Origin: Pseudomonas sp. RIT409
Lineage (GTDB): Bacteria > Pseudomonadota > Gammaproteobacteria > Pseudomonadales > Pseudomonadaceae
Direction of reading: 5' to 3'
DNA length: 64,000 bases
NCBI RefSeq assembly: GCF_003052515.2
Contig: NZ_QARE02000010.1
Coordinates: forward strand, 62,001 to 126,000
How positions within the stretch are numbered: position 1 is the stretch's first letter; each line of letters opens with the position of its first letter. The notes under the pieces are model-generated. The model was not told the DNA's origin. It ran no database searches and saw nothing but the letters and a program-made list of their open reading frames with translations. Of this stretch, positions 1-64,000 are shown in pieces. Both the position numbers and the translations under genes were made by a program.

Positions 1-1
1 C

Positions 2-1324
2 ACGCATTACCTGACGGCCTACCCTGAAGGCCGCTACGCCCGTTCCGCTAAAGGCCTGATGCGTCGGGCGCACTGGCTGGCCGGTGATCTGAACGCGCTG
101 GCCAAGGATTACGACGGGCAACTGATGCGCGCCAGCGCTGACGAAGGCAATCTGCCGGCGGACGACCTGATTCAGGAAACCGACAACAAGCTGTTGATGG
201 CTTCGACGACGACCACGCCCTCTTCCCTGCTGACGGCCACCGTTGACCTGTTGCTCATGCGTGCCGATGCGCCGCGGAAACTGACGCGGGAAGAACTCCA
301 GGCTCAGAAAGACCTGTTCGCCGAATGGCCGGCGATGTTCGATTACTTGCAAGCAGTGTTCGCGTTCTACCTGGACAAGCAACCGGACCAAACACTGAAG
401 CACCTGCCCCACTCGACGCCAACGAGCCTTGACGCGCTCGCCTTCAGCCAGCAGACCTTGCGCGGCCTGGCGCTGGAGGCCAATCGCGATCTGGCTGCCG
501 CTCAACGCCTGTGGCAGGAACTGATGCCCTTGGCCAGCCAACCGTTGCAGCGGGACCAGGTGGAGCTGGCACTGGCCATGAACTACGAGCGCAGCGGCCA
601 GTTGACCCAGGTGTTCGCCAGCGATTCGCCGATCCAGTCCGCTCAGGTGCGATCGATCTTGCTGAGCAAAGTGGCCGATGCGCCGCTGTTGCGCCAGCAG
701 ATCACGCAGGGCAACAGCGAGACTGAAAAAGCCACGGCGCAGTTCGTGCTCCTGTACAAGAACCTGTTGCACCAGCAGTACGCGGCATTTGCCGAAGACC
801 TCAAAACGCTGCCGGCACAGTCCGCTGACACTCGCCTGGGCACCAGCCTCGGCTACGTCTATGGCGAAGGCCAGACACTGCAACTGTTCCGTTGGAAGGG
901 CGACAAGGCGGAATCGGGGTACAGCTGCCCCAGCGTCGCCGAAACCGCCGCGCTGCTGCAGGCCAACGCACAGGATCCCAAAGGCCTGAACTGCCTGGGC
1001 GAATTCATCCTGCGCAACGGGCTGGACGGCATACCGCTGGACGACCGGCCTTCCGCGTCTTTGCTCGGGAGCTCGCAGCCGGGGTTCGAGGGCCCACTGT
1101 TTTCCCGGCTCGACGGTTACCGGACAGTCATCGCCGACAGCAACGCTCCGCGCGATGAAAAGGCGTATGCGCTGTTCCGTGCGATCAACTGCTACGCGCC
1201 GTCGGGTTACAACAGTTGCGGCGGGAAAGACGTTGAACCCTCGGTTCGCAAAGGGTGGTTCCGCCAATTGAAGAGCACCTACGCCGCCACGCCATGGGGC
1301 CAATCCCTGCAGTACTACTGGTGA
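2..1324 (+). CDS. Repeat-containing hypothetical protein (5' end outside window)
   Basis: The reading frame is open to the left edge of the window, so the first visible ATG at 59 is probably internal and the start lies upstream. The visible part is about 440 residues, rich in Leu, Ala and Gln, with helical TPR-like character (for example the YPEGRYARSAKGL stretch near the edge, and repeated AxxLW/ALA patterns). This resembles the tetratricopeptide-type annotations often given to large Pseudomonas envelope proteins, but I do not recognise a specific family. It ends at a TGA that shares one base with the ATG of the next gene (TGATG). The two are therefore probably co-transcribed and translationally coupled. 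Function unknown. Confidence 0.75.
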   Translation, partial: THYLTAYPEGRYARSAKGLMRRAHWLAGDLNALAKDYDGQLMRASADEGNLPADDLIQETDNKLLMASTTTTPSSLLTATVDLLLMRADAPRKLTREELQAQKDLFAEWPAMFDYLQAVFAFYLDKQPDQTLKHLPHSTPTSLDALAFSQQTLRGLALEANRDLAAAQRLWQELMPLASQPLQRDQVELALAMNYERSGQLTQVFASDSPIQSAQVRSILLSKVADAPLLRQQITQGNSETEKATAQFVLLYKNLLHQQYAAFAEDLKTLPAQSADTRLGTSLGYVYGEGQTLQLFRWKGDKAESGYSCPSVAETAALLQANAQDPKGLNCLGEFILRNGLDGIPLDDRPSASLLGSSQPGFEGPLFSRLDGYRTVIADSNAPRDEKAYALFRAINCYAPSGYNSCGGKDVEPSVRKGWFRQLKSTYAATPWGQSLQYYW

Positions 1325-2046
1325 TGCGGTGGCTGCGTTGGGCCTTGATCGGCTGGCTGTGCAGCGGCTCGGTTTGGGCAGCCGTCGATGCCCGAGACCA
1401 CGATGCTTTCTGGCTGTGGAGCGGTGTGTCGCCGCAGTCCGTGCTGAATCAGGCGCAGACGCTTTACCTGTTGCAAGGGCAAATCTTCGCGCCTCGGCGT
1501 GATCGGGAACGGGTCGAGTTCATCGCCCAAGGCATGAGCGTAACCCGCTTGCCTCAGCCGAACCTGTGGATTGTCTACCGCGCCCACACCCTGCGCTGGC
1601 CGGCTTCGGTCTATCGTCGGTTGCTCAGCCAGGTGGAACGCTGGCAACAGGCAGGAAACGCGATCGCGGGCGTCCAGATCGACTTCGACGCCCGGACACG
1701 TTATTTGCAGGAGTACGTGGTGTTCCTCAAAGACCTGCGTCAGCGGCTGCCCTCCCGTTACCAACTGAGCATCACCGGCCTGTTGGACTGGAGCAGTCAT
1801 GCCGACCCTCTCGCCATCGGCCAACTGCAAGGCGTGGTGGATGAGGTGGTGGTCCAGACCTACCAGGGCCGCCACAGCATCCCTGACTACGCCGCGTACC
1901 TGCCTAGGGTGAGTCGGCTGGGGCTGCCGTTCAAGATCGGTCTGATCCAGGGCGGCGACTGGACAGCACCGGACAGCGTGCAGCACAGCCCGTGGTTCCG
2001 AGGGTATGTGGTGTTTCTGCAGAATGAACCCCGGAATCGCGACTGA
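1324..2046 (+). CDS. DUF3142 domain-containing exported protein
   Basis: A 240-residue protein. The start is chosen at the ATG overlapping the upstream stop (TGATG). A start 69 bases further upstream would lie inside the previous gene. Residues 1-19 form a hydrophobic signal peptide ending in VWA. The mature part begins with AVDARDHDAFWLWSGV, typical of DUF3142 proteins. These have an alpha/beta-barrel-like core with motifs such as GVQIDFDA (about residues 122-129) and VDEVVVQTYQG (about 173-183). The acidic IDFDA motif and the general pattern suggest a glycoside-hydrolase-like fold, but no activity is established to my knowledge. It is probably periplasmic and works with the upstream repeat protein. 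Confidence 0.8.
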   Translation: MRWLRWALIGWLCSGSVWAAVDARDHDAFWLWSGVSPQSVLNQAQTLYLLQGQIFAPRRDRERVEFIAQGMSVTRLPQPNLWIVYRAHTLRWPASVYRRLLSQVERWQQAGNAIAGVQIDFDARTRYLQEYVVFLKDLRQRLPSRYQLSITGLLDWSSHADPLAIGQLQGVVDEVVVQTYQGRHSIPDYAAYLPRVSRLGLPFKIGLIQGGDWTAPDSVQHSPWFRGYVVFLQNEPRNRD

Positions 2047-2109
2047 GGCCCCACCGCGATACGCTCGCACCGAGGGACCGACGCACTGGCCAAACGCACG
2101 GTGACCCCG

Positions 2110-2439
2110 TCAAGGGCCGTCGACAATCTCGATATCCAGCAGCGCCGCGCCCAATGCCTTGCCATGGGCATCCAGCGCCAACGAACGGGTGACCCCACCT
2201 TTCAGGATCCCCGGCAGGACGAAATTCAGCGCATTGACCTTCGGCAATTCATACCGGCGCACCGCACTTGCGTCAGGGCCCAGCCATTCGCGGAAATGTT
2301 CGGCGACGCGCTCGGCGGTCAGTTGTTCGAGCAGCCGTGGGTAATCCTGCGGCCTGAATGCAATCACCGAGATGTTGGAGGTGTCGCCCTTGTCGCCCGT
2401 ACGGGAATGGGCCAACTCGCGTAATTTCACAGCGCTCAT
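2110..2439 (-). CDS. AtuA-associated small protein (ferredoxin-fold domain)
   Basis: A 109-residue protein. The ATG at 2439 overlaps the stop of the preceding gene in an ATGA arrangement. A longer reading to 2487 would run into that gene and is rejected. It contains the characteristic HSRTGDKGDTSNISV motif (about residues 10-24) and NALNFVLPGILKGGVTRSL. Both mark the small domain found fused to, or encoded next to, DUF1446/AtuA proteins. Here the large and small parts are separate genes. The family is linked by name to acyclic terpene (citronellol/geraniol) catabolism in Pseudomonas. Many members sit in other acid-catabolism loci, however, and the biochemical role remains uncertain. Confidence 0.85.
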   Translation of the reverse strand: MSAVKLRELAHSRTGDKGDTSNISVIAFRPQDYPRLLEQLTAERVAEHFREWLGPDASAVRRYELPKVNALNFVLPGILKGGVTRSLALDAHGKALGAALLDIEIVDGP

Positions 2440-3794
2440 GGGGCGTCCTCCAGATGAACTTCGGCCTTGACCGCCTCGCGGGGCCACAGCAGCGACGCCA
2501 CGGCCACCACTTGGCGCACGGACTTGCTGGCGCCACCGCCACCATAGGGCCCGTTGGTATACAGGGTTTCCACTTCGTTACCGATGCGCACGGCATCGGC
2601 CTTGTCTGCACAGCGCCCCGCCACGCGCAGGCGCACTTCCCAGGGTTCGCCCGTCGCACGCCCACCCAGTTCGGCGCCATGCATGGAATCGACACCGATC
2701 AGTTCGGCACGCACGTCGTCGCAGACCACGCCGATGAGCGTCAAACGTTCCAACACGATGTCCCGAGCCAGTCGCGCGCGGGCCACCGCACCGGGCCCGC
2801 CGTAGGAGATCTGCCCCTCGCCGATCCAGCCGTCCAGATAGCCCACCGAAACCTTGAGCGTCTCGGGTCGAACATTCCCGTCCGCTCCGTCGGCCCGCAC
2901 TTCGTCGGGGGCGAGCAGGCTGAATGAAACCTCGGAGAAGTCCGCCGTCACGTCAGGCGTGAGATACGCCTGGGGGTCGTGGACCTCGTAAATCAGTTGC
3001 TCAGTGCAGGTCGCGCAGTCGATGCGTCCGCCGGAGCCTGGCACCTTGCTGATCACCGCCCGGCCCTCAGCATCGATTTCGGCCAGGGGAAAGCCCAGGC
3101 GCGCCAGGTTCGGCACGTCTTTCACGCCGGGATCAGCGAAGTAGCCACCCGTGATCTGCCCCGCGCATTCCAGCAGATGCCCGATCAGGGTGCCGCGTCC
3201 CAGCTTCGCCCAATCGTCGCGGGCCCAGCCGAATGTGAACACCTGGGGCGCGAGAAACAGTGACGGGTCGGCGACCCGCCCAGTAATCACCACGTCGGCA
3301 TCCGCCTCCAGCGCGTCGATGATGCCCTCCACCCCCAGGTACGCATTGGCCGAGACGACCCGTTCGCCCAGCGCGGCAAGGGTCACGCCATTGTCCAACC
3401 GCTGCTGAGGACTCAACTGCCCCAGCACGTCGTCGCCGGTGACCGCAGCCACCTTCAGGCCAGTCAGGCCCAGATCCGCTGCGATGCGGCGGATCTCGCG
3501 TGCGGCAGACAGCGGGTTGGCCGCGCCCATGTTGCTGATGATGCGAAGACGCTTGTGCCCCGCCTGGCGCCCACGTGCGACGAAGGGCAACACACGACGC
3601 ATGCGCTCGCCGAGCAACGGGTCGTAACCGGCCTCGGGCTCGGTCAGGCGTGCCTGTTGTGCCAGGGCGATGGTCCGTTCCGCCAGGCACTCGAACACCA
3701 GATAGTCCAGGTCACCCTGGTCGGCCAGCTCCACCGCTGGCTCGATACGGTCGCCGGAGTAGCCGGCGCCGGAGCCGATCCTTAGGGTTTTCAT
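2436..3794 (-). CDS. AtuA-family protein (DUF1446)
   Basis: A 452-residue protein beginning MKTLRIGSGAGYSGDRIEPA, a classic DUF1446/AtuA amino terminus. Further conserved stretches are DLDYLVFECLAERT, the NMGAANPLSA loop, and AVTGDDVL. The start codon directly follows the stop of the CitMHS gene, and the stop overlaps the small-domain gene by four bases. The three genes therefore form one operon. AtuA proteins are needed for acyclic terpene utilisation in P. aeruginosa, but no geranyl-CoA carboxylase or other atu gene is present here. The true substrate is probably a carboxylic acid imported by the neighbouring carrier; that is inference. Confidence 0.88.
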   Translation of the reverse strand: MKTLRIGSGAGYSGDRIEPAVELADQGDLDYLVFECLAERTIALAQQARLTEPEAGYDPLLGERMRRVLPFVARGRQAGHKRLRIISNMGAANPLSAAREIRRIAADLGLTGLKVAAVTGDDVLGQLSPQQRLDNGVTLAALGERVVSANAYLGVEGIIDALEADADVVITGRVADPSLFLAPQVFTFGWARDDWAKLGRGTLIGHLLECAGQITGGYFADPGVKDVPNLARLGFPLAEIDAEGRAVISKVPGSGGRIDCATCTEQLIYEVHDPQAYLTPDVTADFSEVSFSLLAPDEVRADGADGNVRPETLKVSVGYLDGWIGEGQISYGGPGAVARARLARDIVLERLTLIGVVCDDVRAELIGVDSMHGAELGGRATGEPWEVRLRVAGRCADKADAVRIGNEVETLYTNGPYGGGGASKSVRQVVAVASLLWPREAVKAEVHLEDAP

Positions 3795-5087
3795 TCAAAA
3801 CACTCCCAACAGCATCGCGGTGAAGGTCATCAATACCGATGCGCCAAACAGAAACGGAATGGTGAAGCGTTGGTGATCGGCCAGTTCGACTTTGCACAGG
3901 CCCACCAACAGGAAGGTCGCGGGGGTCAGGGGGCTGACCGGGAAGCCGGTGGTGTGCACACCCAGCAACGACGCTTGGGCCACCTGCAACGGGTCGACGC
4001 CCAGTGCGCGTCCAACCTCGGCGATCACCGGCATCACACCGAAGTAAAAGGAATCCGGATCGAACAGCAGGCTCAGTGGCATCGACAGAAAGCCCACGAC
4101 CATCGGGATCAGCTTGCCGTGGCCGGCGGGAATCTGCGCCACGGCCACTTCGGCCATCGCCTTGAGCATTCCCGTCCCCTGCATGATCCCGGTGAACACC
4201 CCGGCGGCGAGCAGAATGCTGGCCATCGTCAGCGCTGTTTTGGCATGGGCGTCGATGCGGGCGCGTTGCGCATCGACGTTGGGGTAATTGATGCACAGTG
4301 CCAACACCGTTCCGATCATGAACATGACCACCGGATCGACCCACCCTGCGATCATCACGGCCATCACCACGAGGGTCAGCAGCAGGTTGAGGGCAAACAA
4401 CCGCGGGCGGCGCAGCGCGCCTTCCTGCTCGGTCAGCACGCGTTCAGGCACGACGTCGACCGAGCCCCCCGCGCCCAGACCTAGGCGTTTTTCCTCACGG
4501 CGGCCCAGCCACCAGGCGCTGATGAAGACAAACGCCAGGCCGACGATCTGTACCGGAATCAGCGGCTGGAACAAGTCGGCGACCGGCACGTGCAACGCCG
4601 CCGACGAGCGCAGGACCGGCCCGGTCCATGGCAGAAAATTCACCCCCGCGGCCATGGCGGCAACGCAGGCCAGAATCCGGCGGTCGATGCCCAGCCGGGT
4701 ATACAGCGGCAGCATGGCTGGCACCGTCACCAGAAAGGTCACGGCCCCGGAGCCATCCAGGTGCACCAGCAGCGCGAGCAACGCGGTGCCGACAACGATG
4801 CGTGTCGGCCGCGTACCCACCGTGCGCAGGATCCGATCGATGATCGGGTCAAGCATCCCGGCGTCGGTCATCACACCGAAGAACAGAATGGCGAAGACGA
4901 ACATGCCGACCACTGGGGCGACGTTCTTGATGCCGGTGATGATGAACCCGCTGGTCTGCAGGCCGAAGCCGCCAATCAGCGCAGCAAGGATGGGCAGAGC
5001 GATCAGGGCAACCAGGGGGGAAAGGCGCTTGCTCATGACGGCGGCAAGCAGACAAAGAATGGTGATGACACCGAGGGTGGCGAGCAT
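3795..5087 (-). CDS. CitMHS-family citrate/H+-type carrier
   Basis: A 430-residue polytopic inner-membrane protein starting MLATLGVITILCLLAAVMSKR, with about 11-12 hydrophobic segments. CitMHS signatures include VAPVVGMFVFAILFFGVMTDAG, HLDGSGAVTF and DPDSFYFGVMPV. Members exchange metal-complexed or free citrate-like acids with protons or cations. The frame stays open up to 5402, but that extension would cover the divergent LysR start and shows no conserved sequence, so the ATG at 5087 is preferred. It is the first gene of a three-gene operon with the AtuA pair. Divergent LysR gene 5338-6234 is its probable regulator, with a 250-base shared promoter region. Confidence 0.85.
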   Translation of the reverse strand: MLATLGVITILCLLAAVMSKRLSPLVALIALPILAALIGGFGLQTSGFIITGIKNVAPVVGMFVFAILFFGVMTDAGMLDPIIDRILRTVGTRPTRIVVGTALLALLVHLDGSGAVTFLVTVPAMLPLYTRLGIDRRILACVAAMAAGVNFLPWTGPVLRSSAALHVPVADLFQPLIPVQIVGLAFVFISAWWLGRREEKRLGLGAGGSVDVVPERVLTEQEGALRRPRLFALNLLLTLVVMAVMIAGWVDPVVMFMIGTVLALCINYPNVDAQRARIDAHAKTALTMASILLAAGVFTGIMQGTGMLKAMAEVAVAQIPAGHGKLIPMVVGFLSMPLSLLFDPDSFYFGVMPVIAEVGRALGVDPLQVAQASLLGVHTTGFPVSPLTPATFLLVGLCKVELADHQRFTIPFLFGASVLMTFTAMLLGVF

Positions 5088-5337
5088 GGGGCTGATCCTC
5101 GTCGCGCCTGACCGGGAGACGGTGGAGCGAGCTGTTGTTGTTTTCAGCGAGTATCGAAATGAGGGTAAGATTTGTAAATTGAAATGTTCGCCGGGTTGCG
5201 TTCGGAAAATCGAAATGCTCCTGAGGCGACGAAGCGCATTGCGAGCCGCATCCGCGCGATGCGTGCGAGAGACCTTTCGAGGTGCCGCGGTATCTGCGCG
5301 CCACGCGTGGGGACCGCCGTCAACGGCGAGGCCCGTC

Positions 5338-6234
5338 ATGAAAAACTCGATCCAGCATATCCGCGCGTTTCTCACCGTGGCCAACACCGGCAGCTTCGCC
5401 AAGGCCGCGATGGAATTGAACCTGTCGCCCTCGGCTTTGACCGTGCAGATTCAGCAGCTTGAGGAATGGCTGGGCGTCGCGCTGCTGGAGCGCAGCCCGC
5501 GCCAGGTCAGCCTGACCGCTGCCGGGCAGAACAACCGCGGGCCGATGGAGAAACTGCTGCTGGACCTGGACAACATCGTCAGCGGTTCACGCGATTTGGC
5601 GGCCTCGCGTCGAGGCGTAGTGACCATCGCCGCCCTGCCCTCGTTGTGCGCTGGCACCCTGGCGCCGATCCTCAAAACCTTCCGTGATCACTATCCCGGT
5701 GTCGAAGTGCGCCTGCGCGACGTGGTGGCGCAGCGGATCGACTCGCTGGTGCGCGAGGGCGAGGTGGATTTCGGCTTGGGAGTGCGGGCGCGGATGAGCC
5801 ATGGCCTGGATTTCCAGGTCATCCTCATCGACCGCCTGAGCCTGTTCGTGCCACTGACCCATCCGCTGGCCCAGCGCCGTTCGGTGACACTGGCCGACAT
5901 CGCCGCCGAGCCGATCATCCTCACCGGTCGGGACAGCAGCGTGCGAGAACGCGTCGAGCAACTCTTCGCCGATGCGGGCCTGACCCTCACACCGGGGTTG
6001 GAAGCGAATTACATGTCCACGGTCATGGCCCTCGTGCGCCAAGGCCTAGGGGCGACGCTGCTGCCTGAATCGGCCGACGAGGGCCGTGGCGACCTGGCTC
6101 AGGTGCAGGTCGAGCATGCGGGGGTCAAACGCGAGATCGGGCTGATCACCCGGACGGGGTCGAGCTTCAGCCCTGCCGCGCAGCGGTTTGTGGAGACGAT
6201 GCGGCAGGCCCTGGGAGCCCAGGCCGCCCCATGA
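5338..6234 (+). CDS. LysR-family transcriptional regulator
   Basis: A 298-residue protein with an N-terminal winged helix-turn-helix (IQHIRAFLTVANTGSFAKAAMELNLSPSALTVQI, residues 5-38, quoted here in parts) and a LysR effector domain from about residue 90. The open frame extends far upstream to 4288, but only from ATG 5338 does LysR homology begin, and the upstream part is antisense to the CitMHS gene. It is divergently placed from the CitMHS–AtuA operon, the usual layout for a LysR regulator and its target. It probably senses the imported acid or a degradation intermediate. The unusual NNRGPM segment after the HTH is slightly divergent from most LysR proteins. Confidence 0.88.
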   Translation: MKNSIQHIRAFLTVANTGSFAKAAMELNLSPSALTVQIQQLEEWLGVALLERSPRQVSLTAAGQNNRGPMEKLLLDLDNIVSGSRDLAASRRGVVTIAALPSLCAGTLAPILKTFRDHYPGVEVRLRDVVAQRIDSLVREGEVDFGLGVRARMSHGLDFQVILIDRLSLFVPLTHPLAQRRSVTLADIAAEPIILTGRDSSVRERVEQLFADAGLTLTPGLEANYMSTVMALVRQGLGATLLPESADEGRGDLAQVQVEHAGVKREIGLITRTGSSFSPAAQRFVETMRQALGAQAAP

Positions 6235-6299
6235 GCTGAACGGGGGCTGAACACCTGCACAAAATCCGAAAAAAGCAAAAAAACAGGTATGCCCATTCA

Positions 6300-6316
6300 A
6301 TAATGAGTATCATTAT
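6300..6316. promoter_or_regulatory. Fur box upstream of efeU
   Basis: ATAATGAGTATCATTAT is an inverted repeat that matches 15 of 17 central positions of the Fur consensus (GATAATGATAATCATTATC). It lies 78 bases before the efeU start codon in an AT-rich stretch following the LysR gene. This predicts iron-dependent repression of the ferrous iron uptake operon. Confidence 0.75.
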
Positions 6317-6393
6317 GTTACACATTAGCTGAATGCGAATGGCTTGCGACCGCGTTCAAGCTGCACACCTTATCAGATTCAGTCCGGTGATAA

Positions 6394-7263
6394 ATGCTCG
6401 TTCCTTTTTTGATCATGCTGCGCGAAGGGATTGAAGCCGCGCTTATCGTAGGCATCATTGCCAGTTACCTCAGACAAACCGGCCGTGGCGAGTGGATGCC
6501 CGCCGTGTGGATCGGCGTGTTCCTCGCGGCAGCCCTGGCCTTGTTCGTCGGCGGCGGCCTGGAAATGGTCAGTGCCGAGTTCCCGCAGAAACAGCAGGAA
6601 CTGTTCGAAGGCCTGGTCGGCCTGCTCGCGGTGGTCATTCTCAGTTCAATGGTGGTCTGGATGCGTAAAGTCGCGCGTTCGGTCAAACACGAATTGCACC
6701 AATCACTCGACGCCGCCCTCGCCGGTTCGAAAAACCAGACCTACGCCCTGATTGCCATGGTGTTCTTCGCCGTCGCCCGTGAAAGCCTGGAAACCGTGTT
6801 CTTCCTTCTGGCGGTGTTCCAGCAGAGCGAAGGCGCCTCCGGCCCGCTCGGCGCGCTGTTTGGCCTGATCATCGCGGTGGCGATCGGCGTGGCGATCTAC
6901 AAAGGCAGCCTGCGTCTGAACCTGAGCCGCTTCTTCCGCTACACCGGCCTGTTCATTCTGGTGGTCGCGGCGGGCATTCTGGCCAACTCGGTGCGTTCGC
7001 TGCACGAAGCCGGGGTCTGGAACCACTTCCAGGACATCGTCTTCGACATCAGCCCCATCCTGCCGATGGATGGCCCTGCGGGCTCGGTACTGGCGGGCAT
7101 GTTCGGTTACCAGGACGCCCCGAGCGTCAGCGTGCTGGTGGCCTACCTTGCCTACCTGGTCTTCGCGCTGTTCCTGTTCTTCAAACCGCAGGCGCGGGTG
7201 GTGAGTCTGCCCACCCGCCCGGCTCACGAACACGGCCACACCTCCTCCGTTTCGAACAAATAA
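6394..7263 (+). CDS. efeU: EfeU/FTR1-family iron permease
   Basis: A 289-residue inner-membrane protein with about seven hydrophobic segments. Two REXXE iron-binding motifs are visible: REGIE at residues 10-14 and RESLE at residues 129-133. This is the hallmark of the Ftr1/EfeU permeases that take up ferric iron produced by oxidation of ferrous iron. A His-containing tail (HEHGH) lies on the cytoplasmic side. It is followed after 8 bases by efeO and then by efeB and an EfeM-like gene, so the complete EfeUOB system is present. The Fur box at 6300-6316 indicates iron regulation. Confidence 0.95.
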   Translation: MLVPFLIMLREGIEAALIVGIIASYLRQTGRGEWMPAVWIGVFLAAALALFVGGGLEMVSAEFPQKQQELFEGLVGLLAVVILSSMVVWMRKVARSVKHELHQSLDAALAGSKNQTYALIAMVFFAVARESLETVFFLLAVFQQSEGASGPLGALFGLIIAVAIGVAIYKGSLRLNLSRFFRYTGLFILVVAAGILANSVRSLHEAGVWNHFQDIVFDISPILPMDGPAGSVLAGMFGYQDAPSVSVLVAYLAYLVFALFLFFKPQARVVSLPTRPAHEHGHTSSVSNK

Positions 7264-7271
7264 GGGCAACC

Positions 7272-8483
7272 ATGACCACCCGTCCTTCCGGCCTTCCCGA
7301 AGCGAAAGCCAAACCCAAGCGCGCCCTGCAATTCGCCGTTGCAGGTTCGGTGCTGCTGATGATCGCCGCCGGCGCGATGTTCTATTTCGCCTCGCAGGCT
7401 GCACAGAAAAAACGCATCGCCAACAGCGGTAACGAAACCGTGGTGACCATCCACGCCAAGAACTGCGAACCCAACGAAATCACCGTTCCGGCCGGCAAAA
7501 ATGCCTTCCGCATCGTCAACGCGTCCGATCGCGCCGTGGAATGGGAAATCCTCGACGGTGTGCTGGTGGTTGAAGAACGGGAAAACATCGTCCCTGGCCT
7601 GAGCCAGATCATCAACGCCAACCTGCAACCGGGCGACTATGCGATCACCTGCGGCCTGCTGAGCAACCCCCGCGGGACCTTGCACGTAACGCCCACCGCC
7701 GAATCCGATGCCGCGGCCAAGGCCCGCCCCTCGATGGTCGCGTTCATTGGTCCGCTGTCCGAATACCGTGTCTACTTGAGTACGCAGAGCAGCGCATTGA
7801 TCCGCGCCCTCACCGACTTGCAAACGGCCATCGAAGGCGGTGACCTGTCCGCCGCGCAACAAGCCTATGCCCCCGCCCGCGCTGCCTATCAACGCATCGC
7901 CCCGGCCGCCCAACGCCTGGCGGAACTGGACAACGCCATCAATGCCCGCGCCGACTATTTTGAAAAACGCGAGCAGGATCCGGGCTTCAGCGGGTTCCAC
8001 CGCATCGAATTCGGTCTGTTCGCGCAGAAATCGCTGGATGGCCTGACCCCGGTCGTGCAAAAGCTGCAAGCCGATGTCGCCACCCTGAAAACGCAATTAC
8101 TGGCCCAGACCATCGCGCCGGAACAGTTGGCGAGCATGGTGGTGCGCAACATGCGCAGCCTGGCGGAGATCCGCAGCAACGGCGAGGAAGAGCGCTACAG
8201 CCATGTCGATGTGACCGGTTTCGTCGCCAACCTGCAAGGCACCCGCAAGGTCATCGACCTGTTGCGCCCCCTGCTGGCCAAGACCTCCGGCGATGTGCTG
8301 AAGAGGATCGACGACGCCGCGACCGCGCTGGACGATCAACTGCTGATGCTCAAGACCGACAGCGGCTTCAAGCCCTACGACCAGGTCACTGCCGAACAAC
8401 GAAAACAAATCGCGGATAAGGCCAAGGCTCTGGCCGATGCACTCGATGGAATCGATCCGGCCCTGGGCCTCACCGGCCTGTAA
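7272..8483 (+). CDS. efeO: EfeO iron-uptake protein (cupredoxin + M75/imelysin)
   Basis: A 403-residue protein. Residues 18-44 are a single hydrophobic segment without a clear cleavage site, so the protein may be membrane-anchored facing the periplasm. The cupredoxin domain (about residues 56-140) carries NCEP (Cys65), VEEREN and TCGLL (Cys127), as in E. coli EfeO. The C-terminal M75 domain (about 160-400) contains the metal-site HXXE motif HRIE (His243, Glu246) and EEERYSHVD. EfeO is thought to bind iron in the periplasm and pass it to EfeU. It lies in an operon between efeU and efeB. Confidence 0.93.
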   Translation: MTTRPSGLPEAKAKPKRALQFAVAGSVLLMIAAGAMFYFASQAAQKKRIANSGNETVVTIHAKNCEPNEITVPAGKNAFRIVNASDRAVEWEILDGVLVVEERENIVPGLSQIINANLQPGDYAITCGLLSNPRGTLHVTPTAESDAAAKARPSMVAFIGPLSEYRVYLSTQSSALIRALTDLQTAIEGGDLSAAQQAYAPARAAYQRIAPAAQRLAELDNAINARADYFEKREQDPGFSGFHRIEFGLFAQKSLDGLTPVVQKLQADVATLKTQLLAQTIAPEQLASMVVRNMRSLAEIRSNGEEERYSHVDVTGFVANLQGTRKVIDLLRPLLAKTSGDVLKRIDDAATALDDQLLMLKTDSGFKPYDQVTAEQRKQIADKAKALADALDGIDPALGLTGL

Positions 8484-8547
8484 GCGTGCCCTGGCGGGTA
8501 CGCGTGTGCCCGCCCGGCCCTGAAACCCGAGCGAAGACAGCATCCAC

Positions 8548-9864
8548 ATGAAAGATTTTGATCCAAACGCCCCGATTTCCACCGAGCGCCGCCGCGTCCT
8601 GATGGGCTTGGGCGCTGCCGGTGCCGCCATTGCCGGCGCCAGCCTGGCCGGCAATGCGATGGCAGCCACCGCGCCAGCGCAGGTCACCGAGGCGCCGAAA
8701 AGCGAAAAGACCCACGACCACAACGCATTCCATGGTGTGCACCAGAGCGGCATTGTCACGCCTCGCCCGGCGGCAGGTATGATGGTCGCGTTCGACGTGC
8801 TGGCTCAGGACCGTGACGACCTGGAGCGGCTGTTCCGCACGCTCAACGAGCGAATCGCGTTCCTGATGACCGGCGGCGCGGTGCCTCAGGTCGATCCCAA
8901 ACTGCCACCTCTGGACTCCGGCATTCTCGGCCCGGTGGTCACCCCGGATAACCTGACCATCACCGTTTCGGTCGGCGATTCCCTGTTCGACGAACGCTTC
9001 GGCCTGGAAGGCGTCAAGCCCAAGCGTCTGCAGCGCATGGTCGGCTTCCCCAACGACGCGTTGGAAGCGGCCTGCTGCCATGGCGACCTGAGCATCCAGT
9101 TTTGCTCTAACGCGCCGGACAGCAACATTCACGCGTTGCGCGATATCGTCAAAAACCTGCCTGATTTGCTGCTGGTTCGCTGGAAACAGGAAGGCACGGT
9201 GCCGGCGCAAGCGCCGCTCAAACCAGGCCAGGCCCCGGAAAGCGCGCGCAATTTCCTCGGCTTCCGTGACGGCTCGGCCAACCCCGATTCGAACAACCAG
9301 AAGGCCATGAACGAGGTGGTCTGGGTGCAGCCGGGCAGTGACGAGCCCGCGTGGGCTGTCAATGGCAGCTATCAGGCGGTGCGCATCATTCGCAACTTCG
9401 TCGAGCGCTGGGACCGTACCCCGCTGCAGGAACAGGAAGCGATCTTCGGCCGGGTCAAGACCACCGGCGCGCCGATGGACGGCAAGACCGAAGCGGATGT
9501 CCCGGACTACAGCAAAGATCCGGAAGGCAAGCTCACCAAGCTCGACGCTCACATCCGCCTGGCCAACCCGCGCACCCACGACTCGCAGAAAAACCTGATC
9601 CTGCGTCGCCCGTTCAACTATTCCAACGGGGTGATGAAGAACGGCCAACTGGACATGGGCCTGCTCTTCATCTGTTACCAGCAAGACCTGGAGCGAGGCT
9701 TCATTACCGTGCAGACCCGCCTTAACGGCGAACCACTGGAGGAATACCTCAAGCCCGTGGGCGGCGGTTACTTCTTCACCCTGCCGGGGGTCAAGGACAA
9801 CAACGATTTCATCGGCCGCTCACTGCTGGCAGCGGCCCCCGCCTCAACAACAAAAACTGCCTGA
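8548..9864 (+). CDS. efeB: EfeB deferrochelatase / DyP-type peroxidase
   Basis: A 438-residue haem protein with a twin-arginine signal (ERRRVLMGLGAAGAA, residues 13-27; likely cleavage after AMA near residue 39), so it is exported folded. The DyP signature GXXDG is present as GFRDG (residues 238-242). Downstream HIRLANPRTH contains the probable proximal haem-ligand histidine. In the Efe system this enzyme oxidises ferrous iron, using peroxide or oxygen, for uptake through EfeU. Iron extraction from haem has also been reported for the family. It sits 64 bases after efeO in the same operon. Confidence 0.94.
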   Translation: MKDFDPNAPISTERRRVLMGLGAAGAAIAGASLAGNAMAATAPAQVTEAPKSEKTHDHNAFHGVHQSGIVTPRPAAGMMVAFDVLAQDRDDLERLFRTLNERIAFLMTGGAVPQVDPKLPPLDSGILGPVVTPDNLTITVSVGDSLFDERFGLEGVKPKRLQRMVGFPNDALEAACCHGDLSIQFCSNAPDSNIHALRDIVKNLPDLLLVRWKQEGTVPAQAPLKPGQAPESARNFLGFRDGSANPDSNNQKAMNEVVWVQPGSDEPAWAVNGSYQAVRIIRNFVERWDRTPLQEQEAIFGRVKTTGAPMDGKTEADVPDYSKDPEGKLTKLDAHIRLANPRTHDSQKNLILRRPFNYSNGVMKNGQLDMGLLFICYQQDLERGFITVQTRLNGEPLEEYLKPVGGGYFFTLPGVKDNNDFIGRSLLAAAPASTTKTA

Positions 9865-9891
9865 CAACCCTTACCTCACAGGAAGAGCTCC

Positions 9892-10713
9892 ATGAAAAAG
9901 TCGCCTCTCGCGCTGTTGGTTACCCTCGGTTTGTTGCAGACCCCCTCCGTGTTCGCGGCCACCGCGCCACTGGACCTGGTGACGCCGGTTTCCGATTACA
10001 AAATCTATGTGTCGGAAAACGTCGACAAACTGGTGACCGACACCCAAAAGTTCACTGACGCCATCAAGAAGGGCGACCTGGCCACCGCCAAGAAACTGTT
10101 CCCGACCACCCGTGTGTCCTACGAGTCGATCGAGCCCATCGCCGAGCTGTTCAGCGACCTGGACGCCTCGATCGACTCGCGCGAAGACGACCACGAAAAC
10201 GGCGTGAAGGCCGATGACTTCACCGGCTTCCACCGCCTGGAATACGCGCTGTTCTCGCAGAACACCACCAAGGACCAAGACAAGTTCGCCGACAAACTGC
10301 TGGCGGACGTGAAAGAGCTGCAATCGCGCATTGCGGACATGACCTTCCCGCCGGAGAAAGTGGTAGGCGGCGCCGCGGCACTGATGGAGGAAGTGGCCGC
10401 GACCAAGCTGTCCGGTGAAGAAGACCGTTACAGCCACACCGACCTGTACGACTTCCAGGGCAACGTTGACGGCTCGAAGAAAATCGTCGACTTGTTCAAG
10501 CCGCAGTTGGAGAAATCCGATAAGGCCTTCGTGGCCAAGGTCGACAAGAACTTCGGCACCGTGGACAAGATCCTGGCCAAGTACAAGACCAAGGACGGCG
10601 GCTACGAGACCTACGACAAGGTCAGCGAGAAAGACCGCAAGGCCTTGGCAGGCCCGGTCAATACCCTGGCAGAAGACCTGTCCCAGATGCGTGGCAAACT
10701 CGGGCTGAACTGA
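9892..10713 (+). CDS. efeM: EfeM-like periplasmic M75 (imelysin) protein
   Basis: A 273-residue protein with a cleavable signal peptide (residues 1-22, SVFA) and an M75 domain only; the cupredoxin domain of EfeO is absent. The metal-site motif is HRLE (His114, Glu117), and [16 protein letters not shown] matches the second conserved EfeO block. Such cupredoxin-less EfeM proteins are known to accompany Efe systems in several bacteria, including Pseudomonas. Its presence beside a full-length EfeO means two M75 proteins serve one permease. It is the last gene of the operon, closed by the terminator at 10727-10763. Confidence 0.88.
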
Positions 10714-10726
10714 GTCTTGCGCGATG

Positions 10727-10763
10727 AAAAGCCGCCTGCCGATCGCTCGGCAGGCGGCTTTTT
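10727..10763 (+). terminator. Rho-independent terminator of the efe operon
   Basis: A perfect 12-bp stem (10731-10742 with 10747-10758), a TCGC loop and five T residues lie 14 bases after the last efe gene. The preceding A-run also makes it usable in the opposite direction for the convergent gene. Confidence 0.9.
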
Positions 10764-10805
10764 CCATGCCTCCGTCAGGAAGCAGAACATCCGGACAGTG
10801 TTGGC

Positions 10806-11576
10806 TTAGATCCCACTGAACCAGTTGTACCCCTGATCCTCCCAATACCCCCCGGGGTAATCGTTGGTCACGAAGATCTCGACGATGTGCTTGGGATTCT
10901 TGAAGCCCAGTTTGGTGGGCACCCTGATCCGCAGTGGATAGCCGTAACTGGGGGGCAGCGCCACCTCACCGAAATCCAGCGCGAGCAGGGTCTGCGGATG
11001 CAGCGCGGTGGGCATGTCGAGGCTGGAGTAGTAACGGTCGGCACATTTGAAGCCCACGAATTTCGCCGTGGTGTCCGCGCCGATGTATTCGAGAAAGGTC
11101 TTCAACGGTACCCCGCCCCATTGCCCGATCGCGCTCCAGCCCTCGACGCAGATCAGCCGGGTGATGTCGGTGCGTTGCGGCAGCTTGCGCAAGCCTTCAA
11201 GGGTCCACGGAGCCTTGTCGCGCACCAGGCCTGAAACGCCCAGCTTCCAGTCGGCGACATCGAGATCGGGGATGTCGTCCTCGCTATAGAACGCATTGAA
11301 CGGGAACGGGTTGCGAATCTTGTCCTTGCTGAACGTCGGCGCCAGCTTTTGCCCGCCGAACAGCCAGGCCTGCACTCGATCATTCCAGCGCGACATGGCC
11401 CACAACACCTTGTCCACCTGGTCGCCATCCTGCAGATTGCAGCCGCTGAGCAGAGCCATGGCGCCCACCGTCAGACCGCCTTTGAGAAAGTGCCGTCGCT
11501 GCAGGTTTTCCAGTTGCGTCTGCTGCGCCGGCTCCAGCTTGATGCGCTGAATGGCGCGTTTGTTCGGTTCAATCAT
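10806..11576 (-). CDS. Sulfite-oxidase-family molybdopterin oxidoreductase (MsrP-like)
   Basis: A 256-residue exported protein. Arg27-Arg28 in QRRHFLKGG form a twin-arginine signal and are followed by LLSGC, a possible lipobox (Cys46), so it may be a Tat-exported lipoprotein. The molybdenum-ligand cysteine is Cys143 in RLICVEGWSA. SYGYPLRIRVPTKLGFKNPK matches the cofactor-binding region of the family. It is shorter than MsrP and differs in the C-terminal part, so methionine-sulfoxide reduction is only one possibility. Its start overlaps by 8 bases the end of the cytochrome b gene, which is the expected electron donor. Confidence 0.85.
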   Translation of the reverse strand: MIEPNKRAIQRIKLEPAQQTQLENLQRRHFLKGGLTVGAMALLSGCNLQDGDQVDKVLWAMSRWNDRVQAWLFGGQKLAPTFSKDKIRNPFPFNAFYSEDDIPDLDVADWKLGVSGLVRDKAPWTLEGLRKLPQRTDITRLICVEGWSAIGQWGGVPLKTFLEYIGADTTAKFVGFKCADRYYSSLDMPTALHPQTLLALDFGEVALPPSYGYPLRIRVPTKLGFKNPKHIVEIFVTNDYPGGYWEDQGYNWFSGI

Positions 11577-12192
11577 GCTCGACCTTCCCGTTATCCAGCG
11601 TGCGCGTACCGCCCACGATCATCGGCAGCAAGGTTTTCGGCACCAGCAGAACCAGCGCCAAGTGCACCACCACGAACGCGCCGATGGCCGCCATGGCTGC
11701 GAAATGTACGTAGCGAGCGAAATCATAGCCGCCGAACAGCGCGGTCAATTCTTGAAGTTGAATGGGTTTCCAGATCGCCAGGCCCGAGGCCACGATCAAC
11801 ACGCCAGCGGCCAGCACCAGCCAGTACATCAAACGCTGCACGGCGTTATAGACGCCCTTTTCGTGCTTGAGACGAAAGCGTAAGGCGTCCACCAGGTCGC
11901 GTCGGACCGCGCGCGCCGTTACCGGCAGCAGGTCGCGTTTGAAGTGGCGACTGAACAGCCCGTAGAGCACGTACGCCAGACCGTTGATCACCAACAGCCA
12001 CATCACGGCGAAGTGCCAGGCAAGCGCCCCGCCGAGCCAGCCGCCCAGGGTGAAGTCCCGAGGGAAGGAAAATCCGAACAAGGGCGACGCGTTATAGATG
12101 CCCCAGCCGCTCATGAACATGCAGACCATGCCGAAGGCGTTGATCCAGTGCGTGAGGCGAACGGGCCAAGGGTGAAGGGTGGTTTTTTTCAT
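11569..12192 (-). CDS. Cytochrome b/b6-domain membrane protein
   Basis: A 207-residue integral membrane protein with four to five hydrophobic helices and histidines placed for b-type haem ligation: His7 and His15 near the start, His60 in AWHFAVMW, and two more in the YVHFAAM and VVHLALV helices. It resembles the cytochrome b561/thiosulfate-reductase cytochrome subunits that pass quinol electrons to periplasmic molybdoenzymes. It is unlike MsrQ (ferric-reductase type). It overlaps the molybdoenzyme gene and probably forms a two-subunit complex with it. It follows the small exported protein gene 12385-12996 after 192 bases. Confidence 0.85.
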   Translation of the reverse strand: MKKTTLHPWPVRLTHWINAFGMVCMFMSGWGIYNASPLFGFSFPRDFTLGGWLGGALAWHFAVMWLLVINGLAYVLYGLFSRHFKRDLLPVTARAVRRDLVDALRFRLKHEKGVYNAVQRLMYWLVLAAGVLIVASGLAIWKPIQLQELTALFGGYDFARYVHFAAMAAIGAFVVVHLALVLLVPKTLLPMIVGGTRTLDNGKVEHD

Positions 12193-12384
12193 GGTGTGAT
12201 GCTCATCACGGAGGGCTCAACCTGCATTCGGAACCCGAAGTGTAGTCGTGCCAGGCGTCGAGCCATCGTGAACAAGCGCCTTTTGCGGGCGCTTGCACGG
12301 GCTCATCTGGGCGCCTGAAACGCTGTTCAGACGAGGACCTGTGCAAGCCAGCCTGCTCACGAATGGGACGGTGCGGCTGCCTGC

Positions 12385-12996
12385 TTACATCGGTGGCTGG
12401 AAGCCATCCTTGCCCACGGCCACACCGCGAGCGGTCTTGCCGTCTTCAGCGGCGAACACCACGACCTTGGCGCCTTTGGTCAGTTGTTCGACCTTACCGG
12501 CTTCGACATAGGCGATCGGCACGTCCGCAGGCACCACCAACTGCTTCTCACCGCCCTTGTAGCTGACACTCAGGGTACGGCCGTTGGCGTTGGTCAGTTT
12601 ACCCACGGTGCCGTTGGTCATGGTCCCGGTGCTGCCATCGGCGTTCTGCCAGCCATAGTGCCCTTCACCGCTGCCTTTCAGGCTCGCTTCGAACACGGTG
12701 ACTTCCAGCGCCTTCAAGGTGCCATCGGATTGCGGAATGGCCGCAGACCCGATGAAGTCGGACGGTTTGATGGAGGCGATGTCAGCCTTCGAAACCAGGC
12801 GGATGCCGGTCTTGTCAGTCAAGCCGATGCTCTGATGGGCACCGGCGCGGGTGGTGAAATTCAACGTGTTGCCGTCAACACTGTCGACGGTTCCGCGCAG
12901 CGGTTTGACGACCGGCATGTCGGCGGCCGAGGCCATCACGGCAGCGCTGAGCATCAGCAGACCAAAGGTGGAGGACAGTGCAGTCTTCATGTTCAT
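12385..12996 (-). CDS. Exported DUF5666-like hypothetical protein
   Basis: A 203-residue protein with a signal peptide ([22 protein letters not shown], cut after ASA near residue 24). The mature part is rich in Gly, Thr, Val and Lys, with repeated beta-type segments ([36 protein letters not shown]). These resemble the OB-like units of DUF5666 proteins. No catalytic residues are evident. It is the first gene on the minus strand, facing a two-component system across a 240-base region with two CusR-like boxes. It is therefore a probable target of that system together with the cytochrome b and molybdoenzyme genes downstream. Function unknown. Confidence 0.75.
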
Positions 12997-13089
12997 TGCG
13001 ACATTCCTTCAGGCAGGGAGGTTAAGCGGATCGTTGCGTTTGTGTGCCCTATCGTCTTCGCCGAACCGGTACTTCACCATGACCGCCCG

Positions 13090-13105
13090 ATGACATTTTT
13101 GTCAT
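13090..13105. promoter_or_regulatory. CusR/HprR-like operator 1
   Basis: ATGACATTTTTGTCAT is a perfect inverted repeat (ATGACA-N4-TGTCAT) that fits the E. coli CusR box core ATGACAANNTTGTCAT. It lies 93 bases from the minus-strand start at 12996 and 131 bases from the response regulator start. Confidence 0.65.
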
Positions 13106-13135
13106 TCAGGCACCGGCCGGAATCGCCACCGGTCG

Positions 13136-13151
13136 ATGACAAAAATGTAAC
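13136..13151. promoter_or_regulatory. CusR/HprR-like operator 2
   Basis: ATGACAAAAATGTAAC repeats the ATGACA-N4-TGTxAx pattern of the first box, 46 bases downstream of it. One half-site is degenerate. Two boxes between divergent genes suggest coordinate autoregulation of the response regulator and control of the minus-strand genes. Confidence 0.55.
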
Positions 13152-13236
13152 CGTCCGCCGCGGCCAGGTTGGTTACACTCCGCACACCACACGGCGCGAG
13201 CGCCTTTTGCGACGCCGATGCCAAGCGAGCCACACG

Positions 13237-13932
13237 ATGCACATCCTGCTGATCGAAGACGACGCCAAGACCGGCGAATACCTGAAGAAAGGCCTCAGCG
13301 AATCCGGTTACAAGGTCGACTGGGCGCAACACGGTGCCGACGGCCTGCACCTGGCGCTGGAGCAGCGCTACGACCTGCTGGTGCTCGACGTCATGCTGCC
13401 GGGCATCGATGGCTGGCAGATCATCGAAGTGCTGAGGGCCAAGCAGGATGTGCCGGTGCTGTTCCTGACCGCTCGCGACCAACTGCAAGACCGTATCCGT
13501 GGCCTGGAATTGGGCGCCGACGACTACCTGGTCAAGCCCTTCTCCTTCACCGAACTGTTGCTGCGCATCAGAACCATTCTGCGCCGTGGCGTGGTGCGAG
13601 AGGCCGATCATTTTCACCTGGCCGACCTGGAACTGGACCTGCTGCGCCGACGCGTGACGCGCCAGCAGCAGGTGATCACCCTGACCAACAAGGAATTCGC
13701 CCTGCTGCACCTGCTGCTGCGCCGCGAGGGGGATGTGCTGTCACGCGCGCAGATCGCCTCCGAAGTCTGGGACATGAACTTCGACAGCGACACCAACGTG
13801 GTGGACGTGGCGATCAAGCGCCTGCGCAGCAAGGTCGACCTCCCCTACCCGGTCAAGTTGATTCACACGGTGCGCGGCATCGGTTACGTCTGCGAGGTGC
13901 GGCCATGCGAGCCCGACGCCAGCCCTCTCTGA
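13237..13932 (+). CDS. Heavy-metal/HOCl-type response regulator (CusR/CopR/HprR class)
   Basis: A 231-residue OmpR-family regulator: receiver domain residues 1-115 with phospho-acceptor Asp51 ([10 protein letters not shown]), the acidic pair Asp8-Asp9 and Lys101 (YLVKPF), then a winged-helix DNA-binding domain (about 130-225; [11 protein letters not shown]). The start is the ATG at 13237 at the first receiver residue; upstream in-frame sequence is non-coding. Its class includes CusR, CopR, IrlR and HprR. It overlaps the kinase gene by 28 bases. CusR-like boxes just upstream predict autoregulation. The signal could be copper or oxidative chlorine; the sequence cannot decide. Confidence 0.9.
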
Positions 13933-15314
13933 CGCTGCGTTCGACGCTGGCCTTCGCCGTGGTGGCGATGTTCTCGGTGGCCAGCGCCGGCATGTACCTC
14001 TACGAAACCATGAAGGCCTCGGTGATGACCCGCAGCGACCACGCGGTGTTGGCGCGTCTGGATCATTTCCGCAAACTGCTGGAATACGACCTGAGCCTCG
14101 ATACGCTGCGCGGCAGCCCCCAACTGTTCGAAAACATGCTCGACAGCGAGGACGACATTTTCATCATTGCCGAGCCCGGCAGAGCGCCGGTGATTTCGGT
14201 CAATCCGCTGCAGGCGCATCTGCCTGACATGCCGGTGGTCCCGCCCGGTCGCCCGCTGAACGTCAACGACCTGCGCAGCGGCTCGACGAAGGGCGATGTC
14301 CCGATGCGTGCTGCCACGGTGGCCGCCGTCTCCAATGGCAAGACGGTGCACTTGACCGCCGCCCACCTGGCGGTCAAAGAGATGGCGGAGCTGGCCAACT
14401 TCCGCAACCGGATCCTGGTCGCCGTGGCGATGGCCTTCCTTGTCACAGCGTTGCTGGGCTATCTGTTGCTGCGCCGTGGCCTGCGGCCGCTGCGTCGCAT
14501 GGCTGAACATGCCACCGCGATTACCCCGGCCCGCCTCGACAGCCGGATGGACAGTCGAGACACCCCCGTGGAGCTGCAACAACTGAGCGAGGCGTACAAC
14601 GCCATGCTCGATCGTCTGGCGGACGGCTATGGGCGGCTGAATCAGTTCTCCGCCGACCTGGCCCACGAAATCCGCACACCGGTGGGCTCGCTGATGGGCC
14701 ACTGCCAGGTCGCCCTGCGCCAGCCTCGCTCGGTCGATGAATACCAGGCGCTGGTTGCTTCCAACCTCGAAGAACTTGAGCGTATCTCGCGCATGGTCGA
14801 AAGCATCCTGTTCCTGGCCCGCGCCGATGACGCACAAGGGGCGCTGAATCGTCAGCCGCTCACATTGAGCGACGAACTGCAACGGGTCACCGGCTATTTC
14901 GAAGGGCTGGCAGAAGAGCGGCAGATGACCCTGAACACCTCCGGCGACGGGGTCGTGAATGCCGACCCCCTGCTATTGCGCCGGGCGCTCAGCAACTTGG
15001 TCGCCAACGCGATTCGCTACGCGGATGAATGCAGTGCAATCGACATCCGTGTCGTCCAGGATCCCGCCCAGTGTCGAATCGAGGTGGAGAACCAGGGGCC
15101 GACGCTCAGCGAATCGGCGCAAGGCAAGCTGTTCGATCGGTTCTACCGCGCCGACGCCTCGCGCCATCAGAGTTCGGACTCCAACGGCCTCGGACTGGCC
15201 ATCGTCGCGGCGATCATGCAGCTGCACGGGGGCGAAGTGAGCGTCGAGCAGCCTTCGAAGGGTCGTATTCGCTTCGCCCTGACCTTCAAGCACACGGCCC
15301 CGCTGCTTCGCTGA
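13905..15314 (+). CDS. Heavy-metal-type sensor histidine kinase
   Basis: A 469-residue kinase. Transmembrane segments lie near residues 12-32 and 165-190 and bound a periplasmic sensor loop of about 130 residues. A HAMP domain follows, then a dimerisation/H-box with His254 in [12 protein letters not shown], and an ATP-binding domain with N (LVANAIRY) and G (SNGLGLAIV) boxes. The architecture and length match the IrlS/CusS/CopS/HprS family. The ATG lies within the last 28 bases of the regulator gene, so translation is coupled. I see no obvious Cys/His metal cluster in the periplasmic loop. Confidence 0.9.
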
Positions 15315-15350
15315 AACGGCAGCCCCCGTCATCGCTTGGCCGATGGGCCT

Positions 15351-16019
15351 TTATGCCTTCTTGTCGTGGGCAATCTGCAACTTGTAGAACGTCGCCGCTC
15401 CCCCCTCGCTCGCATACCCGGTGTTGTCCTGGGTATAGACCCCCGCCTTGAAATACAGCTGTTTGCTGTTCCAGGTCGCGTCCAGCTTGCTGCTCCACTG
15501 CATGTCGTGGGCGTTGACCACCAGGTTGCCCGTCGGGGTCAGGTGGATGGTGTAGGTGAAACGCTCCTTGAGCAGCACCCCGGTCGCCAACTGCACCACG
15601 GCGGGTTCCGAGGTCGGCGTCTGACGGAATTTCACCACCAGGTTGCCGGTCTGGGTCTTTTCCTTGTACTGAAATTCCAGCTTGATCAGCGGCTCAGTGC
15701 TGCCGTAGCAGTGGATCTGCCCGATGACGATTTTGCCCGAGGATGGGACTTGATCGACGGACAAGGCTGCACGCAGAAAATTGTCCGCCTGGGTGTAAAC
15801 CCAGTTGTGTACCGCGCCGTTGGCGTAGGTCTCCCGCAGCTCGGTACGCGGGTAGACCGCATTATCGGTGCGCGAGCCGGTCACCGGCGCCCAGAAGAAC
15901 AAGGTGTCGCCAGAACGGAAGTAACCATCCTGATAACCCGCGATCAGCTTGGGCGTGTCGATGGTGGCGGCAGGAACGCCTACGGGTACGGAGAGGTTCC
16001 AGGTAGCAAGGTCGATCAT
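15351..16019 (-). CDS. Polysaccharide lyase family 7 alginate lyase
   Basis: A 222-residue protein starting MIDLATWNLSVPVG. The three PL7 signature segments are present: RTELR (residues 58-62), QIH (101-103) and YFKAGVYTQ (189-197). These form the beta-jelly-roll active site with the catalytic His and Tyr. No signal peptide is visible from this start. P. aeruginosa has a similar short PL7 enzyme (PA1167, recalled from memory), which supports the chosen ATG over longer frames to 16145. It cleaves alginate by beta-elimination. Cytoplasmic location or non-classical export is unresolved. It is transcribed convergently with the sensor kinase gene. Confidence 0.88.
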   Translation of the reverse strand: MIDLATWNLSVPVGVPAATIDTPKLIAGYQDGYFRSGDTLFFWAPVTGSRTDNAVYPRTELRETYANGAVHNWVYTQADNFLRAALSVDQVPSSGKIVIGQIHCYGSTEPLIKLEFQYKEKTQTGNLVVKFRQTPTSEPAVVQLATGVLLKERFTYTIHLTPTGNLVVNAHDMQWSSKLDATWNSKQLYFKAGVYTQDNTGYASEGGAATFYKLQIAHDKKA

Positions 16020-16247
16020 GTTGCGCTCGTGGGTGCGCGTTGCGCACCAGCAAAGGGAGGTGTCTGGCTCAAGGCTTTGCGCCCGTTTGCCTGTCGCCTT
16101 TGCTATCGGCTGAATCGTTTGTTCTTTAGCGCCGTCCCCAGTCAAGAAACCGCCGAAAAAGCCTCTGAATCTCTCTGGGCCACCATTGTGAAATCAATTC
16201 GGGAAGCAGATGAATTGGCCAAATTTTGATCAGCGCGCCAGATTTCG

Positions 16248-16272
16248 GGCGCTTGAATAGCGCCATTTTTTT
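16248..16272 (+). terminator. Orphan terminator-like hairpin
   Basis: A six-base-pair stem (GGCGCT, 16248-16253, with AGCGCC, 16259-16264) is followed by an A and seven T residues. No recognised plus-strand gene ends nearby, so it may end a small gene or RNA. Confidence 0.6.
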
Positions 16273-16483
16273 GAACGCCGCCTTTAGACTTCACAAAATA
16301 ATTCATCGGTTAAGATGAAAAAAGGCGACGAACGGCTGAACCCTTTTGCCTATTCAATGTCGCTTCAGGCGCCTCGCGCTCAAATCGGCCCTTCGTTATT
16401 TTTCGAGCCGGCCTCTCTGACGAACCTGCGCTGACCGCTCATCCCATTTTCATTTGACGAAAATACTTTGTTACCGGATATTA

Positions 16484-16503
16484 ATAGTTAGCAACCTAAT
16501 AAT
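16484..16503. promoter_or_regulatory. Putative MarR operator
   Basis: An imperfect palindrome with arms ATxxTTAG and CTAAxxAT around a CAAC centre, typical of MarR-family sites. It lies 64 bases before the marR start and just downstream of a possible -10 element, so autorepression of the efflux operon is likely. Confidence 0.45.
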
Positions 16504-16566
16504 ACGGCGTCTAATCATTCACTGCCTAACCAAATCCTGTTCGACGATCTATTCAGTGGCACGCTC

Positions 16567-17019
16567 ATGACCCTCGATTCACTGCAAATGCACATCACTG
16601 GCGGCGTCGTCGCGGCATCACGTCAGTGGCGCCGCGTCTGTCAGACCACCTTGATGAACTATGGCGTATCGGAAGCCTGTGCGGGCCCGCTGCTGATGAT
16701 CGCGCGCCTAGGTGAAGGTGTACGCCAAGTGACTGTGGCCCAGGCCTGCGGGCTGGAAAGCCCTTCGCTGGTGCGCCTGCTCGACCAACTGGGCAAGGCA
16801 CGCCTGGTGCAGCGCACGGAAGACCCGACCGATCGCCGCGCCAAGGCGCTGAGCCTGACTGACGAAGGCCGCACATTGGCCAACTCCATCGAAGACGAAC
16901 TGATCCGGCTGCGCCGCGACGTGTTCAGCGACATCGACCCCGCTGACCTGGAAGCCACCCTTCGCGTATTCCAAGCGTTCGCCAATGCCAGCCCGACCGG
17001 GCCGGAGTTGGCCTCTTGA
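16567..17019 (+). CDS. MarR-family transcriptional regulator
   Basis: A 150-residue protein with the MarR winged-helix core: VTVAQACGLESPSLVRLLDQLGKARLVQRTEDPTDRRAKALSLTDEG spans about residues 52-98 (listed for orientation by its parts QACGLESPSL, DQLGKARL, DPTDRRAK). The DPTDRRAK wing is diagnostic. It is the first gene of an efflux operon and overlaps the next start by four bases. It probably represses the operon and is released by an aromatic or phenolic ligand, as is usual for MarR regulators of FUSC/HlyD pumps. Confidence 0.9.
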   Translation: MTLDSLQMHITGGVVAASRQWRRVCQTTLMNYGVSEACAGPLLMIARLGEGVRQVTVAQACGLESPSLVRLLDQLGKARLVQRTEDPTDRRAKALSLTDEGRTLANSIEDELIRLRRDVFSDIDPADLEATLRVFQAFANASPTGPELAS

Positions 17020-19115
17020 ACGCTCTTTTCAAAGGCTTCTTTCAGGACGTTCCGCCGGCTCGCGATTGGTTTTACGGCGTTAGGACGTTCGCCGCCTCCA
17101 TGCTCGCGCTGTACCTGGCGCTGATTTTCGAACTGCCACGCCCTTACTGGGCCATGGCCACCGTGTACATCGTGTCCAGCCCTTTCGTAGCGCCCACCAG
17201 TTCCAAGGCGTTGTATCGGGCCGGCGGTACCTTTCTCGGGGCCGCGGCCTCGGTGCTCATCGTGCCGCTGTTCGTCCAGACGCCCTTCCTGCTCGCGGTG
17301 GTCATTGCCCTGTGGACCGGCACGCTGCTGTTCCTGTCCCTGCACCTGCGCACGGCCAACAGTTACGCGCTGATGCTGGCCGGTTACACCATGCCGCTGA
17401 TCTCCTTCCCGGTGGTGGACAACCCCCAGGCCGTGTTCGACATCGCGGTCGCGCGCACCGAGGAAATCCTGCTGGGCATCGTGTGTGCTGCGGTAATCGG
17501 TGCGATGTTCTGGCCCCGGCGTCTGGCCCCGGTGCTGGTCGACTCCATGGGCAAGTGGTTCAAGGACGCCTCGGCCTACAGCGACCTGTTCCTCGCCCGT
17601 AACGCCACCCCTGAAGCGGTCGGCGCCCTGCGCACGGCGATGGTCGCGACGTTCAACTCGCTGGAGCTGATGATCGGGCAACTGCCTCACGAAGGCACTC
17701 ACCGGCAGACCGTTCGCAACGCCAAGGAATTGCGCGGGCGCATGATTCATCTGCTGCCGACGATCGACGCCCTCGACGACGCGCTGTGGGCGCTGGAACG
17801 TCGCACCCCCGAACTGGTGGCTGATCTCGCGCCACTGATCATCGAATGTCGCGACTGGGTGGAGAAGACCGCCGACGGTGCGCCGATCGAATACTGGCAG
17901 GCGCTGCACACAGAACTCGAGCGTTTGCAGCCGACCCCTGCCCAGGTGGACGATCGTCGGCAACTGCTGCTGTCCACCACGCTGTATCGCCTGCGCGAGT
18001 GGATCGACCTGTGGCAGGACTGTCGCAGCCTGCAACACGCCATCGAAACCGATGATCACCGCCCTTGGCGCGCGGTGTATCGCCACTGGCGTCTGGGGCG
18101 CCTGTCGCCGTTTCTCGACAAGGGGATGATGCTGTACTCGGTCGCCACCTCGGTCACCGCCATCATTGCCGCCTCGGTGCTGTGGATTCTGCTGGGTTGG
18201 CAAGACGGCGCCAGTGCCGTGGCGCTGGCGGCGGTGGCGTGCAGCTTCTTTGCCGCCATGGACGATCCGGCGCCGCAGATTTACCGGTTTTTCTACTGGA
18301 CTTTCCTGTCGGTGATCTTCGCCAGCCTGTACCTGTTCGTGGTGCTGCCGAACCTGCATGACTTCCCGATGCTGGTGCTGGTCTTCGCCGTGCCCTTTAT
18401 CGTGGTCGGCACCCTCACCGTGCAACCGAAGTTTTACCTCGGCACGCTGCTGACGATCGTCAACACCTCATCGTTCATCAGTATCCAGAGTGCCTACGAC
18501 GCGGACTTCCTGAACTTCCTCAATGCCAACCTCGCGGGCCCGGCGGGCCTTGCGTTCGCCTTCGTCTGGACCCTGATCGTGCGGCCTTTCGGCACTGAAG
18601 TCGCCACCCGGCGCCTGACCCGTTTCAGTTGGAACGACATCGTATCGCTCAGCGAGGAAGCGACCCTGGCCGAGCACCGGCACATGGGGGTGCGCATGCT
18701 GGATCGCCTGATGCAGCATTTGCCACGCCTGGCCATTACTGCGCAGGACACCAACGTCGCCCTGCGCGAGGTGCGGGTCGCGCTGAACATGCTGGACCTG
18801 CTGGCGTATATGCCACGGGTTCACCCTGTGCCTCGCCAATTGTTGCGGCAGGTCGCCACCGAAGTCGGCGCGCATTTCCGCGCCTGCCTCAAGGCACGGG
18901 AACGTCTGCCGGCGCCCAAGGGGCTGCTGATGACCATGGACCGCGCCCGCCGCGCGCTCACGTTCCAGTGGATGGGCGATGACCCGTCGCGCCTGCACCT
19001 GCTGCACGCCCTGAGCGGGCTGCGGCTGTCGCTGCTGCCGGGCGTGGAAATCGTCGACGTGCTGGCCGAGCGAGAAGAACAACCGCCGTATGGCATCGAT
19101 GGAGCGCCGCTATGA
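17016..19115 (+). CDS. FUSC-family (AaeB/MdtO-like) inner-membrane efflux protein
   Basis: A 699-residue protein with two blocks of transmembrane helices (about residues 25-170 and 370-520), separated and followed by cytoplasmic domains. This is the standard FUSC layout of AaeB and MdtO. The start is an uncommon TTG whose last two bases are part of the marR stop (TTGA overlap), so translation is coupled to the regulator. It ends by overlapping the DUF1656 gene (ATGA). AaeB-type pumps export hydroxylated aromatic acids; other relatives export drugs. Substrate here is not predictable. Confidence 0.88.
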   Translation: MNALFKGFFQDVPPARDWFYGVRTFAASMLALYLALIFELPRPYWAMATVYIVSSPFVAPTSSKALYRAGGTFLGAAASVLIVPLFVQTPFLLAVVIALWTGTLLFLSLHLRTANSYALMLAGYTMPLISFPVVDNPQAVFDIAVARTEEILLGIVCAAVIGAMFWPRRLAPVLVDSMGKWFKDASAYSDLFLARNATPEAVGALRTAMVATFNSLELMIGQLPHEGTHRQTVRNAKELRGRMIHLLPTIDALDDALWALERRTPELVADLAPLIIECRDWVEKTADGAPIEYWQALHTELERLQPTPAQVDDRRQLLLSTTLYRLREWIDLWQDCRSLQHAIETDDHRPWRAVYRHWRLGRLSPFLDKGMMLYSVATSVTAIIAASVLWILLGWQDGASAVALAAVACSFFAAMDDPAPQIYRFFYWTFLSVIFASLYLFVVLPNLHDFPMLVLVFAVPFIVVGTLTVQPKFYLGTLLTIVNTSSFISIQSAYDADFLNFLNANLAGPAGLAFAFVWTLIVRPFGTEVATRRLTRFSWNDIVSLSEEATLAEHRHMGVRMLDRLMQHLPRLAITAQDTNVALREVRVALNMLDLLAYMPRVHPVPRQLLRQVATEVGAHFRACLKARERLPAPKGLLMTMDRARRALTFQWMGDDPSRLHLLHALSGLRLSLLPGVEIVDVLAEREEQPPYGIDGAPL

Positions 19116-19321
19116 TCGGTGATCTGGACATCAGCGGGATTTTCCTGCCCACGTTTCTGGTGTTGATGGGCATCACCTATGTGATTTTCCTCGGGCTGCA
19201 CGCCGTGCTGTCCCGGGTGCACTTCTATCGCCTGGTGTGGCACCGGGCTTTGTTCAACGTCGGTCTGTACGCCCTGCTGCTCGGCGTGGTGGATACCCTC
19301 AGTCGCTATCTGATGAGCTGA
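19112..19321 (+). CDS. DUF1656 small membrane protein (AaeX-like)
   Basis: A 69-residue protein with two hydrophobic segments (about residues 9-30 and 45-62) and the DUF1656 pattern (DISGIFLPTFLVLMG; FYRLVWHRALFNVGLYALLL). Members are always found between FUSC and HlyD genes, as aaeX is in E. coli. Its start overlaps the FUSC stop by four bases, and its stop is one base from the HlyD start. It is probably an accessory of the inner-membrane complex. Confidence 0.92.
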   Translation: MIGDLDISGIFLPTFLVLMGITYVIFLGLHAVLSRVHFYRLVWHRALFNVGLYALLLGVVDTLSRYLMS

Positions 19322-19322
19322 A

Positions 19323-20228
19323 ATGAAAAAACCTTTACTGACCCTGGGCCGTGTGGTCCTGACACTGCTGGTTGTACTGCTTGCCGCCATCGTCGTGTGG
19401 CGCATGGTGATGTATTACATGTATGCCCCCTGGACCCGCGACGGTCACATTCGCGCCGACGTGATCCAGATCGCTCCGGACGTATCCGGCCTGATCGAAA
19501 AAGTGTCGGTCACCGACAACCAGGCGATCCACAAAGGCCAGGTATTGTTCACCATTGACCAGGATCGCTTTCGCCTGGCCTTGCGCCAGGCTCAGGCGAC
19601 CGTGGCCGAGCGCAAGGAAACCTGGGAGCAGGCCCAGCGCGAAAACAGGCGCAACAAAGCGCTCGGCAATCTGGTGGCCCGTGAGCAACTGGAGGAGAGC
19701 CAGTCCAGGGAGGCACGCGCGTTGTCAGCGCTGAGCGAAGCCCAAGTGGCGGTGGACGCAGCCCAGTTGAACCTGGACCGCTCCGTGATTCGCAGCCCGG
19801 TCGATGGCTACCTCAATGATCGGGCGCCCCGTGATCGTGAGTTCGTCAGTGCCGGCAAGCCCGTGCTGTCCGTGGTGGACAGCGCCTCGTACCACATCGA
19901 CGGCTATTTCGAAGAAACCAAGCTGGACGGCATTCACATCGGTTCTGCCGTCGACATCCGCGTGATAGGTGACAATGCCCGCCTGCGAGGGCACGTGGTC
20001 AGCATCGTTGCGGGTATCGAAGACCGCGACCGCACCAGCGGCAACAACCTGCTGCCCAACGTCAACCCGGCATTCAGCTGGGTACGCCTGGCCCAGCGGA
20101 TTCCGGTGCGCATCGCTTTCGACGAAGTGCCCGAAGACTTCCGCATGATCGCTGGACGCACGGCCACGGTGTCGATCATCGACGACGCGGCGCACAGGCA
20201 AACCGCGCCGCAAGGAGGTACGCGATGA
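19323..20228 (+). CDS. HlyD/AaeA-type periplasmic adaptor
   Basis: A 301-residue membrane-fusion protein. It has an N-terminal anchor (residues 12-35) and a lipoyl half-motif VSGLIEKVSVTDNQAIHKGQVLF. An alpha-hairpin follows (about 80-140, rich in Gln/Glu/Arg), then the second lipoyl half VRSPVDGYLNDRAPRDREFVSAG-like segment (seen as SPVDGYLNDRAP), and a beta-barrel domain. It links the inner-membrane pump to the outer-membrane channel encoded next. It overlaps that gene by ATGA. Confidence 0.93.
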   Translation: MKKPLLTLGRVVLTLLVVLLAAIVVWRMVMYYMYAPWTRDGHIRADVIQIAPDVSGLIEKVSVTDNQAIHKGQVLFTIDQDRFRLALRQAQATVAERKETWEQAQRENRRNKALGNLVAREQLEESQSREARALSALSEAQVAVDAAQLNLDRSVIRSPVDGYLNDRAPRDREFVSAGKPVLSVVDSASYHIDGYFEETKLDGIHIGSAVDIRVIGDNARLRGHVVSIVAGIEDRDRTSGNNLLPNVNPAFSWVRLAQRIPVRIAFDEVPEDFRMIAGRTATVSIIDDAAHRQTAPQGGTR

Positions 20229-21667
20229 AACGCAGCGCGGCCCTATTGGGCGTGGGGCTGGGCTTGCTGCTGTCGGCCTGTACGGTGGTCGGTCCGGACT
20301 ACCGGTTGCCCAAGGATGCGGCGGTCAATCGTCCCGATCTGCAGGGCCCGATCGCCGGCAGCTCGTCGAATGCCGTGTCGGCACCGGTCCCTGCGGATTG
20401 GTGGCGGCTCTACAAGGACCCCACCCTCGATGAACTGGTACGCCAGGCGCTGGCGTCCAGCACGGACCTGCGCGTCGCGGCCGCCAATCTGCAACGGGCA
20501 CGCTACCAGACCAATGAAGCCCAGGCCGCGGGCGGCTTCACCAACAGTGCCAAGGCCGGCGCCCAACGCTTGCAGGAATCCGGTCAGGCGTTTCTGTTAC
20601 CCGAAAAGGTACCCGTGGCCAATGTCGCCGACATCGGGCTGACGACCTCTTATCAATTCGACCTGTTCGGTGTGCTGCAACGTGGCATCGAAGCGGCAGA
20701 GGCGAATACCGATGCGGCGCAGGCAGCGGTCGACACCGCACGGATTACGCTGGTGGCCGACGTGGTGCGTGCCTATACGCAGGTGTGTGCGGCCAACGAA
20801 GAGCGCAACATCGCGCTGCACTCGCTGGACCTGCAGCAACAAAGCCTGGCCCTGACTCAGCGCCTGCGCGATGCCGGACGCGGTGACGAAACTCAGGTCA
20901 CCCGCTCCCAGACCCAGTACAAATCTCTGCGCGCCGACCTGCCTCGCTACACCGCTGCGCAAAAAGCCGGGATGTATCGCCTGTCGATGCTGTTGGCCAA
21001 ACCTTTGGATCAATTGCCCAAAGCCGTGGCCGACTGCGCCGAGCTGCCGCGCATCGCTCAGGTCATGCCGGTCGGCGATGGTGCCGCGCTGCTCAAGCGA
21101 CGCCCGGACGTGCGCCAGGCCGAACGGCGACTGGCGGCGTCGAGCGCGGCAATCGGCGTGGCCACCGGCGAGCTTTATCCGGACATCAGCATCGGGGCAA
21201 CGGTCGGCACCGTCGGCATTGTCGACGACCTCGGCGATCCGTCCACCAACCGCTGGGGCTTCGGCGGGCTGATCAACTGGACGCTGCCGTCCAATGGCGC
21301 GCGTGCGCGGATTCATATGGCCGAAGCATCGAACCAGGGCGCCCTGGCCCACTTCGACGGCGTGGTCCTGAACGCCATACGCGAGGCGCAAACCAGCCTG
21401 TCTCAATACACCGCGTTGCTGGAACGTCGCGATGCACTGGCCGATACCGAAGCCTCGGCCAGGCAGGCGGCGGACCAGACCCATCGGTTCTTCATGGCCG
21501 GTCGCGAGTCCTTCCTCGCCGACCTGCAAGCCACCCGCACCTACACCGACGTGACCGCGCAACTGGCCGCAGCCAATACGCAGGTGGCCATGGGGCAGAT
21601 TGACTTGTTCCTGGCGCTGGGCGGGGGCTGGGAGAATAAGCAGGTGGCTGCGCAGAATCCGAAATGA
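20225..21667 (+). CDS. NodT-family outer-membrane efflux lipoprotein
   Basis: A 480-residue TolC-like channel protein. Its signal peptide ends in the lipobox LLSAC (residues 15-19), so it should be lipidated at Cys19. It begins its mature part with TVVGPDY, typical of the NodT/OprM group. Two repeated coiled-coil/beta modules are evident (about 70-260 and 270-470). It completes the MarR–FUSC–DUF1656–HlyD–OMF efflux operon. It is most like the MdtNOP and Aae-plus-channel arrangements. No strong terminator follows; a weak hairpin lies near 21675-21710. Confidence 0.93.
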   Translation: MKRSAALLGVGLGLLLSACTVVGPDYRLPKDAAVNRPDLQGPIAGSSSNAVSAPVPADWWRLYKDPTLDELVRQALASSTDLRVAAANLQRARYQTNEAQAAGGFTNSAKAGAQRLQESGQAFLLPEKVPVANVADIGLTTSYQFDLFGVLQRGIEAAEANTDAAQAAVDTARITLVADVVRAYTQVCAANEERNIALHSLDLQQQSLALTQRLRDAGRGDETQVTRSQTQYKSLRADLPRYTAAQKAGMYRLSMLLAKPLDQLPKAVADCAELPRIAQVMPVGDGAALLKRRPDVRQAERRLAASSAAIGVATGELYPDISIGATVGTVGIVDDLGDPSTNRWGFGGLINWTLPSNGARARIHMAEASNQGALAHFDGVVLNAIREAQTSLSQYTALLERRDALADTEASARQAADQTHRFFMAGRESFLADLQATRTYTDVTAQLAAANTQVAMGQIDLFLALGGGWENKQVAAQNPK

Positions 21668-21828
21668 ACACCCCCCTGTAGGCGTGAGGCTGCTCCTGCA
21701 GGGTACCCCACCCGCCGCCATCCTGCGCTTGACGCGTGCCACCTGTCGCTTGCAACAGCTCGTCGAATGGAACCCTTCGCCGCCCGCACTGCCTGATCTC
21801 TCTATACCCACCCCGCAGGAGGCATCCC

Positions 21829-22662
21829 ATGCGCACGCTGCAATTGGCTGAGAAAACCGTACCCGTCATCGGTCAGGGCACCTGGCGCATGGGCGAAGAC
21901 CGGCAGCGGCGCCAAGCAGAAATCGCCGCCCTGCAATTGGGCATCGATATCGGGCTGACCCTGATCGACACCGCCGAGATGTACGGCGAAGGCGGTGCCG
22001 AGCAAGTGGTGGGTGAGGCCATCGCAGGCCGCCGCGATCAGGTCACGCTGGTGAGCAAAGTCTACCCGCACAACGCCAGCCGCCACGGCATTCCCGCCGC
22101 TTGCGAGCGCAGCCTGCAGCGGATGAAAACCGATCATATCGATCTTTACCTGCTGCACTGGCCGGGCTCGCACCCGCTCGATGAAACCGTCGAAGCCTTC
22201 GAACGCCTGCGCGAGGCTGGCAAGATCGGCCGCTGGGGTGTGTCCAATTTCGACGTTTCGGACCTGCTGGAGCTTGAAACCGTCGACTCCCCAACGGCCT
22301 GCGCCACCAATCAGGTGCTGTACAACCCGGAGCAGCGCGGTATCGAATACGACCTCCTCCCTCGGATGCAGAATGCCTACATGCCGCTTATGGCCTACTG
22401 CCCGATCGGGCAAGGGGGCGACCTGTTGATGAACCCTGCCATTCTCGAAGTCGCCAAGCGCCATGGCGCCACTCCCGCGCAGATCAGCCTGGCGTGGGTG
22501 CTGCGCCAGGACGGCGTGATCGCCATCCCGAAAGCAGTCGACCCCCATCACCTGCGGTCGAACGCCGAGGCGGTGAACATCGAGCTGACCCTGGACGACG
22601 AACTGCTGATCGACACGTCCTGGCCCGTACCGACGCGCAAGCGGCCGTTGGAAATGGTCTGA
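21829..22662 (+). CDS. Aldo/keto reductase
   Basis: A 277-residue NADPH-dependent oxidoreductase. The catalytic tetrad is visible: Asp47 (DTAEMYGEG), Tyr52, Lys77 (LVSKVYP) and His110 (LLHWPG). The cofactor-binding end shows AIPKAV and NAEA motifs. The start is the ATG at 21829, preceded by an AGGAGG ribosome-binding site at 21817-21822; the longer frame is rejected. This is the YeaE/YafB-like cytosolic group that reduces methylglyoxal or other aldehydes, but the substrate is not known. It stands alone. Confidence 0.92.
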   Translation: MRTLQLAEKTVPVIGQGTWRMGEDRQRRQAEIAALQLGIDIGLTLIDTAEMYGEGGAEQVVGEAIAGRRDQVTLVSKVYPHNASRHGIPAACERSLQRMKTDHIDLYLLHWPGSHPLDETVEAFERLREAGKIGRWGVSNFDVSDLLELETVDSPTACATNQVLYNPEQRGIEYDLLPRMQNAYMPLMAYCPIGQGGDLLMNPAILEVAKRHGATPAQISLAWVLRQDGVIAIPKAVDPHHLRSNAEAVNIELTLDDELLIDTSWPVPTRKRPLEMV

Positions 22663-22778
22663 GCGCGGCGACAGGCCAGCAGGCCGGGCATCAAGGCCAA
22701 TGAAAGAGACGGGCAGCAGCAGACTCAAAGAGTCACAAAAACGTCAAAAAGCCTTGCGATGATGCCGCTTTCGAGCCC

Positions 22779-22798
22779 ATGCCCTTTCGGGCATTTTT
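22779..22798 (+). terminator. Terminator-like hairpin just before corA
   Basis: The stem ATGCCC (22779-22784) pairs with GGGCAT (22789-22794) around TTTC and is followed by a T-run. It ends only 15 bases before the CorA-like start codon, so it could end the aldo/keto reductase transcript or act as a leader attenuator. Confidence 0.65.
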
Positions 22799-22813
22799 CG
22801 CCTGCGAGCCTTC

Positions 22814-23830
22814 ATGAACTCAAGCATTGCCCGGACCCACGACGCGGACATTTTCGGTCTGCTGTATGGCTTTCGATTTCGTCCAGGAGAGGCTGCGCAA
22901 CAGATTGACTCGGCGGCCGCTCTGGACGCCTTGCGCAACCCCACCGACCCGAACACTTTCATCTGGCTGCACCTGAACCTCGCCCACGCCAGCTGCGAGC
23001 GCTGGCTGAAAACCCATCTGGACCTGCCCGAAGAATTTTTGGAAGCCTTGCACGAAGGCTCACGCTCGACCCGCATCGAACACGTCGACTCCGCCCTGCT
23101 GGCTGTGGTCAACGACGTGGTGTTCGATTTCAACCGCGTGTCGACCGACATTGCCACGCTGTGGGTGTGCGTGCGCAGCCACCTGATGATTTCTGCCCGG
23201 CATCAGCCCTTGCGCTCCGTCGACCGGCTGCGGTCCTCGGTCAAACAGGGGGAAACTTTTCGCTCTCCGCTGGAGCTGCTCGCGCACCTGGTACGCGATC
23301 AGAGCGACGTGCTGGCGCAATTCATGCGCAAGACCAGCCTCAGCGTCGATCGCATCGAGGACCAATTGCTGGCACAGCGTCTGAGCAACAACCGCACCGA
23401 ACTGGGCGCGATGCGTCGGGTGCTGGTGCGCCTGCAACGCTTGCTGGCGCTGGAGCCAGGCTCGTTGATGCGGTTGCTGCATCGCCCGCCCCAGTGGTTG
23501 CAGGAGGAAGATTTGCAAGAGCTGCGTCAATCCACGGAAGAGTCAGCGCTGGTGATCAGCGACCTCACGGCATTGGGCGAACGCATCAAACTGCTGCAAG
23601 AAGAAATCGCCGCCAACCTCAACGAGCAGAGCAGCCGTACGCTGTTCACCCTGACCGTCGTGACCGTACTCGCACTGCCGATCAACATCGTGGCAGGCTT
23701 CTTCGGCATGAACGTCGGTGGCATCCCGCTGGCCAGCGACCCCCATGGGTTCTGGATTCTGGTGGTGTTGGTGGCGTCGTTCACTTTCATCGCCGGGCGC
23801 TGGGCGTTTCGCAAAAGTCGGGAGTATTGA
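22814..23830 (+). CDS. CorA-family divalent metal transporter (ZntB-like)
   Basis: A 338-residue protein with a large N-terminal cytoplasmic domain and two C-terminal transmembrane helices. The first of these ends in the diagnostic GMN motif (FFGMNVGG, about residue 298). The extended acidic/His N-domain and the GMNVGGIP loop fit the ZntB/CorA branch that moves Zn2+ or Mg2+. A hairpin with terminator features sits immediately upstream, and a broken second copy of the 3' part of the gene lies downstream at 24020-24214. Confidence 0.9.
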   Translation: MNSSIARTHDADIFGLLYGFRFRPGEAAQQIDSAAALDALRNPTDPNTFIWLHLNLAHASCERWLKTHLDLPEEFLEALHEGSRSTRIEHVDSALLAVVNDVVFDFNRVSTDIATLWVCVRSHLMISARHQPLRSVDRLRSSVKQGETFRSPLELLAHLVRDQSDVLAQFMRKTSLSVDRIEDQLLAQRLSNNRTELGAMRRVLVRLQRLLALEPGSLMRLLHRPPQWLQEEDLQELRQSTEESALVISDLTALGERIKLLQEEIAANLNEQSSRTLFTLTVVTVLALPINIVAGFFGMNVGGIPLASDPHGFWILVVLVASFTFIAGRWAFRKSREY

Positions 23831-23860
23831 ACCTCCGCTAATCCGCCTCTGGCCGAAGAC

Positions 23861-23991
23861 GTAGGAGCGCGCTTGCCCGCGATCTGCCGCGAAGCGGCAG
23901 TGAAATCAGACACCTCGGCTCTTTCTGGTACACCGCGTTGGCAGGGTTTTGCTGCCGCTCTGCGGCAGATCGCGGGCAAGCGCGCTCCTAC
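23861..23991. repeat. REPIN copy 1 (inverted REP pair)
   Basis: Two REP units face each other: GTAGGAGCGCGCTTGCCC... at 23861-23883 and its exact inverse at 23969-23991. Inside each arm is a CTGCCGC-N3-GCGGCAG hairpin. This is a typical Pseudomonas REP doublet, mobilised in trans by RAYT transposases; none is visible here. Confidence 0.9.
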
Positions 23992-24019
23992 GCCTTCGGC
24001 AGCATCAAAAGCAGCGCGC

Positions 24020-24214
24020 GTCGTATCGAGGACCAGTTGCTGGCACAGCGCCTGAGCAACAACCGCACCGAACTGGGCGCGATGCGTCGGGTTGCTGCAC
24101 CGCCCGCCCCAGTGGTTGCAGGAAGAGGATTTGCAGGAGCTGCGTCAATCCACGGAAGAGTTGGCGCTGGTGATCAGCGACCTGATGGCATTGGGCGAAA
24201 GTCGGGAGTATTGA
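24020..24214 (+). pseudogene. Broken duplicate of the corA 3' end
   Basis: This stretch is nearly identical to parts of the CorA-like gene from about 23345 to its stop. It lacks 53 bases corresponding to 23420-23472, which shifts the frame, and about 234 bases corresponding to 23581-23814. It keeps the last codons and stop. It is sandwiched between two near-identical REPIN blocks. The unit spacing is 385 bases, so it arose by a tandem duplication of gene tail plus REPIN, followed by internal deletions. Confidence 0.88.
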
Positions 24215-24245
24215 AGCTTCACTCATCCGCCTCTGGCCGAAGGCC

Positions 24246-24376
24246 GTAGGAGCGCGCTTGCCCGCGATCTGCCGCGAAGCGGCAGTGAAATCAGACACCT
24301 CGGCTCTTTCTGGTACACCGCGTTGGCAGGGTCTTGCTGCCGCTCTGCGGCAGATCGCGGGCAAGCGCGCTCCTAC
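24246..24376. repeat. REPIN copy 2
   Basis: Near-identical to the block at 23861-23991, with the same arms at 24246-24268 and 24354-24376. Identity extends on both sides (from the CCGCCTCTGGCCGAAG stretch to AGCAGCGCG), which shows that it was duplicated together with the corA fragment rather than inserted independently. Confidence 0.9.
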
Positions 24377-24532
24377 GCCTTCGGCAGCATCAAAAGCAGC
24401 GCGTGTCTAACGTTTCCTAACGCCACCCATCCGTTATCGCCACAAATCCTCTCGAACCCTGACCTGCGTCGCATCTTTGTCACATTTTGAAATGATCATG
24501 GTTGCCACTTCACCTCGACAGGATTGTGAATC

Positions 24533-26137
24533 ATGGCGACTCCCTCTCTGGCCCGCGACGCTGCCGGGCCGAGCGTTCAATTCGGGCGCAAGCCTGGTGT
24601 GCTGACGATGGTGGTTTTTTTTGCCGTTCTCGCGCTTGGCCTGCTCTACACCGCCTTCAGTCTGAAATCGGACATGGATGACCTGGGCACGGTGGTCACG
24701 ACCTGGGTGCCCTTCCTGCTGCTGGGCGTCGCGCTGGTGATCGCGCTGGGCTTCGAGTTCGTCAATGGCTTCCACGACACGGCCAACGCGGTCGCGACGG
24801 TGATTTACACCCACTCGCTGCCGCCGAACGTCGCGGTGCTCTGGTCCGGCGCGTTCAACTTTCTCGGGGTGCTGTTTTCCAGCGGGGCGGTGGCCTTCGG
24901 CATCATCGCCCTGCTGCCAGTGGAACTGATCCTGCAAGTCGGCTCTTCTGCGGGGTACGCCATGATCTTCGCCCTGCTCATCGCCGCCATCGTGTGGAAC
25001 CTCGGCACCTGGTGGCTGGGCTTGCCCGCGTCGTCTTCGCATACGCTGATCGGCTCGATCATCGGGGTCGGCGTGGCCAATGCGCTGATGCACGGTCGCG
25101 ATGGCACCAGTGGGGTGGACTGGTCCCAGGCGACCAAGATTGGCTATTCGCTGCTGCTCTCGCCGCTGGTGGGCTTCACGTGCGCGGCGCTGTTGTTACT
25201 GGCGCTGCGTGCGTTCGTCAAGAATCGCGCGCTGTACAAGGCACCTAAGGGCAACACCCCGCCACCGCTGTGGATTCGGGGCCTGTTGATCCTGACGTGC
25301 ACTGGCGTGTCCTTTGCTCACGGCTCCAACGACGGTCAGAAAGGCATGGGCCTGATCATGCTGATCCTGGTCGGCACGCTGCCAATGGCCTATGCCCTCA
25401 ACCGTGCGATGCCCGCCGATGAATCGGTGCAGTTCGCCGCAGTGGCGCAGGTCACCCAGCAAGCCTTGATCAAGACCGCGCCTCTGCCCGCGCCGGCTGA
25501 CTCGCGCAAGACCTTGTCCGACTACCTCCGCGACAAACAGCCCACGCCCGAGCTGATCCCGGCCCTGGCCGTCATGGCCGGCAAGATCGGTGACCAGGTC
25601 GCCAGCTACGGCTCCCTGGCCAAGGTGCCCGCCGAAGCCACCGCCAACGTGCGCAACGACATGTACCTGACTTCCGAAGCCATCCGCCTCATGGACAAGC
25701 ACAAGGCCGTCCATTTCGACGCCGACACCCAGGGCAAGGTGCAACTGTTCAAGCAACAGATCGACAACGCGACCCGCTTCATCCCGCTGTGGGTCAAGGT
25801 CGCTGTCGCCATCGCGTTGGGGCTCGGAACCATGGTGGGCTGGAAGCGCATCGTCGTGACCGTTGGCGAGAAGATCGGCAAGACCCACCTGACCTACGCC
25901 CAGGGCGCGTCGGCGGAAGTGGTCGCCATGCTGACCATCGGCGCGGCGGACATGTACGGCCTGCCCGTGTCGACGACCCACGTGCTGTCGTCCGGCGTGG
26001 CCGGCAGCATGACCGCCAATGGCTCGGGTCTGCAGTTGCGCACGCTGCGCAATCTGGCGCTGGCCTGGGTACTGACCTTGCCTGCGGCGATTCTGCTGTC
26101 GGGCGGGCTTTATTGGCTATTCACCCAACTCTTCTGA
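24533..26137 (+). CDS. PiT-family inorganic phosphate transporter
   Basis: A 534-residue inner-membrane protein with about ten helices and a central hydrophilic loop. Both PiT signature repeats are visible: GFHDTANAVATVIYTHSL near residue 83 and SFAHGSNDGQKGMGLIML near 262. There are also two SSSHT/STTHV motifs (PASSSHTLIGS, PVSTTHVLSSG). It carries out low-affinity, proton-coupled uptake of metal-phosphate complexes. Upstream, GTCGCAT and GTCACAT spaced 11 bases apart (24468-24485) weakly resemble a Pho box. It is followed by a strong terminator. Confidence 0.93.
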   Translation: MATPSLARDAAGPSVQFGRKPGVLTMVVFFAVLALGLLYTAFSLKSDMDDLGTVVTTWVPFLLLGVALVIALGFEFVNGFHDTANAVATVIYTHSLPPNVAVLWSGAFNFLGVLFSSGAVAFGIIALLPVELILQVGSSAGYAMIFALLIAAIVWNLGTWWLGLPASSSHTLIGSIIGVGVANALMHGRDGTSGVDWSQATKIGYSLLLSPLVGFTCAALLLLALRAFVKNRALYKAPKGNTPPPLWIRGLLILTCTGVSFAHGSNDGQKGMGLIMLILVGTLPMAYALNRAMPADESVQFAAVAQVTQQALIKTAPLPAPADSRKTLSDYLRDKQPTPELIPALAVMAGKIGDQVASYGSLAKVPAEATANVRNDMYLTSEAIRLMDKHKAVHFDADTQGKVQLFKQQIDNATRFIPLWVKVAVAIALGLGTMVGWKRIVVTVGEKIGKTHLTYAQGASAEVVAMLTIGAADMYGLPVSTTHVLSSGVAGSMTANGSGLQLRTLRNLALAWVLTLPAAILLSGGLYWLFTQLF

Positions 26138-26163
26138 CGCGAAGCGTTTCCCCGCTCTCCTTC

Positions 26164-26189
26164 ACAGGCGCTCGGGCGCCTGTTTTTTT
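26164..26189 (+). terminator. Terminator of the PiT gene
   Basis: ACAGGCGC pairs with GCGCCTGT around a TCGG loop and is followed by a run of T residues. It lies 27 bases after the stop codon. Confidence 0.9.
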
Positions 26190-26267
26190 GCGCTGCATCC
26201 CCCGAACGAAATCTTCACGATCCGCGGTCTACCCCCCAGCACCGCTTGGAACGCAAACGCCGCCAAC

Positions 26268-26303
26268 AAAAACGCCACGACCGAATGACCCGGTCGTGGC
26301 GTT
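26268..26303 (-). terminator. Terminator of the gap gene
   Basis: A perfect 13-bp stem (26271-26283 with 26291-26303) has a T-run on the minus strand. It lies 37 bases downstream of the GAPDH stop codon. Confidence 0.88.
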
Positions 26304-26339
26304 CTGGGTGCGAAGCTGCTCGCGTAGAGCGGGGTTGCG

Positions 26340-27803
26340 TTATGTCGGGAACGCGGGCGGGTTGACCCCGGCCATGTCTTCCATCACGCGGACCACCTGG
26401 CAGCTATAACCGAATTCGTTGTCGTACCAGACGTACAACACGACGCGGTTGTCGTTGCAGATGGTGGCTTCGGCGTCGACCACCCCGGCGTGGCGCGAGC
26501 CCACGAAGTCGGTGGAGACCACTTCCTGCGAGTTCACGAAGTCGATCTGCTTGTGCAGGTCCGAATAGAGCGCCGTCTGGCGCAGGTATTCGTTGACTTC
26601 GTCACGCGTGGTTTCCTGACCCAGGTTCAGGTTCAGGATGGCCATGGAGACGTTTGGCGTCGGCACGCGGATGGCGTTGCCGGTCAGCTTGCCGGCCAGC
26701 TCAGGCAGGGCCTTGGCTGCCGCGGTGGCCGCACCCGTTTCGGTGATGACCATGTTCAGCGCGGCGCTGCGGCCACGACGGTCGCCCTTGTGGAAGTTGT
26801 CGATCAGGTTCTGGTCGTTGGTGTACGAGTGAACGGTTTCGACGTGGCCATTGACGATGCCGAACTTGTCGTTGATCGCCTTGAGCACCGGCACGATGGC
26901 GTTGGTGGTGCAGGACGCCGCCGAGATGATCTTGTCATCGGCGGTGATCTGCTGATGGTTGATGCCATGAACGATGTTCTTCAGCTTGCCCTTGCCCGGT
27001 GCGGTCAGCACCACGCGATCGACGCCCGGGCATTGCAGGTGCTGGCCCAGGCCATCGGCATCGCGCCATACACCGGTGTTGTCGACCAGCAAAGCGTCCT
27101 TGATGCCGTACTGGGTGTAATCCACCTCGGTCGGATTCTTGGCGTAGATCACCTGGATCAGGTTGCCGTTGGCGGTGATGGTGTTGTTGGCTTCGTCGAC
27201 GGTGATGGTGCCGTCGAACGGGCCGTGCACCGAATCGCGGCGCAGCAGGCTCGCACGCTTGATCAGGTCGTTTTCAGCGCCCTTGCGCACGACGATGGCA
27301 CGCAGGCGCAGCCCATCGCCGCCCCCGGTTTTCTCGATCAGGATACGCGCCAGCAGGCGGCCGATGCGGCCGAAACCGTACAGCACGACGTCGGTGCCCT
27401 TGCGTGCGCCGGCATTCTGCTGACCGACGACTTCGGCCAGTTCCTCGCGCACGAACTGCTCGGCAGTGCGGCCGTTTGCCTCGGCCTTGTATTTGACGGC
27501 CAGCTTGCCCAGGTCCACCGAGGCGGCGCCCAGCTTGAGTTCGCTCATCGCTTTGATGAGCGGGAAAGTTTCGTGTACGGACAATTCGGTCGCGTCAGCC
27601 TGACGGTGACGGGCAAAGCGGTGCGCTTTGAGAATGGCGATGACTGAACGGTTGATCAGAGTACGGCCATAGATCGAACTCACCACATTGTTGTTGCGGT
27701 AGAGCTGACCGATAAGAGGGATCATCGCCTCGGCGAGCGCTTCACGATCGATCCATTCACCAAGACACTGGTCGGGCTTCTGAGTCACGGGAACCTTCCA
27801 CAT
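26340..27803 (-). CDS. gap: Glyceraldehyde-3-phosphate dehydrogenase (long form)
   Basis: A 487-residue enzyme with a Rossmann motif GFGRIG (residues 143-148), the catalytic cysteine Cys298 in ASCTTNA (296-302), and a C-terminal WYDNEFGYS motif. It has an N-terminal extension of about 135 residues compared with the usual 330-residue enzyme. This is characteristic of the Pseudomonas Gap next to mfd (PA3001 type). It converts glyceraldehyde 3-phosphate to 1,3-bisphosphoglycerate, mainly in the gluconeogenic direction. The role of the extension is unknown. It is divergent from mfd across 181 bases. Confidence 0.93.
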   Translation of the reverse strand: MWKVPVTQKPDQCLGEWIDREALAEAMIPLIGQLYRNNNVVSSIYGRTLINRSVIAILKAHRFARHRQADATELSVHETFPLIKAMSELKLGAASVDLGKLAVKYKAEANGRTAEQFVREELAEVVGQQNAGARKGTDVVLYGFGRIGRLLARILIEKTGGGDGLRLRAIVVRKGAENDLIKRASLLRRDSVHGPFDGTITVDEANNTITANGNLIQVIYAKNPTEVDYTQYGIKDALLVDNTGVWRDADGLGQHLQCPGVDRVVLTAPGKGKLKNIVHGINHQQITADDKIISAASCTTNAIVPVLKAINDKFGIVNGHVETVHSYTNDQNLIDNFHKGDRRGRSAALNMVITETGAATAAAKALPELAGKLTGNAIRVPTPNVSMAILNLNLGQETTRDEVNEYLRQTALYSDLHKQIDFVNSQEVVSTDFVGSRHAGVVDAEATICNDNRVVLYVWYDNEFGYSCQVVRVMEDMAGVNPPAFPT

Positions 27804-27984
27804 GTAGGGGCTGAAAAAAGGGACTACATTATGCTCAAGCCTTTGTTTATAAGCAATCCGGAGTTTTCATGTAGCCTGGCACTACATAATTCGGCGCCTA
27901 CGAAGACGAGCACAAAACTGACAGCGCAATGCCGATTTAGTTACAATCCCCGGCTTTGCCGCAACGCCTGGAGCCTTACCTTCC

Positions 27985-30900
27985 GTGCCCGTTCTGCGCC
28001 TACCGATTCTTCCCGCCGCCTCCGGCAAACAACTGTGGGGCAACCTGCCCGGTGCCGCCCAGAGTCTGGCGATTGCCGAGGCCGCGAGCGCCGCGAAACG
28101 CTTCACCCTGCTGCTGACCGCCGACAGCCAGAGCGCCGAGCGGCTGGAGCAGGAATTGAAGTTCTTCGCCCCCGACCTGCCAGTGCTGCACTTCCCTGAT
28201 TGGGAAACCCTGCCCTACGACCTGTTTTCGCCCCACCAGGACATCATTTCCCAGCGCATCGCCAGCCTCTATCGGCTGCCGGAGCTGGTGCACGGCGTGC
28301 TGGTGGTCCCCATCACCACCGCCTTGCACCGCCTGGCCCCGACGCAGTTCCTGCTCGGCAGCAGTCTGGTGCTGGACGTGGGCCAGAAACTCGACGTCGA
28401 AGCCATGCGCACGCGCCTGGAAGCCAGCGGCTACCGCTACGTCGACACGGTCTATGAACACGGCGAATTCACCGTGCGCGGCGCGCTGATCGATCTGTTC
28501 CCCATGGGCAGCAAGTTGCCCTACCGGATCGACCTCTTCGATGACGAAATCGAAACCCTGCGCACCTTCGAGCCGGACACTCAGCGCTCCATCGACAAGG
28601 TCGATTCGGTGCGCCTGCTGCCGGCCAAGGAATTTCCGTTGCAGAAAGAGGCCGTGGTGCGATTCAAGGCGCGTTTCCGCGAGCGCTTCGACGTCGACTT
28701 CCGCCGCAGCCCGATCTTCCAGGACCTCAACAGCGGCATTACGCCCGCGGGCATCGAGTACTACATTCCGCTGTTCTTCGAGGAAACCTCCACCCTCTTC
28801 GACTATCTCCCCCAGGACACTCAGGTGTTTTCGTTGCCAGGGATCGAAACGGCGGCGGAGACTTTCTGGAAAGACGTGCGCAACCGCTATGAAGAACGTC
28901 GTGTCGACCCGGATCGGCCGCTGCTGCCGCCTGACGAGCTTTTCCTGCCGGTGGAAGACTGCTTCGCTCGCCTGAAAAGCTGGCCACGGGTGGTGGTCAG
29001 CCAGGACGATGTGGACACCGGCGTGGGTCGCGAGCGCTTCCCGGCCCAGGCGTTACCGGACCTGGCCATCGAAGCCAAGGCCAACCAGCCGCTGGCGGCA
29101 CTGTCCCGTTTCCTGGACGGGTTCGCGGGCCGGGTGCTGTTCACTGCCGAATCGGCGGGCCGTCGGGAAGTGCTGCTGGAATTGCTCGACCGCCTGAAAC
29201 TGCGCCCGAAGACCGTGGACAGTTGGCAGGGGTTCGTCGACAGCACGGAGCGGCTGGCGATCACCATCGCGCCGCTGGACGAAGGCCTGGCGCTCGATCA
29301 ACCGGCGCTGGCACTGATCGCCGAAAGTCCGTTGTTCGGCCAACGCGTGATGCAGCGTCGTCGCCGCGACAAGCGGATGGACGGGCACGCCAACGATGCC
29401 GTGATCAAGAACCTTGCCGAGCTGCGCGAGGGCGCGCCGGTGGTGCACATCGATCATGGTGTGGGACGCTACCTGGGCCTGGCCACGCTGGAGGTGGAAA
29501 ACCAGGTCGCCGAATTTCTCATGCTGGCCTATGCCGACGACGCCAAGCTGTATGTACCGGTCGCCAACCTGCACCTGATCGCCCGCTACACCGGCAGCGA
29601 CGACGAGCTGGCGCCGTTGCATCGGTTGGGTTCCGAGGCCTGGCAGAAAGCCAAGCGCAAGGCCGCCGAGCAGGTGCGCGACGTGGCGGCCGAGCTGCTC
29701 GACATCTACGCCCGTCGCGCCGCCCGCGAAGGCTATGCCTTCGCCGATCCGAAACTGGACTACGAAACCTTCAGCGCAGGCTTTCCTTTCGAAGAAACGC
29801 CGGACCAGCAAACCACCATCGAAGCGGTGCGCGCCGACATGCTGGCGCCCAAACCAATGGACCGCCTGGTCTGCGGCGACGTGGGTTTCGGCAAGACCGA
29901 GGTGGCCATGCGCGCCGCGTTCATCGCCGTACATGGCGGTAAACAGGTGGCGATCCTCGTGCCCACCACCCTGCTTGCCCAACAGCACTACAACAGCTTT
30001 CGCGACCGCTTCGCCGACTGGCCGGTGAAGGTCGAGGTCATGAGCCGCTTCAAATCGACCAAGGAGGTCAACGCCGCCATCGCCGACCTGGCCGAGGGCA
30101 AGATCGACATCGTCATCGGCACCCACAAGCTGTTGCAGGACGACGTCAAGATCAAGAACCTGGGCCTGGTAATCATCGACGAAGAGCACCGCTTCGGGGT
30201 CCGTCAGAAGGAACAGCTCAAGGCGCTGCGCAGTGAGGTCGACATCCTGACGCTGACTGCCACGCCGATTCCCCGCACCCTTAACATGGCCGTGGCTGGC
30301 ATGCGCGACCTGTCGATCATCGCCACGCCACCCGCCCGCCGGCTGTCGGTGCGCACCTTCGTGATGGAGCAGAACAAGCCCACGGTCAAGGAAGCGCTGC
30401 TGCGTGAGCTGCTGCGTGGCGGTCAGGTCTATTACCTGCACAACGACGTCAAGACCATCGAGAAGTGCGCCGCCGATCTGGCCGAGCTGGTGCCCGAAGC
30501 GCGTATCGGCGTCGGTCACGGGCAGATGAACGAGCGCGAGCTCGAGCAGGTGATGAGTGACTTCTACCACAAGCGTTTCAATGTGCTGATCGCATCGACC
30601 ATCATCGAAACGGGCATCGACGTGCCCAGCGCCAACACCATCATCATCGAACGCGCCGACAAGTTCGGCCTGGCCCAGTTGCACCAGTTGCGTGGCCGTG
30701 TCGGGCGCAGTCACCACCAGGCTTACGCCTACCTGTTGACGCCGCCGCGCAAGCAGATCACCCCCGATGCGGAAAAGCGCCTGGAAGCCATCGCCAACAC
30801 CCAGGACCTGGGCGCGGGCTTCGTGCTGGCGACCAACGACCTGGAAATCCGCGGTGCAGGCGAATTGCTCGGCGAAGGCCAGAGCGGCCAGATCCAGGCC

Positions 30901-31449
30901 GTGGGCTTCACGCTGTACATGGAGATGCTCGAACGTGCGGTGAAGTCGATCCGCAAGGGCGAGCAGCCGAACCTGGAGCAGCCACTGGGCGGCGGGCCGG
31001 AAATCAATTTGCGGGTGCCGGGGCTGATTCCGGAGGACTACCTGCCGGACGTGCATGCGCGGCTGATTCTCTATAAACGCATCGCCAACGCGGCCGACGA
31101 AGACGGGCTCAAAGACCTTCAGGTGGAAATGATCGACCGTTTCGGCCTGCTGCCCGAACCCACCAAGAACCTGGTGCGCATGACCTTGCTCAAACTCAAG
31201 GCCGATCAACTGGGCATCCGGAAGATCGACGCAGGGCCACAAGGGGGCCGCATCGAGTTCGGCGCCGAGACCCCTGTCGACCCGCTGACGCTGATCAAGC
31301 TGATTCAAGCCCAACCCAAGCGTTACAAATTCGAAGGCGCCACGCTGTTCAAGTTCATGGTACCGATGGAACGACCCGAGGAGCGTTTCAACATCATCGA
31401 AGCGCTGCTCGAACGCCTGACACCGCAGCCCTCTACGAAATCGTCATAA
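27985..31449 (+). CDS. mfd: Transcription-repair coupling factor Mfd
   Basis: A 1154-residue protein beginning at GTG. In order it has a UvrB-homology region (residues 1-340), the CarD-like RNA-polymerase interaction domain (HIDHGVGRYLGL near 490), and a RecG-like translocase. The Walker A motif is GDVGFGKTE (631-639), with DEEH at 732-735. A TRCF domain makes up the C-terminus. It removes stalled RNA polymerase at lesions and recruits UvrA. The gap–mfd–csiV order is conserved in Pseudomonas. A short downstream gap of 9 bases suggests co-transcription with csiV. Confidence 0.97.
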   Translation: MPVLRLPILPAASGKQLWGNLPGAAQSLAIAEAASAAKRFTLLLTADSQSAERLEQELKFFAPDLPVLHFPDWETLPYDLFSPHQDIISQRIASLYRLPELVHGVLVVPITTALHRLAPTQFLLGSSLVLDVGQKLDVEAMRTRLEASGYRYVDTVYEHGEFTVRGALIDLFPMGSKLPYRIDLFDDEIETLRTFEPDTQRSIDKVDSVRLLPAKEFPLQKEAVVRFKARFRERFDVDFRRSPIFQDLNSGITPAGIEYYIPLFFEETSTLFDYLPQDTQVFSLPGIETAAETFWKDVRNRYEERRVDPDRPLLPPDELFLPVEDCFARLKSWPRVVVSQDDVDTGVGRERFPAQALPDLAIEAKANQPLAALSRFLDGFAGRVLFTAESAGRREVLLELLDRLKLRPKTVDSWQGFVDSTERLAITIAPLDEGLALDQPALALIAESPLFGQRVMQRRRRDKRMDGHANDAVIKNLAELREGAPVVHIDHGVGRYLGLATLEVENQVAEFLMLAYADDAKLYVPVANLHLIARYTGSDDELAPLHRLGSEAWQKAKRKAAEQVRDVAAELLDIYARRAAREGYAFADPKLDYETFSAGFPFEETPDQQTTIEAVRADMLAPKPMDRLVCGDVGFGKTEVAMRAAFIAVHGGKQVAILVPTTLLAQQHYNSFRDRFADWPVKVEVMSRFKSTKEVNAAIADLAEGKIDIVIGTHKLLQDDVKIKNLGLVIIDEEHRFGVRQKEQLKALRSEVDILTLTATPIPRTLNMAVAGMRDLSIIATPPARRLSVRTFVMEQNKPTVKEALLRELLRGGQVYYLHNDVKTIEKCAADLAELVPEARIGVGHGQMNERELEQVMSDFYHKRFNVLIASTIIETGIDVPSANTIIIERADKFGLAQLHQLRGRVGRSHHQAYAYLLTPPRKQITPDAEKRLEAIANTQDLGAGFVLATNDLEIRGAGELLGEGQSGQIQAVGFTLYMEMLERAVKSIRKGEQPNLEQPLGGGPEINLRVPGLIPEDYLPDVHARLILYKRIANAADEDGLKDLQVEMIDRFGLLPEPTKNLVRMTLLKLKADQLGIRKIDAGPQGGRIEFGAETPVDPLTLIKLIQAQPKRYKFEGATLFKFMVPMERPEERFNIIEALLERLTPQPSTKSS

Positions 31450-31458
31450 GGACTCACC

Positions 31459-32049
31459 ATGCGCGTGTTTCGCTCACTCGCCCTGCTGCTGACGCTGGTC
31501 GCTCCGATTGCATTGGCCGCAGAACTGGACACGGATGCGGTCGCTGCACCGGACACCTCGTTTGTCGCGGGCAATTTCAATTACCAGGTGGAGCTCATCC
31601 TGTTCCGTCAGAACGGTGAGCCGGCTGCCACCAACCAAAGGGCGCCGGAAGACTGGGCCGCAGGTGCGCAGGCCTTGGGCGCCGAGAGCAAGACCTCCAC
31701 GACCCTCGACGCTCTGGTGGGCAAACTGGCCGCCAGTCAGGGCTATCAGGTCCTGCTTCACCGGGCCTGGCAGCAGCCCCTGAGCGCCACCCCGAGCCGA
31801 GTGGCGATCAGCGACGGGCAGGCGCAATTCGGCCATTATCCGATCGAAGGCACCGTGAGCCTGAGCCTGGCGCGTTTTACCGACATCGACGCCAATTTCT
31901 GGGTCAACCAGCTCGACGATCATGGGGTGCTGGTGAGCAGCGAACGCATGCGTCAGGCAACACGTGTCAGAAATGGTGAATTGACCTATCTGGATAATGG
32001 AAGCCTGGCCATGCTGATCAAGGTTTCTCCGCTTCCAGCACCCCGCTGA
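31459..32049 (+). CDS. csiV: CsiV-family protein
   Basis: A 196-residue protein with a signal peptide (residues 1-20, ending ALAAE) and the CsiV core YQVELILFRQNGEPA...PEDW, followed by HRAWQQPL, EGTVSLSLARF and RQATRVRNGELTYLDN. CsiV proteins bind peptidoglycan and were described in Vibrio as needed for the response to non-canonical D-amino acids. In Pseudomonas the gene regularly follows mfd. A periplasmic envelope role is likely here. Confidence 0.85.
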   Translation: MRVFRSLALLLTLVAPIALAAELDTDAVAAPDTSFVAGNFNYQVELILFRQNGEPAATNQRAPEDWAAGAQALGAESKTSTTLDALVGKLAASQGYQVLLHRAWQQPLSATPSRVAISDGQAQFGHYPIEGTVSLSLARFTDIDANFWVNQLDDHGVLVSSERMRQATRVRNGELTYLDNGSLAMLIKVSPLPAPR

Positions 32050-32062
32050 CGAAGGGCAAGAC

Positions 32063-34768
32063 GTGTCATCGTTACTGGAAAAAGCCCTGTCCCTGCCATG
32101 GGAACCGTTGTTCAAGGCCCAGAGCCTGGAACGCGGGCTCAGCTATGCCCGTGAACACCGCATCGTGGTCCAGCAGTTGATGCCCGATCTGGTTCGCACG
32201 GCGTGCCGGGGGTCTGCGCTGCAGACCTACGTGCAGACCTTGCAATTCAAGGACCCCGACCGCACTCGTCACTTCGTGGTGGGGGTTTGCACCTGCCCGG
32301 TGAGAAACAACTGCAAGCACTGCGCGGCCGCGTTGTATTACTTGAGCGACCCGGAAAACAAACCCGGGGTTCTGGCCGCCGTCGAGCGGGAAAGACCGGT
32401 CGCCGAGGCCCCTGCCACGCCCAGCTCGCCGTTGCCGGAGCGTATCGAGAAAAAGATCAAGCCTCAGCCACGTCTGACACTCGCCAGTTTCGAATTCAGC
32501 GCCTACGAACCTCGCAACGGCAAAATGCAACGACACGTCCAGCATCGCGCCGCCCTGGCGTTTCGTTATCGTGAGCTGTACGCCTCAGGCATCCCGGCAC
32601 CGGGGCGGCCCAGCGATCTGCTCTGGCATCTGAAGGAGGAAACCCTGCGCCTGCGCCGCCACCTGGACCTTGAGGCGCAGTACCGCAAACAGCTTCAGGA
32701 TCTGGGTTTTCGCATCGCGACTCGCCAGAGCAAGGCCCTGCCCGACAGCGCCGGCGAAATGCTGGAACTGCCCACCGACAAGGCCTGGCTGACTTTCATG
32801 CTCGACGAATTGCCGAAACTGCGCGCGAGCGGCTGGCAGATCGAAATGGCGCCGGACTTCGGTTTTGACGTTACCCCGGTCGAGGACTGGTATGCCGTTG
32901 TCGACGAACAGCCGGAACGCGACTGGTTCGATCTGGAACTGGGGATCATCGTCAACGGCGAGCGCCTGAGCCTGTTGCCGATCCTGATCAACCTGCTGCG
33001 CACCCACCCGGAACTGATGAGCCTGGAGGGGATCGCCAAGCGTCGCGACGACGAACAATTGCTGGTGCAGCTCAACCACTTCACCCAGCGCGGCGGCGGT
33101 CCGATTCAGGTTGCGCTGCCCTACGGACGGCTGCGCCCGGTGCTTGCGACACTGGGCGACTTTTACTGGCGCGAGGACGGCAACCACTCCATCCGGGTGA
33201 AAACGGCGGATGCCGGGCGCCTCACCCACCTCGACGATATGCCCTTGGTGTGGCAAGGCGGCGACCGTCTGCGGCAATTCGCCGAACGCCTGGTCAACAT
33301 CAAGGACGCGCGGGTGACGCCCCCCGATGGCCTGAATGCCACACTGCGCCCCTACCAGCTGGAAGGTCTGAGCTGGATGCAGGCCCTGCGTGAGCTCGAA
33401 GTGGGCGGCGTGCTGGCCGACGACATGGGGCTTGGCAAAACCCTGCAGACCCTCGCCCACTTGCTCAAGGAAAAGGAGGCTGGGCGTCTGACCCATCCAG
33501 CGCTGGCGGTCATGCCGACCAGCCTGATCCCGAACTGGATGGACGAAGCGAAGCATTTCACAGCGCCACTCAAAGTGCTGGCCCTCTACGGCGCCAACCG
33601 GCACCTGGACTTCAACCGCCTGAACGAATACGACCTGATTCTGACCACCTACGCACTGCTGCCCCGAGACGTCGAGATCCTGGGCAAACAGCTGTTCCAT
33701 GTGCTGGTGCTGGATGAGGCGCAGTACATCAAGAACCCTGGCAGCAAGGCGGCGCAGGCGGCGCGCCAATTGAACGCCCGCCAGCGCCTGTGCCTGAGTG
33801 GTACCCCGCTGGAAAACCATCTGGGGGAGCTGTGGTCGTTGTTCCACTTCCTGATGCCCGGATGGCTGGGGGATGCCAAACAATTCGGCAGCAATTACCG
33901 CACCCCCATTGAGCGCCTGGGCGACGAGGCGCGCTTGCAGCACCTGAACGCGCGCATCAGGCCGTTCCTGCTGCGGCGCACCAAGGAACAGGTCGCCACC
34001 GAGTTGCCGCCGAAGACGGAAATCGTGCATTGGGTCGAGCTCAACGATGCGCAGCGTGACGTCTACGAGACCATGCGCCTGGCGATGGACAAAAAGGTGC
34101 GTGACGAGATCACCGCCAAGGGGGCGGCGCGCAGCCAGATCATCATCCTGGAAGCCTTGCTCAAGCTGCGGCAGGTTTGCTGCGACCTGCGGCTGGTGAA
34201 GAGCGCCCCGGCGACGGGGCGCCATTCCAGCTCGGCCAAGCTGGAAAGCCTGATGGATATGATCGAAGAATTGCTCGCGGAGAATCGCAGGATTCTCCTG
34301 TTCTCGCAGTTCACCTCGATGCTCGAACTGATCGAAGCCGAACTGGCTCAACGCGGTATCGCCTACGCCCTGCTGACCGGCCAGACCCGGGACCGGCGCA
34401 CCCCGGTGCAAGAGTTTCAAAGTGGCAAACGCCCGATCTTTCTGATCAGCCTCAAGGCAGGCGGTACAGGCCTAAATTTGACCGCCGCCGACACGGTGAT
34501 CCATTACGACCCCTGGTGGAACCCGGCGGCGGAAAACCAAGCGACCGATCGCGCTTACCGGATCGGGCAGGAAAAGCCGGTCTTCGTCTACAAGATGATC
34601 GCCCGCGGCACGGTGGAAGAAAAAATCCAGCACCTGCAGCAGGAGAAGTCGGCACTGGCAGCGGGCATTCTGGACGGCCGCAAGGCGGGGGACTGGAAGC
34701 TGCAAGAGGAAGACATCGAAGCGCTGTTCGCCCCGCTGCCTGCGCCGCCGAAAAAAGTGAAACGCTGA
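32063..34768 (+). CDS. SNF2-family helicase with SWIM zinc finger
   Basis: A 901-residue protein starting at GTG. A SWIM zinc finger lies at Cys76-x-Cys78...Cys84-x-His86. The helicase core starts near residue 430 with Walker A DMGLGKT (454-460, after Asp453) and the DEAQ box (551-554). The C-terminal helicase domain includes GGTGLNLTAADTVIHYDPWWNP and QATDRAYRIGQ. It is an RapA/HepA-like Swi2/Snf2 ATPase that probably remodels protein–DNA complexes. Exact role unknown. It follows csiV by 13 bases. A hairpin without a T-run follows at 34772-34793. Confidence 0.93.
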   Translation: MSSLLEKALSLPWEPLFKAQSLERGLSYAREHRIVVQQLMPDLVRTACRGSALQTYVQTLQFKDPDRTRHFVVGVCTCPVRNNCKHCAAALYYLSDPENKPGVLAAVERERPVAEAPATPSSPLPERIEKKIKPQPRLTLASFEFSAYEPRNGKMQRHVQHRAALAFRYRELYASGIPAPGRPSDLLWHLKEETLRLRRHLDLEAQYRKQLQDLGFRIATRQSKALPDSAGEMLELPTDKAWLTFMLDELPKLRASGWQIEMAPDFGFDVTPVEDWYAVVDEQPERDWFDLELGIIVNGERLSLLPILINLLRTHPELMSLEGIAKRRDDEQLLVQLNHFTQRGGGPIQVALPYGRLRPVLATLGDFYWREDGNHSIRVKTADAGRLTHLDDMPLVWQGGDRLRQFAERLVNIKDARVTPPDGLNATLRPYQLEGLSWMQALRELEVGGVLADDMGLGKTLQTLAHLLKEKEAGRLTHPALAVMPTSLIPNWMDEAKHFTAPLKVLALYGANRHLDFNRLNEYDLILTTYALLPRDVEILGKQLFHVLVLDEAQYIKNPGSKAAQAARQLNARQRLCLSGTPLENHLGELWSLFHFLMPGWLGDAKQFGSNYRTPIERLGDEARLQHLNARIRPFLLRRTKEQVATELPPKTEIVHWVELNDAQRDVYETMRLAMDKKVRDEITAKGAARSQIIILEALLKLRQVCCDLRLVKSAPATGRHSSSAKLESLMDMIEELLAENRRILLFSQFTSMLELIEAELAQRGIAYALLTGQTRDRRTPVQEFQSGKRPIFLISLKAGGTGLNLTAADTVIHYDPWWNPAAENQATDRAYRIGQEKPVFVYKMIARGTVEEKIQHLQQEKSALAAGILDGRKAGDWKLQEEDIEALFAPLPAPPKKVKR

Positions 34769-34868
34769 CGTCACGCTCCCGCGCAGGAGCGTGGCCGCAG
34801 TGACCGGCTGAAGCCCGACGTCCGATGCCGGTCGACGACGCCCCTGCGTGCCTTCGCGCTCGAAGGCC

Positions 34869-36527
34869 TCAACCTGCCAGGGCCGAGTCTTGTGTCCACT
34901 GCACGTAACACACCACCACCGGCATGCCATGCTCGGCGCAGAAGTCCAACCAGCGCAATTGGTTGTCCTGCAGCCGATCACCCGGCCCTTTTACCTCGAT
35001 CATGCGGTAGCTGCGCTGCGCCGGATAGAACTGGATCAGATCGGGCATCCCCGTGCGGTTGGCTTTGATGTCTTGCAGCAACCGGCGGAACCAGCGCTCG
35101 AGGTGATGCGGCGCAAGGCAATGGAGTGCCTGTTCCAAGAGCGCCGGGGTCAGCGCTCCCCAGGACACGAACGGCGATTGCAGGCCGAATTTATCCAGAT
35201 AACACTGCCGGATCGTCGAGAGGTAACGCTCGTCACCGAGCTGGCTCAGGCACGCCTCGAACAGGTCCGCACGCCGGGTGTAGAAGTCCGGGCTGTAGAG
35301 GTCGCTTGGCGCACTGTGGAAGGGATGAAAGAACGCCCCCGGCACTGGCGCGAACACCGCTGGCCAGCACAGCAGGCCGAACAGTGAATTGATCAGCGCA
35401 TTCTCGACGTAATGCACTTCACTGCCCTCTTCGCTCAGGTGCAACTGAATCAGTTTCTCGACGCTGTGACCAGGCAGCGGCATCACGCTCAGGTCGAGCC
35501 GGGTCACCGCGCGCGTCACGCGCCTGCCCGTCGCGCCCTGACCGAGCTTTTTCAGCAGACGAGGCTGGATACGCAACAAGTGCTGGGATTCCGCTTCGTT
35601 TTCAGGGGCCGCTTGCGCCTGTTGCAACAGGACAAGCGCTTGCGCGTAGTGACCGGAACGCTCCAGCACCCGGATTCTGCGCACCCGCGCGCCGGGATAA
35701 CGGGACTGTTCATAGACCGCCAGCGCCAGGGTCAGGTCCTGATCGCGTTCGGCCTGGTAACCGATCTGGTACAGCAGCTTGGCGCGACGCATCGCCAGCC
35801 AGGGGTTATCCGTGCGGATGGCCAGTGCCTGAGCCGCCAGTTCGCTGAGCACGGCGCTGTCATCCAGCGCCTGTCGGCAAAGGTGCAATGCGAGGCAGAC
35901 GTCAATATCGGCGCGCTGACTGATGCCTCGCGACTCGACGGAAAATTCGACTTTTTCGTAACGGTAGATGCCCAGGTCAGCGAGGACGAATTCGGACCAT
36001 TCCTGATGCAGATTGCCGAAATACAACAGCCGAAGGCGATCGCACAGGGGCATGATTTCCAGCGAAAAGACCACCTCTTCCATGCCTGCAAACCATTCGG
36101 CCAAGGGCAGTGGCGCCGGATAGTGCGGCACCAACCGCTCCAGCAGTTGGGCCTTCTTCTCGGTGCTTTTGGGGGCGTGAACAGTGAAACACTGCGTCAG
36201 TTCCTCCTTGCGCAACAATGCAAACAGCGCCTGGAGGTCCAGAAGCGGCGTGTCGTCGACCCAGCCGCGTTCGATCAACGGCGCGACCGCCCGATGAACG
36301 TCACCGATCTCTGCGTAGTTCAGCTTGCTGGTACGGAACAACGTGCCCTTGCGCATGATCATGCGCACCAGCAGCGCCTGGGCGGCTTGGGGCAAATCGG
36401 CGAATGCTCCAATGAAGCGCTGCTCTTCAGGGTCGAGCAGGTCGTCATAACGCTGGGCGATCCACGTGAGGGCCTGGCGAAAATTCTCGAGGTAGTAAAA
36501 CGGATTGTCGAGGGGCAAAAGGCTCAC
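34869..36527 (-). CDS. FAN1-type VRR-NUC nuclease
   Basis: A 552-residue protein. The C-terminal VRR-NUC domain has the PD-(D/E)XK active site: Asp496 (GMPDL), Glu511 and Lys513 (EVKGPGDRL), then Gln in the DNQLRW segment. An N-terminal SAP-like/winged-helix region and a central TPR-like domain precede it, as in the crystallised Pseudomonas FAN1. It is a 5' flap endonuclease/exonuclease involved in interstrand crosslink repair. It faces the SNF2 gene convergently and is divergent from the deoxyribosyltransferase-like gene. Confidence 0.92.
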   Translation of the reverse strand: MSLLPLDNPFYYLENFRQALTWIAQRYDDLLDPEEQRFIGAFADLPQAAQALLVRMIMRKGTLFRTSKLNYAEIGDVHRAVAPLIERGWVDDTPLLDLQALFALLRKEELTQCFTVHAPKSTEKKAQLLERLVPHYPAPLPLAEWFAGMEEVVFSLEIMPLCDRLRLLYFGNLHQEWSEFVLADLGIYRYEKVEFSVESRGISQRADIDVCLALHLCRQALDDSAVLSELAAQALAIRTDNPWLAMRRAKLLYQIGYQAERDQDLTLALAVYEQSRYPGARVRRIRVLERSGHYAQALVLLQQAQAAPENEAESQHLLRIQPRLLKKLGQGATGRRVTRAVTRLDLSVMPLPGHSVEKLIQLHLSEEGSEVHYVENALINSLFGLLCWPAVFAPVPGAFFHPFHSAPSDLYSPDFYTRRADLFEACLSQLGDERYLSTIRQCYLDKFGLQSPFVSWGALTPALLEQALHCLAPHHLERWFRRLLQDIKANRTGMPDLIQFYPAQRSYRMIEVKGPGDRLQDNQLRWLDFCAEHGMPVVVCYVQWTQDSALAG

Positions 36528-36677
36528 AACGGGGTCACACTGGCAGCCATGAAAACGGTGAGGATACTGTTTATCCGTACAGAGTCCACCCCCGATTGCC
36601 GTCTTGGCTGCATGAGCTGATCAATGGCAACTGAAGTTGCCGCTAGAATGCCCGGATCTTCTTCCAAGGACCTCCCG

Positions 36678-37205
36678 ATGCCGCTCTCTCGCCCTCCCCA
36701 GGTCTACCTCGCCGGATTCGATGTGTTCCGCCACGACGCCATCGACAGGGGACGCTACCTCAAGGCCCTGTGCGAGGCCCAGGGACTGGAGGGGCTCTAC
36801 CCTTTCGATAATGAAGTCCCGGCGGGCCTGCCGCCCGAAGAGACGGCCACGCTGATCTGCAATGCCAACATCGCCATGATCCGCCGTTGCGATGCCGTCG
36901 TCGCCAACCTGAACTGCTTCCGCGGGGCCGAACCAGACTCAGGGACTGCATTCGAAGTGGGCATGGCGGTCGCGCTGGGCAAACCGGTCTGGGCCTATTT
37001 CGACGACCTCGGCAGCCTGCGGCACCAGGTCAAGCACGATGCGCAGGGCTTCGACGGCCAAGGGTTCCAGGTCGAAGACTTCCAATTGCCGAAAAACCTG
37101 ATGCTCGCCTGCACCTGGGCAGGCAGCAGCGCGACCCCTGAACTTGCGATCGCAGCCTTGGCACGCTGGCTTGGCGAGCCTGCCGGTCATGACCTTGATC
37201 GCTGA
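36678..37205 (+). CDS. Nucleoside 2-deoxyribosyltransferase family protein
   Basis: A 175-residue protein with the family fold: YLAGFDVFRHDA at the start, Asp72 (RRCDAVVANLNCFRGAE) and the putative nucleophile Glu93 in DSGTAFEVGMA. The start is the ATG at 36678 with an AAGGA ribosome-binding site just upstream; an ATG at 36624 lacks one. Family members exchange bases between deoxyribonucleosides or hydrolyse nucleotides. It probably has a housekeeping nucleotide-salvage or sanitising role. Confidence 0.87.
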   Translation: MPLSRPPQVYLAGFDVFRHDAIDRGRYLKALCEAQGLEGLYPFDNEVPAGLPPEETATLICNANIAMIRRCDAVVANLNCFRGAEPDSGTAFEVGMAVALGKPVWAYFDDLGSLRHQVKHDAQGFDGQGFQVEDFQLPKNLMLACTWAGSSATPELAIAALARWLGEPAGHDLDR

Positions 37206-37381
37206 CTACCGTGGCGGCCGCCTGCCAGGCGACGTGACCTTCTCGACACCGGGCCGGTTTTTTTGAATCGCCATGTAGGCTACGCAGTGTCAGATACAGT
37301 GCAATACAAAGGGTCGCGGGCAACCCTGTCGCGACTGGGTAAGATACGCCGCAGACCAATGACAATGAGGGTAGCGAGACC

Positions 37382-38122
37382 ATGGAGCACGTCGACCACA
37401 TTCTGATCGTGGATGATGATCGGGAAATCCGGGAGCTGGTGGGCAATTACCTGAAAAAGAACGGCCTGCGCACCACGGTGGTGGCCGACGGCAGGCAGAT
37501 GCGCGCCTTTCTCGAGTCGACTCCGGTTGACCTCATTGTGTTGGACATCATGATGCCGGGGGACGATGGCCTGCTGTTGTGTCGAGAACTGCGTTCCGGC
37601 AAGCACAAGACCACGCCGGTGCTGATGCTCACTGCGCGTAGCGACGAAACCGACCGCATCATCGGGTTGGAGATGGGCGCTGACGACTACCTGGTCAAGC
37701 CGTTTGCCGCGCGGGAGCTGCTGGCGCGGATCAATGCCGTGCTGCGTCGCACCCGCATGTTGCCGCCGAACCTCATTGTCAGCGAATCCGGGCGGCTGCT
37801 GGCCTTCGGCAAGTGGCGCCTGGACACCACGGCACGCCACCTGTTGGACGCCGAAGGCACGGTAGTCGCCCTCAGCGGCGCCGAATACCGCCTGCTGCGC
37901 ACCTTCCTCGACCACCCGCAACGGGTGCTCAGCCGTGATCAGTTGCTCAACCTGACCCAAGGCCGCGACGCCGACCTGTTCGATCGCTCCATCGACCTGC
38001 TGGTCAGTCGCTTGCGTCAGCGCCTGCTGGACGATGCCCGCGACCCCGCCTACATCAAGACCGTGCGCAGTGAAGGCTATGTGTTCACCTACGCGGTGGA
38101 AATCCTCGGGGACTCGGTATGA
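37382..38122 (+). CDS. OmpR-family response regulator
   Basis: A 246-residue regulator with receiver Asp55 (LIVLDIMMPGDDG), Asp11-Asp13 acidic cluster, and Lys near 105 (YLVKPFAARELLARI). The C-terminal winged-helix domain ends in KTVRSEGYVF. It overlaps the kinase gene by ATGA. The neighbouring gluconate genes are controlled by their own LacI regulator, so the signal of this pair remains unknown. It is similar in length and layout to OmpR/GltR-type regulators. Confidence 0.9.
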   Translation: MEHVDHILIVDDDREIRELVGNYLKKNGLRTTVVADGRQMRAFLESTPVDLIVLDIMMPGDDGLLLCRELRSGKHKTTPVLMLTARSDETDRIIGLEMGADDYLVKPFAARELLARINAVLRRTRMLPPNLIVSESGRLLAFGKWRLDTTARHLLDAEGTVVALSGAEYRLLRTFLDHPQRVLSRDQLLNLTQGRDADLFDRSIDLLVSRLRQRLLDDARDPAYIKTVRSEGYVFTYAVEILGDSV

Positions 38123-39432
38123 AGGCAGGCTTCGGGTGGCCGCGCACGCTTGCATCGCGGTTGTCGCTGATTTTCCTGATCAGCCTGGTGCTGGCCCACG
38201 GCATGTCCTTCGGCTTGCAATTCTACGAGCGCTACCAAAGCGCGATGACCATGATGCTGGGCAACATGCAGCAGGATCTGACCACCACCCTCGCCATGCT
38301 CGAGCGCTTGCCCGCCGAAGAGCGGGCCGCATGGCTACCGCGCTTCGAACACCCGAACTATCGCTACGTCCTGGGTACCGGCCAGACCGGTACGCCGATG
38401 GACATGAACAAAGCACCGATCTCGGTGCATACGATGCAGGCGGCACTGGGCCGCGATTATCCAGTGGTGTTCAACACGATCCCCGACAGCCGCCCGCACT
38501 ATCAGGCGCACCTCACCCTGCGCGACGGCAACCCGCTCACTATCGATGTGCGCCCGGCCATCACGCCATTGTCGCCTTGGCTGCCATTGCTGCTGATCGG
38601 GCAACTGGTGTTATTGGTGACCTGCACCTGGCTGGCGGTGCGAACGGCGATCCGCCCGTTGACCCGCCTGTCCCAGGCCGTGGACACGCTGGACCCTAAC
38701 GGCGAGGGCATCCGCCTCGACGAAAGCGGCCCCACGGAAGTCGCCTACGCAGCTGTGGCGTTCAATTCGATGCAACAACGCATCGCCACCTACGTGAAGG
38801 AGCGGATGCAGTTGCTGGCGGCCATTTCCCACGACCTTCAAACGCCCATCACCCGCATGAAGCTGCGCGCCGAATTCATGGACGACGGCATCGAGAAAGA
38901 CAAGCTGTGGAGCGACCTGAACGAAATGCAGCATTTGGTTCAAGAGGGCGTGGCCTATGCCCGCAGCATGGACACCTCCACCGAACCGCCGAAACGCGTG
39001 AACCTGGATGCCTTTCTCGACAGCCTGGTGTTCGACTATCAGGACATGAACCAATCGGTGCAGTTGAGTGGTAAAGCACAAGCGGTAATCGACACTCGCC
39101 CCCATGCGTTGCGTCGGGTGCTGGTGAACCTCACCGACAATGCGCTGAAATTCGCTGGCGCAGCGGAGGTTCAGGTGCAGTCCCAAGGCGAACAAGGGGT
39201 GTCGATTCAGGTGCTGGATCGCGGGCCGGGCATTTCGCAGGCGGAGCTGGCTGAAGTGCTCAAGCCGTTCTACCGGGTGGAGAGTTCGCGCAACCGCGAC
39301 ACAGGCGGCACCGGGCTGGGCCTGGCAATCGCTCAGCAGCTGGCGAGGGCATTGGGCGGCTCGCTGACGCTGTCCAACCGTGACGGCGGCGGCCTGTGTG
39401 CCGAGCTCAAGCTGCCGCGCACCCTGGCCTGA
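38119..39432 (+). CDS. EnvZ-like sensor histidine kinase
   Basis: A 437-residue kinase with transmembrane segments near residues 17-37 and 158-178, a periplasmic domain of about 120 residues, HAMP, and an H-box with His238 in AAISHDLQTPITRMKL (the SHDLQTP form typical of EnvZ-like kinases). The ATP-binding domain contains NLTDNALKFAG and GGTGLGLAIAQQLA. It forms an operon with the regulator just upstream. The substrate or stimulus is not visible from the sequence. Confidence 0.9.
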   Translation: MKAGFGWPRTLASRLSLIFLISLVLAHGMSFGLQFYERYQSAMTMMLGNMQQDLTTTLAMLERLPAEERAAWLPRFEHPNYRYVLGTGQTGTPMDMNKAPISVHTMQAALGRDYPVVFNTIPDSRPHYQAHLTLRDGNPLTIDVRPAITPLSPWLPLLLIGQLVLLVTCTWLAVRTAIRPLTRLSQAVDTLDPNGEGIRLDESGPTEVAYAAVAFNSMQQRIATYVKERMQLLAAISHDLQTPITRMKLRAEFMDDGIEKDKLWSDLNEMQHLVQEGVAYARSMDTSTEPPKRVNLDAFLDSLVFDYQDMNQSVQLSGKAQAVIDTRPHALRRVLVNLTDNALKFAGAAEVQVQSQGEQGVSIQVLDRGPGISQAELAEVLKPFYRVESSRNRDTGGTGLGLAIAQQLARALGGSLTLSNRDGGGLCAELKLPRTLA

Positions 39433-39471
39433 CGTCCCATGGAGCCAACTCGGGCAGCGGTTTTCCGGGGG

Positions 39472-40488
39472 TCAGGTGCTTTCCCGGATCACCAGCTCGA
39501 AGCCCAGATCGACCTGGGCCTGCTGCACGTTGCCGTCCAGCAACCCTAGCAACAACTGCGCGGCGCGTTGCCCCACCTGCTCGCGGGGCGTGCGGATCGA
39601 GGTCAGACGCGGCACCATGTGTGCAGAACCCGGCAGGTCGTTGAAGCCGATCAGCGACACCTGTTCAGGGATGCGGATCCCCCGTCGCAATGCCTCCAGC
39701 GTCGCCCCCTGGGCCAGGTCATCGTTGCAGAAAAAGATGCCGTCCACGTCCGGGTGCTCATCCAGCAGCCGGGCGAACATCTCGCCCCCCAGGCCAATGG
39801 ATGACGGCAGCGGAGTGGCCATCTGCAGCGCTTCGTCGTACAGGCCCTGCGCTTCCAGCGCACTGCGAAAGCCGGCGCCACGCTGAATGACCCGAGGGTC
39901 CAGCTGCGCCGACACATACGCCAGGCGTCGACGCCCGCGGCTCAACAGGTGCTGCGCCGCTGCTGCCCCCGCCTGCTGCTGCGAGAACCCGACGCAGGGC
40001 TCGGCACGACTGGGGTCCAGTTCCATCATGTGGACACAGGGCACCCCGCTGGCCGCCAACAATTGTTGCGCCGCGTGGCTGCGATCGAAGCCGGTCAGCA
40101 AGATACCCCGCGGCCGGTTCGCCAAGTGGCTGCGGAGCAGGTTTTCCTCTTCGACGGGCGAATAATGGTAGTTGCCGATCACCACTTCCAGGCCACGCGG
40201 GCGCAGGACGTTCTGAATGGCTTCGAGGGTCTCGATGAACAACTGGTTGGACAACGACGGCACTAACACCACTACCGACTGGCTTTGCGACGACGCGAGC
40301 GCTCGCGCGGCAGGGTTGGCGACATAGCCTAGACTTTGCGCAGCTGCCTGGACTTTCTCTACCAGCTCCGGCGCCACCGTGGCCACGCCACGCAGCGCGC
40401 GAGACGCCGTGATAGGCGAGACGGCGGCCAGTTTTGCGACTTCGGTGAGGGTAGGACGACCGGTGGAACGGGAACCAATGCGTGTCAT
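39472..40488 (-). CDS. gnuR: LacI-family gluconate repressor
   Basis: A 338-residue LacI/GalR repressor with the N-terminal HTH (TLTEVAKLAAVSPITASRAL, residues 13-32) and hinge (NPAARALASSQ), then a periplasmic-binding-protein-like effector domain. It lies divergently from gluconokinase and gntP, the same arrangement as gluconate repressors in P. aeruginosa (called GntR) and P. putida (GnuR). Two identical palindromes before gnuK and gntP are its likely operators; 6-phosphogluconate or gluconate would be the inducer. Confidence 0.88.
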   Translation of the reverse strand: MTRIGSRSTGRPTLTEVAKLAAVSPITASRALRGVATVAPELVEKVQAAAQSLGYVANPAARALASSQSQSVVVLVPSLSNQLFIETLEAIQNVLRPRGLEVVIGNYHYSPVEEENLLRSHLANRPRGILLTGFDRSHAAQQLLAASGVPCVHMMELDPSRAEPCVGFSQQQAGAAAAQHLLSRGRRRLAYVSAQLDPRVIQRGAGFRSALEAQGLYDEALQMATPLPSSIGLGGEMFARLLDEHPDVDGIFFCNDDLAQGATLEALRRGIRIPEQVSLIGFNDLPGSAHMVPRLTSIRTPREQVGQRAAQLLLGLLDGNVQQAQVDLGFELVIREST

Positions 40489-40687
40489 GCGTTGCCAACT
40501 GAACGTAGGAAAAGCTCAAGGGGTTGCGATTGTGTCTGATGGGCTCTAAGGTAGCGCTATCCCACGGAGGCCCGCAACTTTTCGATCGTCCTGTCGAAAG
40601 AAGAGATGTATCTCATGGATCAGCGAGATACCCATAACAATGACTACACCCGGAAACAGCCTTGCCGGCCTTGCACACGATTCGGCA

Positions 40688-40703
40688 AAGACAGCGCTGT
40701 CTT
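40688..40703. promoter_or_regulatory. Operator before gnuK
   Basis: AAGACAGCGCTGTCTT is a perfect 16-base palindrome, ending 15 bases before the gluconokinase start. The same core recurs before gntP. It is the size and symmetry expected for a LacI-family repressor. Confidence 0.75.
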
Positions 40704-40718
40704 CGGGGCGAGGTTTTT

Positions 40719-41273
40719 ATGACTACTGCTTCACATGCAATCTCCGCCCTCGTGATCATGGGTGTTTCAGGCTGCGGCAAAAGTGCCGTGGGTGCTGAAA
40801 TCGCCAAACGCAGCGGCGGCCGCCTCATCGAGGGCGACGCCTTCCATCCCAAAGCCAACATCGACAAGATGAGCGCTGGCCATCCCCTCAACGACGACGA
40901 CCGCGCTGGCTGGTTGACCCGCCTCGGGGAAGAAGTTGCGGCGGCCTTGCGTAATGGCGAGAAACCGGTCCTGACCTGCTCCTCCCTCAAGCTGATCTAC
41001 CGCGATCGCTTGCGCGCCGCCGTGCCGGGCCTGGGGTTCGTGTTTCTGGAACTCACCAAGGAACTGGCGACCGAGCGCTGCTCGCACCGCCCTGGCCACT
41101 TCATGCCGGCCAGCCTGGTCGACAGTCAATTCGCGACGTTGGAACCGCCTTACGGAGAAGACCGCACGCTGGTCGTGGATGCGACTCAGCCGATCGAGAC
41201 CATCGGCGCTGACGCAGCGGCATGGTGGAGCGCGTCGCAAACCTCATCTGCCACCGCTCTTACCGGCTCCTGA
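40719..41273 (+). CDS. gnuK: Gluconokinase
   Basis: A 184-residue P-loop kinase with Walker A GVSGCGKS (residues 15-22), EGDAFHPKANIDKMSAGHPLNDDDR-type gluconate-kinase motif (seen as GDAFHP and GHPLNDDDR), LKLIYRDRLR and HFMPASLVDSQFATLEPP. It phosphorylates gluconate to 6-phosphogluconate, feeding the Entner-Doudoroff pathway. The ATG at 40719, with GAGGT upstream, is preferred over an earlier in-frame start that would swallow the operator. Confidence 0.95.
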   Translation: MTTASHAISALVIMGVSGCGKSAVGAEIAKRSGGRLIEGDAFHPKANIDKMSAGHPLNDDDRAGWLTRLGEEVAAALRNGEKPVLTCSSLKLIYRDRLRAAVPGLGFVFLELTKELATERCSHRPGHFMPASLVDSQFATLEPPYGEDRTLVVDATQPIETIGADAAAWWSASQTSSATALTGS

Positions 41274-41294
41274 TCGCGGGACCGGCGTGAGCGA

Positions 41295-41314
41295 AAAAGA
41301 CAGCGCTGTCTTTT
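41295..41314. promoter_or_regulatory. Operator before gntP
   Basis: AAAAGACAGCGCTGTCTTTT is a perfect 20-base palindrome containing the same core as the site at 40688. It lies between gnuK and gntP, 75 bases before the transporter start, which predicts a separate repressor-controlled promoter for gntP. Confidence 0.78.
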
Positions 41315-41388
41315 CGTGTACACAAGGCAGTGAACAACAGCGTTGAGCAGTAGCTCCAAAAAAACAAAATACAACGGAGAGACACCCC

Positions 41389-42741
41389 ATGTTCGGTATG
41401 ACTCAAGACACGTATCTACTCGTAGATGCGCTGGTGACCATCATCGGCCTCGTGCTATTGATCACCAAGTTCAAGGTCCACCCTTTTATTGCATTGACCA
41501 TTGCGGCTGGTTTTCTCGGGCTGACCTCCGGGATGCCGGTCGAAAAAGTGATGAAATCCTTCCAGGACGGCTTCGGGGGCGTGCTGGGCTTCGTCGGCAT
41601 CATCCTCGGGCTGGGCACCATGCTCGGCAAGCTGATGGCCGACTCCGGCGGCGCCGACCAGATCGCCCAGACCTTGATTCGCCGCTTCGGCAAGGAGCGC
41701 GTGCACTGGGCCATGATGTTTTCGGCGTTTCTGGTGGGTATCCCACTGTTCTTCGAAATCGGCTTCGTGCTGTTGATTCCGCTGGTGTTCATCGTGGCTC
41801 GTCGCAGCGGCGTGTCCATCGTCAAGATCGGCATTCCGCTGCTGGCCGGCCTGTCCGCGGTTCACGGCCTCGTCCCTCCGCATCCGGGCCCTTTGCTGGC
41901 GATCGGCATCTTCAACGCCGACATCGGCAAGACCATTTTCTATGGTCTGATCGTAGCGTTCCCAACAGCGATCATTGCCGGTCCAATCTTCGGAAAATGG
42001 ATTGCCAAACACATTCCCGGCAACCCGTCCAAAGACCTGATGGATCAGATTGCCAAGGAATCGACTAACGAAAACCTGCCCAGCTTCGGCATTACCCTGC
42101 TGACCATCCTGCTGCCGGTTTTCCTGATGCTGTTGAAGACCTTCGCTGACGTGGCGCTGCCCAACGGTCACATTTTCCGCATCTGGATGGACTTCATCGG
42201 CCACCCGATCGCCGCCCTGCTCTTTGCGCTGCTGCTGGCGTTCTACACCTTCGGTTCGGCCCGTGGCTTCAGCCGCGAGCAGATCATCAAGCTGCTGGAC
42301 CAGAGCCTGGCGCCAGTGGCCGCCATCGTGCTGATCGTGGGTGCCGGGGGTGGTTTCAAACAAATGCTGGTGGACAGCGGCGTCGGTAACCTGATCGGCC
42401 ACATGGCGGTGCAGGCGCAGATTTCGCCTATTCTGCTGGCGTGGCTGGTGGCGGCCGTGATTCGGATCGCCACCGGCTCTGCTACCGTGGCGACCATCAC
42501 CGGTGCTGGTATCGTCGCACCCGTGGTCGCGATGGTGCCTGGGGTCAACCGGGAACTGCTGGTACTGGCCACCGGCGCAGGTTCCTTGATCCTGTCCCAT
42601 GTGAACGACGCAGGCTTCTGGCTGGTCAAGCAATACTTCAACATGACCGTGACCGAAACCCTGAAGACCTGGACAGTGATGGAAACCATCCTGTCGGTGG
42701 TCGGTATCATCCTCATCATGCTGTTGTCGCTGGTGGTCTGA
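41389..42741 (+). CDS. gntP: GntP-family gluconate:H+ symporter
   Basis: A 450-residue inner-membrane carrier with about 12-14 hydrophobic segments. GntP signatures are present: GFGGVLGFVGIILGLGTMLGKLM (about residues 61-83), VGIPLFFEIGFVLLIPL, and LVPPHPGPLLA. A ribosome-binding site GGAGAG precedes the ATG; a second ATG four codons... nine bases downstream is an alternative. It imports gluconate for GnuK. A hairpin follows at 42761-42784. Confidence 0.94.
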   Translation: MFGMTQDTYLLVDALVTIIGLVLLITKFKVHPFIALTIAAGFLGLTSGMPVEKVMKSFQDGFGGVLGFVGIILGLGTMLGKLMADSGGADQIAQTLIRRFGKERVHWAMMFSAFLVGIPLFFEIGFVLLIPLVFIVARRSGVSIVKIGIPLLAGLSAVHGLVPPHPGPLLAIGIFNADIGKTIFYGLIVAFPTAIIAGPIFGKWIAKHIPGNPSKDLMDQIAKESTNENLPSFGITLLTILLPVFLMLLKTFADVALPNGHIFRIWMDFIGHPIAALLFALLLAFYTFGSARGFSREQIIKLLDQSLAPVAAIVLIVGAGGGFKQMLVDSGVGNLIGHMAVQAQISPILLAWLVAAVIRIATGSATVATITGAGIVAPVVAMVPGVNRELLVLATGAGSLILSHVNDAGFWLVKQYFNMTVTETLKTWTVMETILSVVGIILIMLLSLVV

Positions 42742-42760
42742 TTCCAGACGGCTACATCCC

Positions 42761-42791
42761 ATGCCCACCCGCCGCGGTGGGCATGTCTTTT
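42761..42791 (+). terminator. Probable gntP terminator
   Basis: A 9-bp stem (ATGCCCACC with GGTGGGCAT) around CGCCGC is followed by an imperfect T-rich tail. It starts 20 bases after the gntP stop. Confidence 0.65.
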
Positions 42792-42890
42792 CTCTTTCAC
42801 GTCATCCCTTCCTGAAACCTCCGATCCCGCCGTGGGGATGGCGAGATTTCGGTGCACTCTCTTATACTTTGCGTTCGCGCTATACGGAAT

Positions 42891-42912
42891 TCTCCTACAC
42901 TCCACTAGGAGA
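42891..42912. repeat. Inverted repeat upstream of csrA
   Basis: Arms TCTCCTA (42891-42897) and TAGGAGA (42906-42912) flank an 8-base centre. It lies about 340 bases before csrA. It could be a regulator site or an RNA hairpin exposing AGGA; no partner is identified. Confidence 0.5.
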
Positions 42913-43248
42913 TGACGTACAAGCGGCCTAATGAAAATTTCATCGCCACTTGGCATGTGTTCTTTGCAATAAATGCGAAAGGAGTGTGCAATAGGCGCCG
43001 CCCCGGACTTGGCTATGAGGGTAATAGCGAATCCATACGGGGAATTACCGCCAAAAGCAGGCAAAATTCGTACACCGTCTGGCCTCAGGAACCCGAGCCA
43101 ATGACAAGAAGATGAACCTGGGGAATTAAAATCATGCCAAAGGCGTCTTACGGATGACGCATTTGGATGCAATCGGCAACCACCATCACCCAAGGCTACG
43201 GCCAGCCTCTTGGCAGAGGCGTTCCACGAGGCCATCAAGGAAAAGATT

Positions 43249-43440
43249 ATGTTGATACTCACCCGCAAAGTCGGCGAAAGCATAAACATTGGTGACGAAA
43301 TCACCGTCACCATTCTGGGCGTACAGGGCTTGCAGGTCCGTCTCGGAATCAATGCGCCGAAAAACGTTTCGGTGCACCGTGAAGAGATTTACAAACGCAT
43401 CCAGGCCGAAATTGCACCGAACAACCAAGAGCAGCAGTGA
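43249..43440 (+). CDS. csrA: CsrA/RsmA-family translational regulator
   Basis: A 63-residue protein [17 protein letters not shown]..., almost the whole of which is the CsrA fold, with conserved Leu4 and Arg44 (VHREEIY) that contact GGA motifs in RNA. The start is the ATG at 43249, preceded by AAGGA at 43238-43242. It is closer to the RsmE/CsrA2-3 type than to classical RsmA of Pseudomonas, judging by the [11 protein letters not shown] beginning. It probably controls secondary metabolism and motility together with Gac-dependent small RNAs, and may bind its own GGA-containing leader. Confidence 0.95.
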
Positions 43441-43496
43441 GCCGTCCGGTTCATCTTCTCTGATTGGCGTCGGCCGTAATGTGGGCCGATAAAATA

Positions 43497-43526
43497 AACG
43501 GCGTATTCCCCGGCGCCGTTTTTTTT
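43497..43526 (+). terminator. csrA terminator
   Basis: AACGGCG pairs with CGCCGTT across a 10-base loop and is followed by a run of eight T residues, 57 bases after the csrA stop. Confidence 0.85.
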
Positions 43527-43610
43527 CGTCTATTGGATCCATTCACGACTTCAGCGCATTGGACGCAGTGCAACTAAGCAGCGCCGGAAGGGCAACTTGA
43601 CCAGGGCCCG

Positions 43611-43644
43611 AAACGAAAACGGCCCGAGTCTGGAGACTCGGGCC
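43611..43644 (-). terminator. Terminator of ydcH
   Basis: A perfect 10-bp stem (43621-43630 with 43635-43644) and a TGGA loop. On the minus strand it is followed by GTTTTCGTTTC, and it lies directly downstream of the DUF465 gene. Confidence 0.85.
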
Positions 43645-43670
43645 GCGCCGTTAATCAACGAACCCTCGGT

Positions 43671-43913
43671 TCATTGGCTGTAAGAAACGTGTTTGACGAT
43701 TTTATCTTTGACCACTAGCCGCTCTTCCTTAAGCCGTTTGAGCTGATCGTCCGAAACATCCCCCGCGGATCCAGACTCGGCTTCGACGATGTCGGCATCG
43801 AGCGACTCATAACTGTCGATCAAACTATTGAGCTTGGGATCCTTGCCCCGCATTTTGATCACTTCTTCCTTGGCGATACTCAAATCCGCGTACAAATCGT
43901 GCTTGACCGGCAT
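43671..43913 (-). CDS. YdcH/DUF465 small coiled-coil protein
   Basis: An 80-residue protein with the DUF465 pattern: DPKLNSLIDSYESLDADIVEAE followed by LKRLKEERLVVKDKIVKHV. It is strongly charged and helical, so a coiled coil is likely. It is preceded by GAGAG and ends at a clear terminator. Its function is unknown across the family. It is transcribed alone. Confidence 0.88.
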   Translation of the reverse strand: MPVKHDLYADLSIAKEEVIKMRGKDPKLNSLIDSYESLDADIVEAESGSAGDVSDDQLKRLKEERLVVKDKIVKHVSYSQ

Positions 43914-44013
43914 GTCGGGCTCTCCTCTTGCGCCAGATGTCGAGTAGTTGAGGGTAGCTCACGGCGAAGGTTCGGTTTTTTTGCCACGCAGCGCACGGAG
44001 CGGTGGGTGGCTT

Positions 44014-44592
44014 TCACGGCCGGATCAACACCTTGACCATCGACGCAGCGGTGCTGCGCAAACGGGCTTCGTCCTGATACACACGCTCCATGACGACAAC
44101 GCCGCGCGTGAAGGTCGACACCAGGCGCGACGCCTCGCTGGCCGTCAGGTTGAGTGTAGCGTTCTGTTCTTCGAGGACGAATCGGGTCTGCAGCAAGGCT
44201 TCGATGTCATCGAGCATTCCCTGCAGGGCTGTGCGAATGGTCTCGACTTCGGAAATACCGTCGACAGCCGTCTTGGTGGTCAAACAGCCGCGGGTCGGCG
44301 TGCCTTCGGTCATCGAGGTAATGATGAAATCGAAAAAACCTTCGAGCGCCACCTTGATCGATGGGTCAGCCAGGGCCGCGGCCATGTGGCCGGTCATGCG
44401 TTGTCGATAGCGGTCGAACACCTTGAGGAACAACTGCTCCTTGCCCTGATAGGCGTTGTAAAGCGAGCCCCGCAACACGCCGGTGGCTTGCGCCAAATCC
44501 TGCATCGACGTCGCGCTGAGGCCTTTCTGCCAGAACACGTTTAACGCCAGATCCAGTGTACGGTCCTCGTCGAATTGCCTCACACCCGCCAT
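44014..44592 (-). CDS. TetR-family repressor
   Basis: A 192-residue regulator with an N-terminal HTH (ATSMQDLAQATGVLRGSLYNAYQGKEQLFL, about residues 26-55, in parts TSMQDLAQATGV and LYNAYQGKEQL). The ligand domain carries the TRGCLTTKTAV segment typical of the AcrR/NemR-like group. The start is the ATG at 44592; sequence upstream to 44685 belongs to the divergent promoter. It is divergent from an MFS gene and probably binds two TGTCA-type palindromes between them. Confidence 0.88.
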   Translation of the reverse strand: MAGVRQFDEDRTLDLALNVFWQKGLSATSMQDLAQATGVLRGSLYNAYQGKEQLFLKVFDRYRQRMTGHMAAALADPSIKVALEGFFDFIITSMTEGTPTRGCLTTKTAVDGISEVETIRTALQGMLDDIEALLQTRFVLEEQNATLNLTASEASRLVSTFTRGVVVMERVYQDEARLRSTAASMVKVLIRP

Positions 44593-44670
44593 GACTTCAG
44601 CTCTCCCACTGTGCATTGACCTGCCGCCGATCGAGCCACGAACAGGTAGGAGTGAAGTTGACCTCATTCT

Positions 44671-44684
44671 TGTCAGCGCTGTCA
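44671..44684. promoter_or_regulatory. TetR operator candidate A
   Basis: TGTCAGCGCTGTCA overlaps a possible -35 element (TTGTCA, 44670-44675; 17 bases before TAGCAT at 44693-44698). Its TGTCA-N4-TGTCA half-site pattern repeats at 44707. Confidence 0.55.
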
Positions 44685-44706
44685 ATTTTGACTAGCATGG
44701 CAAACA

Positions 44707-44720
44707 TGACATCGGTGTCA
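44707..44720. promoter_or_regulatory. TetR operator candidate B
   Basis: TGACATCGGTGTCA is a near-perfect palindrome (arms TGACA and TGTCA), 36 bases after the related site A. It lies just after the putative transcription start of the MFS gene. Confidence 0.6.
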
Positions 44721-44750
44721 AACATTCCCCCATTGCATTCGGGTGCGCAT

Positions 44751-46010
44751 ATGCAGCCTTCCTCGGTTTCAGAAGACACACCACAAGCACTCTCCTCCTC
44801 CGCCGCGCCCATCCCCTGGCATGCCATCATCGCCGGGCTGTGTGCCACGCTGGTCGGCATCGGCCTCGCGCGCTTTGCCTACACGCCGCTGATTCCGCCG
44901 TTGATCGAGAATCACTGGTTCGCCACCTCAGCCATCATCGTCCTGAGCGCTGCCAACCTGGCGGGCTATTTCATCGGCGCGCTGCTGGGGCGCCCCTTGG
45001 CGCGCAGATTGACGAACCGCCACACCCTGCGACTGATGATGGTGCTGGTCACGCTATCCTTTGCCGGCTGTGCCGTGCCGTTCTCCACTCTCTGGTTCTT
45101 CGCATGGCGCTTCGTTTCCGGTCTCGCCGGTGGGGCGATCATGGTTTTGGTGGCCTCCACGGTCCTTCCACACATTCCGGGAACCCGCAAAGGTCTGGCC
45201 AGCGGCGCGATCTTCTTCGGGCTGGGGCTGGGCATTGCGGCATCCGGCACGCTGGTGCCTCTGCTGCTGGACATGGGGTTGCGCGTAACATGGCTGGGCC
45301 TGAGCCTGTTCTGTGCGCTGCTCACCGCCGTGAGCTGGACCGGCTGGCCGACTGCGGCGGCGCCTGTCTCTTCCGCCCCTGGGCACGCATCGGCACCCCG
45401 CCCTCATCGCCATGCGCTATTCCTCAGAATGACGTACGCCCAGTTCGGGCTGATGGCGATCGGGCTCGTGCCACTGATGGTATTTCTGGTGGATTTCGTC
45501 GCCCGAGACCTGGGCATGGGTGCACACGTCGGGGCGCTGTATTGGATCGTGTATGGGGTCGGCGCGTTGATCGGTCCCATGCTCTACGGTGCCATTGCCG
45601 ACTGGATGGGCCCGACCCGTGGTATCCGCCTGGTTTTGGTGATTCAGGCGCTGGTCGTCGGCCTGCTTTATACCGCCCATGACGGCCTGATGATTGCCGC
45701 ATTGACGTTGGTCATCGGCACTTTCCCGCCCGGCATCGTGCCGCTGGTCCTGGCGCGGATCCATGAGCTGTTGCCTCATGATCCCAGCGCACAAGGTGCG
45801 GCCTGGAGCCGAGCGACCACGGCATTCGCGCTGCTGCAAGCCGTCTCCGGCTACGGGTACTCCCTACTGTTCAATGGCAGCGGCGGCAATCATCGTCTGC
45901 TGTTTCTGATCGGCACTGGCGCGTTGCTGCTTGCCCTGCTGCTGGAACTGCTGGTGCGCGCCTTCGCCAGCAGTAAGAAACACCCGAACCGCCCGATCGA
46001 AGTCGCTTAG
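44751..46010 (+). CDS. YbfB/YjiJ-family MFS transporter
   Basis: A 419-residue protein with 12 predicted membrane segments and the MFS loop signature GALLGRPLARRLTNRHTLR. The first conserved segment is IAGLCATLVGIGLARFAYTPLIPPL, which is diagnostic of the YbfB/YjiJ family. The start is chosen at ATG 44751; earlier ATGs at 44697 and 44706 overlap the probable promoter and operator. It is divergent from a TetR repressor. Its stop overlaps the convergent reductase gene by four bases. Substrate unknown. Confidence 0.85.
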   Translation: MQPSSVSEDTPQALSSSAAPIPWHAIIAGLCATLVGIGLARFAYTPLIPPLIENHWFATSAIIVLSAANLAGYFIGALLGRPLARRLTNRHTLRLMMVLVTLSFAGCAVPFSTLWFFAWRFVSGLAGGAIMVLVASTVLPHIPGTRKGLASGAIFFGLGLGIAASGTLVPLLLDMGLRVTWLGLSLFCALLTAVSWTGWPTAAAPVSSAPGHASAPRPHRHALFLRMTYAQFGLMAIGLVPLMVFLVDFVARDLGMGAHVGALYWIVYGVGALIGPMLYGAIADWMGPTRGIRLVLVIQALVVGLLYTAHDGLMIAALTLVIGTFPPGIVPLVLARIHELLPHDPSAQGAAWSRATTAFALLQAVSGYGYSLLFNGSGGNHRLLFLIGTGALLLALLLELLVRAFASSKKHPNRPIEVA

Positions 46011-46948
46011 CCGCGCTCGCGCAATCGCCGCGCTTCGTAGGATTTAAGGTGCAGATAAACCGTGTCCAGCGTCGATAACCCGCCTTTGGCATGCTTATCG
46101 GCGCTCGAACGCCGGGCGACAAGGTCGCCGATCACATGCTCGACTTCGATCGGTGCGCCCCGCTCGATATCACGCAGCATCGAGGCGGTCATCTTCGAAC
46201 CCCGAGTGGTCAGCATCGTTTGAAAGCGTTGCCGCACGTCGCGGCGCAGGGGGTACCCGGCGTTTTCGGCGATGCTCGCGCATTCAGCCAATAACTGCAG
46301 CACCCATGCCTCCCCGCCGCTGGCCATGACATCGCCGATGCTCGCGCGCAAAGCGCCCGTCACACCTGCTCCCGTGGCAATGAAACACCATTTTTCCCAC
46401 ATTTCCTGGACGATCTGCTGGCTCAGGTTGGCGTCAAATCCAGCGTCGGCCAGTGCGTCGGCGACTTTCAAGATGCGCTGCGACACGGCACCGCTCAATT
46501 CGCCGAACGACAACTGATTCGTGTCGTTCAAGTGCAGGATCGCGCCGGAGGCATCGCGGTCCAGAGAAATCAGGCACTGCCCGCCCAGCACGTTGCCCGG
46601 AGCGAAGCGCTCGGCCAGGCGGTCCAGATGAGCCATGCCATTGAGCAGTGGCAGGATGAGCGTCTCGGCGCCCACTGCCGCCGCGAAGGACTCCATCGCC
46701 GCGTCGAGGTCATAGGCCTTGCAACTGAGGAGGATCAGGTCGAAGGTCTGATCCAGCATGGGCGTCATCACCAGAGGCGGCGATGGATACACGATATTGC
46801 CCAACGGGCTGCGTACGATCAGGCCGTCGCGGTCCAGCTCCTCTGCCCTGGTGGGACGCACCAGAAGCGTCACGTCGCGCCCCGCCTCGAGCAACCGCCC
46901 CCCGAAATAACCGCCAATCGCACCTGCACCCACGATCAAAATTCGCAT
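46007..46948 (-). CDS. 2-dehydropantoate 2-reductase family protein
   Basis: A 313-residue NADPH-dependent reductase with the Rossmann motif VGAGAIGGYFG (residues 6-16), the LLSCKAYDLDAAM segment and the C-terminal domain residues KWCFIATG and SKMTASMLRDIERGAPIEVEHVIGD. PanE makes pantoate for coenzyme A, but Pseudomonas usually has several such paralogues, and the one here stands alone, so it may act on another 2-keto acid. The start ATG at 46948 has AAGGA upstream. A terminator lies between it and the flavoprotein gene. Confidence 0.85.
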   Translation of the reverse strand: MRILIVGAGAIGGYFGGRLLEAGRDVTLLVRPTRAEELDRDGLIVRSPLGNIVYPSPPLVMTPMLDQTFDLILLSCKAYDLDAAMESFAAAVGAETLILPLLNGMAHLDRLAERFAPGNVLGGQCLISLDRDASGAILHLNDTNQLSFGELSGAVSQRILKVADALADAGFDANLSQQIVQEMWEKWCFIATGAGVTGALRASIGDVMASGGEAWVLQLLAECASIAENAGYPLRRDVRQRFQTMLTTRGSKMTASMLRDIERGAPIEVEHVIGDLVARRSSADKHAKGGLSTLDTVYLHLKSYEARRLRERG

Positions 46949-47078
46949 GTTCTGTCGGTTCCTTGTGGAGTCAATCAGAGGTGTCCGGACACCCAGAATA
47001 GATGAAGCCGTCGACTCTATCCAAAAGCAGCATGATGACCAACATATTGCTGCGCATGATCGTTGAAATATTTCAGGC

Positions 47079-47114
47079 AAAAAAAATCCCGAATCCCTCC
47101 AAGGGACTCGGGAT
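47079..47114 (-). terminator. Terminator of the flavoprotein gene
   Basis: A hairpin between 47086 and 47114 (13-bp stem with one mismatch, CCA loop) is followed on the minus strand by a T-run. It lies 19 bases after the gene's stop codon. Confidence 0.85.
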
Positions 47115-47132
47115 ACCGGGTAGCAGGCGGCG

Positions 47133-48563
47133 TCAGGACGGCGCATTGGCCAGGACGGGCCAGATGAACGGCTGACGCTGCTCTTCGCGGTTGGCCACGC
47201 GCCGGCGCGCCACACTGACCGGCTGGACCACCGGCTGTTGCAGGCGAGCCAGGACCGCATCGATCACCGCGCCACTGGCGTCGTTGTGGAATTGCCAAAC
47301 GCCGTAGATCCGGCCGTCGAACGACGCTTCGCTGCCCAGGCGAGGATCGACCCCCAGCCCTGCGCCCAAGCCGAACAGGTGCAGGCCGTACAAGCGTTGA
47401 CCGCTGCTGTCCAGCGGGCAACCCGAAGGGTCGGAATCCAGCCCGCCCTTGACCTCCATCAGCCGGATGGCGCCGCCGCCGGCGTAACTCAGCACAGGCA
47501 GCATCGGCTGATAGCCGGTGCACTGCACCACCACCTCCGACTCCGCCAGCGCCTGACGCGCCTGGTCGAAATGCCCAACCGGGCCTTCGAGCGTCTGCCA
47601 CATGTGCAACCGCACGCCCGTCTTGCCGATGCGCCCTTTGGCCAGCGCTTCGCGCCCGACATCCAGCGCCCGATAGCGCAAGCCACCCGAACGATTCACG
47701 CGGCCCGACACCGGACACACATCCTTTTGAGGGTCGAAGGCATAGCCCGCTTCGAGCGCCGCTTCGGCGGTTTCGTAAAACAGACGTATCTGCGAGCGAT
47801 GCACCAGCGTCACCTCGGTCAAACCGGCGAACTCCAACGCATCGGCGAGATTCTCGAGAACGGAGAACGCGCTGTGGGACCCTCCCACGACACAGATGCG
47901 GCCCTTGCGCGCCAGCGTTGAAGCGAACACATCACGCAGCTCCACGGCGTTCATGCGCAACAGCGTATCGGCACTGAGCACCCGGGCGGACGGGGGTACA
48001 GCCAAGCCTTGGTCGGCCAGGCTGTCGAGCAGGTGTTGCGGATCCTGGCGCCCCCCCAGATTGAGGACCAACGCGCGGCAACGAATTCGGCGCGTCCGCC
48101 CCTCGGCTTCCACCCACACATGGTACTCATCATCGTCCTGCACCACTTCCGTGATGGTGGTACGCGTCCAGAGCTTTACGCCGTAGTGCTCGACGATGAA
48201 ATTCAGGACCAGGGTGGAAGCCTCCGCCAGCAATTCGGCCACATCGGCCAACTGCGGCGCGCTTTGCGCCTGGCGGCGGATACGCCAATACGCTGGCGAA
48301 TGCTCCAGCGGCTCGAACACATCGCGCAGCGCGGGGTCACGCAGACAGTCCAGGAAAACATCGCCGACTGAGTTGGCCGTGATCCGATAATCCCCCAACC
48401 GCCCCGTTCCGGGATTAGGGCTGGCGTCGACAATGATCAGGCCTTCCCTGGCCAGCTCTGGCATCGCGCCGCTCTTCAAGGCGTTGAACAAGAACCCCAT
48501 ACCGGCTGGCCCCGCTCCCCCGACGACGCAACCGCACACGGTTTCCAGATGATCTCCATACAT
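47133..48563 (-). CDS. Orphan FAD/NAD(P)-binding monooxygenase-like protein
   Basis: A 476-residue protein with an N-terminal FAD motif GGAGPAG (residues 15-21), a second dinucleotide motif VVGGSHSA (225-232) and a QCTGYQP motif near residue 345. This is the arrangement of N-hydroxylating or Baeyer-Villiger-like flavoproteins (SidA/PvdA relatives). The specific family is not recognised. No biosynthetic partner genes are adjacent; the reductase downstream is separated by a terminator. The start has GGAG eight bases upstream. Possibly a tailoring enzyme whose partners lie elsewhere. Confidence 0.8.
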   Translation of the reverse strand: MYGDHLETVCGCVVGGAGPAGMGFLFNALKSGAMPELAREGLIIVDASPNPGTGRLGDYRITANSVGDVFLDCLRDPALRDVFEPLEHSPAYWRIRRQAQSAPQLADVAELLAEASTLVLNFIVEHYGVKLWTRTTITEVVQDDDEYHVWVEAEGRTRRIRCRALVLNLGGRQDPQHLLDSLADQGLAVPPSARVLSADTLLRMNAVELRDVFASTLARKGRICVVGGSHSAFSVLENLADALEFAGLTEVTLVHRSQIRLFYETAEAALEAGYAFDPQKDVCPVSGRVNRSGGLRYRALDVGREALAKGRIGKTGVRLHMWQTLEGPVGHFDQARQALAESEVVVQCTGYQPMLPVLSYAGGGAIRLMEVKGGLDSDPSGCPLDSSGQRLYGLHLFGLGAGLGVDPRLGSEASFDGRIYGVWQFHNDASGAVIDAVLARLQQPVVQPVSVARRRVANREEQRQPFIWPVLANAPS

Positions 48564-49418
48564 AATCGTGACTCCGAACTTAGTCGATATATTGGGACGC
48601 TGCCCACTGTTTGCCGGGACCCAACCCTGCAGGCACTGCTCAACGCCTGCCTAGATGCACTGCTGATTGTTTTTATTTGCGACCACTTGTTGTTGGCACA
48701 CTTCCAATTGAGAAACGACTACCGATACCGTGGTCGTCAACGACAGTATGAAAGTTTGTATATGAAGAAGTACCGCTTACCTGAAATGGCACTCAGGCAG
48801 CCTTATGCGCTTTTTATCAAGAGAGACCAAAATCGAATGAGCCTGGTTGTCTCAGGCGACAACAGGGTCGGCGCATGGCATTTCAGTCGGGGACGCTACC
48901 GCCATCTCGCCGAGCGCTCTGTTTCAAGCCTTTCGCGGATAAGGGCCAAGCCCAGAAGTGAAAGTTCACGCTATTTAAGCGCTAGGTGGGTGAAGCCATG
49001 GTTTCAAAAAACAGGGGGAGTGTCAAATTTTCGAGAAAAAGGCGTTATGCAAATTTACTACCCACAACCTATTGATTTTTATCGTATTTAATTATTGACG
49101 CCAGAATAATATCGCCACCATTCTTTTGCATGCGTTTTTAATATGAAAAAAAAGCCGTTAGTTATTCAGTCCATCACGCCGTGAAGATTGATTGCACCCG
49201 TGAACACATCAGGAACTTGCCATTTTTTCGTCACGTCCTCGTTAGTTTTATCCGCTCGGTTGTTTTCAGTTATTCCTCTTCATGACGCCGACGGTCTGGC
49301 AAAAAAATGACGCTGTTAATTGAACTAGCAGGGGCAAACGCTGTGTGCTCGCGACAAGGGCGAGTCGCTTTTGCCCCCCGCGTCATGGGTCGAGAAGGTC
49401 TGACCATTCTCGGATTGA
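48564..49418. other. AT-rich region without a convincing gene
   Basis: About 850 bases upstream of the flavoprotein gene and downstream of the iclR gene. A 180-residue plus-strand frame (48549-49091) overlaps the flavoprotein start. It has no recognisable domain and poor codon bias for this genome. The right part is clearly more AT-rich than the surroundings. The palindrome GTGAAAGTTCAC at 48958-48969 is the only small symmetrical site noticed. Possibly decayed or foreign DNA. Confidence 0.55.
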
Positions 49419-50201
49419 TTACCCTCCAATCAACGCTTCTATCTCTGCTTTGCACTGAAGCAGCGCAGCTTTCAACGATTGGAAATTGTTGTGAAAACGC
49501 AGCGCAGGCACTGCAAGTGAGATCGCGTAATGCTCGGACAGTCCACTGCGGATACTTACGCCGATGCCGCAGACACCTTCAGCATGCTCCTCCTTGTCGA
49601 CGGCCCATCCTTGCTGCCTGCCGACGTTCACTTCCGTGATCAAGGATCTCAGTGAAACGATGGTTGAAGCGGTCCGTTGCTCAAGCGGCTCGCTCAGCAA
49701 CTGAGATAAAAACTCGTCTGGAAACATGCCTAGCAGTGCTTTGCCGTGGGCGGTGCAATGTATAGGAAACGCGGTACCCAAAGGAGAGACGACACGCAAC
49801 TCCTGATCAGATGGATATTGATCGACAGATATGGCATGGAGCCCACGGTAGACGGAGACATCCACCGTCTCTCGCGTGCGACGTCCCAGGCCCTCAACGT
49901 ACGGCCTGGCGATTGCCACCAAGTCGGTGTGGGCAGACGCTGCAAGTCGGACAAGCGCAGGCCCAAGGCGGACCCCCGAGCTGCCAGTCAATACCATTTG
50001 CTGAGCCTCAAGCGCTGACACAATGCGATGCACCGTTGTACGTGGCAATCCGGAAGCTTTAGAGATCTGACCGAGGCTCAATCCTTCTCGCTGGTTTTCC
50101 AAAGTTTTAAGCACCGCAGCCGCCCGTGCTATCACCTGCTTACCACTACCCTCTGCTTCGGACGTCACACTTCCTCCTTCGTCATTTGTCGGTCCTCCCA
50201 T
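49419..50201 (-). CDS. IclR-family transcriptional regulator
   Basis: About 260 residues with an N-terminal winged helix (LSLGQISKASGLPRTTVHRIVSAL) and a C-terminal effector domain (ISVDQYPSDQELRVVSPLG; HCTAHGKALLGM; GWAVDKEEHAEGVCGIGV), typical of IclR. The start is uncertain: ATG 50201 lies within an inverted repeat (50193-50215) and lacks a ribosome-binding site. A GTG at 50168 is preceded by AAGGAGG four bases away and may be the true start. Divergent from an MFS transporter, which it probably controls. Confidence 0.85.
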   Translation of the reverse strand: MGGPTNDEGGSVTSEAEGSGKQVIARAAAVLKTLENQREGLSLGQISKASGLPRTTVHRIVSALEAQQMVLTGSSGVRLGPALVRLAASAHTDLVAIARPYVEGLGRRTRETVDVSVYRGLHAISVDQYPSDQELRVVSPLGTAFPIHCTAHGKALLGMFPDEFLSQLLSEPLEQRTASTIVSLRSLITEVNVGRQQGWAVDKEEHAEGVCGIGVSIRSGLSEHYAISLAVPALRFHNNFQSLKAALLQCKAEIEALIGG

Positions 50202-50215
50202 TGACAGCGGGAGGA
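50193..50215. promoter_or_regulatory. Inverted repeat between iclR and MFS genes
   Basis: Arms TCCTCCC (50193-50199) and GGGAGGA (50209-50215) with a 9-base centre lie in the divergent control region. They could be the IclR operator. They overlap the upstream candidate iclR start codon. Confidence 0.45.
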
Positions 50216-50272
50216 TCGCCTCACATGCTTTGTACCACCTGGCGGATAGCTGTTCCACTAATCGGACAAATC

Positions 50273-51418
50273 ATGAAGTCACAACTTACGCGCGCAGGAT
50301 CCTTCGTTCTGCTGGCGGTAGCAAGCCTGACCATTATGGTGGGGTGTGTCATCGTTCCCGGCTTGCCCACCATTGCGCGGCAGCTCGGGGTGGGGAATGC
50401 AGCGAGTTGGCTGGTCACCCTTCCGTCACTGGGAGTCATTATCTTCGGCCCGCTGGCGGGCAAGCTCATCGACCGTATCGGCCTGTATAAGGCCCTGTGC
50501 TTTGGGCTCTTTACTTATGGACTACTGGGAGTGGCGGGATTCCTGATCCTTGGGCCACTCGTGTTTGTCGACCGATTTTTTCTTGGCGGATCGACGGTAC
50601 TGATCATGGCGGCCGGAACGGGTCTGATTTCGGAGTTCTACGAAGGCAAAGCTCGTCTGAACATGATTGCAAAGCAAGGCATGTCCATCGAACTCGGTGG
50701 GGTGATTTTTCTCTTCGTAGCTGGCGTGCTGGCGAACGTCGGATGGCAGTGGCCTTTCGTGCTTTACCTATCCTCTTGGGTGCTTCTCGCGTTGGTGCTG
50801 ACGTGCGTACCTCAACCTGTTGTCGGCCAACATGCATGCGTACAACGTCAGCAGACAGCGACGCCATCGGCTGATTTGAGGGTCGTATACGCTTCAGCTG
50901 TGCTGTCCATGGCCGTGTTTTTCACCGCCATCATCATGCTTCCCCTTCGACTGCACGGTCTCGGACTAAACGAGGCCCAGGTTGGGTACTTTTTGTCTTA
51001 TGTATCACTGATCGCGGTGTGCGCGGCCGCTATCATGCCAATCGCGGCGCGGAAGATGGGCGACTACAGCACGTTGATTGCTGGCTTCATAAGCTATGCC
51101 CTGGCACACCTGGCATTCATGACCGCAGAAGGCTTGGCACCGATGATCGAGGGAGGGCTTTGCCTGGGTCTCGGATTTGGATTAACCATTCCAATGGTCA
51201 ACCACTTGACCATCGAGTTCAGCCACCCGGCACAGAGAGGCCGCAATCTGGCCTGGCTTTCCGTGGCAATTTTTGCCGGTCAGTTCATCTCATCATTCAT
51301 GGACTTCATACCGGGTGGCCAGGCTCATGGGTTCCTTGGCGCAGCAGGTATCGCTGGAGTGGCCGTGGGTATTCTGGCGGTTAGTATCAGGACTCGGAGA
51401 TCTAGACACGCCACCTGA
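50273..51418 (+). CDS. MFS transporter
   Basis: A 381-residue protein with 12 hydrophobic segments and the MFS motif GPLAGKLIDRIGLYK between helices 2 and 3 (about residues 59-73). The start at ATG 50273 (MKSQLTRAGS) gives a normal MFS amino terminus; an earlier ATG at 50225 adds an unconserved leader. It belongs to the drug/solute exporter branch, judging by VIVPGLPTIARQLGV, but the substrate is unknown. It is paired with a divergent IclR regulator. An IS5-type remnant lies immediately downstream, suggesting the pair came by transfer. Confidence 0.85.
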   Translation: MKSQLTRAGSFVLLAVASLTIMVGCVIVPGLPTIARQLGVGNAASWLVTLPSLGVIIFGPLAGKLIDRIGLYKALCFGLFTYGLLGVAGFLILGPLVFVDRFFLGGSTVLIMAAGTGLISEFYEGKARLNMIAKQGMSIELGGVIFLFVAGVLANVGWQWPFVLYLSSWVLLALVLTCVPQPVVGQHACVQRQQTATPSADLRVVYASAVLSMAVFFTAIIMLPLRLHGLGLNEAQVGYFLSYVSLIAVCAAAIMPIAARKMGDYSTLIAGFISYALAHLAFMTAEGLAPMIEGGLCLGLGFGLTIPMVNHLTIEFSHPAQRGRNLAWLSVAIFAGQFISSFMDFIPGGQAHGFLGAAGIAGVAVGILAVSIRTRRSRHAT

Positions 51419-51450
51419 GACATCCGGGAAAGCGTTCGACGGGTCATCTT

Positions 51451-51525
51451 GCGCGAGTGACGCTCAGTGCGCCGACTCCCGAAGACACGACGATCATCAA
51501 TTTCCGTCATCTGCTGGAGCAGCAT
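51451..51525 (+). mobile_element. IS5-family transposase remnant
   Basis: The plus-strand frame reads ...RVTLSAP then PEDTTIINFRHLLEQH, the strongly conserved N-terminal block of IS5-type transposases (usually PDETTILNFRHLLE). Only about 75 bases are preserved; neither the DDE core nor terminal inverted repeats are visible. It lies 33 bases after the MFS gene, between it and a hypothetical gene. Confidence 0.8.
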
Positions 51526-51653
51526 CCCAGGCCAAGCTGGCAATGCCCGATGAGCGGTAGCGCCTTTGGTAGAAAAAGGACGAACTATCTCGCGCTCACG
51601 CCGCTCCATACGCCATCTGTCGCTGACGCCGAAGGTACGAAGGAGCTGCCCTC

Positions 51654-51974
51654 ATGGATATGAATGCTGAGAAAAACCGTCGGTCCAGCATCGCTGAAAT
51701 CGACTATTCGCGTGACACCCTCTTCGGGCCAGTTCCCATGCAGGCCACCTGCAGGGTGAGGCTGTCCACCGTCGAGCAAAATGGGCAATCCTTACGTGAA
51801 CTGGTCATTCTGGGCGCTGTGCCGGATTACCTATCCCGTTCGTCGATCATCCGTGTGGCATTGGACGGGCGAATCGAAGCTGGGCCGATCCGCGAACACG
51901 GTTCGGTCAAGGATGGGGACCAAGAGGCTTTCCGGCTGCTGTTCGAGGATGAGCAGCCACGACGGGTGCACTGA
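51654..51974 (+). CDS. Hypothetical protein (106 aa)
   Basis: A 106-residue polypeptide starting MDMNAEKNRRSS, preceded by an AAGGAG ribosome-binding site (around 51639). It has no signal peptide or membrane segment; the centre (LRELVILGAVPDYLSRSSIIRVALDGRIEAG) looks like a small beta-rich fold. I do not recognise a family. It is convergent with the next gene, with stops two bases apart. It lies next to an IS remnant, so it may be mobile accessory content. Confidence 0.65.
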   Translation: MDMNAEKNRRSSIAEIDYSRDTLFGPVPMQATCRVRLSTVEQNGQSLRELVILGAVPDYLSRSSIIRVALDGRIEAGPIREHGSVKDGDQEAFRLLFEDEQPRRVH

Positions 51975-51976
51975 CT

Positions 51977-52399
51977 TCAGGGCCCCGCCCGGCCCGCAGG
52001 CAGGTTCGCGTGCGCATCGGCGTGCAAATCGGCTGACCGAAGAATCAGCGCATGGCTCAACGGTGGATGCTCCTCTTGCGAGGCATCGCTGGTCGGGGCG
52101 AAATCCTCAAGCGTGCGTTCGACCTGGTCACCGTAACGCAAACCATCGATTTTCGGCGCCGTGTCCAATACTGGATCGGTCGGCAACAGACGCTGGCGCT
52201 CAAGGGCTGTCATGGGGGGCTGGAAGGTGGCATTTTTCGCTTCCAGGCGCTGCAACATGAGCACGATGGCCGCCACGGACATCACCACCACTGCCAGCAG
52301 CAGGCCAAGCCCCAACATGACTTTTTGCCTGCGAAGCAAATGCGTGTGGACGTTTTTTTGAATATTCCCGTGAGTACCTTCGGCCTGGTGGTCGACCAT
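51977..52399 (-). CDS. Hypothetical single-pass membrane protein (140 aa)
   Basis: A 140-residue protein with one membrane helix (VMLGLGLLLAVVVMSVAAIVL, about residues 25-46, seen in parts) after a basic, Gln/His-rich leader. A proline-rich segment TALERQRLLPTDPVLDTAP follows. The start at 52399 has GAGGA six bases upstream. The RLLPTDPVL segment recalls small proteins found near respiratory oxidases, but there is no such context here. Function unknown. Confidence 0.65.
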   Translation of the reverse strand: MVDHQAEGTHGNIQKNVHTHLLRRQKVMLGLGLLLAVVVMSVAAIVLMLQRLEAKNATFQPPMTALERQRLLPTDPVLDTAPKIDGLRYGDQVERTLEDFAPTSDASQEEHPPLSHALILRSADLHADAHANLPAGRAGP

Positions 52400-52562
52400 G
52401 CGCATTCCTCGAACTGAGTTCGGCGATCGGTCGCCGGTTGCGCCGTTAAGATAAAAAATAATGCTGCGCTTTGGAAGCAGGACTTTCGCCTGCACACTCA
52501 CCACACGTAGCTTTATCCAGAGATCAGTGCCGGGGAATATGACAGGTGAAGAAGGTTTAGAT

Positions 52563-52596
52563 AAAAAACGCCCATGTCGGGATGACCACATGGGCG
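52563..52596 (-). terminator. Terminator of the DUF1652 gene
   Basis: A 9-bp stem CGCCCATGT/ACATGGGCG (52569-52577 with 52588-52596) with a T-run on the minus strand, 32 bases past the stop codon. Confidence 0.8.
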
Positions 52597-52627
52597 TATT
52601 TGTTATGCAGCAGTGGTTATAAAACTA

Positions 52628-52891
52628 TCAACTGGCCAGCGCCTGTCGATCATTCGATTGCCCTGAGGACACTTCTGCGCGTAATTCGGAAATAAGCTCA
52701 CAAAGGGCCCGACTGGTATCCAGTCTGTCCAGACGGATGCCGCTGGCAAACAGCTCCACGCGCTCAGTCAAGGGGTCGATGACCTCGACGGTCATCGTGT
52801 TATCCATGATCGTGCAATGGCAACGGTGAGGCAGAAAGCCGCTTTCAATAATGCCACGCAGCTCCAGGTTTGAAAGGGTATAAGCAAGCAT
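52628..52891 (-). CDS. DUF1652 domain-containing protein
   Basis: An 87-residue protein with the DUF1652 pattern LSNLELRGIIESGFLPHRCHCT, followed by MTVEVIDPLTERVELFASGI. The family is largely restricted to Pseudomonas and has no known function. The start at 52891 has AAGGAGG nine bases upstream; the ATG nine bases earlier touches that site and is rejected. It ends at a clear terminator. Confidence 0.85.
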   Translation of the reverse strand: MLAYTLSNLELRGIIESGFLPHRCHCTIMDNTMTVEVIDPLTERVELFASGIRLDRLDTSRALCELISELRAEVSSGQSNDRQALAS

Positions 52892-53255
52892 TGACGACAT
52901 CCTCCTTGGGCGGAAGCTAATTCCAAAAAAGCAGCAACCGCCCGTCTTTTATTAGGAACTTCCATGGATAAAGACATTTTATCCCGATTCGTCAGATGAA
53001 CCTCTGTCGTTTGGCGAATACACAACTTATACGCCTCGCCCTTTTTTGGGGCAACCCAATGCGGTTACATCCATTTGTTATTGATAAATGACGGGCCGTT
53101 ATTGATAAAACGTTTCATCAATATGTTGTAAAAGGAAAAAACGCGATGGATGTGAGATATGCAATGACGGGCGGGGTAAAAGGGCCGATGACCGGCAGAG
53201 TTGTAGAGCGCCCACTCGTCGGCCAGATGCAAGTCGGCCGACGAGTGGACGAGCA
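52892..53255. other. Intergenic region DUF1652–GNAT
   Basis: About 360 bases. The left half is the AT-rich promoter region of the DUF1652 gene. The right end holds the 13-bp inverted repeat at 53212-53248. A short plus-strand frame from 53146 would be antisense to the acetyltransferase and is not supported. Confidence 0.6.
53212..53248. terminator. 13-bp hairpin after the GNAT gene
   Basis: CCACTCGTCGGCC (53212-53224) pairs perfectly with GGCCGACGAGTGG (53236-53248). It lies directly after the acetyltransferase stop and has no T-run, so it may be a weak terminator or RNA-stabilising hairpin. Confidence 0.55.
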
Positions 53256-53732
53256 TCAGGCGTGGGGAAGGCGCAGGTGGATCAATGCCACCCGATTTCC
53301 TCGCTTGTCGAGACGTTCCTCAATGGCGAAAGGTTTGAAACCCAACTTGGGATAAAAGAGCAGCCCGGGGACGTTATGGTTGAAACATGACGCCGTTAGC
53401 TCTTTCGCCTCATGCTTGCCGAAGGCCAGCTCCATCATGCAACCGAGCATGTAACGGCCTACCCCTTTCGAGCGGGCATGCGGCGCAATGATGACGTTGC
53501 CCATCGAGCAGCGACCGCGGAAATCGTAGCGCGAGAAATTGGCAAACCCCACGACCTCGCCGTTCAGCTCGATCACCGTGTTGTCCGAACGTTGCTCGAT
53601 GGCGTCCTTCAGCTGCGCCGGCGTCAGCGGGAATGCCGCTTTAGGAAACATATAAAAGAGCTCATCCACACTCTGTGGCATGTCGCACACGGCCGGTATG
53701 TCTTTTTCTTCTAGGGGACGATGTTGAAACAT
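53256..53732 (-). CDS. GNAT-family N-acetyltransferase
   Basis: A 158-residue protein with the acetyl-CoA-binding region VIIAPHARSKGVGRYMLGCM (pattern R/Q-x-x-G-x-G/A, about residues 87-105), preceded by GEVVGFANFS. The start at 53732 has AGAGG upstream. The substrate is unknown. It is divergent from the membrane-protein gene at 54122. Confidence 0.85.
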   Translation of the reverse strand: MFQHRPLEEKDIPAVCDMPQSVDELFYMFPKAAFPLTPAQLKDAIEQRSDNTVIELNGEVVGFANFSRYDFRGRCSMGNVIIAPHARSKGVGRYMLGCMMELAFGKHEAKELTASCFNHNVPGLLFYPKLGFKPFAIEERLDKRGNRVALIHLRLPHA

Positions 53733-54121
53733 GAGAATTACCTCTCGAAGAGACGGGCCTGAGCCGAGACTATAGGCCATGAGCTGGCACCCTGGCATCG
53801 CCCGTACGGTTCTAAAGCGTATTTTTGCTTCAACCAGCGCTGAGCGCTGAATGGTTGCCGCACGCATCTGACCGCGGGGTGACATGATCATTGCATTTGA
53901 CGCTAACGAAACGCTGCAACTTGCTGACCTCACTGAACTTATCTCGACCGGGCAGAACGCATGTGGAACTACACCACGTCATGCAATTTGCATGGAGGCC
54001 GCCCAGGCGTTTTTCCTCAACTCCCTGTTTTTAAACGCATTTATAAAACAGCCTACGCTGGCACACGCACTGCAATGTCTTGCCTGAAGCAAAAACCATT
54101 ATTTGCACGGAGCATGACCCC
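53733..54121. other. Divergent intergenic region
   Basis: About 390 bases between the GNAT and membrane-protein genes. It must contain both promoters. The right part (54020-54100) is AT-rich, with TTTATAAAA at about 54040. No gene or repeat is evident. Confidence 0.5.
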
Positions 54122-55051
54122 ATGAACGTCTCACCTGATGCCTATCCTGCCGCTGTCGAAGAAACCTCCAATGCCTCGGGTGTGTCCTGGGGTGCCATTT
54201 TCGCCGGAGCCGCCGGTGCGGCTGCGCTGTCCATGATTCTTGTCTTGCTCGGGTCGGGCCTTGGCTTCTCGGCCATGTCCCCATGGGCCAATGAAGGTGC
54301 CAGCGCCAAGACGCTGGGAATTTCCACCGTGGTGTGGCTGGCACTGACGCAGATCCTTGCCTCCGGACTGGGCGGCTACCTGGCCGGTCGTCTGCGCGTG
54401 AAGTGGTCCAACCTGCACGGCGACGAGGTTTATTTCCGTGATACGGCGCATGGCTTCCTTTCGTGGGCGATCGCAACGCTGGTGGCGGCGGTGTTGATCG
54501 TCGGCTCCGTCAGCGGGTTGGTCGGCAGCGGTGTGAAAGCTGGCGCCAGTGCGGTAGCAGGTGTTGCAGGCACCGCAGCCGTTGCAGCGGGCAGTGCCGC
54601 AGGGAATACCTCAAGCGAGCAATACGGCTACTTCGTCGATTCGCTGTTCCGTGACGACCGTCCCGCCGCCGTCAGCGATGATGCCGCGCGTGGTGTGGTG
54701 GTACGTATCTTCGCCAAGACATTGGCCAACGACGGGCAGTTGGCGCCTGAAGATCGCGCTTATCTCGCGCAACTGGTCGCTCAGCGTACCAATCTGAGCC
54801 AAGCCGACGCAGAGGCCCGTGTCGATCAGGTCTACGGCCAGGCCAAGCAAGCGGTCGCCGACGCAAAACTCAAAGCTCAACAGGCTGCCGACACTGCTGC
54901 CAAAGTGGCCTCGGCGACCGCGCTGTGGACCTTTGTCGCTCTGCTCTGCGGCGCCTTCGTGGCCAGTCTGGCCGCACTCTGGGGCGGCCGTCGCCGTGAC
55001 GCCGTGACCTACGTCGAAACTCGCGCCTACACCACTTCTACCGTCCGTTGA
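54122..55051 (+). CDS. Hypothetical multi-spanning membrane protein
   Basis: A 309-residue protein starting at ATG 54122, with GGAG upstream. It has hydrophobic segments near residues 20-45, 67-90, 113-140 (merging into a Gly/Ala/Val-rich stretch) and 275-297, with a soluble loop of about 110 residues. That loop is helical and charged (LSQADAEARVDQVYGQAKQAV). The Ala/Gly-rich helices recall the small-residue channel-like DUF families of stress-related membrane proteins, but no family is recognised. A 24-residue membrane peptide gene follows after 15 bases. Confidence 0.75.
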   Translation: MNVSPDAYPAAVEETSNASGVSWGAIFAGAAGAAALSMILVLLGSGLGFSAMSPWANEGASAKTLGISTVVWLALTQILASGLGGYLAGRLRVKWSNLHGDEVYFRDTAHGFLSWAIATLVAAVLIVGSVSGLVGSGVKAGASAVAGVAGTAAVAAGSAAGNTSSEQYGYFVDSLFRDDRPAAVSDDAARGVVVRIFAKTLANDGQLAPEDRAYLAQLVAQRTNLSQADAEARVDQVYGQAKQAVADAKLKAQQAADTAAKVASATALWTFVALLCGAFVASLAALWGGRRRDAVTYVETRAYTTSTVR

Positions 55052-55066
55052 TCAAGGAGAAACATC

Positions 55067-55141
55067 ATGCGTTCCCTACTGCTGTGGTTTCTGGGTGTAC
55101 CGATTCCGGTAATTATCCTGATCGCCCTGTTTATGCACTGA
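55067..55141 (+). CDS. 24-residue membrane microprotein
   Basis: A tiny gene beginning MRSLLLWFLGVPIPVII, nearly all hydrophobic and ending in FMH, so a single membrane-spanning helix. An AAGGAG ribosome-binding site (about 55054-55059) lies eight bases before the ATG. It is 15 bases after the previous stop and is followed by a terminator. Peptides of this sort (the VGIPLPVIILL pattern) recur in proteobacteria, but their function is unknown. Co-transcription suggests it works with the upstream membrane protein. Confidence 0.75.
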   Translation: MRSLLLWFLGVPIPVIILIALFMH

Positions 55142-55154
55142 TCGCTTCATAGAC

Positions 55155-55200
55155 AATCCGCGCATCGCCCTTGAGCTACACAGGGCCTGCGCGGATTTTT
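55155..55200 (+). terminator. Terminator of the membrane-protein operon
   Basis: AATCCGCGCA pairs with TGCGCGGATT, with an inner GCCCT/AGGGC pair, and ends in TTTTT. It lies 14 bases after the microprotein gene. Confidence 0.85.
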
Positions 55201-55262
55201 CATGCCCGCCTTATGGCTCGCGCGCTTTCCTGGGCCTACCCCTCGCCCCCCTACCCTCCATG

Positions 55263-55296
55263 AAAAAAGCCCTCGAAGACTGACGTCAACGAGGGC
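55263..55296 (-). terminator. Terminator of the itaconate/TRAP operon
   Basis: GCCCTCG (55269-55275) pairs with CGAGGGC (55290-55296), with a T-run on the minus strand. It is located just after dctM. Confidence 0.8.
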
Positions 55297-55321
55297 CAAA
55301 GGCACTGCGCTCACAGTTCGG

Positions 55322-56605
55322 TCAAGGCATTCCCAGCCAATTGGGCAATGCCAGAGAAATGAACGGTACGTACGTCACCAGGATCAAGAACAACAGCAGG
55401 ATCGACAGCCATGGCAAGGCTGCGCGAATCGTTTGCCCCAGCGTCAACCCCGTCACCGCGGAGGTGACGAACAGGTTCAGGCCCACCGGTGGGTGCACCA
55501 GGCCGATCTCCATGTTCACCACCATGACAATCCCCAGGTGAATCGGATCGATGCCCAGCTTGGTGGCGATCGGGAAGAAAATCGGCGCCAGAATCAACAC
55601 GATGGCCGAGGGCTCCATGAAGCTGCCGGCGACCAACAGCACCACGTTGACCATGATCAGGAAGCCGATGGGCGTCAGGCCCTCGGAGATGACCCAGTTG
55701 GTGATCTGTTGTGGGATCTGCTCGGTGGTCAGCACGTGGGCGAACAACATTGCGTTGGCAATGATGAACATCAGCATGATCGACAACCGGCCCGATTCCA
55801 GCAGCACCTTTGGGCAGTCGCGCAAGCGCATGTCTTTGTAGACGAACAAGGCGATGAAGGCGGAGTAGACGGCCGCGACCGCGGCGGCCTCGGTGGGCGT
55901 GAACATGCCGCTGTAAATGCCGCCCAGAATGATCACCAGCAACAACAGCCCCCAGAAAGCGCGGCGAGCCGTGGTCAGCCACTCACGGAACGAGACACGC
56001 GGCTGGGCTGGCAGCTTTTTGACCCGCGCCACGATGTAAATGACGACCATCAGGATCACGCCCAGCAGGATGCCAGGGACCACACCGGCGATGAACAGCT
56101 TGCCGACCGACGTCTCGGTCGCCGCCGAATAGACCACCATCACGATCGAAGGTGGGATCAGAATTCCCAGCGTACCGGCGTTACAGATGATCCCGGCGCC
56201 GAATTCCCGGGGATAGCCCGAGCGCACCATGCCCGCAACTGCAATCGAGCCCACGGCTGCCACGGTAGCGGGAGAGGACCCGGAGAGCGCGGCGAACAGC
56301 ATGCAGGCCAACACCGCGGCGATCGCCAGGCCACCGCGAATGTGGCCGACACAGGCGTTGGCGAAGTCGATCAAACGCTGGGCCACGCCGCCCGTGGTCA
56401 TGAACGCACCGGACAGCAGGAAAAACGGGATCGCCAGAAAGGTGTAGCTGTCGGACGTCTCGAACAGCTTGATCGCCAGCGAGCTCAAGGAGTCCTGGCT
56501 GAACAGCAGGATCGACACAGCACCGGACAGGCCCAGCGAAATCGCGATAGGCACACCCAGGAACATGAAAACGAAGAGCAAGAGAAACAGACAAAGCACG
56601 GTCAT
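55322..56605 (-). CDS. TRAP transporter large permease (DctM)
   Basis: A 427-residue protein with about 12 membrane segments and the DctM signatures PFFLLSGAFMTTGGVAQRLIDFA, GSSPATVAAVGSIAVAGMVRSGYP and MEPSAIVLILAPIFFPIA. It forms the ion-coupled translocating unit of a TRAP transporter with the small permease gene, whose stop it overlaps by one base (TGATG). It is the last gene of the cluster and matches PA0886 of the P. aeruginosa itaconate locus in position. Confidence 0.93.
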   Translation of the reverse strand: MTVLCLFLLLFVFMFLGVPIAISLGLSGAVSILLFSQDSLSSLAIKLFETSDSYTFLAIPFFLLSGAFMTTGGVAQRLIDFANACVGHIRGGLAIAAVLACMLFAALSGSSPATVAAVGSIAVAGMVRSGYPREFGAGIICNAGTLGILIPPSIVMVVYSAATETSVGKLFIAGVVPGILLGVILMVVIYIVARVKKLPAQPRVSFREWLTTARRAFWGLLLLVIILGGIYSGMFTPTEAAAVAAVYSAFIALFVYKDMRLRDCPKVLLESGRLSIMLMFIIANAMLFAHVLTTEQIPQQITNWVISEGLTPIGFLIMVNVVLLVAGSFMEPSAIVLILAPIFFPIATKLGIDPIHLGIVMVVNMEIGLVHPPVGLNLFVTSAVTGLTLGQTIRAALPWLSILLLFLILVTYVPFISLALPNWLGMP

Positions 56606-57237
56606 CAGTGTTGCTCCCCGTCAGGATTGGCCAGTTTGCTGGCTTCTGCGGCCTCGTCGGCCAGCCCCAGGCCGGTCTGACGATGGGTCCAGATGCGATG
56701 GAGGATTTCCAGATAGCGAGCGATGACCAGCGCAAAGCCGATCGGCACGATGAGGGTGATGTAAGCGATCTTGATGCCGTAACGGTCAAGGTCTTCGGCC
56801 CCGATTCCGGCGACGAACAGTGCCGAAACCCATTTGTAGCTGGCGACTAGGAACAGCCCGGCGTACGCCAGGCAGCAGGCGCAAGCGAGCAAGGCGAGCA
56901 TCCGCTGAACAGGTTTGCTGGTTTTCTTCACCAGCGCATCGACCCCCAGGTGCCCCGCCGTGCGCACGCCGTAGGAAATCCCGAAGAAGATCAGCCAGCC
57001 GAACAGCGCCTTGGTCAGGGCCACGCTCCAGGTCATGCCTTGGGCATAGCCCATCAGGTGATCGCCAATCCCTGCAAAAAAGTCGCTGCTGACCGCCCAT
57101 TGGTCGCTGAGGGTGTAGAACAGTGTGTAAATGTTATTCAGCGCCACGTAAACAAACGTCACCAGCGTCATGGCCGCCAGCAGGAAGGCGATGAAGCCCT
57201 CCTCCAGGTGCTCCCAGAGTCGCGTCAGCGATTGCAT
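56605..57237 (-). CDS. TRAP transporter small permease (DctQ)
   Basis: A 210-residue protein with four membrane helices, typical of DctQ (LEEGFIAFLLAAMTLVTFVYVALNN; GWLIFFGISYGVRTAGHLGVD). The start at 57237 has GGAGA upstream; a longer frame is not supported. It pairs with DctM, and the periplasmic binding protein is encoded 100 bases upstream. Confidence 0.9.
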   Translation of the reverse strand: MQSLTRLWEHLEEGFIAFLLAAMTLVTFVYVALNNIYTLFYTLSDQWAVSSDFFAGIGDHLMGYAQGMTWSVALTKALFGWLIFFGISYGVRTAGHLGVDALVKKTSKPVQRMLALLACACCLAYAGLFLVASYKWVSALFVAGIGAEDLDRYGIKIAYITLIVPIGFALVIARYLEILHRIWTHRQTGLGLADEAAEASKLANPDGEQH

Positions 57238-57337
57238 AAGAATTCTCCGAACGTCGAGAGAGTGGCCACCGCCCAGGAAGGGCGAGGTGGCCACGCAGAC
57301 ATCACGGCCCGTTTCGATCAGGCCGAACCGGGGGTGA

Positions 57338-58390
<1,053 letters not shown>

Positions 58391-58632
58391 TCACGATGCC
58401 CAACGAAGCGTGTTTCGAGAATCAGCTTTTCTATAAACCAGCGTTCGGCAATGCTGAACGCTGCCAGTGGACCCACTGCCTTCCCACCCCCGGGCCAGAG
58501 CTGACGTCACCCGAAAACTAGCAGACCCACTGGAAAGTGCCACTCCATGAAAGCCTCCGCTGCTCCACCGCGACGGGATGAGCCCGCAATCCACGCGGCG
58601 AGGAGCCTCCGCGCGTCCAGGGCCGCCTGCCT

Positions 58633-59463
58633 TTAACGCGGATCGCTGCCCAACGCCAACAGCCGCTGCGCACGCAGCAGCACCGGCGCATCGACCATCT
58701 GGCCATCCAGTTGAAAAGCCCCGGCCCCCTTGGCCGCCACGCTGGCGTCGACCACACGCCTGGCCCACGCCAAATCCATTGCACTGGGCGCCAGGGCGGC
58801 GTGAATCACCGGCACCTGTGCCGGGTGGATGCACAGTGCGCCGCCATAACCCATGTCATAGGCGTGCCGGATCGCACGGTGCAGACCTTCGGGGTCGCCA
58901 ATAGCCGGATGCACGCCGTCGAGCGGGGGAGCGAGGTCGGCACCTCGAGAATGCAACTGCACGGCCATCCGCGCCTGGTCGAGAAACAGCCGGGCCGCTT
59001 CGGTGCCGCTGTTCAGGTTCAGGTCCAGGGCCAGGTCGAGCCCGCCGAACGACAGCCGCTGGACCCCCGGCGCATGGGCGATCTGCTCCAGTGCCAACAG
59101 GCCTTTGGCGCTTTCAATGATGGGCAACACGGGCTTGCCGGTGGCATGCACCGCGACGACGTGCGCAGCGCTCTCCACTTTAGGCAGCAGCACGCCGGCA
59201 ACGCCTGCCTGCTGCGTACAGAACGCCAGATCGGCCAGATGCTCGGCATGCTCCGGCGCGTTCACTCTGACCCATACCGAGGCGTGGGGAGTGTCCTGTA
59301 AAAACGCGCCAAGGTTATCCCGGGCCTGACGCTTGAGCGGTTCTTCGACCGCGTCTTCGAAATCGACGATCACCGCATCGGCGCCGGCACCCAGCGCTTT
59401 GGCGAAGCGTTCAGGCCGACTGCCGGGCACGAACAGTGCGGAGCGGACAATGGATGGGGGCAT
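58633..59463 (-). CDS. ccl: Citramalyl-CoA lyase-like protein (HpcH/HpaI/CitE family)
   Basis: A 276-residue CitE-type lyase with the metal-binding DFEDAV segment (Asp34-Asp37), KVESAAH (Glu97) and Glu117 in PIIESAKG, and the substrate loop CIHPAQVPVI. In P. aeruginosa a homologue (PA0883, recalled) cleaves (S)-citramalyl-CoA to acetyl-CoA and pyruvate, the last step of itaconate degradation. Its neighbours (CoA transferase, hydratase and TRAP genes) match that locus, so ccl is the best name. Other beta-hydroxyacyl-CoA substrates cannot be excluded. Confidence 0.85.
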   Translation of the reverse strand: MPPSIVRSALFVPGSRPERFAKALGAGADAVIVDFEDAVEEPLKRQARDNLGAFLQDTPHASVWVRVNAPEHAEHLADLAFCTQQAGVAGVLLPKVESAAHVVAVHATGKPVLPIIESAKGLLALEQIAHAPGVQRLSFGGLDLALDLNLNSGTEAARLFLDQARMAVQLHSRGADLAPPLDGVHPAIGDPEGLHRAIRHAYDMGYGGALCIHPAQVPVIHAALAPSAMDLAWARRVVDASVAAKGAGAFQLDGQMVDAPVLLRAQRLLALGSDPR

Positions 59464-59514
59464 GGTTCATACCTCGTTAATAAGTCATGCGCACAACGTA
59501 AGGACGCATCGTCT

Positions 59515-59537
59515 GTAGGAGCGCGCTTGCCCGCGAT
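59515..59537 (+). repeat. Single REP element
   Basis: It is identical to the 23-base REP arm of the REPINs near 24 kb (GTAGGAGCGCGCTTGCCC...) but lacks an inverted partner nearby. It is inserted between the citramalyl-CoA lyase and CoA-transferase genes of the operon. Confidence 0.85.
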
Positions 59538-59630
59538 GCAGCGTGTCAAATACGGCGATGTTGGCTGTATCGACGCCATCGTCGGAGTGCCGCCCAGTTC
59601 CAGCGCACGCTACGGTGCGGGTGTGAGCCT

Positions 59631-60830
59631 TCAAACCACCCCGGCGTCACTCATTCGCGCCTGCTCTTCCGCGCTGAACCCCAGTTCGCCGAGAATGCTC
59701 GCCGTGTGCTGGCCCAGGTTGGGCACCCCGTCCATGCGCGGTGTGAAGGCGCCATTGCGCCCTGGCGGCAGCAGCGAAGGCAGCGGCCCCGCGGGACTGT
59801 CCACCGTGCGCCAGCGGTCCCGAGCCTGGAGTTGCGGGTGTTCCCAGACACCTTGCATGTCGTTGACCCGCGCACTGGCGATCTGCGCGTCTTCCAGGCG
59901 CCCCACCACTTCGTCGAGGCTCAGCGAGGCAAAACCGTCCACGATGATCTGACGCAGCGCCTCGCGGTTTTCCGAACGTTTGAAGTTGGCGGAAAACCGC
60001 TCGTCGGTGGCCAATGCTTTGTCCAACAGCACTTTTTCGCAGAACAGCGCCCATTCCCGCTCGTTTTGCAGGCCGAGCATGATGGTTCCCCCTCCACCGG
60101 TCGGAAAGGGACCGTAAGGGTAGATCGTCGAATGCGAGGCCCCGGCCCGCGGCGGTTGGGGTGCGCCTTTGTAGGCGTAGTACATCGGGTAGCCCATCCA
60201 CTCCACCAGACTCTCCAGCATGCTGACGTCGATGCGGCTGCCCTCGCCCGTCTTGTCGCGCAACAGCAACGCCGAAAGGATCCCGGTGTAGGCGTACATA
60301 CCCGCCGCAATGTCGGCGATCGAACAGCCGGCCTTGGCCATTTCCTCGTCACCCGGTCCGCCGGTCACCGAGAGAAAACCGCCCTCGCTCTGAATCAACA
60401 GGTCATAGGCTTTCTTCTTTTCATACGGGCCGCCCTCGCCGTAGCCGGAGATGTCGCAGACGATCAGACGGGGGAAGCGCGCGTGCAATGCGCCGAACGA
60501 CAGCCCCATGCGCGCCGCGGCACCCGGTGCCAGGTTCTGCACCAGCACATCGGCCTGGCCCAACAACGCTTCGAGGATGTCGCCAGCGGCGTCCTGTTTG
60601 AGGTCCAACGTCAGGCTTTCCTTGGAGCGGTTGGTCCACACGAAATGCGAGGCGAGCCCGTCGACGCGCTGGTCATAGCCGCGCGCGAAGTCGCCGACGC
60701 CGGGACGCTCCACCTTAATGACGCGCGCGCCGAGATCGGCCAACTGTCGCGTACAGAACGGCGCGGCGATGGCGTGTTCCAGGCTGATGACGGTGATGCC
60801 GTCCAGAGGACGGGGGGGTTGTTGAGTCAT
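59631..60830 (-). CDS. ict: Itaconate CoA-transferase-like (CaiB/BaiF, class III)
   Basis: A 399-residue class III CoA-transferase: N-terminal GITVISLEHAIAAPFCTRQLADLGARVIKVE, catalytic aspartate Asp173 in GCSIADIAAGMYA, and SRIDVSMLESLVEW. It transfers CoA from succinyl-CoA to itaconate in the P. aeruginosa locus (ict, PA0882, recalled). The neighbouring lyase, hydratase and TRAP genes support the assignment. A 139-base gap containing a repeat separates it from the PrpD gene upstream. Confidence 0.87.
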   Translation of the reverse strand: MTQQPPRPLDGITVISLEHAIAAPFCTRQLADLGARVIKVERPGVGDFARGYDQRVDGLASHFVWTNRSKESLTLDLKQDAAGDILEALLGQADVLVQNLAPGAAARMGLSFGALHARFPRLIVCDISGYGEGGPYEKKKAYDLLIQSEGGFLSVTGGPGDEEMAKAGCSIADIAAGMYAYTGILSALLLRDKTGEGSRIDVSMLESLVEWMGYPMYYAYKGAPQPPRAGASHSTIYPYGPFPTGGGGTIMLGLQNEREWALFCEKVLLDKALATDERFSANFKRSENREALRQIIVDGFASLSLDEVVGRLEDAQIASARVNDMQGVWEHPQLQARDRWRTVDSPAGPLPSLLPPGRNGAFTPRMDGVPNLGQHTASILGELGFSAEEQARMSDAGVV

Positions 60831-60848
60831 GCTATTAACCTCTTCTCA

Positions 60849-60958
60849 TGATCGTTCCCACGCTCCGCGTGGGCATGTATCCCATGACGCTCTGCGTCAT
60901 CGCCGTGGACGCGGAGCGTCCGAGGGAGGCGTTACCACGCGGAGCGTGGGAACGATCA
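60849..60958. repeat. Inverted repeat element (24-bp perfect arms)
   Basis: Arm TGATCGTTCCCACGCTCC... (60849-60872) and its exact inverse (60935-60958) flank an 86-base core region containing further hairpins (TGACGCTCTGCGTCA). This element is a recurrent Pseudomonas intergenic repeat. It sits within the operon, between the MmgE/PrpD and CoA-transferase genes, and a related half-element (CACGCTCC...GGAGCGTG) follows the SNF2 gene at 34772-34793. Confidence 0.8.
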
Positions 60959-60969
60959 CGTATGTGCTA

Positions 60970-62334
60970 TCAGATCAAATCCGCCAGATCCCGCGCATCG
61001 CGCAGCTGCCAGACCCGCTCGATCAGTGCCCTGCCCTGCTCTGCCGTGCGTGCGCCCGAGAACGCCAGCAGGCGCTGGACTTTGTCCTCCAGCTCAGGCC
61101 GGGACAGGGTGTTGCCCGGATCGCCCTTCGGGTCATCGATCGCGGCGGTCAGCGTGCGGCCGTCGGTGGTGGTGACAATGACCCGGCCCAACCAGCGGGC
61201 GGGGTACGCGCCATCGACTTCCGGGTCCAGCTCCATCGTGACCTTCTCGCGGAATGCGGCCACCGCAGCGTCGGTCAGCGCCAGGTCGCGAAACTCGATG
61301 AGTTGCGCACTGCCGTGCACCGCGATCAAGCCCAATACGGCGCCCATGGAGAATTTTGCCTGGTGGACGGTTTGCGGCACGTCGACCCGGCCCAGCACGT
61401 CGATGGCGCCTTGATGGACGCGGGTAATGACCCGAGCGATCTGCTCGTGCCGCAGGCCTTCGCGCTGCATCAGGTGCAACAGCGCATCCGCTGCCGGGTG
61501 GGTATGACGGCAGGACGCATGGAACTTGAAGGAGGTCTCGACCAGCGCCCAACGCGAGCCCAGACGGTCGGACAGTTTCGAGGGGTCGCTGTCGCTCGAC
61601 ATGCCCGCCGCCATGCCTTGATCGCCTTCCAGAATGTTGCGCGCACCGGTCAGGCCGTCAGCGGTCAGGTACGCCGAGAGCACTCCGTCGGCAGCGGCCT
61701 TGGCCGTGTGCAGCTGTTTGGAATCGGCCGCATCGCGCAGGAACTCCCAAAGCCCCGCCGCCTGGGTGCCGGCCGTTCCGAGCAGATTGATGAACTGCTC
61801 CTGATTGAAATTCAGCAATTTCCCGACCGCCACGGCCGCAGCCAGGGTGCCCACCGTCGCCGTGGTATGGAAGATGCGGTAATGCGAACGCCCCAAGAAT
61901 TCGCCGATACGAATGCCAGCCTCGTAACCGGCCACTGACGCCAGCAGGAAGTCCTGGCCGGATTTGCCCAACTCCTGCGCGGCTGCCAGCGCTGCAGAGA
62001 ACACCACGGTCGCCGGGTGCAGCACTGAGCTGTTGTGCAAGTCATCCTGCTCGACCAGATGCGAGGCTGCGCCGTTGACCAATGCAGCGAAATACGCAGT
62101 GGTGCCGCGGCCATTGACCAGCACCTTTGCCTTTCCACTGGCCGGGCCCATGCGCTCGGCATAGCGTTCGAAGATCGGAATGGGCCGCGCGCCCTTGCTG
62201 GCCAGCGCCGAACCGACCCAGTCCAGAAACAGGTCTTCGGTGCGGTCCAGCACGGGCCCGGGAATCTGCTCGTAATGCAGCTCGGCGAGAAAGCTCGCCA
62301 ATACCTGGGTGTGGCTTGCCTGGGTATGACTCAT
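60970..62334 (-). CDS. MmgE/PrpD-family protein
   Basis: A 454-residue protein with MmgE/PrpD features: VLDRTEDLFLDWVGSALASKG, AALVNGAASHLVEQDD, ATVGTLAAAVAVGKLL, and SFKFHASCRHTHPAADALL. The start at 62334 has GAGG upstream. The family includes 2-methylcitrate dehydratase and cis-aconitate decarboxylase, which makes itaconate. In the P. aeruginosa itaconate locus the equivalent is PA0881 (recalled). Its exact reaction here is uncertain: isomerisation or dehydration of an itaconate-related acid is plausible. Confidence 0.85.
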   Translation of the reverse strand: MSHTQASHTQVLASFLAELHYEQIPGPVLDRTEDLFLDWVGSALASKGARPIPIFERYAERMGPASGKAKVLVNGRGTTAYFAALVNGAASHLVEQDDLHNSSVLHPATVVFSAALAAAQELGKSGQDFLLASVAGYEAGIRIGEFLGRSHYRIFHTTATVGTLAAAVAVGKLLNFNQEQFINLLGTAGTQAAGLWEFLRDAADSKQLHTAKAAADGVLSAYLTADGLTGARNILEGDQGMAAGMSSDSDPSKLSDRLGSRWALVETSFKFHASCRHTHPAADALLHLMQREGLRHEQIARVITRVHQGAIDVLGRVDVPQTVHQAKFSMGAVLGLIAVHGSAQLIEFRDLALTDAAVAAFREKVTMELDPEVDGAYPARWLGRVIVTTTDGRTLTAAIDDPKGDPGNTLSRPELEDKVQRLLAFSGARTAEQGRALIERVWQLRDARDLADLI

Positions 62335-62344
62335 CTGGATGTCC

Positions 62345-63508
62345 TCAGAAGCTGCGTGGCAGCTCGAGCAAATGCTCGGCAACGTAGGAAAGGATCAGGT
62401 TGGTGGAGATTGGCGCGACCTGATACAGACGGGTTTCGCGGAACTTGCGCTCGACGTCGTATTCGTTGGCAAAGCCAAAACCGCCGTGGGTCTGCAAGCA
62501 GGCGTTTGCTGCTTCCCACGATGCTTTCGCCGCAAGGTATTTGGCCATGTTCGCCGCCGCACCGGCGTTCTTGCCGCTGTCGTATTCCTCGCAGGCGCGC
62601 CAGCGCATCAGGTCAGCCGCTTCAATTTCGATATGGGCTTCGGCAATCGGAAACTGAACGCCCTGGTTCTGGCCAATCGGACGGCCAAACACCACGCGAT
62701 CGCGGGCGTAAGCAGCAGATTTTTCGGTGAACCAGCGGCCATCGCCAATGCACTCGGCGGCGATCAGCGTGCGCTCGGCGTTCAAGCCGTCGAGGATGTA
62801 CTTGAAGCCCTTGCCCTCTTCACCGATCAGGCTGTCAGCAGGCAGTTCGAGGTTGTCGAAGAACAGCTCGTTGGTTTCGTGGTTGACCATGTTGGCGATG
62901 GGCTGAACGGTCAGGCCGTTGCCGATGGCCTCGCGCAGATCGACGAGGAAGATCGACATGCCTTCGGATTTCTTCTTCACCTCGGCCAGTGGCGTGGTGC
63001 GCGCCAGCAAGATCATCAGGTCCGAATGCTGGACCCGTGAAATCCAGACTTTCTGGCCGTTGATCACATACTTGTCGCCCTGCCTGACAGCGGTGGTCTT
63101 GATCTTGGTGGTGTCGGTGCCGGTGGTCGGTTCGGTGACGCCCATCGATTGCAGGCGCAGTTCGCCGCTGGCGAGCTTTGGCAGGTAGTAGCTTTTCTGC
63201 ATTTCGCTGCCGTGGCGCAGCAGAGTGAACATGTTGTACATCTGGCCATGCACAGTGCCGGAATTACCGCCGCAGGCGTTCACTTCTTCGAGGATCACCG
63301 AGGCTTCGGCCAGGCCCAGGCCCGAGCCGCCGTATTCCACAGGAATCATCGCCGACAGCCAGCCCGCGTCAGTCAGCGCTTTGACGAAGGCCTCCGGGAA
63401 GCCCTTCTCCTCATCGATCTTGCGCCAGTACTCGGCCGGGAACTCGGCGCACAGGGCGCGCACGCCTTCGCGGATGGCATTGAGGTCTTCGTTATCGTAT
63501 GGACTCAT
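62345..63508 (-). CDS. Acyl-CoA dehydrogenase
   Basis: A 387-residue flavoenzyme of the acyl-CoA dehydrogenase fold: PVEYGGSGLGLAEASVILEEV, MGVTEPTTGTDTTKIKTTA (FAD-binding), and GRPIGQNQGVQFPIAEAHIE, ending with LQTHGGFGFANEYDVERKFRETRLYQV. The start at 63508 (MSPYDNED) is chosen over an upstream in-frame ATG at 63544. It corresponds in position to PA0879 of the itaconate locus (recalled). A role in handling methylsuccinyl-CoA or another C5 acyl-CoA is possible. It is 10 bases upstream of the PrpD gene. Confidence 0.88.
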   Translation of the reverse strand: MSPYDNEDLNAIREGVRALCAEFPAEYWRKIDEEKGFPEAFVKALTDAGWLSAMIPVEYGGSGLGLAEASVILEEVNACGGNSGTVHGQMYNMFTLLRHGSEMQKSYYLPKLASGELRLQSMGVTEPTTGTDTTKIKTTAVRQGDKYVINGQKVWISRVQHSDLMILLARTTPLAEVKKKSEGMSIFLVDLREAIGNGLTVQPIANMVNHETNELFFDNLELPADSLIGEEGKGFKYILDGLNAERTLIAAECIGDGRWFTEKSAAYARDRVVFGRPIGQNQGVQFPIAEAHIEIEAADLMRWRACEEYDSGKNAGAAANMAKYLAAKASWEAANACLQTHGGFGFANEYDVERKFRETRLYQVAPISTNLILSYVAEHLLELPRSF

Positions 63509-63596
63509 GGTGTTCACTCGCGTCTGCCAAAAGCCCCGTCGCAAGTGCGGGGCTGGCCATGCCTATATAAAAGAAGAGAGTTGGGTCGAACCCGGC

Positions 63597-64000
63597 TCAG
63601 TCAAAAAGCACTTCGGCGCTTTGCGCGACACCGGCTTCATTGCCCGCCCACAACTGCGCTTTTCCTGGCTCGCTGATGCGGCCACCGACACGGAACGGCG
63701 TCGGCACGTTCAGCGGGCGCACGCCGCGATAGGCGAAGTGGCGCACGCGTTTGTCTGGGTTGGCGTGGATGAACGCGCGCAGGTTGAACGTCGCGATCAT
63801 CGGCCCGTGAACCACTAGCCCTGGGTAACCTTCGGTTTCAGTGACGTAGGGGTAGTCGTAGTGGATGCGATGGCCGTTGAAGGTCACAGCGGAGTAGCGG
63901 AACAACAGGGTCGGCGTCGGGTGGATGGTTTCGCTCCAGTCGCCCTGCTCCGGCGCGTCGCCGCTGTTGAGCTTCGGGGGATTGGGTTCGCGGTAAACGA
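63597..64000 (-). CDS. ich: Itaconyl-CoA hydratase-like (MaoC fold), 5' end outside window
   Basis: The frame is open to the right edge; the visible 134 residues form the C-terminal half of a MaoC/hot-dog hydratase of the FAS1-like dehydratase type: PTPTLLFRYSAVTFNGHRIHYDYPYVTETEGYPGLVVHG (seen in parts), with the conserved HRIHYD and HGP motifs carrying the catalytic residues. Itaconyl-CoA or mesaconyl-CoA hydratases have this form. Its place at the head of the cluster matches PA0878 (ich, recalled). The start and regulator lie beyond the window. Confidence 0.85.
   Translation of the reverse strand, partial: VYREPNPPKLNSGDAPEQGDWSETIHPTPTLLFRYSAVTFNGHRIHYDYPYVTETEGYPGLVVHGPMIATFNLRAFIHANPDKRVRHFAYRGVRPLNVPTPFRVGGRISEPGKAQLWAGNEAGVAQSAEVLFD

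Follow-up and report, generated by a model that had tools for sequence, protein, structure and literature searches.

A two-unit REPIN cluster with a captured, decayed corA tail in Pseudomonas sp. RIT409

Results

Behind corA in Pseudomonas sp. RIT409, a long hairpin repeat occurs twice, and the two copies are separated by a decayed copy of the gene's own 3' end. The best explanation, to which we assign a probability of about 0.85, is that this is a two-unit ordered REPIN cluster that arose by local duplication of the corA tail together with the adjoining REPIN, with the copied tail suffering deletions later. The locus lies in a window of 64,000 nucleotides, by which we mean the whole stretch of DNA that was analysed, from a draft genome (G000) of 5.9 Mb in 57 contigs. 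Between corA and the phosphate transporter gene, the order is spacer, REPIN 1, flank, decayed corA tail, spacer, REPIN 2, and flank.

22814..23830, + strand: corA, intact Mg2+ transporter gene, 338 amino acids (Pfam CorA PF01544, E 7.7e-49)
23350..23830, + strand: corA 3' end, source of the captured copy (alignment)
23831..23859, no strand: corA-REPIN spacer, copy 1 (5/29 bases differ from copy 2, plus a 1-base indel)
23860..23992, no strand: REPIN copy 1, two inverted REPs (GTAGGAGCGCGCTTGCCCGCGA...) (inverted repeat; arms extend over 23852-24000)
23993..24022, no strand: downstream flank (f2), copy 1, up to the duplication joint (29/30 identical to 24378-24407)
24021..24214, + strand: decayed corA-tail copy (183/194 identical to corA)
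24215..24244, no strand: corA-REPIN spacer, copy 2 (alignment)
24245..24377, no strand: REPIN copy 2 (132/133 identical to copy 1)
24378..24407, no strand: downstream flank (f2), copy 2, running on into unduplicated DNA ahead of the next gene (alignment)
24533..26137, + strand: PHO4-family phosphate transporter gene, outside the duplication (Pfam PF01384, E 8.6e-90)

Direct-repeat searches and base-by-base alignment agree with an earlier note on this DNA, which had described a near-identical REPIN block present twice at an offset of 385 bases (23860-24022 and 24245-24407). Alignment with the intact gene also bore out the two deletions proposed for the intervening corA tail, which are exactly 53 and 234 bases long, or 287 in total. 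Across the coding bases that remain, 183 of 194 match corA (blastn E 1e-45), far past chance. The stop codon that was said to be kept survives as a TGA triplet, but it closes no corA reading frame because the 53-base deletion shifts the frame and the corA start is absent. The captured tail is thus most likely non-functional.

The duplicated stretch measures about 673 bases, made up of 481 from corA, 29 of spacer, 133 of REPIN, and 30 beyond. At the duplication joint, the two donors overlap by two bases (TC). The joint of the 53-base deletion, at 24090-24092, has a three-base overlap (GGT), and that of the 234-base deletion, at 24198-24199, a two-base overlap (AA). With overlaps of 2, 3, and 2 bases, there are no long homologies at these joints. 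The motifs ATGCG and GCGA/GCAA, previously put forward as the repeats at the deletion junctions, lie near the joints, yet they are not the overlaps themselves. Tandem Repeats Finder reported nothing for the window, probably as a result of the breaks that the deletions make in the unit, and none of the five matches obtained in G000 was a further copy of the corA tail.

The repeat itself is a REPIN, consisting of two inverted REPs in one long hairpin. In copy 1, an inverted-repeat search found the arms (23852-23905 and 23947-24000) to be 91% complementary, and the hairpin predicted with RNA parameters has an energy of -103.7 kcal/mol. The REP core occurs at 270 sites in the genome at no more than one mismatch and the reversed-pattern control at none, which marks an abundant family. 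Among the places listed first, the starts of many inverted pairs are separated by about 65 bases, and those of the corA pair by 109. Other near-full-length genome matches to the corA REPIN reach 82% at best, with shorter pieces of up to 100%, and Rfam gave nothing at the gathering score across 22600-25000. We also considered whether the downstream flank might be a repeated element. Its exact pattern was found only in the two copies at the corA site, with four other places at two mismatches and two for the reversed control; on these counts we regard it as local flank.

The copied DNA extends beyond the REPIN both upstream and downstream. This sustains the earlier proposal that gene tail and REPIN were duplicated as a unit, rather than a REPIN having simply hopped in, and it argues against two simple REPIN insertions. 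We compared the site with 18 loci of relatives, 16 of them distinct. The closest corA relatives among the matches listed were Pseudomonas sp. SLFW, Pseudomonas sp. NFR16, and P. graminis strains. The single-copy state that the earlier note had suggested looking for in related strains is present in strain SLFW (L097). There, one REPIN sits immediately after corA, and the locus can be aligned with the window across the REPIN and the flank and on into the next gene's leader. Pseudomonas sp. LS-2 (L107) also has one REPIN behind corA; its downstream flank differs from that of the window, so it may be a separate insertion. On reading, locus L110 has none. In P. abietaniphila ATCC 700689 (L109), a short REP-like remnant at about 4039-4066 behind corA is joined to a post-REPIN flank of the window's type, and it looks as if a REPIN had been deleted there.

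A survey of corA began with 191 loci, of which five were of insufficient length and the others collapsed into 164 distinct loci; the set includes genera other than Pseudomonas and is biased to close relatives. Copies of the corA tail were found in 4 of the 164, namely in the window, G011, G038, and P. graminis WP_8. G011 (L056) holds three extra tail copies (98.9% over 88 bases), and G038 (L053) three extra decayed copies (84-87% over 55-60 bases) adjoining an assembly gap. REPINs of other types lie between these copies, indicating events separate from that in the window. The variation in unit number that the earlier note had suggested checking for is present, although in other species and through separate events. 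In P. graminis WP_8 (L103, 4018-5000), corA is followed by about 0.9 kb of inserted DNA, at the end of which lie a tail copy (64 bases, 84%) and a second copy of the post-corA stretch; no REPIN was seen in the insert on reading, and we did not count it as the same kind. We likewise set aside a match in G045 (L057, 148 bases, 74%), where the surrounding repeats are short and chance-like.

The ends of other genes have been captured in a similar manner. We scanned the tails and heads of 669 open reading frames against their neighbourhoods in 864 kb of G000 and G011, and arrays were identified by reading. On contig C45 of G000, a 79-base tail of an AraC/DJ-1-type regulator is captured in three REPIN units. 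A second sample added contig C55 of G000, where 46 bases from the tail of a hexapeptide-transferase gene, which we take to be serine acetyltransferase-like, recur in two units (35/46 identical, ungapped). In G011, one unit combines 31 bases from the end of a ferredoxin-type reductase gene with a REPIN and the opening bases of the gene that follows, and in another array a REPIN recurs along with a gene head; heads are thus captured as well as tails. The scan gave a further match on C1 of G000 near 32277-34620. In 964 kb of G000, a count that omits one terminator-like hairpin and one protein-coding repeat yielded seven palindrome-containing tandem clusters, of which at least three, by reading, carry a captured gene tail. 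The ends of such duplications are not fixed at the hairpin edge, since one array in G011 has a downstream flank of about 70 bases that extends into the next gene.

Several additional arrays were noted along the way. One in G011 (L203 17244-18685; G011:C4:247244-248685) has about seven units of 205 bases, each containing a gene end, a REPIN, and the beginning of the gene that follows. REP cores spaced evenly at G000:C10:76661-77436 (about 172 bases apart) and at G000:C18:25637-26443 (about 180 bases apart) resemble further tandem REPIN arrays.

The two units at corA have diverged unevenly, a feature absent from the earlier note. Copies differ at 1 of 133 bases in the REPIN, 1/30 in the downstream flank, 5/29 in the spacer, and 11/194 in the corA tail. 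Divergence in the REPIN is lower than in everything outside it (1/133 versus 17/253, p 0.009) and lower than in the outside sequence near it (6/76, p 0.010). When the upstream part is set against REPIN plus flank, the counts are 15/222 and 3/164 (p 0.027); for corA alone against REPIN plus flank, they are 11/194 and 3/164 (p 0.098). Nine of the 11 corA differences fall at codon position 3 (binomial p 0.0014 against 1/3).

We polarised the 11 corA differences against 19 relatives. The intact gene is derived at four sites, all at codon position 3, and the decayed copy at three, two of them at codon position 2, leaving four without clear polarity. Moreover, the captured tail is no further from the relatives than the intact gene is (-3 to +4 of 194 bases over the 19), a low divergence that implies fewer changes than free decay would give. 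The pattern of sites fits a constrained gene and a free copy, but one that has changed less than free decay predicts. Constraint on the REPIN was considered as the cause of its near-identity and rejected. Between species, with gaps left out, the REPIN and the corA tail diverge about equally: 24/128 (18.8%) and 34/194 corA columns (17.5%) for SLFW against the window, and 21/128 (16.4%) and 38/194 (19.6%) for LS-2. Strong constraint is therefore a poor explanation. Set against these between-species counts, the duplicate pair (1 and 11 differences) gives p 0.045 for SLFW and 0.089 for LS-2.

Across other tandem arrays, the pattern of lower REPIN divergence is weak. All 10 array rows together, the window included with its count near the REPIN (6/76), show 59/923 differences inside the REPIN and 80/829 outside (p 0.013), with the inside lower in 6 of the 10 and the other 4 going in the opposite direction. 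When the window is left out, the counts are 58/790 and 74/753 (p 0.084), with the inside lower in five of nine. A set of seven rows that was picked post hoc, by dropping C54 4521, G011_b 144486, and G020 80668, gives 25/671 versus 70/752 (p 3e-5). Excluded ahead of counting were L056 (hairpin span misassigned), G000_C1 176660 (terminator-like hairpin), and G000_C1 5456 and G011_b 49256 (unit used without an inverted repeat). A second sample of 400 kb contained a single hairpin cluster, with 4/89 versus 13/112 in the same direction (p 0.08). Individual arrays are mixed. In the C45 array of G000, units 1 and 2 differ at 4/87 REPIN bases and 3/79 tail bases, and units 2 and 3 at 2/87 and 11/79; in a G011 array, the captured tail and the REPIN are equally well conserved, and poorer conservation is confined to the downstream flank.

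The sole RAYT transposase found in the draft genome is an NF047646 match of 90 bits (cut-off 80) at G000:C1:194911-195354 (L317 1468-2001). It has an in-frame TAA at codon 44 from its ATG, and the REPs that adjoin it are of a different type from the corA REPIN. Given the early stop and the other REP type, action of the present genome's RAYT on the corA REPIN is unsupported. No match to PF01797, the Pfam Y1 transposase, was obtained in G000 up to E 10, and six other genomes gave two to five each. An earlier RAYT, or one missed by both models, may have acted on the corA REPIN.

Discussion

Our results can be accommodated by a series of events. The ancestral state would have been a single REPIN behind corA, as in SLFW. 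The long hairpin may then have interfered with DNA synthesis, which restarted further upstream at a two-base match, by slippage or template switching, and the 53- and 234-base deletions would have arisen later through similar short-overlap events. We infer this mechanism for the first duplication from overlaps of two to three bases, which fit slippage or template switching, though two-base overlaps are near the chance expectation. The near-identity of the two REPINs would be a later matter, reflecting either homogenisation from copy to copy or replacement of the intact corA tail by a diverged allele.

The latter would refine the main reading. After the duplication, the intact tail could have been replaced through homologous recombination with another strain's diverged allele, in which case the corA difference would measure between-strain divergence, the REPIN difference would give the true age of the duplication, and homogenisation would be unneeded. 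The concentration of corA differences at third positions is in keeping with such a replacement, as are the diverged spacer that adjoins corA (5/29) and the fact that just three sites are clearly derived in the decayed copy, matching the low REPIN divergence. However, four sites lack polarity, constraint on the intact gene would produce the same third-position bias, and some other REPIN arrays likewise have better-conserved REPINs. We consider allele replacement a reasonable possibility that falls short of even odds. A broader generalisation, namely that REPIN hairpins start tandem duplications which capture gene ends, and that the REPINs are then preferentially homogenised while captured coding DNA decays, strikes us as rather unlikely. 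If the homogenisation reading were true, captured gene tails would provide a built-in clock.

The origin of the duplication can also be viewed in other ways. It is improbable, in our estimation, that one-ended transposition mediated by a RAYT copied the REPIN with flanking corA DNA and reinserted it beside the original. RAYTs have been proposed as linked to REPIN mobilisation, according to the text excerpts of PMC3116915, and the duplication does take in one REPIN with both flanks. Yet the only RAYT found has an early TAA and sits beside another REP type, PF01797 found none in G000, and local duplication is the simpler account of a head-to-tail tandem that adjoins its source. Had the same REPIN inserted twice, independently, next to an older corA-tail duplication, it would have drawn on an abundant supply of REPs of this type (270 core sites). 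Such a coincidence is very hard to credit when the two REPINs are 132/133 identical, against 82% for the next best near-full-length match in the genome, and occupy the same position with the same downstream flank, which would require both to have entered at one identical base. An assembly artefact seems just as remote. The genome is a draft in 57 contigs; the copies, however, are told apart by 18 substitutions, the two deletions, and an indel of one base, which makes assembly error unlikely, and a similar array lies inside a 2.49-Mb contig of another genome.

The corA locus is ordinary in kind, yet it is a useful and partly dated example. A coding tail that has been captured lends itself to site-by-site comparison with the intact gene, and this provides direction and relative timing, both of which purely intergenic REPIN clusters lack. 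The locus also shows how REPINs reshape gene ends, leaving behind pieces of genes that may be wrongly annotated as small genes. What deserves further attention is the possible homogenisation of REPINs. With corA affected in three species and other genes as well, closely related strains could serve to test both REPIN-associated duplication and REPIN homogenisation.

With respect to known systems, the corA locus is an ordered REPIN cluster, a clean example of a class already known in Pseudomonas. The corA case itself was unnamed in the titles and abstract openings listed for the literature searched, which was mostly open-access. Ordered clusters were described in 2011 from P. fluorescens SBW25, 16 of them, and excerpts of that paper describe the tandem repeats as "including the flanking sequences" (PMC3116915). 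As in that class, the units in the window run head to tail with near-identical REPINs and flanking sequence, and the downstream flank (30 bases) is shorter than the upstream one (510 in the intact unit). No unrepeated stretch separates the units; instead, the donors overlap by two bases. The legend to Figure S7 of PMC3116915 has a short unrepeated stretch "usually" present, and in view of that wording we do not take it as a defining feature. Unlike the SBW25 clusters, the upstream flank (f1) in the window reaches 481 bases into a coding gene, of which the copy has lost 287 through two deletions, and the excerpts of PMC3116915 make no mention of captured gene ends. Clusters of GTAG-type REPs (PMC3733652) have the REP start GTAG in common with the corA REP, and excerpts of that paper do not single out coding flanks. 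A parallel in process is local REPIN amplification in Escherichia coli, where the rate was estimated from a mutation accumulation experiment (PMC8049555). The E. coli event, unlike that in the window, was a loss of five copies from a cluster of six, with no gene tail mentioned in the excerpted text. In both cases, tandem REPIN copies are gained or lost locally, and the E. coli work treats such change as measurable.
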